Below, piece after piece: positions 1 to 64,000 of a stretch of DNA of 64,000 nucleotides (its first letter is position 1; every line of letters starts with the position of its first letter). The translations under genes and the position numbers were made by a program. Below the pieces are notes generated by a model. That model ran no database searches. It was not told the origin of the DNA and saw only the letters and a list, made by a program, of their open reading frames with translations. The stretch is from Candidatus Nanoarchaeia archaeon (GTDB taxonomy: Archaea > Nanobdellota > Nanobdellia > CSSed11-243R1), in contig JAQTNH010000001.1 in NCBI GenBank assembly GCA_028713895.1, positions 822,610 to 886,609 on the forward strand. Reading direction: 5' to 3'.

Positions 1-3000
1 AGGGTGTTATTTATTGAAGGCGCTGCTGTAAGGAAAGGCTTTGAATTCAGCACAGTTGCATTTGTGGAATTCTGCCAGGCTGTTGCGTTCTGGTATCCAT
101 CGCCTGCAATAACACTGCAGGTAATGTTGTCGCCTTTGTTTCCATAACCTGTGACTGAAAGGTTAAGGGCGTTTGCTGCTACAGGAAGCAGAGTGCTGTT
201 GACATACCAGCTGTAATACCAGACTGCTGTGTCGCTGTCAGCATCGCTGAAGCTCCCGTTTGTGCAGTTAATCATCTCATTTGTGTAAGGCGATGTGTTG
301 TTAATCGCTGGAATCCCGATTGAAGGAATATTGTTTGGAAAAGCGTTTACCCCTGTTGCAGAACCCTGCAGTGAGGTTGTGTCATTGCATGTTATGTTTA
401 TTGCAATCTGCGCCAGGGCTGTGCCTGTGCAGTTGAAGCGCGCCTCTTTTGTTGTTGAGTTGACTCCGCTGAAATAGACAAATGCGCAGCTTGTTGAGTT
501 TATCCGCGCGCTGTCCAAATCAGCTACGCCGTCAATGTCCGAGCAGTTTACAGTCGCATTAAAAGAATGCCCTGCTGTGAAGTTCGCGAACTCTATTGTC
601 CCTGCTGCAGGAGCGCCGCCTGTTATTGTCGCGTTGTTTGTTGAGTTGTACCAGTTTGAAAATGCTATCCCATCAGTTACGCGCTGGGAGCATCGGTATT
701 TGTCTCCAATGTTTGCGCTGATAGAGCTTAAGTCAAGCTCCTGGGTTGTTGCTGCGAGAAGTGCAGGAGTTCCTGTGATGTTCCACCATTGATACTCCCT
801 GCCTGACTCAGGGTCGCTGTTGAAATCGCTGTAAGTCCCGTTCGTACATAGAATTACTTCTGTCGCTTGAGGGCCGGAATTATTTATTGTGAACGAGCTT
901 AGAATCGGGATTGTGTTTGTTGTGAGGAATGATTCTGTTTCCGACTGGTACCATGTCCCGCCGGAGTCATTTGCCCAGACGCTCCAGGTTATGTTGACAT
1001 TGTTTGTGCCGTTGTTCTGTATTGTTATGTTGCACCAGCCAGACGAGACTGTTCCGCTTACATTGGCTTCTGCGCCTGTGTTGTTTGTCTGGATTTTGCA
1101 GCCTGAAAGCCCGTCTGCATCCTGGATGTATGCTGAATATTCTGCGCTTATATTGTGATTTGTATCGCTTACATTCAGGCTGGAGAAAGACGCGACTGCG
1201 TCCTGGACTGTCACGTTTGAGGAATTCTGCTGCGTGCCGTTCTCAAAGCTGTCGTATGGAATCACTGCACAGCTCCAGTTGTCGCCCTTGGTAAGGTTGC
1301 CTGAGAGAAGAATTGTGATGTTGCTGTTTGTGCTGTTTGAAATCCCTGCTGCTATGCCTGTGCGGTTCTGCGCCCCGTTCTTATACCAAATCCAGTAAGA
1401 ACTGAGAGTTGCATTTCCAGAATCCTCCAGGGTTGCATTGCAGTAGAGATTGTTTGCGGACGAAGGCGAGGCAGGCTCGATTGTCGGAGTTGTTGCGGAC
1501 GGAACCGCGTTTTCAAAAACTGTGCGGGTTTCAGAGATTATATTTCCTCCTGTTGAGTCATTTGCAGTTACATTGAAAACATAAGTTCCATCATCATTTG
1601 TGGGCATTGTTATGTTGCAATAAACACTTATCCCAGTTCCCACTTTTTGCATTGCATAAATTGTGCCATTCCATGTAAGATTGCAGGCGTCAATGTTGGA
1701 CCCTCCTGCTACAGAAACATTGATTGGGATTGAATTTCCAGCCATGGTTGTATTATTATATGGCGTCGGGAGCATAAACGTAACAACAGAAACTGTTAGC
1801 TGGTCTAATGTTATGTTTATTGCATCGGTGTAATCCCAGATATCCATAGAAGTGTTAAATGTAGAATTTGTTTCTCCATAAAAGGTTCCATTGGTTGCTC
1901 TTACTGTAAAATTGTCTCCTTCAATAAAACACGCATCATCCCATGCGATATACCAACCCCATCCTTTTACCGGAACCTCAGGGTCATCAACAGAGATGTT
2001 TGTGAATCCCACCCCCACATTCGCACCGGTTATTATTTTTATTGTTACGTTCGGGCAGGGTATTGTTGTGCAGTTGTAATATGTCCCATTTGAATGCTTT
2101 ACCACTCCGGTAAATGTATGCGGGACTATGCCGGGGGTTCCAGGGCATGCGCTGTCATTTACAGGCTTGCCTAATGTTCCGAACGAATCTGGCTGTTCTT
2201 CAGCGTAAACTGTTTCTTCTGCATCCCCTTTTGTAACTCCCATCTCCGCTTCAGGTATGTAAATAAATTTGCTGTCGGGCTCGGGTTCAGACATCCTTCC
2301 CTTGTCTATGAACGAGCCTGTGAATACATTTGTTAATCTTGAGCCATAAGCTATCATGAGGAAGACAGACAATCCAAGTAAAACAAAAATAGCTATTATC
2401 TTCAGGACTTTCTTCCTTTTTTGTTCCTCTTCTGAATCCTCCTTTCCAGTGTATACCATTATTATCAGGATGACTAGAATTGTGACAGAAAGAACTGTTG
2501 TAATCTCACGAACATCAGCGAAAGTGACTTCCATGAATTTCAGCGTCAAATTCTGCTCTGCCGCCCTTAGCTGGAGATATGCAACAGGAATCTCTATGTC
2601 CGGCGCAGGCTCATCAAGTTTTTCTACCCTGCTATAATCCTCTTTTGTTACCTGGGGCATTTCATAGTTATATGACGGATTGTATCCTCCACCTCCACCC
2701 ACAGCTCCTGGAGGAAGTTCTTTGACTTTGTCCAGATAAATATTGACTTCATCAGTCCCCCACTCTCCGTTTCCAAAACTATAGAAAACTCCAGATGTGC
2801 TTCCGTAATGAGTCCCGTCATCAACAATTATGCTGAATGTTTCTCCTGTAACAAAACGGGAATCATCTGTTATAAAATAAAGGCCAAGCCCGCGCAGCTC
2901 TTCAGGGACAAGCTTTGCATCATCAACCACTGCTGTTTTTGTGGCGCCCTCGTATTCCCCGGATGTTACAATTATTGTCAGTTCTGTCCCTGCTTTTGCC

Positions 3001-3119
3001 GGACTGCCATCTTCCATGAAAACAGCGCCCAATACCATATGTGGAAAAATTTCCGCAGCAAAGCCTGCGCTAATCGCAAATAAGCAAAGTACAAGCAGTA
3101 TAACTATCCTGTTTTTCAT
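1..3119 (-). CDS. Secreted/membrane surface protein with Ig-like repeats, C-terminus truncated by window edge
   Basis: Open minus frame from ATG at 3119 (MKNRIVILLVLCLFAISAGFAAEIFPHMVLGAVFMEDGSPAKAG...) to the window edge; missing from the ORF track because no stop lies in the window. Signal peptide, two central TM segments, then Asn/Thr-rich Ig-like repeats (NITCNDT, INNTSP). Confidence 0.8.
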   Translation of the reverse strand, partial: MKNRIVILLVLCLFAISAGFAAEIFPHMVLGAVFMEDGSPAKAGTELTIIVTSGEYEGATKTAVVDDAKLVPEELRGLGLYFITDDSRFVTGETFSIIVDDGTHYGSTSGVFYSFGNGEWGTDEVNIYLDKVKELPPGAVGGGGGYNPSYNYEMPQVTKEDYSRVEKLDEPAPDIEIPVAYLQLRAAEQNLTLKFMEVTFADVREITTVLSVTILVILIIMVYTGKEDSEEEQKRKKVLKIIAIFVLLGLSVFLMIAYGSRLTNVFTGSFIDKGRMSEPEPDSKFIYIPEAEMGVTKGDAEETVYAEEQPDSFGTLGKPVNDSACPGTPGIVPHTFTGVVKHSNGTYYNCTTIPCPNVTIKIITGANVGVGFTNISVDDPEVPVKGWGWYIAWDDACFIEGDNFTVRATNGTFYGETNSTFNTSMDIWDYTDAINITLDQLTVSVVTFMLPTPYNNTTMAGNSIPINVSVAGGSNIDACNLTWNGTIYAMQKVGTGISVYCNITMPTNDDGTYVFNVTANDSTGGNIISETRTVFENAVPSATTPTIEPASPSSANNLYCNATLEDSGNATLSSYWIWYKNGAQNRTGIAAGISNSTNSNITILLSGNLTKGDNWSCAVIPYDSFENGTQQNSSNVTVQDAVASFSSLNVSDTNHNISAEYSAYIQDADGLSGCKIQTNNTGAEANVSGTVSSGWCNITIQNNGTNNVNITWSVWANDSGGTWYQSETESFLTTNTIPILSSFTINNSGPQATEVILCTNGTYSDFNSDPESGREYQWWNITGTPALLAATTQELDLSSISANIGDKYRCSQRVTDGIAFSNWYNSTNNATITGGAPAAGTIEFANFTAGHSFNATVNCSDIDGVADLDSARINSTSCAFVYFSGVNSTTKEARFNCTGTALAQIAINITCNDTTSLQGSATGVNAFPNNIPSIGIPAINNTSPYTNEMINCTNGSFSDADSDTAVWYYSWYVNSTLLPVAANALNLSVTGYGNKGDNITCSVIAGDGYQNATAWQNSTNATVLNSKPFLTAAPSINNT

Positions 3120-4162
3120 GTTCGCCTTACATTCCCCTCATAAGTCCATACTGTATTTTCGTCTGTCCTTAGCCAGTATCCGTATCCAGGCTCAAACTTG
3201 TCAAACTGTCCTGCCCAGGCGTCTATGCGGAAGACTGTGGCTCCAAGATAGATTACTGTGTCAAAGTCCCCTGTTGCGTCATCTCTTCGGTCTATCCTGG
3301 TTATGTTATAATCAGTTAATGTATTTGGCACCACATCCTCAATTTTTTCGCGCGTTACAGATTCCCATCCGACAAAGTTTCCAACTGATGTTGTATTGTA
3401 AAGCTGTTTTGTCCTGTTCTCAACCCTTACTTCGCCTACAGCCGGGAACTTGTACGGCCTTGATACTTTAATCCAGTACCCAAACCCAGGGTCAACTGTG
3501 CTGAACTGTCCAATCCACTGGTCCAGGTGAAAAACAGTTGCTCCAAGATAAACTGCAGCTTCAAAATCCCCTGTTGTATCGTTTCGTCTGAACAACAGTG
3601 TTGCATAATAGTCTGATTCATTCTGTACAAATACTTCTTTTATTGTTCTGTTAAGGGACTCAACAGGGATGGATACCATGTTGTATCCCCCTGACGTATT
3701 ATACAATTGTCTTGCGAGTATCCCCCATGTTTTGTTGTTGTCATCCTGAAGGTCATATGATGCATTTGCACGAAGCAGGTAATAGAGCTCATTGAAACTG
3801 CTTGCATTGGTTTCAACGATGGTGAGAGTTGTGTTTGGAAGCGTCAGGTTTGGAACGCTAAAATCAAAGCCTGCAGAATAATTTGGAGTTGTATACAAAA
3901 TATAATTTGCAACATCAGTGCTGTTTGAAGGAGTCCAGTTAAGACGCACGCTTACATTTTCAAAGTCTATACGGCCTTCAACCCATACAGTTAAATTTGG
4001 AGGCGCTGGAGGTCCCAGGACGAATAATGTTGTTGAAACCGGGTAAAAACCCGTTATTTTGTCCATAAACGCTGCAAATGGCGTGAAAATTAGGAAGATT
4101 AAAACTACGTTTATTATAATCAAGCCTACCAAAACGTAGGTTCCAATTTTATTGGAATTCAT
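3116..4162 (-). CDS. Secreted FN3-like surface protein, membrane anchored, with two internal repeats
   Basis: ORF 3116..4225; likely start MNSNKIGTYVLVG at 4162. N-terminal TM, FN3-like region (VSVRLNWTPSNSTDVANYILY), repeats RRNDTTGDFEAAVYLGATVFHLDQWIGQF / RRDDATGDFDTVIYLGATVFRIDAWAGQF. Stop overlaps next start (ATGA). Confidence 0.8.
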   Translation of the reverse strand: MNSNKIGTYVLVGLIIINVVLIFLIFTPFAAFMDKITGFYPVSTTLFVLGPPAPPNLTVWVEGRIDFENVSVRLNWTPSNSTDVANYILYTTPNYSAGFDFSVPNLTLPNTTLTIVETNASSFNELYYLLRANASYDLQDDNNKTWGILARQLYNTSGGYNMVSIPVESLNRTIKEVFVQNESDYYATLLFRRNDTTGDFEAAVYLGATVFHLDQWIGQFSTVDPGFGYWIKVSRPYKFPAVGEVRVENRTKQLYNTTSVGNFVGWESVTREKIEDVVPNTLTDYNITRIDRRDDATGDFDTVIYLGATVFRIDAWAGQFDKFEPGYGYWLRTDENTVWTYEGNVRRT

Positions 4163-4259
4163 AATATAGTAATGACAAAGTTGGATTAAATGCTTTTCCC
4201 ACATCTTTTTTAGGCGTGTTTTCATAAAAAATTATATAAATGACTACTCCTTTGCAGAT

Positions 4260-4634
4260 TTGATGATTAAGCGAACTATTTTCTTGACGCTTGTGGCAGG
4301 ATTAGCAATCGCTTTGCTGCTCCAAACCCAGCCAGACACAGCAGAACCCATATCTCTTGACAAAAACCAGTCAGTGTTTGTTGAACTGACAGGCTACAGC
4401 ATGTATCCGACAATCAAGGACGGAGAAACAAAGCCGTGCGAAGTTGAAAATGATTATTGCATCGGAGATGTTGTTGCATTCCAGTGCAAGAACCAGGTTG
4501 TAAGCCACAGGATTGTCGGAGAAATGTTCGGGAAGTATGTGACAAAAGGCGACAATAATGTTATGCCTGATTTGGGGCTTGTGGATTCCTCAGAAATTTT
4601 GTGCAAGGTTCAGACTAGTGCCGGAATCCAATAA
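4260..4634 (+). CDS. Small signal peptidase I-like protein (archaeal S26 type)
   Basis: N-terminal TM, then GYSMYPTI, GDVVAFQ, VVSHRIVG, TKGDNN: Ser/His-type archaeal signal peptidase motifs in 124 aa. Confidence 0.75.
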   Translation: MMIKRTIFLTLVAGLAIALLLQTQPDTAEPISLDKNQSVFVELTGYSMYPTIKDGETKPCEVENDYCIGDVVAFQCKNQVVSHRIVGEMFGKYVTKGDNNVMPDLGLVDSSEILCKVQTSAGIQ

Positions 4635-4668
4635 ACTTAAAAACACGTATATTCTGCAAAATATAAGT

Positions 4669-4679
4669 GGTGGGGTTCT
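4669..4679 (+). promoter_or_regulatory. Leader motif GGTGGGGTTCT, copy 1
   Basis: gtGGTGGGGTTCTaga, upstream of ATG 4703 and downstream of an A/T box (cttaaaaa). Confidence 0.65.
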
Positions 4680-4702
4680 AGAATTAAATAGACTGATGTT
4701 AA

Positions 4703-5446
4703 ATGAAAATCAAATTTCATGGCGTATCAAACGGCTATGCTTACGAAAACCAAAATTTGGGATGTATTTGTTTAGATGATAAAATCCTTTTAGATTGTGG
4801 CATAACAAATTTTCCACGACCTTATTTTGATAGCTTAGATGCATTATTTTTGTCCCATGGGCATAAAGATCACATAGTTGGCATAAGCTCGCTTACATTG
4901 GGCTTAGCTGTTGAAACAGACAGAAAAGCAAGAAAAGAAAGGGATTTTTGCATCTACAGTCCTGCAGGCATAAAAGAAAAAATAGAAGACCGTATTGACA
5001 GTACATACAAAGACAGAGTAGGAATCATCGAATTAAATCCAGGAGATAAATTCAGATTTTTGGATGAATACGAAATAAAAACTGCCAAAGTAGAGCACAA
5101 GGGAGATTGTTTAGCATACAGATTTGAGAAAGACGGAAAAAGTTTTGTTTATACTGGCGATGCTGTACCGTCTCAAGAAGTAATCGACCTTTCAAAAAAT
5201 GTTGATGTATTAATACATGAAGCCAGCTTTGTAAACAAATTCAAAGAAAAGGCAAGCAGCTGGAAACACTCGACTTCTGAACAAGCAGCAGAGGTTGCAC
5301 AAAAGTCTGGTGCAAAAACACTGATTTTAACATTAATCTCACCTCATGTACGGCTGAATAATATGGAAGAATACCTGACTGAAGCACAAAATGTCTTTCT
5401 TGGCAAAATTATTATTGCATCTGAAGGCTTGATTTATGAGTTATAG
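4703..5446 (+). CDS. Metallo-beta-lactamase fold, RNase Z-like hydrolase
   Basis: LFLSHGHKDHIVGI, LDCG, YTGDA, LIHEASF motifs. Confidence 0.8.
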   Translation: MKIKFHGVSNGYAYENQNLGCICLDDKILLDCGITNFPRPYFDSLDALFLSHGHKDHIVGISSLTLGLAVETDRKARKERDFCIYSPAGIKEKIEDRIDSTYKDRVGIIELNPGDKFRFLDEYEIKTAKVEHKGDCLAYRFEKDGKSFVYTGDAVPSQEVIDLSKNVDVLIHEASFVNKFKEKASSWKHSTSEQAAEVAQKSGAKTLILTLISPHVRLNNMEEYLTEAQNVFLGKIIIASEGLIYEL

Positions 5447-5535
5447 TGATGTTGTTTGATATTTCAGTAAGTTTCAAAGTCTTGGGGGCACGGTTCGTAC
5501 TTTAAAAATGAATAGTTAGAAGCAAGATGTTCCCG

Positions 5536-6624
5536 CTAAGCTTTGTCAAACAATTCCCTGAGCTTGCTGATTGACGCATTTGTGCGGATGCCTTTGTCTG
5601 AGAAGTGCGTGCGCGAAACCAAAAAGCCGATTTCATTCAGCTTCTTAATTACAGCATCTGTCCTGGGCTCGATTTTTGCGAATTCCATTATCTCAAAATA
5701 GTAAGGAATATTTATCCTGGATTCTTCCATGAGCACAGCAAGAAAATTATGATATTTTGTCCTGCCAAACACCTTAATCTGCTCGCTTTCCATCTGTTTC
5801 ACCAGCTCTTCGTTCCATAAACTGCCAAGATACAGGGGGCCTGCTGACTGGAGCTTGCCTCCGCAGCCGCAGCTCTGCTGAAAATTGAACCCGCTTGAGA
5901 ACCGCGCTTTGCATTTTTCGCAGAAGTGTATGAACCCAATCTGTTTCATCAGCTCGTCTGCATGCGAGCGCCTGTGCTGGAAATAAATCCTGTAATAGTG
6001 CTGGGTTGCATGCGCAAAAATCGGAGTGAGCGATACGTTCCATTTTGCAGCGAGCTCGATAACTGCTTTCGCCAGAATGCGCAGCCCGAACTCATGCGAA
6101 ATTTTTGTGTGATAGGGGACTGAGCCGTACTTTTTCATGCAGGTGTACTTGTAAACCCCGTAAAGAGGCGCTGTGTCTGTTGCAGTGACTGCGAGAATCC
6201 CGTTCTTGTCCAGGCGCTTTATGCTGTTGAACACGAAGTTGATTGGAGAGCCGAACGGGTCAATGTCAATGAAATCAAACTTGTCGTATGACTGGGCGAG
6301 AAAGCGGTTTGCGTCGAGATTGTAAACCTTTGATTTGAGCTTATTGATTTTAAGATTCTTTTTCAGGACCTTGACAGCGTCCTTGCTGACTTCGTTGAAT
6401 GTGACTTTGCATCCTGCTTCCTTTGCAAGGCGGATACCTCTTGCGCCTGATGCAGCCAAAAGGTCAAGAACTGTTTTCTTTTTTGCGGCTTTCACAAGGA
6501 GCACAGACAGGTCGCGGTCAAACTCCTTCGCAGGGTTGTAAAAAACTTCAAGCTCTTTTGAAATCTTTGCGCCTTTGCTTACATAAAGCGCTGCTTTCCC
6601 CTCAGAAATCTTTTCGAGCTTCAT
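5536..6624 (-). CDS. trm1: tRNA (guanine26-N2)-dimethyltransferase
   Basis: LLAASGARGIR, FIDIDPFGSP, TATDTAPLYG, Cys-rich zinc region and overall Trm1 length. Confidence 0.9.
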   Translation of the reverse strand: MKLEKISEGKAALYVSKGAKISKELEVFYNPAKEFDRDLSVLLVKAAKKKTVLDLLAASGARGIRLAKEAGCKVTFNEVSKDAVKVLKKNLKINKLKSKVYNLDANRFLAQSYDKFDFIDIDPFGSPINFVFNSIKRLDKNGILAVTATDTAPLYGVYKYTCMKKYGSVPYHTKISHEFGLRILAKAVIELAAKWNVSLTPIFAHATQHYYRIYFQHRRSHADELMKQIGFIHFCEKCKARFSSGFNFQQSCGCGGKLQSAGPLYLGSLWNEELVKQMESEQIKVFGRTKYHNFLAVLMEESRINIPYYFEIMEFAKIEPRTDAVIKKLNEIGFLVSRTHFSDKGIRTNASISKLRELFDKA

Positions 6625-6625
6625 G

Positions 6626-7090
6626 TTAACCCTTTACCGATGCATAGGGCCTGTCCCATGCTTCATCAGAGAGCCCGTCATAAACTGTAGAATTTTTATC
6701 AATGTCCTGTTTTGGTGCACTATCCACAGGCAGCAGAATCTCGTATATCCTGTTCATTCTCCAAACCCTCCACAGGATGTCCCATTTTGTTCCCGGACAT
6801 CGCGAGCCTGGCGGAAGCGTAGTTTCTTCCCTGTATGTATCCAGGATGCCCACGCCAAATGATGAATCTCTTGTAATAAATTCCGCGATGCTAAACAAAT
6901 CCCTGACTTTAGGGGGTAACCCATTGTCCACAAATCTGTCGCTGTATCCAAAAAAATGGATGATGTCCTCTGCAGATTTTTTCGCATCTTCTCTCTGCAC
7001 GCCAACTTTTTCAAATACGCGTTCAAGAATAGAAAGCGAAACTATGCCTGTTCTTTCGAGTTCGGAAACAAGGTCATAGTCACTTTTCAT
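6626..7090 (-). CDS. Hypothetical protein, 154 aa
   Basis: Clean ORF tightly packed between trm1 and the nucleotidyltransferase. Confidence 0.65.
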   Translation of the reverse strand: MKSDYDLVSELERTGIVSLSILERVFEKVGVQREDAKKSAEDIIHFFGYSDRFVDNGLPPKVRDLFSIAEFITRDSSFGVGILDTYREETTLPPGSRCPGTKWDILWRVWRMNRIYEILLPVDSAPKQDIDKNSTVYDGLSDEAWDRPYASVKG

Positions 7091-7092
7091 TT

Positions 7093-8157
7093 TTACCTCT
7101 GGCCGAGCTGCTCCTTGAGCTCCTCTGCCTTGTTTGCCTCGTCTTTTGACAAGTCAACGTCAGTGGGGCGCTTTAGCTCGAGCTTTTTTCCGTTTTTCTT
7201 TGCCTCGACAGCCTCGTAGAGGTATGATTCGCCTTTGTCCTTGCGGATTTTTTTGAGAAGCTCTTCCATTTTTGCGACAAATTCCTTTGTGTCTTTCAGC
7301 AGCTTGTCCCATTCAGCGCCGCTGAATGTTTTTTTGTCCTGGTGCTCAATATCCTTGTAGCATTTAACAACATCATGCGCCATGTCAGCGTATTTTTCAG
7401 GTGCAAGCTTGTGCTCATTGACAACTATCCTGCGCACGAACTCAGGGGTTTCGCTTGGCGAAGGAGGGCGGTAGCCGAGCTCCATCAAAACAGCCTGCGC
7501 TGAAGAGACAACTGCCTGCTCCAAATCATAGCTGAGCTTTGTAATCATTGTATTCTCCCCCAAGCTCAGGATTTCCTTTGCTATGCTTATGTGCTTGTCA
7601 ATTGTTTCCTTGCTGGGCTTTATGTTTCCCATGCGCATAAGCATCTGCAATGGCATGAAAAAGCCGGAATCGTAAATTATGATTCCGTCGCGCAGAACAT
7701 TGTAGATAACCGGGTTTCCTTCCATAACATACTGCCAGAACTCTGTCAGAAGGTATGGCTGCGGGTGTATTTTCTTTGAAATCGGGTAGCCCATTTCAAG
7801 AAGCCGCTGGAAAAGCTTGTCCTTGAGCTCTGAGCGGGTCATGCGCTGGACATCTGTGTCGTCAACAATTATTGCGATATCAATGTCGTGCGATTTTATC
7901 TTTTTTGAGACTGTTATTTTGGTTTTTTTGCTGCCGAATATTGCAACGGATTTGATATAGCGCGTGAACTTTCCTATCACTGCCTTGGTGTAGTTTTCTA
8001 TTGCCTTGGCATCATCCTTGTCAAGGTATTTTGAAAGCATCTCTGTTATCGGGGAGGGCCCTCCTTCCTGTGCTGGCTTGTCCTGAGCCTGTGGTTCAGC
8101 TGTTTCTTCGTGTTTTTCGAGCCTTTTGGCTGTTTTCTTAAGTGTTTTTCGTGACAT
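7093..8157 (-). CDS. Polymerase-beta-type nucleotidyltransferase with C-terminal helical (HEPN-like?) domain
   Basis: SVAIFGSKKTK..SHDIDIAIIVDD NTase motif; start MSRKTLKK at 8157; paralogous to 9167..9985. Confidence 0.75.
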   Translation of the reverse strand: MSRKTLKKTAKRLEKHEETAEPQAQDKPAQEGGPSPITEMLSKYLDKDDAKAIENYTKAVIGKFTRYIKSVAIFGSKKTKITVSKKIKSHDIDIAIIVDDTDVQRMTRSELKDKLFQRLLEMGYPISKKIHPQPYLLTEFWQYVMEGNPVIYNVLRDGIIIYDSGFFMPLQMLMRMGNIKPSKETIDKHISIAKEILSLGENTMITKLSYDLEQAVVSSAQAVLMELGYRPPSPSETPEFVRRIVVNEHKLAPEKYADMAHDVVKCYKDIEHQDKKTFSGAEWDKLLKDTKEFVAKMEELLKKIRKDKGESYLYEAVEAKKNGKKLELKRPTDVDLSKDEANKAEELKEQLGQR

Positions 8158-8308
8158 TAGTTTCACCCTTTGTTTAAAAAATAAGCGGATAGAGGTATTT
8201 AAATATGTGCTTTTAAATGCCGGAGCCCAACCCAAAAGCTTATAAATACCCTTTGACTATTAATTATCACTATAAAGTAGTAAATATAAGGTTAGGGGTG
8301 TAATCAAA

Positions 8309-9157
8309 ATGGCAAAATCTGAGAAAAAGGAACAACAGATTAACATGGCTCAATATAACGATTTGGTTACTAAGGTTTCTAACAGTTTGCTTAATACCCA
8401 TCTTTACAATGCTTACAAAGACAATAAACTGAATGCTGAAACTGCAAGGAGCTTTCCGCAAATTATAGCAAAATGCGCCAATGCTTTAAACCCTGACGTT
8501 GTTTTTACAGATGATAAGGTAAACGCAGCCTTACAGAACCCTGAGATAGGGCCTGAAGGCCTTGCAAGGGATGCAAACGGTTTCCTTAATGACTACCTTT
8601 ATGATGTCGGAGGAGATGTCCAGACAAATCTTGATTCCTTGATTGTGCCTGGATTCAAGAAAAGCGTTGCAGACTCGCAATTGCCTTATGACTCATACTT
8701 TATTTTGAAACATATTGCTGGGGCAGCGGGCGTGGCTGTTGATGAAGAAAAATTGATGGATAAAACACTGAAAGACTATCTTACAATAAAAACTTCAACA
8801 GGCAAAAACGTCCCAGAATTCAAAGCAGCACTTGACTCACTTGTTGGCGCTTACATTGACAAGAAAGTAAGCTCATTAAAAACAACCGATGCAGAGAAGA
8901 AACGTGAAAGATGGTACCTTGAGAAATACTCAAAATACATGACTTCAGGAATGTACAATGAAGCTGTAGTCTACTTTGGCAAAACAAGCAAGATAACTGA
9001 ACTGAACGCAAAATATGCTGAAGCAATAGGAAACTGCAATGACAACAAGAACAAACTCAGTGCAATAGCCGGCTATGAAACCGAATACAACAAATCGGTT
9101 GAACGAGCCAATGAGCAGGCTAAACAGCAAAAACCACAAAAATCAGAGGATGATTAA
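8309..9157 (+). CDS. Hypothetical protein, 282 aa, helical
   Basis: ATG preceded by TATA box (cttataaatacc) and leader aaggttaggggtgtaatc. Confidence 0.75.
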   Translation: MAKSEKKEQQINMAQYNDLVTKVSNSLLNTHLYNAYKDNKLNAETARSFPQIIAKCANALNPDVVFTDDKVNAALQNPEIGPEGLARDANGFLNDYLYDVGGDVQTNLDSLIVPGFKKSVADSQLPYDSYFILKHIAGAAGVAVDEEKLMDKTLKDYLTIKTSTGKNVPEFKAALDSLVGAYIDKKVSSLKTTDAEKKRERWYLEKYSKYMTSGMYNEAVVYFGKTSKITELNAKYAEAIGNCNDNKNKLSAIAGYETEYNKSVERANEQAKQQKPQKSEDD

Positions 9158-9166
9158 TCCTCCTTA

Positions 9167-9985
9167 TTATTTCTTTTTTTGAACTAATTTTCTCATTTCG
9201 TTTTCAAATTCTTCAGCCATGCGCTGGTAGCCGTCATAATCAGCTCCGCCAAGGCGTGTAAGCTCCCCGTGAACTATGGCTTTTGATGTCTGCCAAAGCT
9301 CGTGGAAATAGCTGACATATTTTTGTTTCAGAAGCCCTTTGTTCACAAAGGTTGTTTCAAGAAGTTTTTCAACATATTCAGGGGACGGAGGCACCTGGTC
9401 ATGCTTCATAAGGGCTGCATGCGCGGAGTCAATCATTGCCCAGTAATAGTCAATCACTGCAGCAAGCATCCTGCCTTTTGCGCGAATCATATGCCCTGGC
9501 ACACGCATGAGCGCGTTTTCAACAGCCTCTTCAGTCGGGCGTATTCTTCCCTGCCTGAGCAGCATCTGTAACGGCTCGAAAAATCCAGTGTCTATAAGGG
9601 ATATCCCGTACCTGAGTATGTTTATTGCAACAGGTTCGCCGACCTTTACATTTTCCCAGAACGTTGTAAGCGTGACTGTTGTAAGATGGATGCGGGGGTC
9701 AATCTGCTGGACAATACCAATCACTTCTGTGTTGTACCAGTCTATGAACCTGCGGGAAGGAGTCAGTGATGTGTCATCAACAACAACCAGCACGTCTATG
9801 TCGCTGGCTTTTGTCAGGGTCGCCTTTGCAACAGAACCAAAAAGAACAATTGTCTTTATTATTCCAGGGAACTTTTTGAAAACTTTGTCAGCGAAGTTAT
9901 ACGCTATCCTGTATGACTCGCCGATTCTGCGCATTTTTTCCTGGTGCGTCATGCCAGCTGTCTGAATCATCCTGTTGTTTATCAT
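9167..9985 (-). CDS. Polymerase-beta-type nucleotidyltransferase with C-terminal helical (HEPN-like?) domain, paralogue
   Basis: TIVLFGSVAKATLTKASDIDVLVVVDD; shared blocks GEPVAINILRYGISLIDTGFFEPLQMLLRQGRIRPTEE vs GNPVIYNVLRDGIIIYDSGFFMPLQMLMRMGNIKPSKE. Confidence 0.8.
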   Translation of the reverse strand: MINNRMIQTAGMTHQEKMRRIGESYRIAYNFADKVFKKFPGIIKTIVLFGSVAKATLTKASDIDVLVVVDDTSLTPSRRFIDWYNTEVIGIVQQIDPRIHLTTVTLTTFWENVKVGEPVAINILRYGISLIDTGFFEPLQMLLRQGRIRPTEEAVENALMRVPGHMIRAKGRMLAAVIDYYWAMIDSAHAALMKHDQVPPSPEYVEKLLETTFVNKGLLKQKYVSYFHELWQTSKAIVHGELTRLGGADYDGYQRMAEEFENEMRKLVQKKK

Positions 9986-10027
9986 TGCCTCACCTTTTAA
10001 TTTTTAATGCTTTGATTATTTAATAAA

Positions 10028-11668
10028 TTAACTCATTGGCGCTCCGGAAAGCCGTGAAGCGTCCCCTTTACCTGGCATGACTGCGCCTGTGCCGTATGGA
10101 AGCCCGGAAAATCCTGCGCCATACATCTGGAAAGTCACATCAGGCAGGGTCTGGAACCCTGTGAAGGCATAGCCTGCCTGAAAATATGAGTTGACTGCAT
10201 CGTGCCATGTCATTGACGGGTTGAGCTGGTAATTGAGCGAATCAAATGAAGCAGGAATTCCTACCATCATCTGGTGCCCCTGTTCCCCAACACCTGGAGT
10301 CTCAAGTATCATGTCGCCTTTGAACCCGTCTTTTTTGTATTTCTCAACGACTTCCTTGATTGGAGCATTTCCCCAGCCAACAGGCAGGTGCGCATCTGCG
10401 TCTCCGAAATTGTCTGTAAGATGGATGTGCTTTACATATCTTTTCGCATCCATTGCCCAGCGCTCGATGTCTTCTTTTGTATAATTACTTCCCTGGGGGT
10501 TGTCCGGAGTTATTGTTTCGGGATTACGGTATTTTGTCCACATGTTAAGATGCCCGATATCAAGAGTTGAGCCAATCAAATTCTCTGCTGCCTGCCTTGC
10601 AGCATCCCCGCCTATTTTTGGAGACATCTTGTCAACAAATTGCTCCCGTGCCAATTTGATTGTTGCATTCAAGTCCTCTATCTTGCTCAGTGCCATGTTC
10701 GGGTAAATGTTTTCAATCGCGATTGTGGGTTGTGATTGTGTTCCGTATGAGAATACTGCAAGTTCAGCTGTGGTCTGCGCAACTTTTTCAATTGCCATCT
10801 GTTCTGCAGGCACAAGCCTATTTTTCCCCTGCTCGATATATTCCTGTTCGAGATGGTTCATCTGGGTTTGCTTCATTTCTTTCTGGAATATAAGCGCCTG
10901 CCTTTCTTTATCCATCAGTTCGATTCTTTTTGACTCGTTTGCCTTTATTGCCCTGTCCATCTGCCCCGCCAATATCTCAAGATGATAATCAATATTTGCG
11001 AGTTCAACACCTATTTCATGTTTTGTCCGCTCTTCGTGCAGTCTGAGCCATGCATGGGGGGATAAAAGCCCCATATCCGGATGCCCCTCTTTTGGCTTGA
11101 AATCTGTTTTCATTGTATTAGGGTCAAGATACTGTGCTGCGAGCTCTTTTGAGATATAATTTCCCTTTGACTGCAGTGTTCCGACTCCGCCTGTTTCCCT
11201 GTCAGCGTAATACAGTATTTCATTCGGGTTGGGATTTCCAGGCGCTGCATTTGCGCCGTGCATTACAACAGGGATGTGCTGGACATTGTTCTTTGTCCCA
11301 ATCTGGTCTGCAAATGAGATTGCCTGCTTGAACTCCTGCACTGCATTGATGCGTTCAGTTTCATCAAAAACATGGCTGTTTGAGTTGAAGCCTGCAGGGT
11401 CAACGTAGGGGCCGTGGATAGTAAGATTGACGTTGTTGAGCTTTGCGAGATGTATTATCTCCTCGCGCTCGAGCGTGCTCAGTTTTCCAAGAGGCGCGCC
11501 TTCCCATTGCGAGCCCATGAACCCGAGCTCAAGGTTCCTGACTCCCCAGTTCATTCCAAGATTTGCTGTCATAAGCTGGTTCTGCATGTGGTTTGTGGTT
11601 GCACCTAAGCCGTACGGGCCAAAATCCATTGCGCTGCTGTGCTGCGTTTCAAACCTTTGTTCATACAT
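10028..11668 (-). CDS. TIM-barrel AP endonuclease 2/sugar-phosphate isomerase-like protein with coiled-coil insertion
   Basis: NVNLTIHGPYV, IAIENIYP, GSTLDIGHLN, VKHIHLTDNFGD, GDMILETPG; helical insert of roughly 100 aa. Confidence 0.75.
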   Translation of the reverse strand: MYEQRFETQHSSAMDFGPYGLGATTNHMQNQLMTANLGMNWGVRNLELGFMGSQWEGAPLGKLSTLEREEIIHLAKLNNVNLTIHGPYVDPAGFNSNSHVFDETERINAVQEFKQAISFADQIGTKNNVQHIPVVMHGANAAPGNPNPNEILYYADRETGGVGTLQSKGNYISKELAAQYLDPNTMKTDFKPKEGHPDMGLLSPHAWLRLHEERTKHEIGVELANIDYHLEILAGQMDRAIKANESKRIELMDKERQALIFQKEMKQTQMNHLEQEYIEQGKNRLVPAEQMAIEKVAQTTAELAVFSYGTQSQPTIAIENIYPNMALSKIEDLNATIKLAREQFVDKMSPKIGGDAARQAAENLIGSTLDIGHLNMWTKYRNPETITPDNPQGSNYTKEDIERWAMDAKRYVKHIHLTDNFGDADAHLPVGWGNAPIKEVVEKYKKDGFKGDMILETPGVGEQGHQMMVGIPASFDSLNYQLNPSMTWHDAVNSYFQAGYAFTGFQTLPDVTFQMYGAGFSGLPYGTGAVMPGKGDASRLSGAPMS

Positions 11669-11675
11669 AACCTAT

Positions 11676-12263
11676 CTACAGCCTCTTCTTTCTTTTATAC
11701 TCTTTCATGCTTTCTGCAAGTATTTCGTCTTTTGGAGAATAACCTTCAAGATTTTTTTCGCTGGATATTTCCCTTTTTTGATAAGTTTCTGTTTTGAATC
11801 CGCGCTCCTCAATTGATTCAAAATCGTCCATGCTGTGGATTTCAGACTTGTATGCTTTCTCAGCGATTTTTGCCACGTTTGGATTGTATGCCTGTTCATC
11901 AGCCGGCTTTTCAAGATAGCCAAGCCCCTTTTCAATGGTGGGCTTTTTGATTTCATCCTCTGCAAACTCAAGCTGGCGTTCAATAGGCTCTATTCTTGTC
12001 TCTTCAACAGGGGGCGGCAGGGGCTTGCGCTCAAAGTCTCCGGCAATCATGCGCTCGAACTCGCTGAGTTTTTTTGCTTTTGCAGCCGCTTCTTTCTTTT
12101 TATCGTCAAGCTCTTTTTCTACCTGAGCCATGAACTTTTTTATTGCATCGCGAATCTCAGGGTCTTTTGCTTCCTTGAGAAGTTTCTCCAGTAAAACCAG
12201 TTTTTCCTGAGCGCTGCCTATCCTGTTAAGCATCTCACTGAGCTGTTTGATAAAGTCTGCCAT
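11676..12263 (-). CDS. Coiled-coil hypothetical protein
   Basis: Lys/Glu-rich heptad-like 195-aa ORF. Confidence 0.65.
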   Translation of the reverse strand: MADFIKQLSEMLNRIGSAQEKLVLLEKLLKEAKDPEIRDAIKKFMAQVEKELDDKKKEAAAKAKKLSEFERMIAGDFERKPLPPPVEETRIEPIERQLEFAEDEIKKPTIEKGLGYLEKPADEQAYNPNVAKIAEKAYKSEIHSMDDFESIEERGFKTETYQKREISSEKNLEGYSPKDEILAESMKEYKRKKRL

Positions 12264-12301
12264 AACAGTATAATAAATGAAGTAATAGCTTAAAAAAGTT
12301 A

Positions 12302-13843
12302 TTATTTGCCTGCTTTGGGCGTCTCATAAGACGGATAGTACGGGAAAGACAGCAATCCCTGGGATTTTTTGAAAATATCATAGACATTGAATGCGCGGTC
12401 AGCAACTTTTTTTCTTGCAGTCAGCAGGGTTTGCGCGTATTTTGCTTTGTTGAACAAATTGAATCCAGCCAGCAGTCCCTTTCCTCCGCCCCCGCCTCCG
12501 AACATTCCGAAAAATTCATCAATGATGGGCTTTCCAGGTTTTTTTGCTTCAGCTGCTTTGCCCTCTTCTTTTTCATCCTCTTCGTTGAGATACCTGTCAA
12601 TGTCAACCCTCATGGCGTCCAAGGATTCTTTTGTCATCCCTTCTATGAAATCCATTGCTTCGCCCTGTTCCTGGCGCTCAAGAAGCTCATAATCCTCTTT
12701 TGTAAGAAGATAACTTTCGAAAACAATATTCAGTTTTCCAAGATGCCTGTACGCCCCTCCACCCTGCTGGCTCTGGGATACCAGCGCTGGTTTTGTCCTG
12801 TACCTGAATGTAACTTCTGCCACATCATAAATTGCAGGGCCCAGCTGTTCGTCCAGATACGCCTTCTTTTTTTCTTCTGTCCAGGTTGCAGGAGGCGTTA
12901 TCTTGCGGGGAATTCCGCGCTTTTCAAACAAGTCTTTCAGGCGCATTTCATTGTAGCCCCTTACCTTGATTTCAAGGAAATTCTGGTCAAAAGCCTGGAT
13001 TAAATCCTGGTCTTTTATGTCAATATCCTCGAACTGAAGCTGCTGCGCTGCCTTAAGATACGGGCGCGCCCACTGCGAATAAAGTTTCAGGGAATCAACT
13101 TCTGATTTAAGATAGGCTTTTTCAACCCTGCGCCGCATGTGCAGTTCACTGTTGCTTTCTGTTTTCCATTTCTCGTATTCATCAAGACGCATCTTTAGTA
13201 TCCGTTTTACCCTGTCATTAAGCTCAAGCTCGTCAACATTTTTTGCAGTCTTTGCAATCATGAACGCATCACGCATTGTTATGAACTCAAGCCCCTTCTG
13301 CGCCATATTGTTTATGCTTGCGCCGCCTTTTCGCACGTCAACTTCATCCATCCAGACCCGTTTTAATGAATATTCAGCAGATTCTACATCCTTTGGGTCC
13401 TCTGCTTTCAGCTGGTCGTATGTCTGGAGCCGTCTGTCAAGCTCGCGCAAATCATAAAGAAGATTTATTATTGTTTTTACAACGGTATTTATAGTCGCCA
13501 TTATTTCCATACCGCGGCGCTCAAGGAACTGCCTTCGTGTTGACATCTCTCCGAAAAACTGGGATACGACACTTGCGCCCATCTTTTCCCAGTGCTTTTC
13601 AATCTTGTATTGCATTACACGCAGGAAATCGATTACCCAGAAATATTTTGGCTCTACACTCGGACCAAAACTTTCCTCTTCATACTCATATTTCCTTATA
13701 CGGTTCTTGTGAAGTATCAAGTCTACGTTTCTTTTGAGCTCGTCGTAGGTTTTGATGCCATATTTTTTTGCAAGCGTTTCCTTGAAAACAGGAGCTTTCT
13801 TGGGTTCAGGCTTGAGTTGCCCCCAGTTTGTTTGAATTGACAT
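12302..13843 (-). CDS. Hypothetical protein, about 513 aa, with Gly-rich hydrophobic segment
   Basis: Likely start MSIQTNWGQLKPEPK; FFGMFGGGGGGKGLLAGFNLF near C-terminus. Confidence 0.7.
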   Translation of the reverse strand: MSIQTNWGQLKPEPKKAPVFKETLAKKYGIKTYDELKRNVDLILHKNRIRKYEYEEESFGPSVEPKYFWVIDFLRVMQYKIEKHWEKMGASVVSQFFGEMSTRRQFLERRGMEIMATINTVVKTIINLLYDLRELDRRLQTYDQLKAEDPKDVESAEYSLKRVWMDEVDVRKGGASINNMAQKGLEFITMRDAFMIAKTAKNVDELELNDRVKRILKMRLDEYEKWKTESNSELHMRRRVEKAYLKSEVDSLKLYSQWARPYLKAAQQLQFEDIDIKDQDLIQAFDQNFLEIKVRGYNEMRLKDLFEKRGIPRKITPPATWTEEKKKAYLDEQLGPAIYDVAEVTFRYRTKPALVSQSQQGGGAYRHLGKLNIVFESYLLTKEDYELLERQEQGEAMDFIEGMTKESLDAMRVDIDRYLNEEDEKEEGKAAEAKKPGKPIIDEFFGMFGGGGGGKGLLAGFNLFNKAKYAQTLLTARKKVADRAFNVYDIFKKSQGLLSFPYYPSYETPKAGK

Positions 13844-13925
13844 GTATAATCTAAACATGAGATATTTTATAAAGTTGTTTTTATTAGTATTAATATAACG
13901 CATATGGCGATGAGGTGGCTATCCA

Positions 13926-14360
13926 ATGGGCATTTTCGATTTTTTCAAGAAGAAAACAGATGAGGACTTAGGAGACTTGGGCGCAGATTTGGGCCCTGAA
14001 CCCGCTTTTCCAGGCGGAGAAATGCCTTCGATGCAGGGGGCTGGAGGCTTGGGAGGAATGCCAGGAAACGCACCTGGGAATTATGGCGGCACTCCAGGAA
14101 ATTTTGGAGGAGCTCCACCGCTTTTTGCTGAACAGGCAGCACCACCGCCACCGCCTATGACAGGACCTTCGTCAATGTCAATACCAATGGGGCAGCCTGG
14201 ACAGGGATATGGCGGGCAGCACGTGAACAGCGATATTCTTGCGAGCAGAGTTGAAGTTATCTCATCAAAACTTGATGCTCTGCGCACATCCGTAGACAGA
14301 ATCAATGAAAAACTTGATTATATAGAGCGAATGCTTGTCGGCGGAAGAAGATATGGTTGA
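13926..14360 (+). CDS. Gly/Pro-rich protein with C-terminal coiled coil
   Basis: MGIFDFFKKKTDEDLGD... then DILASRVEVISSKLDALRTSVDRINEKLDYIERML; divergent to 12302 gene. Confidence 0.7.
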   Translation: MGIFDFFKKKTDEDLGDLGADLGPEPAFPGGEMPSMQGAGGLGGMPGNAPGNYGGTPGNFGGAPPLFAEQAAPPPPPMTGPSSMSIPMGQPGQGYGGQHVNSDILASRVEVISSKLDALRTSVDRINEKLDYIERMLVGGRRYG

Positions 14361-15099
14361 AGGATACTCTCTTCTCAGCACGATTGTGCTCGGCATTGTT
14401 GCTGTCTGCGGAACATACCTTCTCTACCATATTTTTAAGAAACTTAATCTGAGCCTTGACAAATACTTTGTATACGGAATTGTTCCGTGGATTGTTTTTG
14501 CGGCGTTTGTGCGGGTGTACGAAGATGCAGGGATATACCCTACAACATTCTTCACGCAGACGCCCGGAATAGAAATATTGTTTGTAGTATTAATAATCCC
14601 ATTCATGTTCCTGGCAAAATTTCTGGAGAAAAAATACAATTTTGCATTCTGGAAAACAATGGCTGTATCCGGGACAATAGGCGCGCTTGTGCATGTCCCG
14701 TTTTTCAAAATTGTAAATCCGAAAGGATTTTTGCTGATTTTCATTTTCTTTGCAATCGCAATAGGGCTTATCGGGGCGGTGCGGCATTTCATCAGGTTTG
14801 ATTTGCTGAGCTTCTGGGCACTGGCAGCGCACATGATTGACGCGTCTGCAACATTTGTCTCAATGACTTTTTTCGGGTATGGAGAACAGCACATTCTGCC
14901 CACGTTCTTGATAAACACTTTTGGCGGAGCATGGGTGATGTTCCCGCTGAAACTGATTGTTCTGGTGCCTGTGCTTTACATCCTGAACAAATATACAAAG
15001 GAAGACAAGCTTCTGAAGAACACGATTATTCTTGCAATCATTGCGCTAGGACTGGCTGCCGGTTTAAGAGATGCGCTGCGGCTGCTGATGGGCGTATAG
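14335..15099 (+). CDS. DUF63-family membrane protein
   Basis: Multiple TM segments; PWIVFAAFVRVYEDAGIYP..FFTQTPGIEI and AHMIDASATFVSMTFFGYGEQHILPTF typical of archaeal DUF63. Confidence 0.75.
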   Translation: MSAEEDMVEGYSLLSTIVLGIVAVCGTYLLYHIFKKLNLSLDKYFVYGIVPWIVFAAFVRVYEDAGIYPTTFFTQTPGIEILFVVLIIPFMFLAKFLEKKYNFAFWKTMAVSGTIGALVHVPFFKIVNPKGFLLIFIFFAIAIGLIGAVRHFIRFDLLSFWALAAHMIDASATFVSMTFFGYGEQHILPTFLINTFGGAWVMFPLKLIVLVPVLYILNKYTKEDKLLKNTIILAIIALGLAAGLRDALRLLMGV

Positions 15100-15234
15100 T
15101 TCCCCCCGGGCAATTCCCTCCCGCTTTTTTATTTCAGACCGCCTCCTTCAGTTTTCACCGCGTCACTAATTTTTAGTAACTTTGGGATAGTAATTTTATT
15201 ATACCCGCTTTGCTTTGGTTTTACGGGTGCATAG

Positions 15235-16269
15235 ATGAGGAAAAACGAATTTTCAAATGTCATTGGCTCAAATTTTGAACAGATAAATGACTCTGAATAC
15301 GGTTCCACTTCTCTGGAACACCGTACACTGCATAAACTATACGTGCAGACAAGAGTGAAGGACGGAAGGTATGACGAATATGGCAGGCTAAAAAGCATTT
15401 TTTCTGAGAAAATTTTCTATAATCAGCTGAGCGGCAATCCTATTACCATAAGACTTCCGGACGGCACTGAGTACAAGGGGGAATCTGAATATGGAGACTT
15501 AAGAATTGATTGTTATGAAGTATGCAGCACGGAAGGAGCGCGTTTTACACACAATGTCGAGGTTCTTGTCGGATACCCAAGAAATTTTTACTTTCCCTGC
15601 TCGTTCAGGGGATTTGAACTCGCTGAAAATTTCAGTTATTACATGCTCGGAAGCAATTATTTCACCAAGGAAATGAAAACGAAATTTGACAAGGACATAA
15701 AAATAAAGCGCAGTGATTTTGAAAGACGCAACAGGACAAAACTGGACTGCATGTTTTCAAACAAGCAAAAATATGCTGAACTTTGCAAAAACAAACTTTA
15801 CAGAGTGCATTACCACATATCTTCAGGGACAGACAGCCACAAGAGGATAGATTATGGCGATTTTGATGGCATGGCTGAAATTGAGAGCGAAACTGAACGC
15901 AAATGGAGGCATTATCATCCTCTTGCAGACAAGCTTTCTTTAGTTATACCCGATGAATATCTCTGGGACTATGTTCTTGCAATCAAGAAACTGCTTGACA
16001 AACACAATTTGTCGCTGGAAGAATCTGGGCTGCATGCGCTTGTCACAATACCGCGCTTTGACATGCAGGCTGCATATGCGGCAGCAAAGAAAGGGTGTCG
16101 TTCAAAATGCAAGGGGATTTCCAGATGCAGGCACGGGTTCAGTAATGAAAAACAGTGCACTGGAGAGAATATAATATACAGTACGTCTTCAGTCATACAT
16201 CTAAGCCGGAACAATAAGTATAATGTGAATATGCAGATAAGATTTCTCGACGATTTATTAGGCAATTGA
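15235..16269 (+). CDS. Hypothetical protein, 344 aa, Cys-rich C-terminus
   Basis: Long ORF; KKGCRSKCKGISRCRHGFSNEKQCTG; 3' end overlaps convergent orc1/cdc6. Confidence 0.65.
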   Translation: MRKNEFSNVIGSNFEQINDSEYGSTSLEHRTLHKLYVQTRVKDGRYDEYGRLKSIFSEKIFYNQLSGNPITIRLPDGTEYKGESEYGDLRIDCYEVCSTEGARFTHNVEVLVGYPRNFYFPCSFRGFELAENFSYYMLGSNYFTKEMKTKFDKDIKIKRSDFERRNRTKLDCMFSNKQKYAELCKNKLYRVHYHISSGTDSHKRIDYGDFDGMAEIESETERKWRHYHPLADKLSLVIPDEYLWDYVLAIKKLLDKHNLSLEESGLHALVTIPRFDMQAAYAAAKKGCRSKCKGISRCRHGFSNEKQCTGENIIYSTSSVIHLSRNNKYNVNMQIRFLDDLLGN

Positions 16270-17319
16270 GATGCGCGAGGACTGCCCGCGGAATCCTGCG
16301 CTTGTTGATTCGGACTTGAGAATCCCGAGATTTACCAGGCGCTCGATGTAGCGCTTGAAGCTTCGGTAAGACAGAAGCCCGCCCTTTTTTGTGTAATGCT
16401 CGTAAATCGCCCCCGCAACATCATTGCCGAACTCTTTTATTACGTCAAGAATCATTGACTCGTCCTTTGTGAGCTTTTCCTCGTCAGCAAGAGTTGTGGT
16501 TGCGTTCTCAAGCTCGCGAAGTATTGCTAGGACATCGCCTTCCTCAATCTTTTTTTTGCTCTTGCTCTCTGCTGATTTTGCCGCCTCGCGGAGAATGAAC
16601 AAGCCAACCCTTATGTCGCCTTTGTTGTAAGTAACATTTGAAATCTGCTTTATAAGCGAGGGGTCAAGAACATCTGACTTAAGCGCGAGCTTTACACGCT
16701 CGAAAAGAATTTTGTTTATCTCGCTGATGGTGTACGGCTTGAACTCAAGGCTGCGAATCATTATCCTGGATTTTATCCGCGGGTCCATATTAACTGTGTA
16801 ATCCCTTGCATTGCTTGCGAGAAGAATCGTGCTCTTCGGGAAGCTTTCAATTATCTGGTACAAGAAATCAGAATCCTCTGCCTTGTCAACCTCGTCAAAA
16901 ACAAAAACAATCTTCTTGTCCTTGAGGCGATAGACCAGCTGCTGAAGAACATGCTCTGCTGATTTTCCTGTTATGAACGAAATCTTCAGCTTGTTTGCCA
17001 TCTCCATAAAAATGAAATATTTGGTTTTGAGGTTCCAGCAGTTGACATAGAGAGGGATTATTTCGTCAGTGTGCTCGTCAAGCTCGCGGAGAACCCACCT
17101 GATTGAAGCTGTCTTGCCAATGCCTGGTGCTCCGAAGATGAAAAGATTGGTGCCTTTGCGCTCCTCAAGCATCGGCTTGATTGACTCGGCAATTTCCTGG
17201 ACCTGCCCCTCGCGGAATGGAAGAATTTTCGGGACGTATTCATAATTCAGGACATCCTCGTTCCTGATTATGTTTCCCTGCCGTTTTGAAGATTCAAAAA
17301 TATTAACCAAGAGGTTCAC
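16258..17319 (-). CDS. cdc6: Orc1/Cdc6-like AAA+ replication initiator
   Basis: Walker A FGAPGIGKTASIR, Walker B IVFVFDEVDK, sensor LLASNARD, C-terminal winged-helix-like region. Confidence 0.85.
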   Translation of the reverse strand: MNLLVNIFESSKRQGNIIRNEDVLNYEYVPKILPFREGQVQEIAESIKPMLEERKGTNLFIFGAPGIGKTASIRWVLRELDEHTDEIIPLYVNCWNLKTKYFIFMEMANKLKISFITGKSAEHVLQQLVYRLKDKKIVFVFDEVDKAEDSDFLYQIIESFPKSTILLASNARDYTVNMDPRIKSRIMIRSLEFKPYTISEINKILFERVKLALKSDVLDPSLIKQISNVTYNKGDIRVGLFILREAAKSAESKSKKKIEEGDVLAILRELENATTTLADEEKLTKDESMILDVIKEFGNDVAGAIYEHYTKKGGLLSYRSFKRYIERLVNLGILKSESTSAGFRGQSSRISIA

Positions 17320-17716
17320 CTTTGTAATGCGCGATTACCCATTCAGATGCGTCAAACATATTCTTTGGCAGCTTGTTAATATCAAACCATTTAATCTCTT
17401 CGCACTTGTCGGGTTCCATTATCTTCGGTACGCCCTTTGTTATTTCAGCCAACACTCCGACTGTTACACTGTGCCTGCCATAACCTATGTTGTTGTTTAC
17501 TGAAACCACTTTTAAGGGCCTTATCTCAACACCATGCTCCTCCATGATTTCACGCTTTGCGCAGTCAAAGAAAGATTCTTTTAATTCAAGATGCCCGCCA
17601 GGCAGTGCCCAAGTGCCTGCTCCAGCCGCGCCTTTGCGCTTTTGCATAAGCACTTTTCCATCCTTAACAACAAGGACTCCCACTCCGACACAAACATAAT
17701 CAACGCCTGGTTTCAT
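17303..17716 (-). CDS. NUDIX hydrolase
   Basis: Nudix box GGHLELKESFFDCAKREIMEEHGVE. Confidence 0.9.
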   Translation of the reverse strand: MKPGVDYVCVGVGVLVVKDGKVLMQKRKGAAGAGTWALPGGHLELKESFFDCAKREIMEEHGVEIRPLKVVSVNNNIGYGRHSVTVGVLAEITKGVPKIMEPDKCEEIKWFDINKLPKNMFDASEWVIAHYKGEPLG

Positions 17717-17751
17717 TTTGTTTCACTCTTAAGGTGTAAAAAACGTCCCGA

Positions 17752-17778
17752 ATACTGGACATACTGGAAATACTGGAC
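17752..17778. repeat. Three tandem 9-bp repeats ATACTGGA(C/A)
   Basis: atactggac-atactggaa-atactggac, upstream of the NUDIX-cdc6 operon, followed by an AT-rich stretch (tatatatatttta). Confidence 0.7.
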
Positions 17779-17826
17779 AACACCCCGACAAATACTAATA
17801 CCCCGATAGGGTATATATATTTTATG

Positions 17827-17905
17827 ATGAGTGGGGCTGTGAAGTCCATGCCCCTCTTGCCCTCTGGGCGTAAAACAATGATGCCGGCAAAAGCGCCGGA
17901 CTCAT
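17827..17905 (+). ncRNA. Candidate four-helix structured RNA (leader or ncRNA), hypothetical
   Basis: ATGAGT(17827)/ACTCAT(17900) closing helix; inside it GGGGC/GCCCC, GCCC/GGGC and CCGGC/GCCGG hairpins, two abutting the closing helix. Confidence 0.35.
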
Positions 17906-17923
17906 AATCATGAGGTGATCGAT

Positions 17924-18058
17924 ATGAATGGAAGTTTTTACGATATGGATGATTGGCTGAAGCTTGTTGAAACTGAGAGAAATAAAAGCCTTTCAGAAGG
18001 AGCACAGTGGTGGATTAGCAGACTGCGCAGCAAGAGCGACATCTATGCATACTCATAG
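17924..18058 (+). CDS. Small protein, 44 aa
   Basis: gaggtgatc SD then ATG AAT GGA AGT...; MNGSFYDMDDWLKLVETERNKSLSEGAQWWISRLRSKSDIYAYS, stop at 18058. Not in ORF track because short. Confidence 0.55.
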   Translation: MNGSFYDMDDWLKLVETERNKSLSEGAQWWISRLRSKSDIYAYS

Positions 18059-18185
18059 CCATTTCCATCGTTTTCTCTGGGGGTTATTTGTTTTTTCGAA
18101 CTTCTTCTTTTTTTGTTCTTTTAACCCTTCTTTAACAAAGAAGCGTTAGCGGAAGAAAGGAAAATAAAAAAAGGTGAGTGCAGGT

Positions 18186-18989
18186 ATGGAACATTGTCAT
18201 GTATTGAAATTTGTAAACAGCGGCGCAATGCCAGAATTTATTGTCCGACAGATAGGGAACTTTGAAAGCATCAAAACAATTAAGTTTGACGGAATTGTTT
18301 CGTTCAAGGTAATGCCCGGCAGGTTCTGCATTGGCAACCTTATGAAAAACAACAGCCACAAATACTGTTTCAACAAAGTCAGTTCAGGATATCAGTGCAA
18401 TGACTGCTTCAAGCAGAATCCCTATAATTTCTGCGCATTCTGTTCAGGCACCAGATGTTATCTTGGAAAGAAAATCTGCGGGGAGCATTTTGTCTATCTC
18501 GCAACATTTGCAAATGTCCTGAAAGTCGGCGTGACCTCAATCCGCAGGTGGCCGGAACGTGTTATTGAGCAGGGAGCTGACTTTGCAAGTGTTATCTCAC
18601 AGACTCCTGACGGGCTGGAAGCGCGCAGGATTGAGAGCGAGATAAAGAAAAGATTTAACATAACAGACAAGATGTACAACAAATACAAGAGCCATCTGCT
18701 GCACAGAAAAGATGCACGCGAGCTTGGAAAACATATTCTCCAGACTGCCTATGCAGACATCGTAGATGCAATCCCCGCAACTACAAAACTGGATTTAGAC
18801 ATTCTTGACCTATCAGAGAATTACACTGATATCGAGGAGCAGCCAAACGTGAAGGAAATCACTGACGACATGCAGGTTTGCGGAAAAATAATCGGAACAA
18901 AGGGCAATTTCATTGTAATGAAAAGCGGAGCAAAGACAGAAGTTTTCAATGGCTATGACCTGGTCGGCAGAGTAATCAAGATGGAGTAA
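18186..18989 (+). CDS. DUF2797-like zinc protein
   Basis: Cys-rich CNDCFKQNPYNFCAFCSGTRC; HFVYLATFANVLKVGVTSIRRWPERVIEQGADFA. SD ggtgag before ATG 18186. Confidence 0.7.
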   Translation: MEHCHVLKFVNSGAMPEFIVRQIGNFESIKTIKFDGIVSFKVMPGRFCIGNLMKNNSHKYCFNKVSSGYQCNDCFKQNPYNFCAFCSGTRCYLGKKICGEHFVYLATFANVLKVGVTSIRRWPERVIEQGADFASVISQTPDGLEARRIESEIKKRFNITDKMYNKYKSHLLHRKDARELGKHILQTAYADIVDAIPATTKLDLDILDLSENYTDIEEQPNVKEITDDMQVCGKIIGTKGNFIVMKSGAKTEVFNGYDLVGRVIKME

Positions 18990-19041
18990 TATCGCCAAGT
19001 TTATATATAGTAAGTTATATATTAACTATAGGTGATATATA

Positions 19042-19266
19042 GTGGAAGTGACCACAATACAGCTTGAAAAAAAAATTGTTGAATCCCTGAAGGAAGCCCG
19101 CGAGTACCCCAGGCAAACTTATAACGAGCTGATTAAACACATGATTGGCGTTTTTGTACGCATCAAAAAGAAAAACCAATATGACAAATTCCTTCATAGG
19201 ATACAACAGGCAAAAATGAAAGAGTTATGGGACAATAATGAAGATGAGGCTTGGGAACATGCTTAA
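19042..19266 (+). CDS. Putative antitoxin, 74 aa
   Basis: Short ORF (GTG start) directly upstream of, and overlapping, a MazF-like ORF; VTTIQLEKKIVESLKEARE. Confidence 0.65.
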   Translation: MEVTTIQLEKKIVESLKEAREYPRQTYNELIKHMIGVFVRIKKKNQYDKFLHRIQQAKMKELWDNNEDEAWEHA

Positions 19267-19573
19267 CGCAGGGGATGTTGTTCTTGCAAATATCCAGTTT
19301 GTGGATACTTTTGAAATTAAAAAAAGACCCGCTGTTGTGCTTTTTGAAGAACATGAAAATGTTGTTGTTGCAGGGATAACCAGCAATAAGGAGATGAAGG
19401 GGATACCTCTTACAAAAAAAGAAGGGGCTGTAAAAGACAGCGTCATAAAACTGAATTATATATTCACAGTTTCAAAAATGATGCTGGACAAAACATTATT
19501 TTCATTATCTGCTGAAAAAAAGAAACTTGTTTTTGACGGACTTGTTACAAGATTAAGCAGTTTATCCAAATAA
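19238..19573 (+). CDS. MazF/PemK-family toxin
   Basis: GDVVLANIQFVDTFEIKKRPAVVLFEE..VVVAGITSN motifs; true start possibly MLNAGD. Confidence 0.8.
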   Translation: MKMRLGNMLNAGDVVLANIQFVDTFEIKKRPAVVLFEEHENVVVAGITSNKEMKGIPLTKKEGAVKDSVIKLNYIFTVSKMMLDKTLFSLSAEKKKLVFDGLVTRLSSLSK

Positions 19574-19599
19574 TTTAGGGCGCACAAATGCCTTTGTAA

Positions 19600-20298
19600 T
19601 CATTCTTTTTTCTTCAGAAATCTGTTAATCTGGCCCTGCATTTCGTTTGAAACAATATTGTTAAGCGTAAAAATGAACCGCAGCACAAAGCTTGCTTCGC
19701 CTGTTCTTTTGAGATAGTCAACAACGCTGTCCTTGAAAAGACTGTAATTTATGGTTACTTCCTTGTTGACGCCTGTAACCGCCTTTTTGACTCTGCTTGC
19801 AATCCTGAGCGAATTTATGGTGTCTATACTGAAAATTGTGTAAAAAGCGCCAAGGATAAAATATGCAAATGTGTTGCCTTCAGTAAAGCTGAGCGCAATG
19901 TTGACATATGGAAACATAAAAAAGTAAAAAATAAGTGAGAGGACTGTGAAATAAAATGTGCAGAGAGGGCAGATTATGCCCCTAAAATTCATAAAATTAT
20001 TCGAATAGTCCCAGATTCTTATTTTGTAAAGGTTTATGAAAATCAGACCTGACACCAACTCCAGCCCTGTAGTGACTACCGCAAATACGATTATCCGCAG
20101 TATCAGGTTCATCGGAACTAGTGAGATGAGATAGACCAAGATAAGCCCAAAACCATAGACTGGCAGATAGGGGCCGTTCAAGAAACCAGGATTAAGTTTT
20201 TTCAGCCTTCTATTAAACAATACTTCTGCCATCCACCCCATAAGGCTTCCTGCTGCAAATAGAAACAGCAAATCAATCCAGCTTAACACCATTTTCAC
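19600..20298 (-). CDS. Membrane protein, CmpB/DUF1113-like putative permease
   Basis: GWMAEVLFNRR, FLNGPYLPVYGFG, WDYSNNFMNFRGIICP; multiple TM helices. Confidence 0.6.
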   Translation of the reverse strand: MKMVLSWIDLLFLFAAGSLMGWMAEVLFNRRLKKLNPGFLNGPYLPVYGFGLILVYLISLVPMNLILRIIVFAVVTTGLELVSGLIFINLYKIRIWDYSNNFMNFRGIICPLCTFYFTVLSLIFYFFMFPYVNIALSFTEGNTFAYFILGAFYTIFSIDTINSLRIASRVKKAVTGVNKEVTINYSLFKDSVVDYLKRTGEASFVLRFIFTLNNIVSNEMQGQINRFLKKKE

Positions 20299-20391
20299 CT
20301 GATTATCATATTAACGCGCGCTATTTAAGAATATTGTATTCAGAAATCTTTTTATAGCAACCTGTTCTTTCTGGTTTTGGAAGTTGTAACC

Positions 20392-21021
20392 ATGCAAAAG
20401 ATTCTTGAATCCCTTAAAAAACTGAAGAACAGCGAACTGAAGAGTCAGATAGATGCACGGGTGTGCGAGTTTAAGGAGCTGGGCAAGAAATCAAATGACG
20501 AACTGTTCAAGGAACTGTGCTTCTGCATACTGACTGCAAACTTCACTGCAGAGCGCGGAATAAAGATACAAAACGAGATTGGAAACGGATTCATCACGCT
20601 GAGCGAAACTGAACTGGCAAAAAAACTGAAAGAACTGGGGCACAGGTTCCCGAATGCGCGGGCAAAATATATTGTTGAAGCGCGGAAATACAAGGACGAG
20701 CTCAAGAAAGTTCTGGCTTCAAAGAGCGAGCATGAGGCGCGCGAATGGCTGGTCGAGCACATCAAAGGGCTGGGATACAAGGAAGCGAGCCACTTTTTGC
20801 GCAACATCGGGTTCTGCAACTGCGCAATAATTGATTTCCACATAATTGACGCGCTGATAGAAAGCGGACAGATTGAAAAGCTGAAATCAAAATCCTTATC
20901 AAAGAAAAAATATCTTGAAATAGAAAATAAGCTGCGGGAGATAGCAAAGAAAACAGGGCTTAACATGGCTGAACTTGACCTATATCTCTGGTGCAGCGAA
21001 ACAGGGAAGGTGTTGAAATAA
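20392..21021 (+). CDS. ogg: 8-oxoguanine DNA glycosylase/AP lyase (Ogg2-like)
   Basis: FCILTANFTAERG, HIKGLGYKEASHFLRNIG, CAIIDFHIIDAL. Confidence 0.85.
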   Translation: MQKILESLKKLKNSELKSQIDARVCEFKELGKKSNDELFKELCFCILTANFTAERGIKIQNEIGNGFITLSETELAKKLKELGHRFPNARAKYIVEARKYKDELKKVLASKSEHEAREWLVEHIKGLGYKEASHFLRNIGFCNCAIIDFHIIDALIESGQIEKLKSKSLSKKKYLEIENKLREIAKKTGLNMAELDLYLWCSETGKVLK

Positions 21022-21449
21022 TGGCTGGAATGACGAGAGACTTTGTTTCGACTATATTTATTGTTAAAGACAGGAAGGTTCTGCTGATTAAACACAAGAA
21101 ACTCGGGCTATGGCTTCCTGTAGGGGGACATATCGAGCCGAATGAGACTCCAGAAGAAGCGGCTGTTAGGGAAGCTAAAGAAGAGAGCGGGCTTGACATA
21201 AAACTTGAACCTGAAACATTCCACAAGCTAAAAATACTCAAGCCACATCATGTTGAGATACACCCTATCAGCAAAGAACATGAGCATATTACTTTTGTTT
21301 ATTTTACTAAACCCATGGGCGGAAAACTTATAAAAAACGAAAGAGAATGCGATGATATACGATGGTTTTCAAAGGAAGAGCTGGACTCTGACGAGATAAC
21401 TGTTGAAATAAAGCATTTTGCAAAACAGGCAATTGAGGAGGTCAAATAA
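21021..21449 (+). CDS. NUDIX hydrolase
   Basis: GGHIEPNETPEEAAVREAKEESGLD. Confidence 0.9.
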   Translation: MAGMTRDFVSTIFIVKDRKVLLIKHKKLGLWLPVGGHIEPNETPEEAAVREAKEESGLDIKLEPETFHKLKILKPHHVEIHPISKEHEHITFVYFTKPMGGKLIKNERECDDIRWFSKEELDSDEITVEIKHFAKQAIEEVK

Positions 21450-21724
21450 TGGTGGACAGAGTACGCGCGAGCCATATACTCGTGAAAACTGAAGCAGAGG
21501 CAAAAACAATTCTTGAGAAGCTGAAAGCAGGCGGGAACTTTGAAAAGCTTGCAATGGAAGTCTCAAAATGCCCGTCAGGCAGAAAAGGCGGAGACCTCGG
21601 GGAGTTCGGCAGGGGAATGATGGTGCGCCCGTTCGAGCTTGCAGCATTCGCGCTGAAGCCAGGCGAGATGTCAGGCATTGTAAAGACAGATTTTGGATAC
21701 CACATTATAAAAAGAACAAAATAA
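21449..21724 (+). CDS. Parvulin-type peptidyl-prolyl cis-trans isomerase
   Basis: RASHILVKTE, GGDLGEFGRGMMV, GYHIIKRTK. Confidence 0.9.
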   Translation: MVDRVRASHILVKTEAEAKTILEKLKAGGNFEKLAMEVSKCPSGRKGGDLGEFGRGMMVRPFELAAFALKPGEMSGIVKTDFGYHIIKRTK

Positions 21725-21746
21725 TCTTATTTAGCAAGGTGAAGTG

Positions 21747-23624
21747 ATGGCACAGCTGAAGAAAGAATTGAGTTATCCAGTGCTGTTACTTTTGGCTATC
21801 AATTCAATGCTTGGCACAGGAATACTTTTCCTTCCGGGGTTCGCAGCATTCATTGCAGGACCCGCATCGCTTCTTGCGTGGATTGGGGCTGCGATTATTG
21901 CGATTTTCATTGCAATGTGCTTTGCAGAGCTCTCAAGCATGATGCCAAAGTCAGGTGGAGTATACGAGTACACCAAGCAGGCATTTGGCAGCTTTGCAGG
22001 GTTCATGACAGGCTGGATGACATGGATTGTTGCGAACGTCTCAATTGCAATGTTCGTGAGCGGAGGATTCATTTATCTCGGCGCAATTTTTAACATCAGC
22101 GAAGTTTGGACTGTACTCCTTTCAATTATATTCATCTTAGGCATAACCTATGTCAGCTACAGGGGGATTGGGGCCAGCGCAAAACTGCTTGTTGCTTTTG
22201 CAGTAATAACCCTCAGCAGCATAATTTTTGTAATCCTTGTCGGCGCGCCGCATATTGATGTCTCACGATTAAGCCCGCTAATTGTGTTTCCGCCGCTGTC
22301 AATCCTTGTAGCACTGTACTTTATATTTGAAGTTTTCTTCGGCTGGGAAGCAATAACTTTTTTTGCAGAGGAAACAAAAGACCCAAAGCGCGTACTTCCA
22401 AAGACAATGATAATGTCAACACTAATTCTCGCAGGACTTGTAATCTCTGTTGTATTTGTTTCGCTGACTGCGATTGACTGGACAATACTTGCAAGCTCAG
22501 ATTATTCTGCAATTGAAGTTGTGTCTGCTTTTGTTCCGCCGTGGCTTTTGGGAATATTCACTGTGTTTTTGGTGTTCAACATACTCGGGAGCGCAGCAGA
22601 CGGAATAATCTCAACGCCGCGCCTTGTATTTGCGATGGCGCGCGACAACCACCTTCCGAAAGTTCTGAGCAAAGTTCACCCAAGATACAGCACACCGCAT
22701 TATGCAATAATACTGCAGACTGTAATCATACTTTTCGTGTTCTTGCTTGGCTCGTTCAGGCTTCTGCTTGAAGTGCTTCTTCCGCTGACTGTCATCTCAT
22801 ATTCGCTTGTAATCCTTTCAGTTACTCAGTTGAGAAAAAAGATGCCCAATGCAGAGCGTCCGTTCAAAATGCCATTTGGAATGATTATTCCGCCGCTGCT
22901 GGTTTCATTGCTGTGGATAATAATGTTCATGGGAATGTCTTTCCAGAGCGTTGCGCTCGGGCTTTCGCTGGTCCTGCTGGGAATTCCGCTTTACTGGATT
23001 GCAATACTAGGATACCACAAGAAATTCATCAGGTTCTTCAGCAATCTTAGCGGGGATATAAGCTTCCACACATACAACTTTTTCATTGGAAACTATGTAT
23101 TAAACCATCTTTACAACTATTTTTCAGACGCGACAATAGAAAAAGTCGCGGACATTGGCTGCGGAGTGGGAGTTGCAACACACCAGATGGCAAAGCGGAT
23201 ACCGCTGGACGGAATGATTTATGGTGTTGACTTTGCAAAACGCGAGCTTGACATAGCGCGCCAGCACCAGAAAGAGAGGGATATCAAGAATCTTGAATTC
23301 ATACAGGCAGACTTGTACAATCTTGGGGAGAACAAGGAGACTGACAGGAAACTGCGCGGCTTGGACGGAGTAATGGGCATCGGAGTTCTTGGTTATCTTC
23401 AGGACCCTGTTGTTGTGCTGAGCAGCATGAAAAAGCGCCTGCGGGCAGGCGGAAAGTTCTATTTTGTAGATTACGACTATGCAACGCAGTTGTTTGACAA
23501 GCCGTGGCTTGAGAGCAATGAAAAGATAAGGGATATATTCGCTGCAGCAGGATTGAAAGTCAAAATCTGGCGCCAGAAGCGCCTTTTCTGGCAGTACGTG
23601 CACATGTACGGGGAGAAAGAGTAA
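21747..23624 (+). CDS. APC-superfamily amino acid permease fused to a SAM-dependent methyltransferase domain
   Basis: N-terminal about 12 TM permease (INSMLGTGILFLPG); C-terminal VADIGCGVGVATHQMAKRI..GVDFAKRELDIARQ..LRAGGKFYFVDYD in one uninterrupted frame. Confidence 0.85.
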   Translation: MAQLKKELSYPVLLLLAINSMLGTGILFLPGFAAFIAGPASLLAWIGAAIIAIFIAMCFAELSSMMPKSGGVYEYTKQAFGSFAGFMTGWMTWIVANVSIAMFVSGGFIYLGAIFNISEVWTVLLSIIFILGITYVSYRGIGASAKLLVAFAVITLSSIIFVILVGAPHIDVSRLSPLIVFPPLSILVALYFIFEVFFGWEAITFFAEETKDPKRVLPKTMIMSTLILAGLVISVVFVSLTAIDWTILASSDYSAIEVVSAFVPPWLLGIFTVFLVFNILGSAADGIISTPRLVFAMARDNHLPKVLSKVHPRYSTPHYAIILQTVIILFVFLLGSFRLLLEVLLPLTVISYSLVILSVTQLRKKMPNAERPFKMPFGMIIPPLLVSLLWIIMFMGMSFQSVALGLSLVLLGIPLYWIAILGYHKKFIRFFSNLSGDISFHTYNFFIGNYVLNHLYNYFSDATIEKVADIGCGVGVATHQMAKRIPLDGMIYGVDFAKRELDIARQHQKERDIKNLEFIQADLYNLGENKETDRKLRGLDGVMGIGVLGYLQDPVVVLSSMKKRLRAGGKFYFVDYDYATQLFDKPWLESNEKIRDIFAAAGLKVKIWRQKRLFWQYVHMYGEKE

Positions 23625-23625
23625 T

Positions 23626-23979
23626 ATGGCTGACAATGCCGATATTTTTGTCAGCAGAGAAGGTCCGATTATACGCCCTGAGCCTTTTGGGCTTGAGGAC
23701 AGATTAGAAAAGCCGCCGCTGCCAAAACGAATCAAGGCTGAAGTTATTTTCTTCCTTGACTGCTTTGTAAACATACAAAAATGGAACCCTGGATATCTTG
23801 TAAACGTATATTCAGAAGGTGGTTTCTACAAAGCTGCAGGATATGTCGCATTGTGGGCCAAGAATTATGATGCTGCAGTCTGCAATTACAGAAAAGCAGG
23901 CAAACACAATGTTGCGAACAACATAATAAGCAAGCTTATACTAAAGCAAGAGCCTCAAACAAATCCACAATATTTATAA
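23626..23979 (+). CDS. Hypothetical protein, 117 aa
   Basis: Starts 2 nt after the previous stop; likely same operon. Confidence 0.6.
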   Translation: MADNADIFVSREGPIIRPEPFGLEDRLEKPPLPKRIKAEVIFFLDCFVNIQKWNPGYLVNVYSEGGFYKAAGYVALWAKNYDAAVCNYRKAGKHNVANNIISKLILKQEPQTNPQYL

Positions 23980-24005
23980 ATGCTTCATTATTTGAATTAT
24001 CAGAT

Positions 24006-24016
24006 GGTGGGGTTCT
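24006..24016 (+). promoter_or_regulatory. Leader motif GGTGGGGTTCT, copy 2
   Basis: gatGGTGGGGTTCTgg, 12 nt before ATG 24029; TATA tttataaatg about 30 nt upstream. Confidence 0.7.
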
Positions 24017-24028
24017 GGAGCGAAGAAG

Positions 24029-24247
24029 ATGGAGTATAAACTAAAAGATTTGGCGTACAAAACACTGGATGTTGCATTAGATTTGGTTCCGATGTTAGGG
24101 CTAATGCGTGCATCTGACAGGATGGACAAAAACCATAATGCAACTGCGAGAGACGTTTTAGTCTACGCTTACCAGGGGATTTACACGGCACAATTGTTTG
24201 GAATGGTGGCTATTGCTGCGCATAACGAACTGTCCGCACTTCTTTGA
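24029..24247 (+). CDS. Hypothetical protein, 72 aa
   Basis: ORF preceded by TATA (tatttataaatgc) and ggtggggttct leader motif. Confidence 0.6.
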   Translation: MEYKLKDLAYKTLDVALDLVPMLGLMRASDRMDKNHNATARDVLVYAYQGIYTAQLFGMVAIAAHNELSALL

Positions 24248-24277
24248 GGATTAACAATAAAATTTTGGAATGAAAAC

Positions 24278-25117
24278 ATGAATGATTCATTAAAACAAAT
24301 AGAACTGATGCGTCAGAATTTGGAGTATGAAGATTCTCTTAGGCTGGCACAGAGCAATGGAATGATAGACGCTGAAAAAGAGATGTTAAACGTCTTGAGC
24401 TCGTGCAGGCCTGAACAACAGACAGATGCGTTCAGAGAAACTGCACTAGTGTACAGCTTAATAGCAAACCACTATGCAAATGTTTGGGACTATGAATCCG
24501 CAGAAGAGATGAAAATCAAGGAAGTTGTAGGACTTGAACTGATTCTTGGAGATTTAAAGGACAAGAAACGTAAATTTGATGCAAACATAGCTTTGGGAAA
24601 CAGCTATGCAACCCTTTCAAACTGGCAGCACAAACAGCTGAAAAAAGATGATGGTCTTACGAAACTCCTTGCATTTATCAAACTTGATGAAGCATTTAAC
24701 ATGGCTCTACGCGACAAAAGTCTTGAATTTGATGCGCAGTCATTCGAGTTCATTGAAAATCTTGTTTACAGAAGCCCTATTGCGATGCTTGGAAAATATG
24801 GCGAGTTCTCAAAAGAAATTTTCATGATGACGTTGCAGGCGAAGGACCTGTGCAGCACATTTGGAGTTCTTCCATATGATGCTGCTATAATGATTGACAG
24901 CGAATTTGAAAAATTAAATGTAGCAGACGTGTTTTTGGTGCGTAAAATGATTAAAGAGGGCATAATCAAAAAACCTGAAAACATAAACATAAACAGAAAA
25001 ATGATTGCATATCACAAACGAATTGATAATTACAGACCTGCTGATGTGACTCAAAAAGAAGAGTATTCTATAGTGCACGAAGATGATAACGCAATAATAT
25101 GGAACAAAAACATTTAG
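24278..25117 (+). CDS. Hypothetical helical protein, 279 aa
   Basis: Long ORF; convergent with ABCE1 with overlapping stops. Confidence 0.7.
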   Translation: MNDSLKQIELMRQNLEYEDSLRLAQSNGMIDAEKEMLNVLSSCRPEQQTDAFRETALVYSLIANHYANVWDYESAEEMKIKEVVGLELILGDLKDKKRKFDANIALGNSYATLSNWQHKQLKKDDGLTKLLAFIKLDEAFNMALRDKSLEFDAQSFEFIENLVYRSPIAMLGKYGEFSKEIFMMTLQAKDLCSTFGVLPYDAAIMIDSEFEKLNVADVFLVRKMIKEGIIKKPENININRKMIAYHKRIDNYRPADVTQKEEYSIVHEDDNAIIWNKNI

Positions 25118-26886
25118 CTGTAGTAATAATAGTTCCCGCTTTCTTTCTGCTCGCGGTCTTTTACTGAGTCAAGCTTGTTGATGCGCGGGCGCTGGGTCTG
25201 GCCGTCGCGGCGCATTGTGATGCTGACTTCCTTGAGGAACGCGTTCATTCCTGTCCTCATGTCAACAGGGCCGAATGTTTCGCCGCGCTTTGACGACTCA
25301 CCGCGGAACACAAGCAGACGCTCGCTTATGTAATCAAGGAACAGAAGGTCATGGTCAATCACGATTGCTGCGGAGTTCTTCTTTTTTATTGCCTCCTTAA
25401 TCATCTTTGCAACATGCAGCCGCTGCTCGACATCAAGGTAAGCAGAGGGCTCGTCAAGCAGGTATATGTCAGCATTTTTTGCAAGGCAGACTGCTATTGC
25501 AACGCGCTGGAGCTCTCCGCCGCTCAGGGAGTTTATCTTGTGGTTCAATAACTTGCCTATCTGCAACGGATTTATGACTGTGTGGCGGAACTCATCATTG
25601 CCGAAATCTTTTGTGACAGATGCCAGGACTTCGGAAACTGTGCTTTCGGAATTGGATTCAATGTACTGCGGCTTGTAGGAAATCTTCATCTTTGTGTCAA
25701 TGCTTCCTGTGTCCGGCTTCAGCTCGCCAGCAAGGATTTTTGCAAAAGTTGTCTTGCCTGTGCCGTTCTCGCCGAGGATTCCAACAATCTCGTTAACCTC
25801 TATTTTTCCTTCGCTGACACTGAGCCTGAAGTCTCCGAGCTTTTTGGTTATGTCTGTCCACTCAGTGAGTATCGGGTTCTTCCCCTTTTTTGTGAGAGGA
25901 TGCGCTTCGAACTTTATTATGTGGTCGCGGAAGCGGACATTTTCGTCCTTGAGATATCCGTCAAGATAAGTGTTGATTCCGTTCTTTGAGGACATTGTAT
26001 GCGAAACAACTCCGTATACCCCGGGCTCGCCGTACATCACCTGAAGCAAATCAGAAATGTAGTCCAGCACAATCAAATCGTGTTCAATAACGCTGATGCT
26101 TGTATCCTTATTCTTGAGGCTGTAAATCAGCCTTGAGACATTCAGGCGCTGCTTTATGTCAAGATATGAAGAGGGCTCGTCAAAGAACATGACATTCGCG
26201 CCCTTGAGTATTGTGGCTGCGATTGCTGTGCGCTGGAGCTCGCCTCCAGAAATGTTCTTGATATCCCTGTCAAGCACTCGGGTTATGTTGAGCTGTTCAG
26301 CCACTTTTGTAATATTTTTGTTTTTGTCGACTTTCTGGAGAAGCTCCTTGACTGTGCCGTTGAATCCCTTTGGAATCGCGTCAACATACTGGGGCTTGTA
26401 AGCGAGATTAATCTGCTTTTTGAAAAGCTTTTCAAAATAAGGCTGGGCTTCGGTACCGCGGAAGAACTGGACAATTTCCTTGTGCTCGGGCTTCTCGCCA
26501 ACGCGTCCGAGATTAGGGTATTCCATGCCTGCAAGAATCTGGATAGCTGTCGTTTTTCCTATCCCGTTCGGGCCAAGGACACCCACGACCTCGCCGAACT
26601 GCGGGATGATTGTGCGGAAGAGCTTGAAGCCGTTTTTTGTGTAGCGGTGAAGCGCCTGGGTTTTTAGTTCCTCGGGAAGATTAAGGATGGATATGCACTG
26701 CACAGGGCATTTCTTGACGCAGATTCCGCAGCCTATGCAAAGCCCCTCGTCAATTACAGGCTTTTTGTCTGCGCCTTCAAGTATGCAGTCCTTGCCGGAA
26801 CGCACAACAGGGCAGACATTCCTGCAGATAAAGGGGCATTCTTTCGGAGCTATACAGACATCTTTCTTAACTGTTGCAATTCTCAT
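25114..26886 (-). CDS. ABCE1/Rli1 ribosome-recycling ATPase
   Basis: N-terminal ferredoxin-like clusters CIGCGICVKKCPVQCI, two ABC domains (GPNGIGKTT, GENGTGKTT; two LSGGELQR-type signatures). Confidence 0.95.
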   Translation of the reverse strand: MRIATVKKDVCIAPKECPFICRNVCPVVRSGKDCILEGADKKPVIDEGLCIGCGICVKKCPVQCISILNLPEELKTQALHRYTKNGFKLFRTIIPQFGEVVGVLGPNGIGKTTAIQILAGMEYPNLGRVGEKPEHKEIVQFFRGTEAQPYFEKLFKKQINLAYKPQYVDAIPKGFNGTVKELLQKVDKNKNITKVAEQLNITRVLDRDIKNISGGELQRTAIAATILKGANVMFFDEPSSYLDIKQRLNVSRLIYSLKNKDTSISVIEHDLIVLDYISDLLQVMYGEPGVYGVVSHTMSSKNGINTYLDGYLKDENVRFRDHIIKFEAHPLTKKGKNPILTEWTDITKKLGDFRLSVSEGKIEVNEIVGILGENGTGKTTFAKILAGELKPDTGSIDTKMKISYKPQYIESNSESTVSEVLASVTKDFGNDEFRHTVINPLQIGKLLNHKINSLSGGELQRVAIAVCLAKNADIYLLDEPSAYLDVEQRLHVAKMIKEAIKKKNSAAIVIDHDLLFLDYISERLLVFRGESSKRGETFGPVDMRTGMNAFLKEVSITMRRDGQTQRPRINKLDSVKDREQKESGNYYYYS

Positions 26887-27629
26887 TATATCGCACCTTT
26901 TGATTTAAGGAATTTTTTTGCATTTATGAAGTTTTTTACCTTGGGGTCGGGAAGCTCAAGCGCAACCACTGCATTTTTCGGAATCAGCGGAAGAATAAAG
27001 TCAAAATCAATGTTTCCGTTTTCATCATCGAAAGAGAGATGCACGTCATTCGCCTGGTTCATGTTTGTGTTGTAAAGATGGAAATATTCCGGCTTCAGCT
27101 TCAGAAAATCTGTGATAACCTTTTTATAATCTGTCTTGTGCGCAAAAGCAGAATGGATGGCGTGGGAGAAATCCAGGCAAAAGCCGCAGCCAATCTCATC
27201 AATGATTTTTTTGTACTCGCCCGGAAGAGAAGTTGTGTGAGTCCCTGCGTTGCTCATGTACGGCAAATTTTCAATAAGCAGGCGTATCTTTTTTGATTTT
27301 GCAAATTTCATGAGCCCCTTGAGGTTTTTAATCATGTTTTCAACTGAAGCGCCAGGAGCTTTTGTTCCTGTGTGGACAATCGCTGTTTTGCATTTCAGTT
27401 TTTCAGCAAGAACGAGGCTATCCTTTACAGCGGATACGCCTGATTTGCTTCCGAGCAGCGCAAGATTTACGCCGAAGTCATGGTGCGGGCAGTGCATTGT
27501 ATAAACTGCCTTGGGCATTTTTTTGTAATCCACACCGCTGGTATAATAAATTTCTATAAAGTCAGCCTCTTTTGCAAGGGCTTTGGCTACGCCGATGTCA
27601 TCAAGGTTTGTTTTTGCGCCGATTTTCAT
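26886..27629 (-). CDS. Endonuclease IV-like / AP2 TIM-barrel protein
   Basis: Start MKIGAKTNLDDIG at 27629; AIVHTG, LLIENLPY, GFCLDFSHAIH, YFHLYNTN. Listed 532-aa ORF is an N-terminal over-extension antisense to the YchF-like gene. Confidence 0.75.
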   Translation of the reverse strand: MKIGAKTNLDDIGVAKALAKEADFIEIYYTSGVDYKKMPKAVYTMHCPHHDFGVNLALLGSKSGVSAVKDSLVLAEKLKCKTAIVHTGTKAPGASVENMIKNLKGLMKFAKSKKIRLLIENLPYMSNAGTHTTSLPGEYKKIIDEIGCGFCLDFSHAIHSAFAHKTDYKKVITDFLKLKPEYFHLYNTNMNQANDVHLSFDDENGNIDFDFILPLIPKNAVVALELPDPKVKNFINAKKFLKSKGAI

Positions 27630-27663
27630 TAACTTTAAAAGACAATTTAATATTAAAAAAGGT

Positions 27664-28857
27664 ATGTTAATTGGAATTGTTGGCAAGCCTTCAAGCGGAA
27701 AATCAACTTTTTTCAAGGCAGCGACTCTGGCAGAGGTAGCTATTGCGCCATACCCGTTCACGACGATTGAGCCGAATGAGGGTGTGGGATATGTGCGCAT
27801 AAAGTGCGTTGAGGACTTTTTCAAGGTCAAGTGCATGCCAAAGCACGGGTTCTGCATTGACGGGCAGAGGTTTGTGCCTGTGCGCCTGCTGGATGTGGCT
27901 GGTTTAGTTCCAGGCGCGCATGAGGGAAAAGGGCTTGGAAACCAGTTCCTTGATGACTTGAATCCTGCAGATGTTCTTATCCATGTGGTTGATGCGGCAG
28001 GTGCGACAAATGAGAAAGGGGAAGCAGTGCCTGCAGGAACACATGACCCCTGCAAGGATGTTTTGTTCCTTGAAGAGGAGCTTAACCTTTGGTATGTCGG
28101 AGTGTTCAAGCGCGGGTGGCAGAAGTTCGCAAGAGTTCCGACTGAGAACAAGGAAAAAGCAATTGCTGCGCAGTTCTCTGGTCTGGGAGTCACAATTGAG
28201 ATGGTCAAGAAAGCGGTTGCGAAGCTGAACCTTGCTGATAAGAGTTTGAGAGACTGGAGCGAAGATAACGATGTAACAAAACTCGCAATTGAACTCCGCA
28301 TTCTCTCAAAGCCAATCATAATTGCCGCAAACAAAATGGATTTGTCAAGCGCAAAGGCAAATGTGGAACGAATGAAAAAACAGTTCCCAAACCACGTGAT
28401 AGTTCCGTGCTCAGCTGAAAGCGAGCTTGCGCTGCGCGAGGCTGCAAAAGCAGACATAATTAAATATATCCCAGGAGACAGCAAGTTCCAGATAATTCAT
28501 CCGGAAAAACTGAATGAAAAGCAGACAAAGGCACTTGAATTTGTCGAGAAAAAGATTCTTGGCGAGTGGGGCAAGACAGGGGTGCAGGACTGTTTGAACA
28601 CTGCTGTTTTTGACTTTTTGAAATACGTGCCTGTTTACACTGGAGGAATCGGGAAGCTCAGCGATGCAGAAGGAAGGATACTTCCGGACGTGTTTTTGAT
28701 GCCACCCGGGGCGACAGCATACAATTTTGCAGAGAAAATCCACAGCGACTTGGCAGCAGGCTTTATCAAGGCAATAAATGTGAAGACGCGCCAGGTTGTA
28801 GGCAGGGAGTACAAGCTGCAGACATGCGATGTTATAAACATAGTTTCATCCAAGTAA
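27664..28857 (+). CDS. YchF/Obg-type GTPase with C-terminal TGS domain
   Basis: GIVGKPSSGKSTFF, LLDVAGLVPGAHEGKGLGNQFLDDL, NKMD, C-terminal PPGATAYNFAEKIHSDL. Confidence 0.9.
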   Translation: MLIGIVGKPSSGKSTFFKAATLAEVAIAPYPFTTIEPNEGVGYVRIKCVEDFFKVKCMPKHGFCIDGQRFVPVRLLDVAGLVPGAHEGKGLGNQFLDDLNPADVLIHVVDAAGATNEKGEAVPAGTHDPCKDVLFLEEELNLWYVGVFKRGWQKFARVPTENKEKAIAAQFSGLGVTIEMVKKAVAKLNLADKSLRDWSEDNDVTKLAIELRILSKPIIIAANKMDLSSAKANVERMKKQFPNHVIVPCSAESELALREAAKADIIKYIPGDSKFQIIHPEKLNEKQTKALEFVEKKILGEWGKTGVQDCLNTAVFDFLKYVPVYTGGIGKLSDAEGRILPDVFLMPPGATAYNFAEKIHSDLAAGFIKAINVKTRQVVGREYKLQTCDVINIVSSK

Positions 28858-28898
28858 AAGTAACAATATTTATGAACCCCGTCACTTTCTGAATATAT

Positions 28899-29639
28899 AT
28901 GGTTGAGGTACTGAGCTTGATAGCCCAGATTTTGCTGGAAGGCGTAAATCTATTTATCTCGCCGATTTTCCACCTTGAAATGCTCTGGATTGTTATTCCT
29001 GTAATCCTTTCGTGGGTTTTTGCAGAATTTTTCCAGGAGAAGCTTGGCACTGACATGGGCAATGCAATCTCAAACGGAGTGGTTGCGCTCTGGGCAGGAA
29101 TCGACTGGACCCGCAATCTTATGTCGCAATTTTCAGGGTTCAGCATGGACTTTATTATGAAAGAGGGGCTGTGCGTTCTTTTGTTCATCTATGGAGCCCT
29201 GGTTGTTGTTTTGGGGCTGAAAGGCAAAGGAATTATAAAATATGTCGGCAGAATCAGGGAAGTCACATATCTCATACTTGCATTTACGCCTGTTGTTTAT
29301 GGTTACTATGAACTGAACCTTTTGACTCTTGCTGCAATTGCAGTGTACTTCCCGGTTTTCTACATAATCATTGAAATAATTGACAGGCTTACTCCAACGC
29401 CGGAGTGGGAAAAAGAGAGCAAAGACGAAGGGCTTGACCTGCCTAAAGACGAGCTCCAAACAGAACTTGGCACCGGGCTCGAAGGAGCAGATGTTTTTGG
29501 GGAGAAAAAGCCGGCGCAACAGGCTGTACAGCAACCAGCGCAGCAACAGGGTTACGCCTGTCCGACCTGCAGGGGACAACTTACTTACATCCCGCAGTAT
29601 CAGCGTTATTACTGCTATAACTGTAAAAAATATATATAA
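28899..29639 (+). CDS. Membrane protein with C-terminal zinc ribbon
   Basis: Several TM helices, C-terminal CPTCRGQLTYIPQYQRYYCYNCKKYI. Confidence 0.75.
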   Translation: MVEVLSLIAQILLEGVNLFISPIFHLEMLWIVIPVILSWVFAEFFQEKLGTDMGNAISNGVVALWAGIDWTRNLMSQFSGFSMDFIMKEGLCVLLFIYGALVVVLGLKGKGIIKYVGRIREVTYLILAFTPVVYGYYELNLLTLAAIAVYFPVFYIIIEIIDRLTPTPEWEKESKDEGLDLPKDELQTELGTGLEGADVFGEKKPAQQAVQQPAQQQGYACPTCRGQLTYIPQYQRYYCYNCKKYI

Positions 29640-30386
29640 CTATTTAATTAAGTTAAGAATAGCTTCTTTTCCGTCTTTAGCCAGAATCTTCATTTCATTA
29701 TACTTGCTTAACAAAACATCTTGCCTTGAGCTGAAATGAGTCCTTATTGTGTTTAATACGTATCCTTCATTTATCCTGGGCTCATTAAATACAAGGTTGT
29801 ATATCAAATCCTGGGCATCTTTTTGTCTGCCTGCAACCAAGCCATCCAATTTGGTCACAATCAAATCATTTATGTCAATTACGTTTGCTGTAACGCGCTG
29901 CTTTCCCTTGTAAGGAATATCTATTTCATGTGAACGCTTGACTATTTGGTTGTAATAATCCTTAGAGAAACCTGTCGCTTTCTCTATGTTGAAATTTATC
30001 CGTGCTTCCCCGTTCTGGCCCTTTGCGTATCTTAGTTTTCCTGAAAAGCAGTTGTCACTTTTTTCAGCACGGAACGAAACCTCGTATCCCCTGTTAGAAA
30101 TTTCAATAAGTGTGTTTCTGAAATCCTTTATTCCTTCGCGCCCATCCAGAATTTTGGATGCCATGTCTATGTCGTCTGTAGGCCTGAAATAAGGAGTAAC
30201 TTTTTTGGATAAGTCTTCCAAGGTTAAGCCATAATCCTTGTAAAGAGCATTTGCAATATTAAGCTGGGAAGCGGTTCCGCCCACTATAACGTAAGGCACT
30301 CTGCTGTCCTGGCTTGCTTCATCAATAAGATTGATGAGTCCGCCTAACTTTGGTTCAACTATCGTGAAACTCATTTTATCATTCAC
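29640..30386 (-). CDS. Nucleotidyltransferase-like protein (AbiEii-like)
   Basis: YVIVGGTASQLN..PTDDIDM..VIDINDLIVTKLDGLVAGRQKDAQDL. Confidence 0.65.
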   Translation of the reverse strand: MNDKMSFTIVEPKLGGLINLIDEASQDSRVPYVIVGGTASQLNIANALYKDYGLTLEDLSKKVTPYFRPTDDIDMASKILDGREGIKDFRNTLIEISNRGYEVSFRAEKSDNCFSGKLRYAKGQNGEARINFNIEKATGFSKDYYNQIVKRSHEIDIPYKGKQRVTANVIDINDLIVTKLDGLVAGRQKDAQDLIYNLVFNEPRINEGYVLNTIRTHFSSRQDVLLSKYNEMKILAKDGKEAILNLIK

Positions 30387-30431
30387 CCTTTACTATTACA
30401 TAGTGGTAAACTATACTTATAAATCTTTCTA

Positions 30432-30950
30432 TCAGAGCCTGGGCAGTATGATTTTCCCCTCTTCGCCATCTCCGAACTCCCCGTAAGAGCTCTCTTTGTA
30501 GAACATGGCTGTGACTGCCGCGAAAACAGCGTCTTTTTCATACTGGTTCTTGAGAATATTCATCATCCGCACGTTTGTAAGCTGCTTTGGCTCGCTGACA
30601 TTCAGGACCTTTTTTACAGAATCAAGATGGCACTCAATGAACTCGCATTCGTGGAGAACTGATGTTTTGATTTCAATTGCGCGCTTGATTTTCAGCTTGT
30701 TATCCCCCATGTTCTGCGGGTCAGGATTATAGCCCAGTGCGAGGAGCTCTTTTTCAGCTGCGCGGTAAGGATTTTCGCTCAAATGCAACGGAGTATCAAA
30801 GCAGACAACTTCAGGGTCAAAGCGCTCGATTATCTCCAGAATCTCAGGATTCTTGTAAACAGTAAAAGTGCGGATTTTGTTGTCCTCAATCGTGGCTATT
30901 CCTGTTGCATGCTCATCAGTTGCAGACAGGTTTATCCCAAGGACTTTCAT
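30432..30950 (-). CDS. DUF429-like protein (RNase H-like fold)
   Basis: KVLGINLSATDEHATGIA, VVCFDTPLHL; compact ORF. Confidence 0.5.
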   Translation of the reverse strand: MKVLGINLSATDEHATGIATIEDNKIRTFTVYKNPEILEIIERFDPEVVCFDTPLHLSENPYRAAEKELLALGYNPDPQNMGDNKLKIKRAIEIKTSVLHECEFIECHLDSVKKVLNVSEPKQLTNVRMMNILKNQYEKDAVFAAVTAMFYKESSYGEFGDGEEGKIILPRL

Positions 30951-31097
30951 TTATGGGCCTTCTTCCTCAATTAGCAAAATCTCGAGTTCTTCAGGACAGG
31001 AAGCTACTTGTTCCATGTCTTTTTTTTGCTGGAGATAATTCCATTCTAGGACAGCTTTGTACTCGTTACTGCCTATGTATGTTCCAACGCGTACCAT
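30951..31097 (-). CDS. Small protein, 48 aa
   Basis: tttggaggtttttATG SD; MVRVGTYIGSNEYKAVLEWNYLQQKKDMEQVASCPEELEILLIEEEGP, stop abuts next start. Confidence 0.55.
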   Translation of the reverse strand: MVRVGTYIGSNEYKAVLEWNYLQQKKDMEQVASCPEELEILLIEEEGP

Positions 31098-31130
31098 AAA
31101 AACCTCCAAAAAATGCCTTTTTATAAATCT

Positions 31131-31667
31131 TTAGAAAAATTCGTAGACAAACAAATCCTCAAAGCTGATGTGCTTTTTCTGGAGAAGATGGTGCCTGTAG
31201 CCTAAAGATGTTGCTTTTTCAAGGATTTTTTCAGGCTTTGAAAATGAGGAAAAAACCATAAGGATTTTGCCGGCTGGCTTGAGATGGGCTTTTGCCTGCT
31301 CGAGGAAGCGGAAAATTGTCTCGTAGCCGTGCTTGCCGCCGGTTGTGTCGATTTCCTTGTCATAGGGATGCTCGGGAAGGTATGGCGGATTGAAAGTAAT
31401 CATGTCGAACTTTTCAGAGGGCTTTATTGGGGAAAAAAGATCGCCATGGCGGAATTCAATGTTTTTGACATCCATGACCTCTGCCTGCTGTTTTGCGTAC
31501 TGAAGCGCATTCGGGTTCAGGTCAACAGCTATGACTTTCGCGGCGTTTTTAGAGGCTGCAATCGCCTGTATCCCTGTGCCTGTGCCGATGTCTAGAACGC
31601 TTCCTTTTGCAAACTCCTCAACCCATGCGCGCAGGAGATATGAGTCCTCTGCCGGCAAATAAACCAT
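31131..31667 (-). CDS. HemK/PrmC-like class I methyltransferase
   Basis: VLDIGTGTGIQAIAA and NPPYLPEHP motifs, N-terminal YLPAEDSYLL. Confidence 0.85.
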   Translation of the reverse strand: MVYLPAEDSYLLRAWVEEFAKGSVLDIGTGTGIQAIAASKNAAKVIAVDLNPNALQYAKQQAEVMDVKNIEFRHGDLFSPIKPSEKFDMITFNPPYLPEHPYDKEIDTTGGKHGYETIFRFLEQAKAHLKPAGKILMVFSSFSKPEKILEKATSLGYRHHLLQKKHISFEDLFVYEFF

Positions 31668-31735
31668 GCTGGATACTAACTTATTTAAATTAATAAAGTA
31701 TGTTTTTAATTACTAAATGACTAAAAGGTGATTGA

Positions 31736-32272
31736 ATGGGATTTTTTGCAGATTTATTCGGGGTATCCCCAAGGTCAATATCAGGTAAACTAGTCAAACT
31801 TGCTAATCTTAGTGATATGTTTGAAAGAAGGCTCAGGCACATAAGTGAAAGCGCTTCGCCAATCCTAAGCGGCGGAGAACATGATATGATGGAGCTTCTG
31901 TATAAAGAAATCCGAACCGTTCTTCCGCAGATTAATGCAGAACTGGTCAGGGTTGACAAATTGGAAAAAATAGCTGCAAACCCAAATCTGAATATAGTCT
32001 CTAAAAATGAGACTTTAGGTAAAATTGACATTCATGTTAACACAGCGCTTGCACTTACGGCAAAATTGACATCTTTTTCAGACAACCTTGTCAAGCTTGC
32101 TGAAGCAGTTGACAGGGATGTGCAAAGAAAAAAGTATTTTAACGAGGGTGAAAAGCAGAAAAGTGAACGCATGGCTGCCCGTTTCCTTGAAGAAGCGCAT
32201 AATTTCAATAATGAACTGCACACAGAAGTAAAACTCGAAAAAAAGCTTAGAAAAGAAGAGACCAAACGATAA
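31736..32272 (+). CDS. Hypothetical helical protein, 178 aa
   Basis: SD aaaggtgattga before ATG. Confidence 0.65.
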   Translation: MGFFADLFGVSPRSISGKLVKLANLSDMFERRLRHISESASPILSGGEHDMMELLYKEIRTVLPQINAELVRVDKLEKIAANPNLNIVSKNETLGKIDIHVNTALALTAKLTSFSDNLVKLAEAVDRDVQRKKYFNEGEKQKSERMAARFLEEAHNFNNELHTEVKLEKKLRKEETKR

Positions 32273-32348
32273 GTCTGGCCTGCAGAAAAGCTTATATACG
32301 CCACTTGCCTTATATATTCTACTTAAAAGTAGTGACAAAAGGTAGATT

Positions 32349-33014
32349 GTGATGTCTTCAAATATGGATGGGGTTGAAAGAGAATATATCAACAGCATAA
32401 AAGACGTTCTAGAAAGCCCTGGACTGAAGGACTACTACAGCTTGCTTGAGTCTTCTGTTAATGCCTTCCAAAAGTTCAGGACAAAAAATCCGGCTATCCC
32501 ACTTAAAGGTATTGACAAGGATATAGAAACAATAAACGCATGGGGCAAAGATTGGGACCAAAAGATAAAGGAAGCTCGTGAAAACGGGTGCAACCAGGAT
32601 GAACTTGATGATATGCGAAAAAAATTCAGGAACAGGCCAACAGCCGACATATACAAAACTGATATTTCTGAAGCGGATATTGACGAAATCGATTATTTGT
32701 ATGATAACGCAAAAGATTTTGGGGCTATAATTTGCTGCAGAACTGATGCAATAACAAGCCTGGAAAATATGATTGGTCCGGAAAGAATAGAACAGTTAGA
32801 CAAAACAAATGAACACGTTTTCGAGTATCATAATCTGAAAAGATGTGTTGACGCAAAAGAACGCCTTTGTTTAACGCTGCGCGTCAGTCTTGAAACGAGG
32901 CAGGATTTAAGTGCTGTTTACGAAAAGAGCAAACAGGACCCGCAGGAAAGGCTGGATGCAGAGAAAAATGAGAAGGCGCATGCTGCAGAAGAAACCGCAG
33001 CATACATCCGATAA
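32349..33014 (+). CDS. Hypothetical protein, 221 aa
   Basis: Long ORF with own TATA (cttatatacgcc) and palindrome-containing leader. Confidence 0.65.
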   Translation: MMSSNMDGVEREYINSIKDVLESPGLKDYYSLLESSVNAFQKFRTKNPAIPLKGIDKDIETINAWGKDWDQKIKEARENGCNQDELDDMRKKFRNRPTADIYKTDISEADIDEIDYLYDNAKDFGAIICCRTDAITSLENMIGPERIEQLDKTNEHVFEYHNLKRCVDAKERLCLTLRVSLETRQDLSAVYEKSKQDPQERLDAEKNEKAHAAEETAAYIR

Positions 33015-33051
33015 GAAACCTTAATTAACCAAGTCATTTTTAGAATTCTTT

Positions 33052-33612
33052 ATGTTTGAAGCGTTAACGCCAATCGCAGCAATGATTCTTGTGAGCTCTT
33101 CTGCCATAGTTGGCGCACTTGTATCTTTATTTACAAAGCTTGAGATGAGCCTTTACAGGCACCAGATTGAGAAATGGAGGGTTTTTGCAGGCTCGGTGCT
33201 TCTGCTTGCTGTCCTGATAATAAGTTTTAACATGATTTTCATTCCAGCGCTTGCAATAGGCATAGCTGCGGGGTTCCTGATATTCAAAAAAGACAGGGTG
33301 AACTACAACTGGATTGTTCTTGGAGCGCTGCTCGGGCTGGCATTGGCATTTAACAGCGCTCTCGGTTTCGCTGCTGCAATGCTTGTTTCGGTTTATAATT
33401 TCCTTTACGCGACTGTGCTGAACATACCGCTTGTTTTGAAGAAAAAGAAGTTTTTGAAAGCAAGGCTTGCCGAACAGATTGTGTTTCTGGCGGCAGCAGC
33501 CGCATCATACCTGCTGATGTTCTGGCAGCAGGGCAACCTGTCAGGATTTGCGCTGTATTTTGCAGCAGGGCTTCTGGTTGTATTATTAATAAAAGAAATA
33601 AAGCATATTTAG
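33052..33612 (+). CDS. Integral membrane protein
   Basis: Multiple hydrophobic helices, 186 aa. Confidence 0.65.
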   Translation: MFEALTPIAAMILVSSSAIVGALVSLFTKLEMSLYRHQIEKWRVFAGSVLLLAVLIISFNMIFIPALAIGIAAGFLIFKKDRVNYNWIVLGALLGLALAFNSALGFAAAMLVSVYNFLYATVLNIPLVLKKKKFLKARLAEQIVFLAAAAASYLLMFWQQGNLSGFALYFAAGLLVVLLIKEIKHI

Positions 33613-34019
33613 AGATGTTTTGAAAGTTCTGCCAGCGGATGCCCTTTGACTTTTACTTCAAATTCTTTGTAATGCCCGAATGGAGCCCGTGCAACCTTGA
33701 CACCCTTGCTTCTTGCAAAAGCTTCCATTTCACGGAGAACTGTAAGAGCAATTGCAGGGGTTGAAAGGTTGTTGCTAAGATGCGCATACGGGTAAATCAG
33801 GAGGCAGTCTGCCTTTACCTCTGCCATGTGCTTCTGAAGCAATGTAATCGCGTTTCTGCCGGTTTCAGGAGTGTCCTCTTTTTCAACTGTCACGAGCGCA
33901 ACAATTACATTTTCGAATCTGTGCTCCTCGCCAATGTCAGTTGGGTCAATGTCTGTGCGCAATGCAAGACGTGTCGCCCTGTACTTGAAGTAATCACAGT
34001 GCCACTGGAGCATTTGCAT
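33609..34019 (-). CDS. Stand-alone archaeal ThrRS editing (DTD-like) domain
   Basis: Resembles the N-terminal domain of archaeal ThrRS (WHCDYFKYRATRLAL..VALVTVEKEDTPE..LLIYPYAHLSNNLSTP..VKVARAPFGHYKEFEVKVKGHPLAELS). Confidence 0.8.
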   Translation of the reverse strand: MQMLQWHCDYFKYRATRLALRTDIDPTDIGEEHRFENVIVALVTVEKEDTPETGRNAITLLQKHMAEVKADCLLIYPYAHLSNNLSTPAIALTVLREMEAFARSKGVKVARAPFGHYKEFEVKVKGHPLAELSKHL

Positions 34020-34021
34020 GT

Positions 34022-35530
34022 TTACTGCCTCGCTACAAAGATAGGGCGTTTTGAAACGTATTTTGCAACAGGCAATAAGCCGGTTGGTTTTCCATGTGTT
34101 AACCCAGAAATTTCATTGATAATGTCTTTTACTGACATCTCTTCCTGAGTATCCTCTTTTGGCTTGCTTTTTGCCCTTATGACTACAGGAAGCTTTGTTG
34201 CTGCTGCTTCCTTGTCGCCTATCACTATAATATAGGGGACCCAAGCCATCTTTGCCTGGAAAACCTTCTTTCCAACGCCAATGCTTCTGTCGTCAACTCC
34301 AACCCTGATATTTGCGGCTTCGAGCTCCTTTGCTATTTTTTCAGCGTGTTCCATATGGCGGTCTGCAACAGGCATAATCCTTATCTGCTCAGGTGAAAGC
34401 CATACAGGAAGCATTGCTGCTTTGTCCTTCTGTTCTTCCATCCACGCTTTCTCAAGAAGGGCGTACATGTCCCTTTCAATTGCTCCGCTTGGCGAAAGAT
34501 GCAGTATAATCGGGTGTTTCTTTTTGCCGTCCTCGTCAATGAAGTTTATATCGTAACGCTCGGCATTCTCGACATCAAACTGGTCAGTGACCATGCCTGT
34601 TGCCTTGCCCATTGCGTCAATGAAATTGAATTCATACTTCATTGCAAAGTAAAAGAACCGCTTTTCCCACATTTCAAGTATTACTGGCTTGTTAAATCGC
34701 TTAACAAGAGCCATTGCAAGGTCCTTGTGCTCCTCGTAAAATTCCCGCACAAAACGTATTCCAAGCTCCATGTCATCCGGGAGCTTTAATCCAATGCCCT
34801 GTATTATGCTCCATGCCAAGTCGAACCTGCGGAGCATTTCTTCCTTTCCCTGTTCAAAATCCTTGACAAATGCATGGCAGTCAGGCATTGTGAAGGCGCG
34901 CAAGCGTTTTAATCCGCATAGCTCGCCTGACTGTTCAAGACGGAAGCTGTAGCGGGTAAGCTCGTAAAGCCTGACTGGCAGATTCTTATGCGAGATGCTC
35001 ATATCGTGCGCCATCAGGAACTGTCCAAAGCATGCTGCGAACCTGAGGAAATATTTCTTTTTGAGGGACTCGACAATATACTGCCGCGCAGGAAACCTGT
35101 GAAGATAGCTCTTCAATGCAGGGTGCTCGCAATCATACATTATCGGGGACTCAATTTCCATTGCGCCGTATTTTACAACCTCGTCTGAAACATAGCGCTC
35201 GAGCATTTTCTTTACAAAACGTCCGTTTGGATAGAACCTTAAATTTCCAGAGTCCGAACCTTTTTCAAAATCAACCATTTCGAGCTTGCGCATAAGTTCA
35301 ATGTGCGGCGGCTCTTTTTCGTAAACGCGGTTCTTTGCCATTTCGTACTGTGCAAATTTCTGAAGATTAGGATGTTTTTTGAAGTCGTATCCTGTGACTT
35401 TTCCGTCTGTTACAGAAAGCTCGTGCAGCTTTCCTTCTGTATCAAGAACATACCATTTTGATGTAAGAGTTTCCTCTGCCTTGAGAGCTTCGGATATTTC
35501 CCGCTTTTTTTCTTCTTTCTGTTCAGCCAT
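34022..35530 (-). CDS. thrS: Threonyl-tRNA synthetase, catalytic and anticodon-binding domains
   Basis: Class II motifs (RYSFRLEQSGELCGLKRLRAFTMPDCHAF; LHLSPSGAIERDMYALLE; anticodon-binding VGVDDRSIGVGKK). Confidence 0.9.
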   Translation of the reverse strand: MAEQKEEKKREISEALKAEETLTSKWYVLDTEGKLHELSVTDGKVTGYDFKKHPNLQKFAQYEMAKNRVYEKEPPHIELMRKLEMVDFEKGSDSGNLRFYPNGRFVKKMLERYVSDEVVKYGAMEIESPIMYDCEHPALKSYLHRFPARQYIVESLKKKYFLRFAACFGQFLMAHDMSISHKNLPVRLYELTRYSFRLEQSGELCGLKRLRAFTMPDCHAFVKDFEQGKEEMLRRFDLAWSIIQGIGLKLPDDMELGIRFVREFYEEHKDLAMALVKRFNKPVILEMWEKRFFYFAMKYEFNFIDAMGKATGMVTDQFDVENAERYDINFIDEDGKKKHPIILHLSPSGAIERDMYALLEKAWMEEQKDKAAMLPVWLSPEQIRIMPVADRHMEHAEKIAKELEAANIRVGVDDRSIGVGKKVFQAKMAWVPYIIVIGDKEAAATKLPVVIRAKSKPKEDTQEEMSVKDIINEISGLTHGKPTGLLPVAKYVSKRPIFVARQ

Positions 35531-35592
35531 TATTTCACCTATTTTGAACTATTTTAGTTACCTTTATTAGTCTTCTGATTTTTTAATAATTT

Positions 35593-36339
35593 ATGGATAT
35601 AAACATACTTTTGATGATAATCGGCGCCACACTTATTAGCGGCGTTCTTGGACTGAGCGGAGGATTGCTCCTGCTCCTCAGCAAAAAATTTGCAGAGAAA
35701 GTATCGCTGGGCTTGGTGAGCTTTGCAGCCGGAACTCTTTTGGCGGCAGCATTCTTTGATTTGATTCCAGAGACTTTTGAGGAAGCAGGAATCTCGATAC
35801 TGCCTTTTGTACTGATTGGATTGTGCGTATTCTATCTGCTTGAAAAATTTGTAATCTGGCACCACTGCCATGATGCGCATTGCGAGCACAAGAAGCTGAA
35901 ATTTTCAATAATAATCGGAGATACACTGCACAATTTCATTGACGGCGCGCTTATTGCATCCACATTCCTGATTGACTTTAATCTTGGGATAGTAACTGCA
36001 ATTGCGGTTCTTATACACGAAATACCACAGGAGATAGGAGACTTTGGAATCCTTCTGAGCACCAAAATGAAACGCGGGAAAATAATACTTTACAATGTTT
36101 TTTCTGCGCTGGTTTCAGTCATTGGCGCGATACTCACGTTCTTTTTCCTTGACTACGTGCAGGCATTTGTCCCGTATGTTGCAGCAATTGCAGCAGGCGG
36201 GTTCATCTACATTGCGGCAGCTGACCTGATTCCGGAGACGCACAAAGAATACAGCAGAACCAAAACAGTCCTTTACACACTTGTTTTCTTCGCAGGAATC
36301 GGGATAATGTATCTGCTGGGCTTGTGGCTTGGAGTATAA
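35593..36339 (+). CDS. ZIP-family metal transporter
   Basis: HNFIDGALIA and IHEIPQEIGDFGIL motifs, 8-TM-like. Confidence 0.85.
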   Translation: MDINILLMIIGATLISGVLGLSGGLLLLLSKKFAEKVSLGLVSFAAGTLLAAAFFDLIPETFEEAGISILPFVLIGLCVFYLLEKFVIWHHCHDAHCEHKKLKFSIIIGDTLHNFIDGALIASTFLIDFNLGIVTAIAVLIHEIPQEIGDFGILLSTKMKRGKIILYNVFSALVSVIGAILTFFFLDYVQAFVPYVAAIAAGGFIYIAAADLIPETHKEYSRTKTVLYTLVFFAGIGIMYLLGLWLGV

Positions 36340-36379
36340 AAAAGATAATTTAATAAGATAGGCTAGATTATCCTGAGTC

Positions 36380-37450
36380 ATGAACAAAAATATATTTGTT
36401 ATTTTTGCAATTCTAATGCTTGTAATACTTTGTTTGGGATGCGCCTCAAAAAATACTGAAAATGCACAAGAGCAGGTTCCAGAGGAGCAAACACCTGCTG
36501 AAGTGGAAGAAACTGCCCAGCCAGAGCAGGCAGCAGGAACTGGTGAACCTGATTTTGCAGTCACAATGAAAGACTGGACAAAAACAGAATGGGGCACCAC
36601 ATTGTTTTCAGACAACCACGTTTCAGGCAGTCCGCGGTTAGTTGAAGTTAACATGAAAGGCGAAATAGTCTGGAAGTATGACATTCCAAAAGAAGTTTCG
36701 CAGTACACAAACCCAGGATTCAGCGTGGAAGTCCTTCCGAATGATAATGTTTTGTTTGTTCTTCCAAGGAACGGAGTTTACGAGGTAAACAGGCAGGGAG
36801 AGACTGTATGGTCCTTCAAGGACGCGAAAGTTTCCCATGATGCAGACCGCCTTGCAAACGGGAACACCCTTGTGGCATTTGGAGCATACGACACGACTGC
36901 TGACAGCCAAGTCAGGGAGATTGACCCGAGCGGAAAAGTTGTCTGGTCATGGAAAGCAATTGACCACTTTAACACTTCAGAGTACACTTCAATCAGCGCA
37001 GAGGGATTTACCCATACAAATGCTGTTGAGCGCCTTGCGAACGGAGACACAATGATAAGCCTGCGAAACTTCAACTTCATAGTTGTAGTTGATAAGGACG
37101 GCAATGTTGTCAGGAAAATCGGAGAAGGCATTCTGACAGAGCAGCATGACCCTGTAATCCTTGATAACGGCAATACTTTGCTTGCAGACCATGGAAGGCC
37201 GCAGTCAATCATGGAGCTTGACAGCAACAACAATATTGTGTGGCAGTACATGCTCAAAGACCCCTCTGACTTTCCAGCGCGAGATGCGAACCTGCTTTCA
37301 AACGGCAATATCCTGGTGACAACTTCTAGGCGAATCTTTGAGATAACGCCTGACAAAGAAATCGTGTGGGAACTAAAGCTTACAACTGCAGCGTTCACAC
37401 AGCAGGAATCTGCCTCGTTGGGTTTCTTCAAAGCAGAGCGACTGATATGA
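36380..37450 (+). CDS. Lipoprotein with arylsulfotransferase-like beta-propeller
   Basis: Lipobox LCLGC; repeated LANGNTLVAFG, DNGNTLLADHGRPQSIMELDSNNNIVWQY. Confidence 0.7.
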   Translation: MNKNIFVIFAILMLVILCLGCASKNTENAQEQVPEEQTPAEVEETAQPEQAAGTGEPDFAVTMKDWTKTEWGTTLFSDNHVSGSPRLVEVNMKGEIVWKYDIPKEVSQYTNPGFSVEVLPNDNVLFVLPRNGVYEVNRQGETVWSFKDAKVSHDADRLANGNTLVAFGAYDTTADSQVREIDPSGKVVWSWKAIDHFNTSEYTSISAEGFTHTNAVERLANGDTMISLRNFNFIVVVDKDGNVVRKIGEGILTEQHDPVILDNGNTLLADHGRPQSIMELDSNNNIVWQYMLKDPSDFPARDANLLSNGNILVTTSRRIFEITPDKEIVWELKLTTAAFTQQESASLGFFKAERLI

Positions 37451-38505
37451 AGATTTACTTTGAGACATACGGCTGTGCAGCGAACAAGGCTGATGAGGCT
37501 GTTATGCGCACGCTGCTGAAAGGGCATGTGTTTGTTGATAGTTCTGATGATGCTGATTTAGTGATAATTCTGAGCTGCGGAGTAAAAGGCAGCACTGAAC
37601 ACAGGATAATGAGCAGGCTTTGGAACCTGAAAGGCAAAAAGGTTCTGGTAGGAGGCTGCCTTACAAAGATTGTTAAGAACCTTGGAAAGAAGTTCCCAGC
37701 ATTTTCGCTGATTGGGCCGGATGAAGTGCCGGACATAGCCGGAATTGTTTCAAAGATTGAAGCTGGCGAGAAAATAGTTGAGCTGAGCTCAAAGAAATGC
37801 TCCCATGTGGTTGCGGATATTTCAGACGAGACGCAGGCAATTAATATTTCCAGTGGCTGTTTGGGGAAATGTTCATACTGCGCCACCAAATTGGCGCGGG
37901 GAAATCTGCATTCGTACACTATTGAGGAGATTGTGGCTTCTGTAAAAAAGGCAGTTGCAAATGGCGCAAAAAAGATTCTGATAACTGCGCAGGACACTGG
38001 GTGCTATGGTTTGGATATTGGAACAAACCTTGCCGAACTTCTGAAAGAGATTCTTAAGATTGACGGGGACTACAAAATTCGTGTCGGGATGATGAACCCT
38101 TTTCATGCCGCAAAGATTGCAGATGAACTGATTGGGATTTACAAAAATCCGCATATTCTGAAGTTCATTCACATACCTGTACAGGCTGGAAACAACAAAG
38201 TCCTGAAGACAATGCGAAGGAACTATACTGTGAAGCAGTTTGAATCGCTGGTAAAGAAGCTGCGAAAGGGAATCCCGAACCTTTCAGTTGCAACAGACAT
38301 AATCTGCGGATTTCCAGGAGAGACAGACAAACAGTTCGATGACACTGTCAAACTGGTGAAGCGGCTGAAACCTGAAGTAATGAACCTGTCCAGGTTCCAT
38401 CTGCGCCCGGGAACTGAAGCACAAAAAATGAAACAAGTGCCAGCGTCGGTTATAATGAAGCGCTCGAAAATGCTGTTTGAGATTTACGGAAAACTCAAAT
38501 CGTAA
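37447..38505 (+). CDS. Threonylcarbamoyladenosine tRNA methylthiotransferase (radical SAM)
   Basis: FETYGCAANKADE, GCLGKCSYCATKLARG; start at ATG 37447 overlapping previous stop. Confidence 0.85.
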   Translation: MKIYFETYGCAANKADEAVMRTLLKGHVFVDSSDDADLVIILSCGVKGSTEHRIMSRLWNLKGKKVLVGGCLTKIVKNLGKKFPAFSLIGPDEVPDIAGIVSKIEAGEKIVELSSKKCSHVVADISDETQAINISSGCLGKCSYCATKLARGNLHSYTIEEIVASVKKAVANGAKKILITAQDTGCYGLDIGTNLAELLKEILKIDGDYKIRVGMMNPFHAAKIADELIGIYKNPHILKFIHIPVQAGNNKVLKTMRRNYTVKQFESLVKKLRKGIPNLSVATDIICGFPGETDKQFDDTVKLVKRLKPEVMNLSRFHLRPGTEAQKMKQVPASVIMKRSKMLFEIYGKLKS

Positions 38506-38555
38506 GCTTTATATATTCACACATATTACACATAATATATATAACGGAGGCAATT

Positions 38556-38777
38556 ATGGTAACACTTACTTTGGCAGTTTCAGAAGAACTCAAACACAAG
38601 ATGGAAAGATTTCCAGAGATGAACTGGTCTGAAATAGCAAGGCAGGCTTTTGCACAGAAGATAGAAGATTTGGAATTTTTGAGAAAGTTCAAGGAAAAAA
38701 GCAAATTAACCGAAGCCGAAGCTCTGAACTTAGGAAAAGAACTCAGCAAAAAACTCGCAAAACATTATGTTGCGTAA
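38556..38777 (+). CDS. VapB-like antitoxin
   Basis: Short ORF MVTLTLAVSEELKHKMERFPEMNWSEIARQAF directly upstream of PIN toxin. Confidence 0.7.
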   Translation: MVTLTLAVSEELKHKMERFPEMNWSEIARQAFAQKIEDLEFLRKFKEKSKLTEAEALNLGKELSKKLAKHYVA

Positions 38778-38785
38778 TGTGATTT

Positions 38786-39193
38786 TTGATGGACTTAGTT
38801 ATTGATGCAAATATCCTTTTTGCAGCTCTGATAAAGAGAGGCATCACTTCCGAACTGGTATTTTTGAACAGACTCTATGCGCCTGAATTCATTTTTGTTG
38901 AGTTCAGAAAATACAAAGGACTCATCCTTAGCAAAACAGAAAGAACTGAAGATGAATTTGAAAAGTTTATGGATTTACTTGAACGAAGGATAATTCTTGT
39001 TCCGCAGGAAGAGATTTTTCCTTTTCTGAAATCTGCTGAACAATTTTCTCCAGATACAAAAGATGTGCCCTACCTTGCGCTGGCATTAAAGCTTAGATGT
39101 GCAGTATGGTCAAATGACAAACCCCTAAAAGAAAAACAGAAAGTTGTAAAAATTTATTCCACATCTGATTTGGTAAAAATGTTTTCATCTTAA
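38786..39193 (+). CDS. PIN-domain toxin (VapC-like)
   Basis: DLVIDANILFAAL, DTKDVPYLALALKL. Confidence 0.8.
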   Translation: MMDLVIDANILFAALIKRGITSELVFLNRLYAPEFIFVEFRKYKGLILSKTERTEDEFEKFMDLLERRIILVPQEEIFPFLKSAEQFSPDTKDVPYLALALKLRCAVWSNDKPLKEKQKVVKIYSTSDLVKMFSS

Positions 39194-39256
39194 TCACGCA
39201 AGTAACTGGATTTCTGTGACAAAAGGAATTTAAGGGATTTTGGCTTTGAAGTTTAT

Positions 39257-39835
39257 ATGAAAACGATACGTTCTCACAAACAAACAACCCACAATATGTG
39301 CCCAACATGCAAACAGTACGTGTCATTTGATAAATTTCCCAAACTATACATTAAGGATTTTAAAAAACTAAAATTAAAGACACCAATACTCTACTCTGGT
39401 TTCTCAACTTTTTATGAGCCGGATACTAAAGGAAATTGTAATATTTTGCCAATAGATGTTTTTAACTTTTTTAGGAAGAATAAAAAAGCAGAGACATTTG
39501 AAAGCCCAAAAGGCTACTTTTGGTCATTAGAAATGGGCAGGCATGATGACAAAAAAGGGTACAGGCTGGTCGAAGATGTTACCAACAAAATTTTAGGATA
39601 CATAACTCCTTATATCAACAAACTGGAGCATTTAGTTGGAACTGAGGTTAAACCAAATGATTTGCTGCCTCAAGATAAGACAAGAAAATCATGCATACCC
39701 GAAACTTCGTATCATGTTGATTTAAATGCCTGCCCAGACTGCCCAAAGATTGAATTTACACTTTCTTCTGGACGCAGAGATAAAATCGATTTTGCAATAA
39801 TGTCGTATGATGGCAGATTTGAAAAACGAGTTTAA
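39257..39835 (+). CDS. Hypothetical protein, 192 aa, CxxC motifs
   Basis: CPTCKQYVSFDKF; NACPDCPKIEF. Confidence 0.6.
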   Translation: MKTIRSHKQTTHNMCPTCKQYVSFDKFPKLYIKDFKKLKLKTPILYSGFSTFYEPDTKGNCNILPIDVFNFFRKNKKAETFESPKGYFWSLEMGRHDDKKGYRLVEDVTNKILGYITPYINKLEHLVGTEVKPNDLLPQDKTRKSCIPETSYHVDLNACPDCPKIEFTLSSGRRDKIDFAIMSYDGRFEKRV

Positions 39836-39837
39836 AG

Positions 39838-40281
39838 ATGATTTTTATGGCAAAAATACATTCTTTTAAGCAGGCAATACAGATATTTAAAAAAGAGATA
39901 GGGCTGGAACTTGTCGTTAAAAAGCTTTCACCCGACTTTCCTGATAATGTTGAGGTTTTGCGGTTTTATGACCAGGGAAAGCTTTATGGCACAATGGTTT
40001 GTGTTGAAGGCGAAGAGGGCCTGGAATCGTGCTGTTATTACGGTAAACATCCCTTCCTTGATAAAACTCCAAAAGGCCACAGCATAGAGAAGTCGCTCCA
40101 GCTTATCATTGAATCTGCTGCAAAACCCGATTATCCCGAGCTTAAAGACCCTGAAATCTGCTATCTTCGCGGAGATTTCAATAATACAAAATTTCTTGGC
40201 ATTGACCTGTCCGAGGAAAAGGTATTTAGCACGGTGTCAGGCAAATATATGGATGAGCTAAAGAAGCTAAGAAAGCTTTAA
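39838..40281 (+). CDS. Hypothetical protein, 147 aa
   Basis: Clean ORF close to the upstream gene. Confidence 0.6.
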   Translation: MIFMAKIHSFKQAIQIFKKEIGLELVVKKLSPDFPDNVEVLRFYDQGKLYGTMVCVEGEEGLESCCYYGKHPFLDKTPKGHSIEKSLQLIIESAAKPDYPELKDPEICYLRGDFNNTKFLGIDLSEEKVFSTVSGKYMDELKKLRKL

Positions 40282-40318
40282 TAAATAGCTGAGATTTCTA
40301 TTTATTAGGTGTTAAAAA

Positions 40319-40978
40319 ATGAATGCAAACCCGTTTTTGTCAATTGTTCCGCGAAAAGGCGAGAAGATGTTCGGCATAAGCGAGAAGAACATACTGCTTA
40401 TGGCTGAAGGCGTTTCAAAAGGCAGGAAAATTTTGCTGATAAGCGGGGACTATGGCTCAGGCAAATCCCTTATCGCTGAAAAGATAGAGAAAAATATTGA
40501 CTCAAATGTCAAGATTGAGAAGTGGATGTTTACAGTTGACCTGGCAAACCAGCTGCGCTCGCTGCCAATTGAAGAGGCACTGAAGCGCAAGGTTGCGGTG
40601 TTCATTGACAGGTTTGAACTGTCTGACGTAATGGATGACACTTCGCTTATAAAAATCCTTAAACTGATTGTTGAAATAACCAAGATGGGCGTGAGTTTTA
40701 TAATAGACATAACCCCAAAAACGATAATGCGGCTTTATGACCTGAACCCAGAATTCAAGAACATATCCGAGCTTTATACTGTCAAGCCAATGATTTTCCA
40801 GGAAGTAAAAGAGCTGGTTTTATCGCGCCTGAATGAGATACGAACCACAAGAAGCAGTGATATCAGCCCGTTTACTGAAAGAGAGCTCATGGATATCTGG
40901 AAAAAGTCGCATGGCAATCCGCGAATGATTCTTTTGATTCTCGCAAACCTGTACGACATAAAGATGGCTGAGAGCTGA
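40319..40978 (+). CDS. Small AAA+ ATPase (Orc1/Cdc6-related?)
   Basis: Walker A ISGDYGSGKSLIAEK; VAVFIDRFEL; ends SHGNPRMILLILANL. Confidence 0.65.
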   Translation: MNANPFLSIVPRKGEKMFGISEKNILLMAEGVSKGRKILLISGDYGSGKSLIAEKIEKNIDSNVKIEKWMFTVDLANQLRSLPIEEALKRKVAVFIDRFELSDVMDDTSLIKILKLIVEITKMGVSFIIDITPKTIMRLYDLNPEFKNISELYTVKPMIFQEVKELVLSRLNEIRTTRSSDISPFTERELMDIWKKSHGNPRMILLILANLYDIKMAES

Positions 40979-40983
40979 AACAA

Positions 40984-41766
40984 ATGAAATACTCAGTCAT
41001 GACAGCGGTTATAATAATAGCACTGTTTCTTGCAACGCAGTTCGTGGGCTTGGCTGTTAACCATTACTACAACTCGCAGGAACTGCCGTTTGGTTTGAAG
41101 CCTCCTGAAGTTGAACAGAAATTCTCGCCATGGTTCTTTATCGGCGCGATTGCTGTTGTAACCCTAATTTTCTTTTTATTCAAGCACTTTAATCTTGAAC
41201 TGCTCCTCAAGCTGTGGTTTTTCAGCGCATTCACGCTGGGCATAGCTGTGACGCTGAGCGCATTTGTAGAGCCAGTATTCGCCTTTTTTGCCGCACTTGT
41301 GATTACGCTTTTGAGGTTTTACGAGCATGACATCTATACGCACAATCTTGCAGAAATTTTCCTTTACGGGGGGATAGTCTCGCTTTTTGTGCCGATACTG
41401 AACATATGGGGCGTCTTTATCCTGCTGGTTGTAATATCCGTGTACGATTTTGTTTCAGTATTCATGACAAAGCACATGGTACGGCTGGCACAAATGCAGG
41501 AAGGGCTTGGGATATTTACCGGCCTGGTTGTTTCGCACAAGAACGAAACTGCCATCCTTGGCGGCGGAGACATTGCATTTACAATGCTGTTCGCTGCAGT
41601 GCTGCTCAGGGATTTCGGGTTCCTGCCTGCGATGATGGCAGTATACGGCGCAGCGCTTGGGCTGATTGTCCTGATAATAATCGGAGAAAAGAAGAAATTT
41701 TATCCAGCAATGCCGTTTGTAACAATAGGCTCATTGCTGGCTTTTGGGATAAGTCTGATTTTGTAA
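40984..41766 (+). CDS. Presenilin/SPP-like intramembrane aspartyl protease
   Basis: Multi-TM; VVISVYDFVSVF (YD), ILGGGDIAFTMLF (GxGD), KFYPAMPFVTIG (PAL-like). Confidence 0.85.
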   Translation: MKYSVMTAVIIIALFLATQFVGLAVNHYYNSQELPFGLKPPEVEQKFSPWFFIGAIAVVTLIFFLFKHFNLELLLKLWFFSAFTLGIAVTLSAFVEPVFAFFAALVITLLRFYEHDIYTHNLAEIFLYGGIVSLFVPILNIWGVFILLVVISVYDFVSVFMTKHMVRLAQMQEGLGIFTGLVVSHKNETAILGGGDIAFTMLFAAVLLRDFGFLPAMMAVYGAALGLIVLIIIGEKKKFYPAMPFVTIGSLLAFGISLIL

Positions 41767-41967
41767 TTATCTTCTCTTATTTGCTTTCTTTTTCTTTAGT
41801 GCTGAAAGAAGCTCGTGCTCTGTCCTTAGCTCGATTCGCGCTACTTTTTCAATCAGATGCTCGATTTTCCTGTCCATCCCAATTATGTACTTCATTTCTA
41901 TAAGAACTCCAACGCTGATACCCACCATCAATCCGACTGCAGCAGGCATTGTCCATTCAAGTACCAT
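41767..41967 (-). CDS. Small membrane-anchored protein, 66 aa
   Basis: TM helix followed by charged coiled coil. Confidence 0.55.
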   Translation of the reverse strand: MVLEWTMPAAVGLMVGISVGVLIEMKYIIGMDRKIEHLIEKVARIELRTEHELLSALKKKKANKRR

Positions 41968-42022
41968 CTTATAATCACCTCATCTTGTTAATATTTTTAA
42001 ACTGCTGGGAGTATTTAAAGGT

Positions 42023-42065
42023 TTTCCGCCTTTTCTCTTTCGCAAAGAGAAAATGTAGGCTGCCA
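42023..42065. repeat. Hairpin element copy 1 (TTTCCGCC-[10-bp stem]-GTAGGCTGCCA)
   Basis: TTTCCGCC TTTTCTCTTT CGC AAAGAGAAAA TGTAGGCTGCCA, perfect stem; second copy at 45060. Confidence 0.7.
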
Positions 42066-42148
42066 CACAGAGATGTTACTTCTGCGCCCATCGACGAAGT
42101 CGCTGGGAAAGGGAAACAATTAATAACCTCCTTTCCTATCCTATTATT

Positions 42149-42625
42149 ATGCAGCGCAGGACAAAGGATGCATTTTTGTGGATAATGAGTATTCTGCACA
42201 GGCACAGGATTCCTTACAGGATATCCGGAGGGCTTGCCGCAAGGATTTACGGCTCAAAACGCAGGCTTGCGGACATTGACATAGACATTCCGGACAAAAT
42301 CCATGAAAACAGGATACTGTCTGAAGTCGGGGACTACATAATTTTCGGGCCGAAAAGGTATGTTGACCACCAGTTCGATTTGCTGCTTATGACGCTGAAA
42401 TACAAAGGCCAGAAGATTGACATCTGCGTGGGCGAACACGAAAAATTATTTGACCACGAGAAAAAAGAATGGGTTGCAAACAAAATAGACCTGTCAAAAC
42501 ATGTGGACAAAAAGGTTTATGGGCTTGTTGCTAGGGTAATACCCAAGAACGACCTGATTGCATACAAGCGCCTGATGGCGCGGAAAGTTGACATTGCGGA
42601 TGTTAAATGTCTTTTGAAAACATGA
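42149..42625 (+). CDS. Nucleotidyltransferase-like protein
   Basis: IPYRISGGLAARIYGSKRRLADIDIDIP. Confidence 0.65.
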   Translation: MQRRTKDAFLWIMSILHRHRIPYRISGGLAARIYGSKRRLADIDIDIPDKIHENRILSEVGDYIIFGPKRYVDHQFDLLLMTLKYKGQKIDICVGEHEKLFDHEKKEWVANKIDLSKHVDKKVYGLVARVIPKNDLIAYKRLMARKVDIADVKCLLKT

Positions 42626-43037
42626 AATTGCATTTTTCAAAGCCGTGCGACTCATAGAATTTGTGGGCTTCTTTTCTCCGGAAATCAGAATCGCACTCTA
42701 TCCGCTTGCATGCTTTTTTCTTTGCCAAATTTATGATTTCTTTCAGTAACTTTTTTCCGATTCCATACCCTCTGTACATTTTGTCCACTACCAATGTGTC
42801 TATATAGCATGAATTGCCTGTGTCCCAAAAGCTGTTTTTTATTGTGGCTGATGCGAAACCGATTGTCCTGCCATTGTAAACCGCAATTATGCAGTCCTGG
42901 CTCTTGTTTTTTAATGCTTTTGCAAAGGTCTTTTTCATCAGGTTTTTGTTAAATCGTTTATGCAGCCAGAGCTGCTTTAGCAGTGCGAATACTTCAGGAA
43001 AATCAGCAAGCGCTGGCTTGCGAATAAGAATTTTCAT
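42603..43037 (-). CDS. GNAT N-acetyltransferase
   Basis: YIDTLVVDKMYRGYGIGKKLLKEIINLA, FYESHGFEK. Confidence 0.85.
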   Translation of the reverse strand: MKILIRKPALADFPEVFALLKQLWLHKRFNKNLMKKTFAKALKNKSQDCIIAVYNGRTIGFASATIKNSFWDTGNSCYIDTLVVDKMYRGYGIGKKLLKEIINLAKKKACKRIECDSDFRRKEAHKFYESHGFEKCNFMFSKDI

Positions 43038-43579
43038 TTTTTAAGCCCCTCGTCCAGAATTGCGCTCTGGCCACTTTTGTCGCGGATAATCAGCGTGAAC
43101 TTCTTTTTTCCTTTTTTCATCTGCTGAAGACTTTTGAGGGTTTTTTCAATCTCTGCTTTTTTGTCAGGATGGTGGGCTTTGAACCCTCCGACAGTGTCAA
43201 TGATTCTGTCAAGCATTCCCTCAATGTTTGTGATGAATGCCTCAGAATCAGAACCCGGCTTTATAAGCAAGCCAATCTCCGGAATCTCAACAGTGGCGTT
43301 CTTGGACTTTACCAAGCGAAGCGACAGGTGGGATTCTTTTGAAACCGCCTTCTTGTGGAGCGCTGCAGCTTTCTTTTCCTCGACTGGAAGCACGTCGCTG
43401 GTTTTGTACTTACAGTTGCTGCAGCTTGCGAATGTTTCAAGAACTTCCCCGAAATAAGGGATTCTGTCCAGCCTCTGCATTACTGTAAATGTTTTCTCCT
43501 TGCAAACCGGACAAGAAATAAGAAAAGAAGATTCAAAGGGCTTAAATTTCTTCGTTCGTGTCGTCGCTGATTGTACCAT
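43034..43579 (-). CDS. ZPR1 zinc-finger domain protein
   Basis: CPVCKEKTFTVMQRLDRIPYFGEVLETFASCSNCKYKTSDV. Confidence 0.9.
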   Translation of the reverse strand: MVQSATTRTKKFKPFESSFLISCPVCKEKTFTVMQRLDRIPYFGEVLETFASCSNCKYKTSDVLPVEEKKAAALHKKAVSKESHLSLRLVKSKNATVEIPEIGLLIKPGSDSEAFITNIEGMLDRIIDTVGGFKAHHPDKKAEIEKTLKSLQQMKKGKKKFTLIIRDKSGQSAILDEGLKK

Positions 43580-43955
43580 CAGCTACACCTGATTCCCCTT
43601 TGAAAACCTCAATGAAGCTCGGCACTGCGATTATCCAGTCCTCATCAATTCCGACTATCTCGCCGTCAATTGCTTCACATGTTCTCTTGACCTTGCTGAT
43701 TGCCCTCTTAAGCTCGTTCATATCCTTGTCCTTAAGCGGCTTTATCTTTATCAGAGCAACTGTATAGCCCTCCCTGAGAGCGTCAATTACCCCTTTGATG
43801 TCAGCGAAGTCTGTAAGAATGAAGTATTTGACAAATATTTTGGCTGCCTTTTTCTTCATCTCACTAGGTTCCAATTCGATAAATTCTTCTTCAGCATTAC
43901 CTTTTTTTATTGTAACCTTGCCGGTTAACTTCTCCATAAAATCCTTGAATCCCAT
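43542..43955 (-). CDS. sepF: SepF-like cell division protein
   Basis: FIELEPSEMKKKAAKIFVKYFILTDFADIKGVIDALREGYTVALIKIKPL..GIDEDWIIAVPSF. Confidence 0.8.
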   Translation of the reverse strand: MGFKDFMEKLTGKVTIKKGNAEEEFIELEPSEMKKKAAKIFVKYFILTDFADIKGVIDALREGYTVALIKIKPLKDKDMNELKRAISKVKRTCEAIDGEIVGIDEDWIIAVPSFIEVFKGESGVADGTISDDTNEEI

Positions 43956-44037
43956 CAGATCCACCTCATACGTGTTATTATTAACCTACTTTGTGTTTTC
44001 TTATATACTTTATGAGTTAATAAATATTTCTTATTGG

Positions 44038-44301
44038 CTAGTGAAGAAGCCCTTCAAGCATCGAGACAATGCTCCAAATCTGGGTTCGTGTGTAAATAGG
44101 CATGTTCGGGTCTTCAGAGATTTCGTCAAGGAACTGGACAGCCTGGTCAATCCTTATGCTTAATTCCTCTTCATTGTCGCTAAGACTTGCTATTGACCGC
44201 TGTGCGCTCTCGCGGATATTCTTTGGAACTGTCTTGTCCTCAAGAATCTGAGTCAATAGTTCTACGATTGAGTTAACCTGTTCGTCTGCCACTGCCTTCA
44301 C
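44038..44301 (-). CDS. UPF0147 family protein
   Basis: ILEDKTVPKNIRESAQRSIASL..VQFLDEISEDPNMPIYTRTQIWSIVSMLE. Confidence 0.85.
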   Translation of the reverse strand: MKAVADEQVNSIVELLTQILEDKTVPKNIRESAQRSIASLSDNEEELSIRIDQAVQFLDEISEDPNMPIYTRTQIWSIVSMLEGLLH

Positions 44302-44631
44302 CTATTTTATGCTCTTTGCAAGTTTTTCCTGGAGTTTTTTTGCTTTGTCTGTGAGTTTTTCTACCTGTTTGTCAATTGAAGAAACCCGTAGGTTAAGCAG
44401 CTCTTCCTTTTCCTTCAGGCGCTTGTTAAGTTCGTCCTTTGATTTTTTGACAAGAATGTTTCCGACAACCTCGAATGCGTGGTCCTCTTTCATTGCTCCA
44501 AGCTCGGTTATGGAAGCGACTATTTCTGAGCCCTGAATCTGCATGTTCTGCTTCTGCATGAGCAGCATCTGCAGCTGTTGCTGTGTCTGCTGGAACTGCA
44601 TAATGTCTTCGTTGTCTGCTTTGTCGTTCAT
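44302..44631 (-). CDS. pfdB: Prefoldin subunit beta
   Basis: QFQQTQQQLQMLLMQKQNMQIQGSEI..ELGAM..AFEVVGNILVKKS. Confidence 0.85.
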   Translation of the reverse strand: MNDKADNEDIMQFQQTQQQLQMLLMQKQNMQIQGSEIVASITELGAMKEDHAFEVVGNILVKKSKDELNKRLKEKEELLNLRVSSIDKQVEKLTDKAKKLQEKLAKSIK

Positions 44632-44636
44632 TAGAA

Positions 44637-44774
44637 TCACCTTGCTTTAACTTTTTTTGATGTTTCAGGCCGCTTTTTGAAAATTACTTTTCCACCGCAG
44701 TATGGGCAGCGAATCCTTTTCGCTATATCCTCTGCAGTGATTTCTTTTCCGCACGCATAGCACATGTATTCCAT
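44637..44774 (-). CDS. rpoP: RNA polymerase subunit P
   Basis: MEYMCYACGKEITAEDIAKRIRCPYCGGKVIFKKRP; longer listed ORF is an over-extension. Confidence 0.85.
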   Translation of the reverse strand: MEYMCYACGKEITAEDIAKRIRCPYCGGKVIFKKRPETSKKVKAR

Positions 44775-44776
44775 GA

Positions 44777-45007
44777 TTAGTCCTCTACAGTTTCGGTAAA
44801 TATCGGCACATGGGTTCCGCCTGTGAATTTCGCCTTGCATTTGCTGCATTCCCAGATGCCTGCTGAGGCTCGTTTTATGCTCTTTTTCTTGCAGTACGGG
44901 CATTCCTTTGTTTTTTTAGCTGTAACCTTGAGAACTCTTGCCCGTATCTTTATCCCGTAGCGCGGACCGAATTTTCCGGTTATCCCGACTTTTTTGGTAT
45001 GAGCCAT
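44777..45007 (-). CDS. rpl37ae: Ribosomal protein eL43 (L37Ae)
   Basis: MAHTKKVGITGKFGPRYGIKIRARV..CPYCKKKSIKRASAGIWECSKCKAKFTGG. Confidence 0.95.
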   Translation of the reverse strand: MAHTKKVGITGKFGPRYGIKIRARVLKVTAKKTKECPYCKKKSIKRASAGIWECSKCKAKFTGGTHVPIFTETVED

Positions 45008-45059
45008 AATAAAACCTCTTTATTTGGATAACTAAGAAATTTTTTGTTGATTTATAAGC

Positions 45060-45096
45060 TTTCCGCCTTCTTTTGCGAAAAGAAGGTAGGCTGCCA
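45060..45096. repeat. Hairpin element copy 2
   Basis: TTTCCGCC TTCTTTT GCG AAAAGAA GGTAGGCTGCCA; same flanks as 42023 copy, different self-complementary stem. Confidence 0.7.
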
Positions 45097-45110
45097 AGAA
45101 AAGAAAAGAA

Positions 45111-45213
45111 TGGGGGTACCCAGATTTGAACTGGGGTCATAAGGTCCCAAACCTCACATACTAAGGCCAAGCTATACTATACCCTTGTGCCATAATGTTG
45201 TCATTGTGGTCCC
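45111..45213 (-). tRNA. tRNA-Pro(UGG) with 27-nt intron in acceptor stem (exons 45211-45213 and 45111-45183; intron 45184-45210)
   Basis: GGG|[intron]|GGTA TA GTAT..GTAT G TGAGG TTTGGGA CCTTA TGAC CCCAG TTCAAAT CTGGG TACCCCC A; splicing restores GGGGGTA/TACCCCC. Confidence 0.85.
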
Positions 45214-45314
45214 ACAGTAAGATGGCTTGGTTAAACTAAACAAAATCGAATGTTCTTTTAAACGTTTCTGTCCAGACAGTTAATAATTTATACCCTGCAA
45301 ATGTAAAAGTGATT

Positions 45315-46643
45315 ATGAAGATTTTATTCGCATATGCGCCGTTTTGCGCAGCAACAGTTATGCCGTATTCCATAACTTATCTCAGCGCTTTTCTTAGAGC
45401 CAACTCTGACATCAAAACAGAGTGTGTTGATTTGAATGCAAAGTTCCACAGGACGCGATTTCCTGAGTTCTACAAGCGAATTAACAAAAAAATGCCTGTT
45501 GAAGAATTTGGCAAGGTGCTTGAGGAGTTCAATACAGCATCGCGGGAAGTTTATGCAGAGAACCACAAGGCAATAGTTGCTGGCGCAAAACCCGAGTTTT
45601 TCAAAGAGATGCTTAAACTGATGATTGACAAAAAGCCAGATGTTGTGGGATTCAGCTTGGTTTACAACAGCCAGGTTCCGTATGCAATCGAGCTTATGAA
45701 AGAACTGAACAAAAAAGGTATCAAGTGCATTGCCGGAGGGCCTGCTGCAAACATGAAAATCACAGAGCATGCAGTGGTTCTGGAAGATGAATTTGAGCTC
45801 CCGAAATATTTTGGCATAGCAAAGGAGAACTACAAAGACGTTGTTGTGGACTTCAGCGAATATAACAAGAGCGATTATCTGGCAAAAGAACTGATTTATC
45901 CCATGCGCAGCTGCAGGGGATGCTTTTACGGGCAGTGCGCTTTCTGCACGCATTCGCTGAACCAGAAATACAGGGAACTTCCTGTTGCGGAGATAAAAAA
46001 AGCAATTGAGTTAAATAAGATGAAATATGTTTTTTTCATAGATGACTCAATAACCCCGAAGCGGCTGCTGGAGATTTCAGACGCGCTCAAGGACAGCAAA
46101 GTCAAATGGTGGGCGCAGCTTCGCCCGACAAAGGAACTTCTTGGCAATTTTAAAAAGCTGAGCGCTGGAGGCTTGAAGTCTGTGGCATGGGGAGTTGAAT
46201 CAGGCAATCAAGCTGTTTTGGATAAGATGCGCAAAGGCACAAATGTTCAGGATGTAAAAGCGGTGCTGAAAGAAAGCCACGATGCAGGGATTGTAAACAC
46301 TGTTTTCATAATGTTCGGTTTCCCTGGAGAGACAAAAAAGGAGTTCATGGATACAATTGATTTCCTGAAAGAAAATTCTGCGAACATTGACTTGGTTTCC
46401 ACGAGCGTGTTTGGCTTGCAGAAAGGCAGCACTGTTTACAACAACCCGAAAGAGTTCGGGATAACTGAGATCAGGGAAACTGCACGCGAATATCTGGATG
46501 CGCGGGTTGATTACAAAACTGCAACAAGCGATAAGGAATCTGCGAAAAGGCTGCGAAGCAGGCACATGAAATCAATCCTCGCAATTAACAAGCTTCCGCG
46601 GGCATTCGTGACTTTTAAGGAACAGACACTATTGTGCGATTAA
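45315..46643 (+). CDS. Radical SAM protein with B12-binding-like N-terminus
   Basis: SCRGCFYGQCAFCTHS cluster-binding motif, FGFPGETKKEFMDTI; start MKILFAYAPF. Confidence 0.8.
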   Translation: MKILFAYAPFCAATVMPYSITYLSAFLRANSDIKTECVDLNAKFHRTRFPEFYKRINKKMPVEEFGKVLEEFNTASREVYAENHKAIVAGAKPEFFKEMLKLMIDKKPDVVGFSLVYNSQVPYAIELMKELNKKGIKCIAGGPAANMKITEHAVVLEDEFELPKYFGIAKENYKDVVVDFSEYNKSDYLAKELIYPMRSCRGCFYGQCAFCTHSLNQKYRELPVAEIKKAIELNKMKYVFFIDDSITPKRLLEISDALKDSKVKWWAQLRPTKELLGNFKKLSAGGLKSVAWGVESGNQAVLDKMRKGTNVQDVKAVLKESHDAGIVNTVFIMFGFPGETKKEFMDTIDFLKENSANIDLVSTSVFGLQKGSTVYNNPKEFGITEIRETAREYLDARVDYKTATSDKESAKRLRSRHMKSILAINKLPRAFVTFKEQTLLCD

Positions 46644-46687
46644 AATAAATAGAAAATCTTATAAAATATTCGCTACCTCTTAGTAGT

Positions 46688-47077
46688 ATGGTACTAATTA
46701 AATTGAGACCTCACCATGTAAGTAGGATTATTGATTATTACAAGAATTACATAGGCATCGAGGGACTTAAATCAGATAGGAACTATACGAGAGCTACTAG
46801 TGATAAAATTGTAGACCTAATCAAACATTTGATTAGTGACCCTACTCAACAAATCGAGATTATTGGAAATGATGAAATTGGAGAGGATACTATCTGTAGT
46901 CTATGTAATAATAACTCTGGTGGAGTATGTACTGTGTTGGGAGGCCCTGAAAAAATTGAAGCACATAATAGTTCCGATCAAAGAGAAGCTTTAAGATATC
47001 AGCTACGACAGGGTGTTTATACTATTGGAGAATTGTTAAAAAGAGAACCTGTTTTTGATTCCCACTTTAGGATATAG
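46688..47077 (+). CDS. DUF1284-like small Cys protein
   Basis: IKLRPHHVSRI, TICSLCNNNSGGVCTV. Confidence 0.5.
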   Translation: MVLIKLRPHHVSRIIDYYKNYIGIEGLKSDRNYTRATSDKIVDLIKHLISDPTQQIEIIGNDEIGEDTICSLCNNNSGGVCTVLGGPEKIEAHNSSDQREALRYQLRQGVYTIGELLKREPVFDSHFRI

Positions 47078-47163
47078 AATCCGATTCTTATAAGAATAAC
47101 GAGCCCGACTGCTAAGTAATGTACTAACAAAACAGGGCTAGATTTAGTATATCTTGAATGGAT

Positions 47164-47733
47164 CTATTTTTTCTTTGAATTTAATAACTCTGCAACATCT
47201 GCCGAAAACTTTTCTATGCATTTCATCCCTTTTTTATCAAGGAGCGCTTCCCCTGGATTTCGCCCAATTACTTTATTGTTCACAGCTGAAGGCGGAACCT
47301 GGATATTGCATATATTGAAAAAAGCCATAATGTCTTCTAGAGCGTGTTCCAAGCCGCTGTTCCGCGAAACAACTATGGGGCCGCCCACTTTTCCATGCAA
47401 AAACAGGTTATCCGAGAGGTGGACCATGCCAATTCTTTGCAATAAGTTCAATAAGTCCCCTCTGGCTGCATGAAAATAAACAGGAGACCCGACAATAAGG
47501 CCCTGGGCTTTGTCTATTTTGTCAATGATAGAATTGACATCGTCATTCAATACGCATTTATGGTATTTCTCGCATTGGTAGCATGCAGAACAGCCCAGAA
47601 TCTTTTTATTTGCCAACGAGATTATCTCAGTTTCAATGTTAAACTTTTTCAAAACTTCAGCACACTTTCTGAGTATCAGAATAGTATTCCCTTCAGGTCT
47701 GGGGCTTCCGGATAATAGGATTACCTTCTTCAT
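47164..47733 (-). CDS. Flavodoxin-like NADPH-dependent FMN reductase
   Basis: LLSGSPRPEGNTILILRKC, CSACYQCEKYHKCVLNDDV, IVGSPVYFHAARGDLLN. Confidence 0.9.
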   Translation of the reverse strand: MKKVILLSGSPRPEGNTILILRKCAEVLKKFNIETEIISLANKKILGCSACYQCEKYHKCVLNDDVNSIIDKIDKAQGLIVGSPVYFHAARGDLLNLLQRIGMVHLSDNLFLHGKVGGPIVVSRNSGLEHALEDIMAFFNICNIQVPPSAVNNKVIGRNPGEALLDKKGMKCIEKFSADVAELLNSKKK

Positions 47734-48038
47734 TTTACAACCTCTTTAATCCATTTCTCATAGTCCTCATTTGCTTCAGTATCTATCTTCATTATGCATG
47801 GAACCTCGTAAGGATGAATCTTTTTTACTTCTGATTTAACATTCTTCCAGTTCCCTTTTATGGTTTTGACAATAGAAACCACTTCGTCTGTCTCGTCTAT
47901 CCTGCCTTTCCACCAGTAAGAACTCTTTATCGGGAAGAAATTTGCACATGCTATAATCTTTTTTTGAAGCAGGTGAGAAACAACTTTTTTGGCTTCTTCC
48001 ATGTTTTTGTGGGTTATGTAAACTAGTATAAACGCCAT
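47730..48038 (-). CDS. cutA: CutA1 divalent-cation tolerance protein
   Basis: AKKVVSHLLQKKIIACANFFPIKSSYWWKGRIDETDE..HPYEVPCIMKI. Confidence 0.95.
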   Translation of the reverse strand: MAFILVYITHKNMEEAKKVVSHLLQKKIIACANFFPIKSSYWWKGRIDETDEVVSIVKTIKGNWKNVKSEVKKIHPYEVPCIMKIDTEANEDYEKWIKEVVK

Positions 48039-48084
48039 AACTAACGCTTATTTTTTAAACTTTTTATAACTTTCCAAAGGCGAG

Positions 48085-48127
48085 CGGCGACTCTTGAGAA
48101 CTGTATGATTAAAACCACTAATTTTAT
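48085..48127 (+). repeat. Imperfect direct repeat, left copy (CGGCGACT...CACTAATTTTAT)
   Basis: Ends identical to copy at 49188-49231; the pair flanks the 48124..49161 gene. Confidence 0.5.
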
Positions 48128-49161
48128 TTCCTCAATTTCTTAGTCTTTTTCTTGATTTCAGGAGTCTCGTATTCCAAACATCCTATAGTCTCATTAGACC
48201 TGATTCGTTCTTCTGTTATATCTGGTTTTTTTGTTTTATTCATTCTCCTTTTGTACTCATTGAACTTTTGGAATGTGTTTCTGACACCTAAATTATAACC
48301 CAAGACTAAAGTGCCTAAGCTGAGAGAACAGATTCCAAGCCCGGCCAACATTAGAGTTGTTGTCTGTTTTTCCACTTCTTCATTATACAGTTTAGTATTG
48401 TGTTCGGATCTTGCATTATTAAGGTCTTCACAATAACCCCCAAAAAAGTGGACAGACATCTTTTTTATTTGTTCTTTGTTTTTTGGGTTTAGGTCTATCA
48501 TTAGGTATGCATTCTCACGATCCCCTGACAACTCACATTTTTCTTCAAAACTGATACAACCGTCTGAATACATTTGGTCTATCCTCTTTTCCAGTTGGAT
48601 AAGACCATATATCCCTCCGCCGCAAGACTCTGAAATGTTTTTATAAGTAGGGCAAATGGAGAATTCTGTATCATTTGTAAATTGAGCATGTCTGACTTTT
48701 TCTTCGCCATGATCACTGAAGTATACAACTGCAGTTTCTGAACTGTTATCAGCGACTACATCGCTTATTTTCCAAGCGAAATGTCTATAATCCTGTTCTT
48801 TTGTATTCCACTTGTGGTATGCCAACCCTCCAAAGATGCTCCCTAAAATAAGCAGGATAGTACTAACTGCGACACCAACTTTAGGTTTTATAGAAGGCGG
48901 TTTTTCAGATTCTTCATCTTCTTTGGCAATTTCTTCTTCAATCTCACTTAATTCGTCTTTCCACAAATCCTCAAGTTTCTTGTCTTCCTTTGTTTTTCCA
49001 AGATGAAGTCCATAATGTGAAACATAATCAACCATAGAATCTATTTCAGCTCTAACATAGCTTTCATTAGCTTTTACGAACTTTCTAAAGTCGTCCATCT
49101 CTGTTTCATAAGTTTCCATATAGCTCACTAATTTAACTTCGCAAATAGTTACTACTAACAA
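48124..49161 (-). CDS. Hypothetical two-TM membrane protein
   Basis: TM segments around VGVAVSTILLILGSIFGGLAY and TLMLAGLGICSLSLGTLVLGYNLG; likely start METYETEMDD. Confidence 0.7.
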   Translation of the reverse strand: MLVVTICEVKLVSYMETYETEMDDFRKFVKANESYVRAEIDSMVDYVSHYGLHLGKTKEDKKLEDLWKDELSEIEEEIAKEDEESEKPPSIKPKVGVAVSTILLILGSIFGGLAYHKWNTKEQDYRHFAWKISDVVADNSSETAVVYFSDHGEEKVRHAQFTNDTEFSICPTYKNISESCGGGIYGLIQLEKRIDQMYSDGCISFEEKCELSGDRENAYLMIDLNPKNKEQIKKMSVHFFGGYCEDLNNARSEHNTKLYNEEVEKQTTTLMLAGLGICSLSLGTLVLGYNLGVRNTFQKFNEYKRRMNKTKKPDITEERIRSNETIGCLEYETPEIKKKTKKLRK

Positions 49162-49187
49162 GTTAATGTTTATAAAGCTTTTTAGAA

Positions 49188-49231
49188 CGGCGACTTCTAA
49201 TCAATACAGGATTCTAAATCACTAATTTTAT
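49188..49231 (+). repeat. Imperfect direct repeat, right copy
   Basis: CGGCGACTTCTAATCAATACAGGATTCTAAATCACTAATTTTAT. Confidence 0.5.
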
Positions 49232-49273
49232 ATGTCTGCAGAAGAATTCTATAGTATGGTGTGAGGTGAAAGA

Positions 49274-49663
49274 ATGACTGGATATACGGGTCCGATTGAA
49301 AAACAAACTCTTAAAAATAATTATTTCAGGCGGGTGCTTTTCACTGGAAAGCACGCGCAGCTTGTTGTGATGTGCCTTCAGCCTGCTGAGGAAATAGGCA
49401 ATGAAGTCCATCCGAATGTTGACCAGTTCTTCCGCATCGAGGAAGGCGAGGCAAAATTCGTGTTCAATGGCAAGGAAACGCACATTGTAAAGAATGGCGA
49501 AGCAGCGATTGTTCCGGCTGGAACTTATCATAATATAATAAACACTTCCAAGACAAAGAAGTTAAAGTTATACACTATTTATTCACCGCCAAACCATCCA
49601 GATGGGACTGTGCACAAGACAAAGGCTGATGCTGAAAAAGCTGAAGCAAAAGGGCATCATTAA
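49274..49663 (+). CDS. Cupin-domain protein
   Basis: EEIGNEVHPNVDQFFRIEEGEAKFVFNG..AAIVPAGTYHNIIN. Confidence 0.9.
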   Translation: MTGYTGPIEKQTLKNNYFRRVLFTGKHAQLVVMCLQPAEEIGNEVHPNVDQFFRIEEGEAKFVFNGKETHIVKNGEAAIVPAGTYHNIINTSKTKKLKLYTIYSPPNHPDGTVHKTKADAEKAEAKGHH

Positions 49664-49673
49664 CGGAGCTTCT

Positions 49674-49976
49674 ATGAAAAAGCTGCTTATCTTTGGGATG
49701 CTGTTCTTAGCTGCCATGATTATCCTGGGATGCACAAGAACAGAGGGCGTATTAGATTCTGTAGATTTGTATTCGTGCAATGCAGACAGCGACTGCGTTC
49801 CAAAGCCAGGATGCCATGCTTCTGAATGCATAAACCAGGAGTATACAAATAGGTTCATGTCCCCTGAGTTCTGTACAGAGATGTTTTCCTGCAGCGCCGC
49901 TTACACGCCTGAGGACTGCGCATGCATTGACAGCAAATGCGTGAACAAAAACCTAGGAAACAAAGGCTGCGTTTAA
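49674..49976 (+). CDS. Cys-rich lipoprotein
   Basis: MKKLLIFGMLFLAAMIILGC lipobox followed by many Cys. Confidence 0.7.
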   Translation: MKKLLIFGMLFLAAMIILGCTRTEGVLDSVDLYSCNADSDCVPKPGCHASECINQEYTNRFMSPEFCTEMFSCSAAYTPEDCACIDSKCVNKNLGNKGCV

Positions 49977-50008
49977 TCAAAATCAAAAATAAATAATAAA
50001 AAATAGAA

Positions 50009-50206
50009 TTAAAACTTCTTGAATCGCGAGATTGTGTCAATCAGGTCAACGTGGCCGATGAAAATCTGCCTGCAGCAGTATCTGTCAACGCCGAGCTCGT
50101 CAAGAACCTTTCCGGGGTCCTTGCCTTCCTCTACTCCTGCTTTGAATTTTTCCCACAATTGCCCGATTGGCTTTCCACAGCTAAAACATCTGACTGGTAT
50201 TATCAT
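50009..50206 (-). CDS. rpoN: RNA polymerase subunit N
   Basis: MIIPVRCFSCGKPIGQLWEKF..DRYCCRQIFIGHVDLIDTI. Confidence 0.95.
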   Translation of the reverse strand: MIIPVRCFSCGKPIGQLWEKFKAGVEEGKDPGKVLDELGVDRYCCRQIFIGHVDLIDTISRFKKF

Positions 50207-50212
50207 TTCGAA

Positions 50213-50623
50213 TCATCTCTTTGAAGTTTGTTTTCCTGCACGTGCACTTGAACGGCAGGGTTTCTGGGGCTCTGTCCTTCTGGTGTCTGCAATAAGCAGG
50301 TGCCTGTCATAGTCAACAAATGCCTTTTTCAGAAGCTTGTCATTGCTGAACTCAACAAGTCCGCGCGCGATTGCGTTTCGTGCCGCCTCTGCCGCTGACA
50401 TTATCCCGCCGCCGCAAACATCAACCGAGATGTTGACTTTTTTTGCAAGTTCCCCTGCAAGTATGAGCGGCTCTTCCATCTTTTCCTTTGCTATCTTGTG
50501 CGGATATGCGCTGAGTATCATCTTGTTTATGCGCACGATGCCCTTTCCCGGGCGGATTGTTGCGCGAGCAATTGACATCTTTCGCTTTCCTGACATATGG
50601 ACTATCTTTATTTTGTCTGACAT
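50213..50623 (-). CDS. rps9: Ribosomal protein uS9
   Basis: SGKRKMSIARATIRPGKGIVRINK..GGGIMSAAEAARNAIARGLVEF; C-terminal ARAGKQTSKR. Confidence 0.9.
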   Translation of the reverse strand: MSDKIKIVHMSGKRKMSIARATIRPGKGIVRINKMILSAYPHKIAKEKMEEPLILAGELAKKVNISVDVCGGGIMSAAEAARNAIARGLVEFSNDKLLKKAFVDYDRHLLIADTRRTEPQKPCRSSARAGKQTSKR

Positions 50624-51078
50624 TAGTACCACCCTGTTGAACCGATTTTCTTGGACAGTTCCTCAATTGAGATGAACTTTGTCTTTGGAGGCAAAAGCGC
50701 CTTTTCAAACGCTGTTGTTTTCTTCCCTTCTGCTACAGAAGGCACGTTGATGTAAACTTCAACGCGTGCAATTGCTTCTTTTCCGCGTTCGCGCTTGAAT
50801 GGAAGCATTTTCTTGATTGTCCTTCGCACCAAGTTATCAGGGCGTCTCGGCCAGAACGGTCCTTTGCGGTGCCCTTTGATTTTCTGCATTCGTTCGTTGT
50901 AATACCCAAGCGTTTTCTGCTTGTCGCCTGTTATCACCATCTTTTCGCAGTTGAACAGTATGACTTTGTTCCCTTTGAGCGCCTGCTTTGCCAGATAGCT
51001 TGCAAGCCTTCCAAGTATCATGTTTGTTCCGTCAACATAAAGTGTAGTTGTTTCAGGTTCTTTTTTAATTTCAGCCAA
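50623..51078 (-). CDS. rpl13: Ribosomal protein uL13
   Basis: DGTNMILGRLASYLAKQAL..GPFWPRRPDNLVRRTIKKMLPF; probable TTG start at 51078 after gggggtgcg. Confidence 0.9.
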   Translation of the reverse strand: MAEIKKEPETTTLYVDGTNMILGRLASYLAKQALKGNKVILFNCEKMVITGDKQKTLGYYNERMQKIKGHRKGPFWPRRPDNLVRRTIKKMLPFKRERGKEAIARVEVYINVPSVAEGKKTTAFEKALLPPKTKFISIEELSKKIGSTGWY

Positions 51079-51418
51079 GGATACGCACCCCCTTTGCATC
51101 TGGGTTTGTTTTCAGCAATTCAGTGATTGTGATTGTTTTTCCGCCCGCTTTCTCTATCTTCAGTTTTGCGTCATCAGAGAAGTTCAATGCTGCGACTGTG
51201 AGCTTTTTTGTGAGCTCGCCGTCTCCAAGCACTTTTCCAGGCACCAAAGCGATTTCCTTTGCTGCGCAGTAGCGGTTTATTCGGGACAGGTTTACAGTCC
51301 TTCGCTGCCTTCGCGGCTTTGCCAGGTCTGATGCAATGCGCGTCCAGACATCTTTTTGAGCCTTCTTGAGGCTGATTATAAGGTTCTTTAAATTCGGATT
51401 TGTAGTTTCAGATTTCAT
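51071..51418 (-). CDS. rpl18e: Ribosomal protein eL18
   Basis: SLKKAQKDVWTRIASDLAKPRRQRRTVNLSRINRY..LVPGKVLGDGELTKKLTVAAL. Confidence 0.95.
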   Translation of the reverse strand: MKSETTNPNLKNLIISLKKAQKDVWTRIASDLAKPRRQRRTVNLSRINRYCAAKEIALVPGKVLGDGELTKKLTVAALNFSDDAKLKIEKAGGKTITITELLKTNPDAKGVRILG

Positions 51419-51468
51419 TCGACATCACGTCTCGCAACGAACATTTCTGTTCGTACTAATAAGAAAAT

Positions 51469-51933
51469 TCAGAGTTTAACCCTTTTTAAAGGTTTTTGTC
51501 CAACATCAATGAAGTCGTCAAGCGTGACAAAGCCTTTTTTTGCAGGCTTCACATCTGGACAGAAGCTGAAGTCTTTGAATGTGAGGTCTGAGTTTTTGAT
51601 TATAAAAGAGAACATGTCTGTCATTTTACAGTTTATCCTGTAAAGCGACTGCCTGTCGCTTTTCGCGCGATTGTCCTCCAGCATGGCAAAATAAATTTCT
51701 GATGCGACTGTGTAAGCCAGCGCCTGGCGGTCGCATTCATGGGACAACCCAAGATAGCTGTCCACGAACCTGTCATTAAACTTGTTTACGTGTCCTGCCG
51801 CCATCTCCTTAGAGTGGGCTTTTCGTATATGCTCGATAGTATGGTACGCATATCCCACAATTTTTTTAATTTCAGCAGACACTTTTTCTATGCACTTAGG
51901 TTTCAGATTTTTATAATTGCCGTCATAAATCAT
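51469..51933 (-). CDS. ORFan protein, 154 aa, C-terminal VTLDDFIDVG
   Basis: TATA plus GGGGTTCT leader, SD agggtga; similar to 52779..53333 by eye. Confidence 0.65.
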   Translation of the reverse strand: MIYDGNYKNLKPKCIEKVSAEIKKIVGYAYHTIEHIRKAHSKEMAAGHVNKFNDRFVDSYLGLSHECDRQALAYTVASEIYFAMLEDNRAKSDRQSLYRINCKMTDMFSFIIKNSDLTFKDFSFCPDVKPAKKGFVTLDDFIDVGQKPLKRVKL

Positions 51934-51947
51934 TATTATTCACCCTC

Positions 51948-51960
51948 AGAACCCCAACCC
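51948..51960 (-). promoter_or_regulatory. Leader motif GGGTTGGGGTTCT, copy 3
   Basis: minus: cctttaaaaacggcagtttacgtttaagaattGGGTTGGGGTTCTgagggtgaataataATG. Confidence 0.7.
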
Positions 51961-51992
51961 AATTCTTAAACGTAAACTGCCGTTTTTAAAGG

Positions 51993-52772
51993 TTACGGGT
52001 ATGCTATCACTATCTTGTCAGCTGGAAGAACATAGAACCCGCGCGTTTTGTAATAACTGCTTGAACCTATATTGATGACTACCTTTCCATGCTCCAATAA
52101 AAATTTTGCATTTGTTCGGGGCTCATGGCTGCGCACTATCTTGTTGAGATTGTTCTGCCTCATGAAGTCCAGGACAGTTTTTTCTCCTATCCTGTAACAT
52201 TTGTCCCCTCTTTCGCTTCTGGAATCTTCTTCCAAGAATTTTCCGCCTATAACATTTGGGTCGTTCCATAGAACTGCGTATTCGCTCTTTTCCCAGTTTT
52301 GGATATTGTGCTTGTCTTTTGGAATAAATCCGTGAACTCCCAGAATCTTGTACTGCCTGTTTAAGTATGCTATCGGCGCGTTTTGGAATGCATGCATGTA
52401 TGTCCTGCTTATCTTTTTTGCGTCATCGGCACCAAACGCTTCGTTTAGCCTTCCTATCCAGTCGCGCGGCCATATGCTTTCACAATCATGGTTGCCTGCA
52501 AGAAGAACAACATTTTCGTTTTCAATTTTTAATTCTGCTATCTGGCGCGAAACTTCTATATCATCTATCCCGCGGTCTATGTAGTCGCCCAGAAAAACGA
52601 CTTTGTCAAACTCATACAGCTTTTGGGAGACATAAGACATTGTTAAGATGTCACCATGGACATCTCCCACGAACAGAATTTTTTTAGAATTGTCCTCTAC
52701 GATAGTGGGCTCATCCTTAAACATATCCTCGAGTTTTTTAAATGTTTCAACCATATCTTCTGCATCTGTCAT
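51993..52772 (-). CDS. PPP-family serine/threonine phosphatase-like metallophosphoesterase
   Basis: FVGDVHGD, VFLGDYIDRG, LLAGNHDCE, GVHGFIP motifs. Confidence 0.85.
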   Translation of the reverse strand: MTDAEDMVETFKKLEDMFKDEPTIVEDNSKKILFVGDVHGDILTMSYVSQKLYEFDKVVFLGDYIDRGIDDIEVSRQIAELKIENENVVLLAGNHDCESIWPRDWIGRLNEAFGADDAKKISRTYMHAFQNAPIAYLNRQYKILGVHGFIPKDKHNIQNWEKSEYAVLWNDPNVIGGKFLEEDSRSERGDKCYRIGEKTVLDFMRQNNLNKIVRSHEPRTNAKFLLEHGKVVINIGSSSYYKTRGFYVLPADKIVIAYP

Positions 52773-52778
52773 TTTGAA

Positions 52779-53333
52779 TCACGTTGCTCCTTCGTCAAGA
52801 AAATCGTCAAGCTTGTACTGATATATCCCTCTTTGAGGCTTTCCTGTTATTAGCTCCATATACCCTTTGTAGTTCTCAGGCAGATGTGCAGATTCCAGAA
52901 TCCTTTCCATCAGGTAGCTGAAACGCTTTGCTGTGGCTTCAAGAGGAAAAGCTTCTTTCTCTTTTTTGGGCCTTTTGACGCGAGGTGGTTTATAGGGTTT
53001 CGTTTTTGCCGCTTTTTTAGAACCATAACGAATCAAGTTTATGTCCAAGTATGTGCCGTCATCAGGTATTTCATGTTCATATTCTGGAAGCCCCTGCTCA
53101 AGCATCTCAAAATAGAACTGGCTTAGCACAGTATCAATCAGATATTTCTGTGCAGCGCTGTCACCTTTAAGACTGTGATAACGACCCATGAAGCACTCAC
53201 AGAAACCTCCTATCATAATGTTGTTCTTATCAGTCCTGATTGCCGAAATTATATAATCCTCTTCGAAATCAAGAAACCCCATTTCCTCGGATTCTGATAA
53301 CCTTTTTACATTTTCTTCAGATATGCCGAACAT
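52779..53333 (-). CDS. ORFan protein, 184 aa, C-terminal YKLDDFLDEG
   Basis: TATA plus GGGGTTCT leader; translationally close to the phosphatase. Confidence 0.65.
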   Translation of the reverse strand: MFGISEENVKRLSESEEMGFLDFEEDYIISAIRTDKNNIMIGGFCECFMGRYHSLKGDSAAQKYLIDTVLSQFYFEMLEQGLPEYEHEIPDDGTYLDINLIRYGSKKAAKTKPYKPPRVKRPKKEKEAFPLEATAKRFSYLMERILESAHLPENYKGYMELITGKPQRGIYQYKLDDFLDEGAT

Positions 53334-53347
53334 TAAATCACCAAATC

Positions 53348-53359
53348 AGAACCCCACCC
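53348..53359 (-). promoter_or_regulatory. Leader motif GGGTGGGGTTCT, copy 4
   Basis: minus: ttGTAAAAAAAGcttgataaaatttaGGGTGGGGTTCTgatttggtgatttaATG. Confidence 0.7.
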
Positions 53360-53368
53360 TAAATTTTA

Positions 53369-53875
53369 TCAAGCTTTTTTTACAATTAACCCCAGCTCTT
53401 CAGCGATGATTTTTGTAATATTTTGATTAGCTTCTTCTCGAGTGGTTAATGTGCTTAAGCTTGGGTAATAGAGGATTTTGTCTCCTTTGATGTAAAAACG
53501 TATATCTGGATTTGAATTCCTGTTTTTTTCGCGTATTGCTATGATGCTGTTAACATCAGCCTCTTTTGGCAGGCTGGACAATAATTGAATGGACTTATCA
53601 TAGCTCTTTTTATCAAGCACTTTCCAAAAATCAAACCCCTTGGATTCAAAACATTCTCTTTCAAGCAGAGTGCATTCAAGAGCATTCCATTCACCACAAC
53701 GTTCGTCTGTCTTTTGAAGAATGGCTATGACATGATAATTTGCATTGTCGCCGCCATCCAAGCCCTCAAACCAGTTTATTGAGTTTAGATATTGGTTTAA
53801 CCTATCCCTGATTCCTGCAAAATTTTCATATTTCGGAATCTTTATTTCAAATTCTGAATTCTCTGTGTAACTCAT
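53369..53875 (-). CDS. ORFan protein, 168 aa
   Basis: TATA (ttttataaaaac), GGTGGGGTTCT leader, SD aggtga. Confidence 0.65.
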   Translation of the reverse strand: MSYTENSEFEIKIPKYENFAGIRDRLNQYLNSINWFEGLDGGDNANYHVIAILQKTDERCGEWNALECTLLERECFESKGFDFWKVLDKKSYDKSIQLLSSLPKEADVNSIIAIREKNRNSNPDIRFYIKGDKILYYPSLSTLTTREEANQNITKIIAEELGLIVKKA

Positions 53876-53885
53876 TATTTCACCT

Positions 53886-53896
53886 AGAACCCCACC
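53886..53896 (-). promoter_or_regulatory. Leader motif GGTGGGGTTCT, copy 5
   Basis: minus: ttttataaaaacaaaaagattcgttattcttGGTGGGGTTCTaggtgaaataATG. Confidence 0.7.
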
Positions 53897-53919
53897 AAGA
53901 ATAACGAATCTTTTTGTTT

Positions 53920-54222
53920 TTATAAAATTATGTCACAAGGAATCAGTGGCTGTTTTTTGACTTTCTTTGGAATCTTCGGAATCAAAAGGGTTCCACTGTA
54001 ATAATTACTACCTTCAAGAAGAACATTTGAGTATCCTGAAAGAACTTCTGTAGTCGGGTACTCTTCGAAAAAAGTTTTAAGAACAATCTCTTCTGGGCTG
54101 ATTGATGTAACACAACTAACTTTTATCTGAAAATACCTCTTGATGTATTTGCCATGCTGGCTGCAATATGCTTCAGGAGATTCTTTTGTAACTTTTCCAA
54201 GTATATTTTCAAGTTCGAACAT
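53920..54222 (-). CDS. ORFan protein, 100 aa
   Basis: Single clean ORF between tRNA-Leu and the 168-aa ORFan. Confidence 0.55.
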   Translation of the reverse strand: MFELENILGKVTKESPEAYCSQHGKYIKRYFQIKVSCVTSISPEEIVLKTFFEEYPTTEVLSGYSNVLLEGSNYYSGTLLIPKIPKKVKKQPLIPCDIIL

Positions 54223-54302
54223 TTATCTCGCCATTTTTTTATGTTATTTTCCATCAGTGTTTTTTCTTCCACTAATGCTTCTTTTTCTAAAAGAAGGATT
54301 AA

Positions 54303-54386
54303 TGGGGAGTAAGGGATTCGAACCCTCGCAGAGACTAACTCACACGGTCCTTAGCCGTGCCCGTTTGACCGCTCCGGCAACTCCCC
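54303..54386 (-). tRNA. tRNA-Leu, type II; apparent anticodon AAG
   Basis: GGGGAGT/ACTCCCC acceptor, CACGG-CTAAGGA-CCGTG anticodon arm, long variable arm, GAGGG-TTCGAAT-CCCTT T arm, A73. Confidence 0.9.
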
Positions 54387-54476
54387 AAAAGCTTTTTCTT
54401 TTCCAAAGAAAAACCTTGGAAAAAGAAATGCCATTGATAGAATAAAGAACGAAGAATTATTTTATAAGCTTACCGT

Positions 54477-55256
54477 TTACTTGATAAGCTTATTGAATTC
54501 CTTAAGCTTGTCAGTCATTATTGAAATGGACTCCATAAGGATTTCTTTTGGCGACAATTGCCCCCAGGACTCCATTGTAACAATGAAATTTTCTGTTGAG
54601 CCGTTGACTGTGATTACTTCGGGAGATTTTTCCTGGCATGCCCTGCACAAATTGCAGGCTTCAAGGTTTGCCACCTTTACTGCGCCGTCCTTCACTTCAA
54701 GGACTTTTCGCGGGCATACTGCAGCTATTTCAGCCGCATCCTTGTGCTTTCCCGAGACTATCTTTATTTCAGGGTAGCCCTGGAATACCATGAGCCCTGT
54801 TGTCCATTTTGAATGCTCTTTTCCTGTGCCGAGAACTGCTGTGGCTGTCAATTTGAGCTCCTGGTTCTCTGCCAGTTTTACTATAGGAATATCCTCAATT
54901 ACCGGCTTTACTTTCGGGTCCTTTGACTTTAATTCGCCTGAGTAAACTATGCAGGGGCCTTTTGCGCTGAGCGTAAGTTTTGCCTGGCATGCATTGCACC
55001 CTTTGCCCTCGCATTTGCAGTCAGCTGGTTTCTTGTATGTTTTCAAATCAGTTGACAACGGGACAAGTCCGAGCCGCAGTGCAAGCATTTCGTCGTAAAG
55101 CACAGAGGAATTTTTTGTAAACGCCACTTCCTCGATTGCCATTGTGGGAACTTCTACTGTGGAAATTCTCCTTATTGTGTTTATAAAAGAAGGGGTTGTT
55201 CCCTCAATTAAGAATTTCATTTTGTTGTCTTCCTGGGACATGACATTAATCTTCAT
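54477..55256 (-). CDS. rpoD: RNA polymerase subunit D, Fe-S cluster type
   Basis: FLIEGTTPSFINTIRRISTVEVPTMAIEEV..CNLCRACQEKSPEVI. Confidence 0.95.
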   Translation of the reverse strand: MKINVMSQEDNKMKFLIEGTTPSFINTIRRISTVEVPTMAIEEVAFTKNSSVLYDEMLALRLGLVPLSTDLKTYKKPADCKCEGKGCNACQAKLTLSAKGPCIVYSGELKSKDPKVKPVIEDIPIVKLAENQELKLTATAVLGTGKEHSKWTTGLMVFQGYPEIKIVSGKHKDAAEIAAVCPRKVLEVKDGAVKVANLEACNLCRACQEKSPEVITVNGSTENFIVTMESWGQLSPKEILMESISIMTDKLKEFNKLIK

Positions 55257-55263
55257 TTTGGCA

Positions 55264-55764
55264 TCACATTCTTCGTCCGCGCTTTCCGCCTTTTCTTCGG
55301 CATCCGTCGTGCGGTACTGGAGTAACATCCTCGATAAATCCTATCTTCAGGCCTGCACGTGCAAGCGCTCTTATTGCTGGCTGTGCTCCAGGGCCTGGGT
55401 TCTTGTACTGTATCCCTCCGGGTGCGCGCACTTTTATGTGAACTCCGTTTATTCCCTTGTTAAGCAGTTCTTCTGCGACTTTCTTTGCTGCAAGCATTGC
55501 TGCGTTAGGGGATGAACCCAAACGGTCTGCCTTTACCTGCGAGCCTCCCGTGCATGTTGCAAGGGTTTCTGCGCCTGTTAAATCAGTAACATGGATTATT
55601 GTGTTGTTGTAACTTGCATAGATGTGAGCCACACCCCATTTCAATTTTCTCGGCTTGAACTCGGGTTTTGCCTGCGCTGCTGGTGCAGGAGCTTCAGCTG
55701 GTTTTGGCGCATGAGCTGGCTTTGCTTCAGCTTTCACTTCGAGCTTCTTTTCCTCGTCTGCCAT
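55264..55764 (-). CDS. rps11: Ribosomal protein uS11
   Basis: [80 protein letters not shown]. Confidence 0.97.
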
Positions 55765-55766
55765 GT

Positions 55767-56426
55767 TTATGCCACCTCCAGCTTTTCTATTTCTTCAATT
55801 TCTGCCTTGCTTATTCCGAGAACTTCTTCCTCTTTTTTCTTCTTTTCGTCTTCGCGCGCCTTTCTCATCTTTTCTTCAAGGACTTCCTTCTTGTCCCTGC
55901 GCTCGCGCTTTTCGCGCCCGGCTACCCGCTCAGCATGGGCTTCATTGACCATTGCAGAGCTTCCTGAGAATGAAACCAAATTTTCGTCAGAGAATTTTAC
56001 GAGCATTGACGGCGAAGTTACCTTGTTTTCCCCGACATTTATGTGCCCGTGAGTTATGAACTGTCGCGCCTGCTTCACTGTGTTTGCAAGCCTTTTTTTC
56101 AGGACAATTGTCTGAAGCCTTCGGTCCATTATATCCTTGATTGTGAGCCCAAGAACATTTTCAAGGCGTGCGTCTTCCTTTACAAGCCCGAGCGAGATAA
56201 GGCGGTTCAGCAACTGCTTTCGCTCTATTGCCGCCTGGTTGCTTGTTAATGGAATAAGTTTCCTTGCCTGCCCTCGGAAATTCCTGAGAATAGAAGTCAT
56301 TTTCCAGAGTTCTTTCTTGTTTTTGTAGCCGTATTCGTGCTTCAGCTGCGCTTCTTCTTTAATCCTTTCCATCTGCCAGAGATGGCTAGGGCCTGAATAC
56401 TTCTTTCTTAATTTTGCTCTTACCAT
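55767..56426 (-). CDS. rps4: Ribosomal protein uS4
   Basis: [50 protein letters not shown]. Confidence 0.97.
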
Positions 56427-56432
56427 TTAAAG

Positions 56433-57017
56433 TCACTTTTCTTCTGATTTTTGTGGAACCAACTTCTTCTTGATGACTCCAACCGAGGTACCGACTCTTC
56501 CTCTCACGTTTGCCCCGCGTGATCGAGTCCTTTGACCGCGGACCTTGTAGTTATAAATGTGGCGTACGCCCTTATAACACTTAATTTTTTTAAGATTCTC
56601 GATGTCTGTCCTGTTTGACAGTCTCAAATCTGAAGACAATAAATGATAATCCTTCCCGCTTATCGGGTCTTTCTGCTTGTTGTAAAGCCATGTGGGAATG
56701 TTATATTTTGACGGGTTTGACAGTGCATCCTTTACTTTTTCTATTTCTTCGTCTGTAAAATTTGCAAACTGTTTGTTTTCGAATCCGAGCACTTTTCTTA
56801 TTGCCCGTGCGTATGACCAGCTTATTCCCTTTATCCTTGTAAGCGCATGCTCGAGCTTTTTGTTTCCCTCTATGTCGCTCTCTGCAATACGTATGATTTT
56901 TACCTCTGCCATAGACTTGGGCTTAGCTGCCTGCGGTGGCAGTACTTTTTTCCTTTCGCCCTTTTCTGATTTTTGGGGTTTTTCAGATTGTTTTTCCCCT
57001 TTTTTATCGTCTGGCAT
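56433..57017 (-). CDS. rps13: Ribosomal protein uS13
   Basis: IIRIAESDIEGNKKLEHALTRIKGISWSYARAI..YKGVRHIYNYKVRGQRTRSRGANVRGRVGTSVGVIKKK. Confidence 0.97.
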   Translation of the reverse strand: MPDDKKGEKQSEKPQKSEKGERKKVLPPQAAKPKSMAEVKIIRIAESDIEGNKKLEHALTRIKGISWSYARAIRKVLGFENKQFANFTDEEIEKVKDALSNPSKYNIPTWLYNKQKDPISGKDYHLLSSDLRLSNRTDIENLKKIKCYKGVRHIYNYKVRGQRTRSRGANVRGRVGTSVGVIKKKLVPQKSEEK

Positions 57018-57090
57018 GGTTTCACAAAAAAATCAAGGGTTTATAAAACTAACTGTCACAAAATAATGATAAAATAAAAGAAAAATTGGC

Positions 57091-60000
57091 TTATCGCCAT
57101 TCAATTTTCCAGGCTTGGTCGTCTTTTTTTGGAGCTTCGGGCTTTTTCTCTTCTGGCTTTGGCGCAACTGCCTTGGGTGCTTCAGGTTTTGGCGCTTCCT
57201 TCACTGCAGGCTTTGCTGCCGGCTTTCCGTTAGCTGCCCCGCCTTTGCCTTTTTTCTTGAATCCAACAAACAAGTCTGCTATCTGTCGCCTTCCCAAATA
57301 AGATGCGAGCATTATGCTTGCTGCAATAAGCAGCCATCCAAGGTTGCCCATAACAAAAGGCCCTACAGTTTCAATGAAGAAACCTGTCAATGGGTTTCCG
57401 CCATTTGCAATCTCGTTTGGAGTAAGTGCAAGTATTGAAGCACAGATGTTTCCTGCGGTTGCATAATCCCCCTCACTTATTTTTGTACGGGCATATGCGA
57501 GTGAGTCCTCTACATCTGAGGTATTCGTTCCCTGCTCCTTGATTGTGTTAATATACTCTTCTGCTGAATTGCATGCCTGGGATGCCTCAATTTTTGCAAT
57601 ATAATCCGCAACATTTGTTACATCCAGTGTGATTATTCCGCCCTCAGAATACTTGTCATTGCCTATCCTGAGATTTATCCTGTAAATGCCTGTATCAAGC
57701 GAGACTGGTGATATCAGCAGTTCAAGAGTCCCTTCTTCGCCAGGGATAAGATTTATTCCTGTCGGGTCTGTATAATATTCCCCGTCCTTGATGTCGTATG
57801 TCTTGATTACGATATTGTTAAGAACGTCCTCTCCGGTGTTGTTTATCTTGATTATGAAACTGATTGTTTCGTTTGATACGACTTCACCTTTAGGGGGTTC
57901 GATTGTGAATTCTAGGTCAAGATTCTTTGGAGTCTCGTTTGTGCCTGGTTTTCCGCCAGCTCCGCCTCCGCCGCTGCCACCGCCCCCGCTTTCATAATAC
58001 AGGAAGAATGATACCGTATCATTATAGCCCATATTTCCAGCGAAATCAACTGCAGTTATGTTTAATGTAGTATCATCATTTCCAACCGTGTTTGTAGCAG
58101 ATATAGTCCCTGTGCATTTGCCGGTTGTTTTATCGTAATCAATTGTATCTGTGAAGAACCCGTCCAGGTATACATTACAGAAATCAACTCCGGATTCGTA
58201 GTCGGTTACGTTTGCATCTATGTATATCGCTGTTCGTGAAACATTTGAGTCCTGAACTGGTGAAAGTATCAAAACAACAGGAGGTGTCCTGTCTATCTGC
58301 ACTGTAACATTTTCAGTGTCATTATAATTTCCAGCCAAATCTGTTGCATTTACGACTATTGTAACATTTTCCTGCCCCACCCCAATTAAGTCTGTTATGT
58401 CCCCGATAAAGTAATCTGCACCTGCGCCAAGGAGTTCTGTCCAGTTGCCTGTTACTGATTCGTTGGTTGTGTTTATCCATCTGGCATAAACTTTGTCCAG
58501 ATTTTCATCAGTTGCAGTAACATTCACAAAAATTCTGTTGCCGAACCATTCACTTGTGTTTGGCGCATTGATTATTACGACAGGTATTATGTCATCGATT
58601 GTGATGTTTATCTCAGTTGAATCATTAAATCCTGGCCTTGTTATGTTGTTATTTATATTGTTCCAGGTATCATTTGCCCAGACATTAATTGTAGCATTGC
58701 CAACCCACCCTGTTGTGTTTATTTCAAGGTAGCCGGTGTCTACGCCTGTGTATGCTGTGCTTCCATTGCTAACCCATCCTGTTGAATTTGTTGCATTCCA
58801 GTAGCCTGAGCTAAGATTGCTCATAGCATCTATAAGTGTGAAATTAAGTATTGTGCCTGACCTGATTATTGTTGACTCTGTAAACTCTATTGCAGGGCCT
58901 ATCGCATCAGCATACCAAGTCACATTTGCATATGCGGTCTGGTTCCATTCGTCCTCGCATTTTACAAAATATGTGTGATTACCATCTGCAAGCACAGGTG
59001 TTGTTGCGTTGTAATGTGTCGCATTAATCTGCGTCATGTTTGTGCTTATGTCTGCAGAATCATTGCTGAAATAACACACAGTACTGTTGTAGCTGGTGTT
59101 AGATAACAATAAAGCTGAAGGACCCATAACGGATCCTTCAGCAGGTGAGGTGATTGTAACTTCTAAAACAGGAGCAACTACCTGGATTATTGTGTAATTG
59201 CTTGCATTTATCGCATTGCTGTTGTCTGAATCAAACGCTGTAACGTTTGTTGTAAGTGTGTCACTAAGAGTAGAATAAGGTGACCTTACAGTGAAATTTG
59301 CTGTTCCGTAATCTGTTCCATTTATTGTTCCTATTATTATAGGTGTAGTTGTCAAGATTGTGGAATAAATTGCTGTAAGGTTAACCGTAACATTGTCTGC
59401 TGCAACATCTCCAAGATTTGTCACTTTTACCGTTGCATTATAGTTTTCCCCAAAATATGAGTACGGTGCGTGCGGCAAATCAGTTGTGATTGCAGCGATT
59501 ATGTTAGCATGCATTTGTAAAGTTCTGTTTGTATCTGTATATATCTGAGTAAGACCGGTTATTGTTACATTTGTTAGATTTGTAACAAACCCGTCCTTGA
59601 TTATAATAATATTCAAATCACAGGTTGAATTTCCGCTTGTAATCTGCAGGTTATTGCCCAGTATAAAGTAGCCTGTTGAATCTGTGGTTGTGGTTGTCTG
59701 ATTTGAAGGGTTAATAGCACAATAGTTTGGAGGTATTGTACTTGGTGTGTAATTTGCAGTTCCAAGTATTACTGTGGCATTCTCAATTGGAATGCCTCCA
59801 TTTGGACGTGTAACATAACCCGAAACATTAACGCCTGAGTATGAAAATCCTGCCGCTGCCATTGTACCAAAGTTAGAACCGCTGTGTTCTGCTGAGGAAT
59901 CATCTGTAATAATATAATTGTAATCCTGTTCAATAGGAGTTTCTATTTCTGGTGAGGTAATCTCAATAAAAGAACCCAATTCAATGTTGTCTTCCTGTAT

Positions 60001-60108
60001 CTGCCTTTCTTTTGTGATGGCCATAGCTGGATTCAAAAGACTTGAACATATTAAAATCAATAATGCAATAACAGAACAAATCTTTTTTAAATTCATCTTA
60101 GCCCTCAC
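57091..60108 (-). CDS. Large surface protein with repeated Ig-like domains, C-terminal TM and charged cytoplasmic tail
   Basis: Signal peptide, repeats such as VQIDRTPPVVLILSP, many N-x-S/T sequons, TM WLLIAASIMLASYLG, Pro/Lys/Ala-rich tail. Confidence 0.85.
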   Translation of the reverse strand: MRAKMNLKKICSVIALLILICSSLLNPAMAITKERQIQEDNIELGSFIEITSPEIETPIEQDYNYIITDDSSAEHSGSNFGTMAAAGFSYSGVNVSGYVTRPNGGIPIENATVILGTANYTPSTIPPNYCAINPSNQTTTTTDSTGYFILGNNLQITSGNSTCDLNIIIIKDGFVTNLTNVTITGLTQIYTDTNRTLQMHANIIAAITTDLPHAPYSYFGENYNATVKVTNLGDVAADNVTVNLTAIYSTILTTTPIIIGTINGTDYGTANFTVRSPYSTLSDTLTTNVTAFDSDNSNAINASNYTIIQVVAPVLEVTITSPAEGSVMGPSALLLSNTSYNSTVCYFSNDSADISTNMTQINATHYNATTPVLADGNHTYFVKCEDEWNQTAYANVTWYADAIGPAIEFTESTIIRSGTILNFTLIDAMSNLSSGYWNATNSTGWVSNGSTAYTGVDTGYLEINTTGWVGNATINVWANDTWNNINNNITRPGFNDSTEINITIDDIIPVVIINAPNTSEWFGNRIFVNVTATDENLDKVYARWINTTNESVTGNWTELLGAGADYFIGDITDLIGVGQENVTIVVNATDLAGNYNDTENVTVQIDRTPPVVLILSPVQDSNVSRTAIYIDANVTDYESGVDFCNVYLDGFFTDTIDYDKTTGKCTGTISATNTVGNDDTTLNITAVDFAGNMGYNDTVSFFLYYESGGGGSGGGGAGGKPGTNETPKNLDLEFTIEPPKGEVVSNETISFIIKINNTGEDVLNNIVIKTYDIKDGEYYTDPTGINLIPGEEGTLELLISPVSLDTGIYRINLRIGNDKYSEGGIITLDVTNVADYIAKIEASQACNSAEEYINTIKEQGTNTSDVEDSLAYARTKISEGDYATAGNICASILALTPNEIANGGNPLTGFFIETVGPFVMGNLGWLLIAASIMLASYLGRRQIADLFVGFKKKGKGGAANGKPAAKPAVKEAPKPEAPKAVAPKPEEKKPEAPKKDDQAWKIEWR

Positions 60109-60116
60109 CCTCTGTT

Positions 60117-62279
60117 TTATTGTTTAAACTTGCTTTTCCACTCAACTGGTTCTTTAATCATCTGAGTGTACAATTCTGGAGGAACATCATTGCTTGCAAT
60201 GATTTCATCCTGTTTCTGGATTATTTGGTTCAATTTTTGGTTTGTTTCGTCGTCTTCGTACCTTATTGTGGTTCCTTTGTATATCTGGTTTTCTGCCTGG
60301 TTGAATGTATTAGCCAGTCGTCTTTTCTTTCCACCAACTCTATAAGCGTCAATTGCAATTCCACTAAGCAGAGCAGTAGTTGCGCCTGTTATTATTCCAA
60401 CAATGCCTGTTGGCTGAACTCCTAATGGAACGTACTGGTCAACCGTTACTGTTCCCGGAACACCTATTCTTTTTTGTGTAGTCACCTGGAAAACATGGTT
60501 GTTTACTGCTGCGTTTGTGAAATATGCTGTTGTGTTTGTCTTGGCATCCTTCTTTTCATTTAACTGGACTCCAAGCCTCAATGCTGCATCTACTCCAAGC
60601 TGCAAGGCATATTCAATCCTGTCATCCTTAACTGCAGTTCCTGTGCTTTGCCCGTTTAGTGTTGAGTAAAGTGTCTGGTTCAACTGGTGCACAAGCTCTT
60701 GCTTGTAGTTTGTAGACGATGTCAATACATCATTTAATGTATATGTGTTATTGTTCCACATGCCGTCTTTTAAGTGATAATTCATTGTCGGGATTCCCTG
60801 GAAATATGCATCTCCTGCGAGCCCCATCCTCATGTATGAGTCCATAACGTCAAGCATGAACAATTTGAAATCATTGCTCATATGCTGGCTGTCAAGCTGT
60901 CCATTATACCAAAGGTTAATCTCTGAGCTTACCATGCTTCCGCTAAGTGTTGCGTTGAAACCGTGTCCTGCAACCAAACCGCCAACATCAGCTGACAAGT
61001 CGATTATGTCCATATCTCCCCTTGCTGTGAAGTTTGAGATTTGGCAGTCTAAATCTGCTGTAATGTTTGCGTCTGAGACCCTAAGTGTAATTTCAGCTGT
61101 GTTATTAAGAATGTCATCCCAGTTAACTGTATTTCTTTGTGTGAAAGAAACATTTCCGTTTCCATACTCAATTGTTCCAGTCCCGTTGATATCTCCATTT
61201 TCAAGCAGCTTGCGGAATTCGCTTGCGCTCAAGGTTATTGTTGAGTTTGTAACATGTGCATTGTCCAAATGTCCGTTGAAGTCTCCGGTCGCATCTGTGA
61301 TGTTTGTGTATCCGCTTCCCTGTCCATTTGTTACTCTTCCTGCGAATGTTGTGTTGTCTTCAAATCCATCTGCAGTTACATCACGGAGCTCGAATGTCAA
61401 TGAGCTGTTGTTTTCATTATGCATTGTGATGTTTGTTGCATCGTTTGTATGAACAATCCTGTTAATGAAGTTGTTTCGTACAAGGTTGTATGCGCTTGCG
61501 TTATTCATTATATCACTTTTTGCGTATACTTTTGTAAAATTAAGCGTTACATTAGACACATCAATGTCTCCATCGAAATCCCTTGACAAATCAAAGAATT
61601 TCTGGTCCTGATAAGTTGCTGTGTTGTTCAAACTCTGATTTATCCATGAATCAACATTTGCTTTTGATGTAATATTATTTATCAGCTGTTGTGTGTTTGA
61701 TGTGTTTACAATTTCAGTGAGGGTTGAGTAATAATCTGTGCCTCCAAATGTATCGGTTCCACCCAAAATTGTTGTATTTGTATTAAGATCAATTATGCTT
61801 GTTATGTTCAAGTCATTTGTTAAGCTTGCAGTGCATGCAAGTGTTGCCAAATCATCAAATGTGTAGGTTGTAGTCTCGTTTTCCCATACAGCAGATGCAT
61901 TGTTCTGGATTACAGGCACCTGTTTGACCATTTCGCGCTCATAAGACCAAATGTCTTTTGCCTTGAAACCATCAACATCTTTGTCGCTGTTGTGTTCATT
62001 TTCAAAAAGAGCATAACTTGTTGCTGTCAAGAATCCCATTCCAACTCCAATTCCCAGTGCTTTGAGAACAAGACTTGTGTGATAGTCATTAAAATCGCTG
62101 CCCCTGAACATATTAATCAGTGCGTCGATTTCATCATTTCTGTTGTAATTATCCTGTTTTGCTATGTACAGTGCAGACTTAGTATCATTATCCTTCTGAA
62201 TAAGTGCATGTCTAGACTTTGAAATGCTAGCTGCTTTACTTGCCTGTATTGTTTCACTTTTTCTTTTTTGTTTTGTCAT
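60117..62279 (-). CDS. ORFan two-TM protein with large sequon-rich ectodomain
   Basis: TM near residues 75-95 and near C-terminus; about 500 aa Asn/Thr-rich region between. Confidence 0.75.
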   Translation of the reverse strand: MTKQKRKSETIQASKAASISKSRHALIQKDNDTKSALYIAKQDNYNRNDEIDALINMFRGSDFNDYHTSLVLKALGIGVGMGFLTATSYALFENEHNSDKDVDGFKAKDIWSYEREMVKQVPVIQNNASAVWENETTTYTFDDLATLACTASLTNDLNITSIIDLNTNTTILGGTDTFGGTDYYSTLTEIVNTSNTQQLINNITSKANVDSWINQSLNNTATYQDQKFFDLSRDFDGDIDVSNVTLNFTKVYAKSDIMNNASAYNLVRNNFINRIVHTNDATNITMHNENNSSLTFELRDVTADGFEDNTTFAGRVTNGQGSGYTNITDATGDFNGHLDNAHVTNSTITLSASEFRKLLENGDINGTGTIEYGNGNVSFTQRNTVNWDDILNNTAEITLRVSDANITADLDCQISNFTARGDMDIIDLSADVGGLVAGHGFNATLSGSMVSSEINLWYNGQLDSQHMSNDFKLFMLDVMDSYMRMGLAGDAYFQGIPTMNYHLKDGMWNNNTYTLNDVLTSSTNYKQELVHQLNQTLYSTLNGQSTGTAVKDDRIEYALQLGVDAALRLGVQLNEKKDAKTNTTAYFTNAAVNNHVFQVTTQKRIGVPGTVTVDQYVPLGVQPTGIVGIITGATTALLSGIAIDAYRVGGKKRRLANTFNQAENQIYKGTTIRYEDDETNQKLNQIIQKQDEIIASNDVPPELYTQMIKEPVEWKSKFKQ

Positions 62280-62301
62280 TATGTTACACCCCTATTACTC
62301 A

Positions 62302-63756
62302 CTACGAAGTAGTGTTTTTAACTAGTTCACCATTTAAATAGTTTTCTCTTTTGAGTAGTACATCCCCCACACCATTTAATTTATGCTCATGACTGCCCAA
62401 AACAGATTTTTTTATTTTATTCAACTTTTTGATTAGATCTTTGCCTTTGATATCCTTGGCTAGAAGTTCATCAATGTCCTTCTTTCGGTATTCTTTTAAC
62501 AGGGTTACGATATAATCCTGTTTGATGTCGTGATTAGGCTTGTGAAAAATGTCGCTTTCAGGAGACTCTATTTTTTCCTTGAAAACATATGCTGCAAGAT
62601 GTGACAAGAACTCGTTTATCACAACCTGTTCATTGTCTGTTGCGTTTTTCATTACACCCTGTATTGCAATATTGTTATTATATTTGAAATAGTTCTTAGC
62701 TGCGGGGTTTATCTTGAACCCTGAAGAATGCCCCTTCTTTTTTTCAGTTCTAATGTACATTTTACCGTCTTTCTCGACATACGAATAAGTAGTAAACTCC
62801 TTATTGCCACGAACGCCCTGTCTTGCCGCTGTGAATAACTCATTCATGAGCTCCTGTCGTGACGGATCTATTCTGTACTCTTTGTTTACAATTTCTTGTA
62901 TCTCTCTTATTTTTTGAATAGCATGTTTCCTGCCTGTACGTATCCTGTTCTTTTCCTGTTCGTATATCATCGTTCTTTTTGCAAGTCTTTTGTTCTGAAT
63001 AAGCGCAGGTAACTGGATTTTGTTAAGCTCATCAACAGCATAATTAAACGCTTCGTTAGTATCATATCTAAGCGAATTTATGAGACTGTTCTCTTTGTTA
63101 TGCAGTTCGTTAATCATGCGTTTGTGCCCTTCTATGATTGTTTCGAATACAGAAGCGACAGATTCGTCCTTCAATTTTTCGAAAAGAGTCTCATCGTTCT
63201 GTGATTTAATCCTTGAAGTGACCTCGGTTTTGAGCAGAGCACTGTATGTTTTGAAAAATTTTGAAATAAGCGGATCTTCATTAAAATCTGGTTTTGTAGC
63301 ATAAACAGGCATTTCAACAGGCCCATTCCACTGTTTTAATTGATTGGTTCCAGGATCATAAAATAAAAGTATTGGCTCGCCTTGGTTATCCCTACTGTAT
63401 CCAAGTGCAGGCAATTTTTCCAATTTGCCATGGTTTCTGTCTTTTTCCTTAGAATTTGCAGATTTGAGTATGGACGTTGCAGTCTTTTTAATATTAGCCT
63501 TAAGGTTTGGTTCAGAGACGTGTTCATCAGAAATTTTGTCTACAGACACCATGCCTCGTGCTATATAGTTATTCAGGTTCTTTCTCATTGAACCAATTAT
63601 AAAAGCCCCATAATCTATACCGCTTTCTTTTAATTCATTAGGCAGCTTTGAGTAATCGTATAGAACAGTATCCAGTGTAAATTTATACGCTTCGTTTTGA
63701 AGATTGAGTGGTCTAGTATATAATGGAAACATTTTTTTTATCATTTCAACAGACAT
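62302..63756 (-). CDS. ORFan charged protein, about 484 aa
   Basis: ATG at 63756 (MSVEMIKKMF) preceded by SD ggttgggtgaac; listed start MGEH is a TTG codon. Confidence 0.7.
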   Translation of the reverse strand: MSVEMIKKMFPLYTRPLNLQNEAYKFTLDTVLYDYSKLPNELKESGIDYGAFIIGSMRKNLNNYIARGMVSVDKISDEHVSEPNLKANIKKTATSILKSANSKEKDRNHGKLEKLPALGYSRDNQGEPILLFYDPGTNQLKQWNGPVEMPVYATKPDFNEDPLISKFFKTYSALLKTEVTSRIKSQNDETLFEKLKDESVASVFETIIEGHKRMINELHNKENSLINSLRYDTNEAFNYAVDELNKIQLPALIQNKRLAKRTMIYEQEKNRIRTGRKHAIQKIREIQEIVNKEYRIDPSRQELMNELFTAARQGVRGNKEFTTYSYVEKDGKMYIRTEKKKGHSSGFKINPAAKNYFKYNNNIAIQGVMKNATDNEQVVINEFLSHLAAYVFKEKIESPESDIFHKPNHDIKQDYIVTLLKEYRKKDIDELLAKDIKGKDLIKKLNKIKKSVLGSHEHKLNGVGDVLLKRENYLNGELVKNTTS

Positions 63757-64000
63757 ATGTTCACCCAACCTTATTTGTCATTACTGTATAGTAATAATAC
63801 CTATGTCAACCAGACTATTTAAACGTTTCGTTTTATGCTATAACTGTGATTAAACTGATGCCCCTTTCGATTTAGGAACTATTTGTTGTAATATATAGCT
63901 TTTGGTATATACTTAAATTCCCAAGCTCTGTAATTAACAGCTTTAAAGCGCGTATAATGGGAATTTAGAAGGCATTATAAACTCCGATATATCGTAATTA

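Follow-up and report, generated by a model that had tools for sequence, protein, structure and literature searches.

The tRNA-Pro(UGG) locus of the window

The contiguous tRNA-Pro(TGG) gene called by Rfam and ARAGORN at 45111-45186 on the minus strand would begin at AAGGGTATAG, with A·C mismatches in the first two acceptor pairs, 1:72 and 2:71 (AA facing C72 and C71) and an Rfam score of 40.6 bits. All coordinates given without a contig are positions in the window, that is, the whole analyzed stretch of 64,000 nucleotides, which corresponds to positions 822610-886609 of contig C1. The genome (hereafter G000) is a draft of 1.07 Mb in 13 contigs, estimated to be 89.5% complete and known from one assembly. 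The initial annotation proposed that a 27-nt intron with a bulge-helix-bulge (BHB) motif lies between tRNA positions 3 and 4. We found that its coordinates and sequence were exact, and that the contiguous acceptor is indeed unable to pair fully, as that annotation had stated. The features of the locus are as follows.

45249-45264, minus strand: TATA-box-like element (CGTTTAAAAG) with flank; located at -51 relative to exon 1, with a score of 10.0 against a PWM built from other G000 tRNA genes
45214-45230, minus strand: 5' leader; its last six bases (TACTGT) form one strand of the outer helix and contribute three bases to the central helix
45211-45213, minus strand: exon 1, tRNA positions 1-3 (GGG); G1 pairs within the central helix, and the next two bases, G2 and G3, lie in the 5' bulge
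45184-45210, minus strand: putative 27-nt BHB intron at tRNA positions 3/4 (ACCACAATGACAACATTATGGCACAAG); BHB scan with central helix 4/4, outer helix 3, inner helix 3 contiguous and 7/8 overall
45180-45219, minus strand: whole BHB motif (outer helix, central helix, two 3-nt bulges, intron hairpin), from sequence and BHB scan
45111-45183, minus strand: exon 2, tRNA-Pro(UGG) positions 4-73, from Rfam and ARAGORN (contiguous form) and orthologues with 91% identity

On the minus strand, the motif reads TAC TGTG GG^A CCACAATG ACAA CATTATGG CACA AG^G GTA, in which TAC pairs with GTA in the outer helix and TGTG with CACA in the central helix, leaving GG^A and AG^G as the bulges. The two 3-nt bulges are located on opposite strands and flank a 4-bp helix, as in archaeal BHB tRNA introns, and the polarity is that of the archaeal EndA type, with the bulge 3' of the central helix in each strand. 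The outer and central helices and both bulges agree with the geometry originally described, but the inner helix (CCACAATG/CATTATGG) is imperfect, consisting of three pairs, a C·A mismatch and four pairs (7/8 formed). Part of the splicing signal was also expected to lie in the 5' leader, and leader bases -6 to -1 are in fact found in the outer and central helices. Complementarity between the leader (CCAAGC) and the D-arm was considered as a designed outer helix and rejected: in the leader-to-exon duplex test it is weak evidence (P of 0.03-0.06 for tRNA-Pro and about 0.01 for tRNA-Trp, described below), and tRNA-Arg(TCT) and tRNA-Leu(TAA) show equally strong complementarity without such an intron.

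Predicted splicing product and probability of chance occurrence

Cutting after the second base of each bulge, the standard rule, would join GGG to GGTA; the resulting GGGGGTA forms a perfect 7-bp acceptor stem with TACCCCC, as had been proposed, and ARAGORN gives a normal cloverleaf for the spliced tRNA-Pro(UGG). The computed fold energy is -28.0 kcal/mol for the spliced form versus -20.7 kcal/mol for the contiguous form. Free folding of the precursor did not always recover the exact BHB. As a null model, the tRNA-Pro body was kept and the upstream 110 nt were replaced by random (Markov) or genomic stretches. A BHB of the same quality that at the same time completed the acceptor appeared in 0.18% of the trials (1.8e-3), and in 0.010-0.015% (approximately 1e-4) when at least 2 nt of 5' exon were required. 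Among the 40 T-arm-bearing tRNA genes of G000, the contiguous acceptor is paired 7/7 in 37 and 6/7 in one; only tRNA-Pro(UGG) and tRNA-Trp lack a contiguous acceptor, and these two are also the only ones that yield a BHB solution. The TATA spacing of tRNA-Pro would be -51 with the intron versus -78 in the contiguous form, and the boxes of other G000 tRNA genes lie at -57 to -94; as proof of the intron this spacing was discarded as a weak discriminator, several tRNA genes of this genome having long leaders.

A second predicted intron at positions 3/4, in tRNA-Trp(CCA)

The BHB scan of intron-bearing tRNA genes revealed the same 3/4 arrangement in tRNA-Trp(CCA) (C1:272821-273024, minus strand; L074/L172), a gene found once only in G000 and called correctly by neither Rfam nor ARAGORN. 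Its motif is acacg CAAG GG^C TAAGTTG...CAACTTA CTTG AT^G CGATAG, with a CAAG/CTTG central helix and a 7-bp inner helix. In both genes the insertion lies between nucleotides 3 and 4 (k=3), with lengths of 27 nt in tRNA-Pro and 31 nt in tRNA-Trp, and the register is common to both: three leader bases together with G1 build the central helix, and the first intron base joins G2 and G3 in the 5' bulge. The null probability for the tRNA-Trp BHB is 0.8e-3 to 4.6e-3. The gene has two further introns, one a 30-nt BHB intron adjoining position 26 with a weak outer helix, and the other at 37/38, placed by exon pairing without a resolved BHB; all three cuts would produce a perfect tRNA-Trp(CCA) cloverleaf. 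The 37/38 intron bears C/D-box-like stretches (CTGA, CGATGAGG).

Common descent of the two 3/4 introns was considered and set aside, because no sequence similarity is visible between them. Since a second, sequence-unrelated 3/4 BHB intron is present in tRNA-Trp of the same genome, coincidence is very unlikely, and an acceptor-stem BHB intron is the best reading of the tRNA-Pro locus, as the initial annotation had it. On the basis of these sequence features, we estimate a probability of about 0.92 that the gene encodes a functional tRNA-Pro(UGG) and that a 27-nt archaeal BHB intron divides its acceptor stem at positions 3/4.

Alternative explanations

One alternative is that the true or ancestral sequence was AAGGGGGTATAG, that two G residues were lost from this run, either by a real deletion or by an assembly error, and that the upstream BHB is coincidental. 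Two relatives of the same family, G002 and G004, do have AAGGGGGAT directly 5' of the tRNA body, and AAGGGTA differs from AAGGGGGTA by just two G residues. However, the null probability of a BHB that completes the acceptor is 1e-4 to 2e-3, and a coincidence of this kind would have to be assumed again for tRNA-Trp, where the contiguous 5' side, GATGCGA, is no contraction of GGGGCGA; furthermore, the BHB register is identical in the two genes. We therefore consider contraction of the G run improbable.

Slightly less probable still is that tRNA-Pro(UGG) is a pseudogene that has lost its 5' end and is no longer used. The two mismatches in the contiguous acceptor and the Rfam score, which is below those of most G000 tRNAs, would fit such a gene. 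However, the gene is the sole tRNA-Pro(UGG) found in 1.07 Mb, and the CCA codons are common: they occur at 9.8 per 1000, a normal usage, in open frames of at least 250 codons. A second intact tRNA-Pro(UGG) had been named at the outset as the observation that would speak against a spliced gene; a search of all G000 contigs (Rfam with E up to 10, ARAGORN and T-arm scan) found none. The other proline genes have the anticodons CGG (C1:800206, plus strand) and GGG (C1:79835, minus strand), the latter with a 37/38 intron. Neither loss of structure nor a redundant intact copy, as expected of a pseudogene, was found: every stem other than the acceptor is intact, and in the acceptor itself the pairs 6:67 and 7:66 are changed on both sides compared with G002 and G004 (from A-U and U-A to U-A and A-U), thus the acceptor stem is under selection. 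In addition, tRNA-Trp, also found once, is disrupted in the same way.

Thg1-like repair of tRNA 5' mismatches is known, and several G000 tRNA genes have hairpin inserts in their leaders, but the possibility that the contiguous transcript is used after a Thg1-like 3'-5' polymerase exchanges A1 and A2 for G opposite C72 and C71, the hairpin being a leader element, is very remote, because no Thg1 family protein was found in G000 (best E of 0.5, below the cut-off), tRNA-Trp and the BHB would be left unexplained, and the tRNA-Pro hairpin differs from the CTTTCTTT/AAAGAAAG type of the other leaders.

Proposed splicing pathway and splicing machinery

If the 3/4 intron is spliced, the precursor would start upstream of the leader, and, judging from the sequence match, a strict BHB would be formed by the last six bases of the leader with exon 1, the intron and the first bases of exon 2. 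EndA would cut each bulge behind its second base, and GGG would be joined to GGTA by RtcB, giving the computed GGGGGTA strand opposite TACCCCC. Splicing would have to come before the RNase P cut between -1 and +1, because leader bases -6 to -1 and G1 build the outer and central helices, and a cut at +1 would destroy the BHB. The tRNA-Pro motif shares with the canonical archaeal 37/38 introns a strict BHB, in which a 4-bp helix separates two 3-nt bulges, and like them it would be a substrate of EndA and RtcB. In contrast to these introns, its BHB lies partly in the 5' leader, so that the order relative to RNase P matters, and the tRNA fold is unable to form before splicing. The split tRNAs of Nanoarchaeum and Caldivirga (PMC4390854, PMC4033280) likewise have a disrupted tRNA gene with a BHB at the exon boundary; in tRNA-Pro, however, both exons belong to one transcript, and the 3-nt 5' exon lies in cis at a distance of 27 nt.

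The required factors are encoded in G000: RNase P RNA (100 bits), the ligase RtcB (PF01139 at C1:767688-769047) and one EndA gene. The initial annotation expected a heteromeric or broad-specificity EndA. This expectation was not supported, as the single gene encodes a 181-aa product (with PF01974 and PF02778 matches) that aligns end to end with the M. jannaschii EndA chain 1a79 without a long insertion and with the Tyr/His/Lys active-site triad kept (DFRVYPRG, DTEHA and HSVRKTLL in the translation aligned with 1a79). Neither a second subunit nor a long three-unit gene, features of the (alpha beta)2 enzyme and of the epsilon2 enzyme with CSL or ASL, was found, and there is no further PF01974 match in G000 at E <= 1. 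The relatives G001 and G003 also have a single EndA gene each, of 177 aa. From its sequence, G000 EndA resembles the homotetrameric M. jannaschii enzyme, although there may be a divergent second subunit. The alpha4 and alpha2 types of EndA cut only the canonical BHB, and unusual introns go with the (alpha beta)2 or epsilon2 types (PMC4033280, PMC12397907). There is no conflict with a short single EndA, because the tRNA-Pro and tRNA-Trp 3/4 introns have the strict motif; it is their predicted position that is unusual, not the motif.

Predicted introns in the rtcB gene

The rtcB gene of G000 (C1:767688-769194, minus strand) has two short insertions, each with a BHB at its borders whose central helix is fully paired (4/4). 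Removal of the first (23 nt) restores LPDGHEGYGFPIGGVA and that of the other (29 nt) restores SPGGIGYDINCGVRL; the second intron is located directly 5' of the DINCG active-site motif. The restored RtcB is 80% identical to the uninterrupted RtcB of G001 over 481 residues, and the alignment is gapless across both junctions. Such insertions were found in rtcB only among 445 comparable genes, in a screen that is blind to in-frame insertions. Furthermore, BHB introns of 28-32 nt are present in rtcB of genomes from four other families of the class (G007, L263; G035, L260; G038, L261; G052, L262), at or near the same tyrosine codon, in the HxGYGFPIGG site. Taking the introns out brings back the conserved protein exactly. 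In four other members of the class, G013, G020, G026 and G030, rtcB contains long in-frame inserts (open frames of 946-1475 aa), which are probably inteins; those of G013 and G020 are near profile position 47-72.

Introns of the BHB type in pre-mRNA are known from crenarchaeal cbf5 (PMC2738675). The present ones differ in that they are in rtcB, which encodes the ligase for the last step of BHB splicing, and belong to another archaeal lineage; we found no earlier report of rtcB introns in the open-access literature. In several families of the class, the introns split the conserved core immediately ahead of the active-site motif, and therefore RtcB would need prior RtcB. We give even odds to the idea that the EndA of this lineage, which appears to be homotetrameric, takes strict BHB introns out of any position, 3/4 included, and that the same machinery also splices rtcB mRNA, which would place tRNA splicing under a self-dependent feedback. 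That two rtcB BHB introns restore a gapless protein supports the 3/4 intron of tRNA-Pro.

Other tRNA genes of the genome

Non-canonical introns were also observed in the D-arm of tRNA-Gln(CTG), tRNA-Gln(TTG), tRNA-Ala(CGC), a second tRNA-Gly(TCC) and a likely initiator tRNA, the genes being located on contig C1 as follows.

236861-236966, minus strand: tRNA gene with a non-canonical D-arm intron
653181-653285, minus strand: tRNA gene with a non-canonical D-arm intron
539159-539277, minus strand: tRNA gene with a non-canonical D-arm intron
691657-691818, plus strand: tRNA gene with a non-canonical D-arm intron
492165-492328, plus strand: tRNA gene with a non-canonical D-arm intron

Several of these genes carry a further intron in the anticodon loop. 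The presence of other non-canonical BHB introns in G000 lends support to the tRNA-Pro 3/4 intron.

Three separate observations concern the tRNA genes more generally. The window contains a tRNA-Leu gene with the anticodon AAG (54302-54387, minus strand), which has no intron and a normal fold; A34 is unusual for an archaeon. An orphan 3' part of tRNA-Ala (GGGAGGCTGAGGGTTCGAATCCCTCCTAGTCCA; C1:809107-809135, minus strand) lies directly 3' of another tRNA and is preceded by a TATA-like stretch; it is either a remnant or the 3' half of a split tRNA. Finally, a small hairpin element (CTTTCTTTT..AAAAGAAAG), in many copies with GAAAGAAA after it as a third arm, recurs in 37/38 introns, tRNA leaders and intergenic DNA, for example at about 45066-45086 of the window and in introns or leaders of tRNA-Val(TAC), tRNA-Thr(TGT), tRNA-Leu(AAG) and tRNA-Gly(GCC); it has 24 matches in G000 and 36 in G001, versus one in an order-3 Markov control.

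Distribution and evolution of the predicted 3/4 introns

The exon 2 body of tRNA-Pro(UGG) is 91% identical to the intron-less orthologues in G002 and G004, whose acceptors are contiguous (GGGGGAT/ATCCCCC). Conservation of the 3/4 intron among relatives was rejected, as the acceptor is contiguous in 27 of 29 Pro-type loci (24 by script and three more by eye), the remaining two being L048 and L058. In G001, no acceptor-stem intron was found in about 22 tRNA genes, and the tRNA-Trp gene (L174) has a contiguous acceptor together with a T-arm intron adjoining TTCAAAT. The contiguous acceptors of the relatives indicate that the 3/4 introns are recent, lineage-specific gains in the lineage of G000. 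G001 and G003, which belong to family f1 and are each 91% complete, have only 13 Rfam tRNA matches each with E up to 0.01; the tRNA genes of this family, within which the 3/4 introns arose, are heavily interrupted.

Introns at position 3/4 have been reported in Thermoproteales (Sugahara et al. 2008, as cited in PMC4090602), and acceptor-stem introns at 3/4 are thus already known as a kind. Like the present ones, the Thermoproteales introns are archaeal tRNA introns located in the acceptor stem, and the genomes that carry them often have several introns in a single tRNA gene. The introns are too short for a homology comparison between the two groups. They differ in that the crenarchaeal enzyme is of the (alpha beta)2 type, whereas G000 is of the DPANN type, with a single short EndA and with intron-less orthologues in the same family. 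The lineage is given only as DPANN-type, since the L37Ae relatives found were all distant and carried the labels DPANN, Woesearchaeota or Diapherotrites. What is new is the lineage, the single short EndA gene, the two independent cases in one genome and the register shared with the leader.

With our results, the range of acceptor-stem tRNA introns would grow beyond Thermoproteales to include a DPANN-type lineage, in which two tRNAs of one genome are hit at position 3/4. These introns stand beside a short single EndA, whereas in reviews heteromeric or epsilon2 enzymes are linked with unusual tRNA introns. They also illustrate that standard tRNA annotation can overlook genes or misplace their ends, as in the case of tRNA-Trp. 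The tRNA-Pro and tRNA-Trp genes would be clean substrates for asking whether splicing must precede RNase P processing, and the introns in rtcB may matter more than the tRNA-Pro intron itself.
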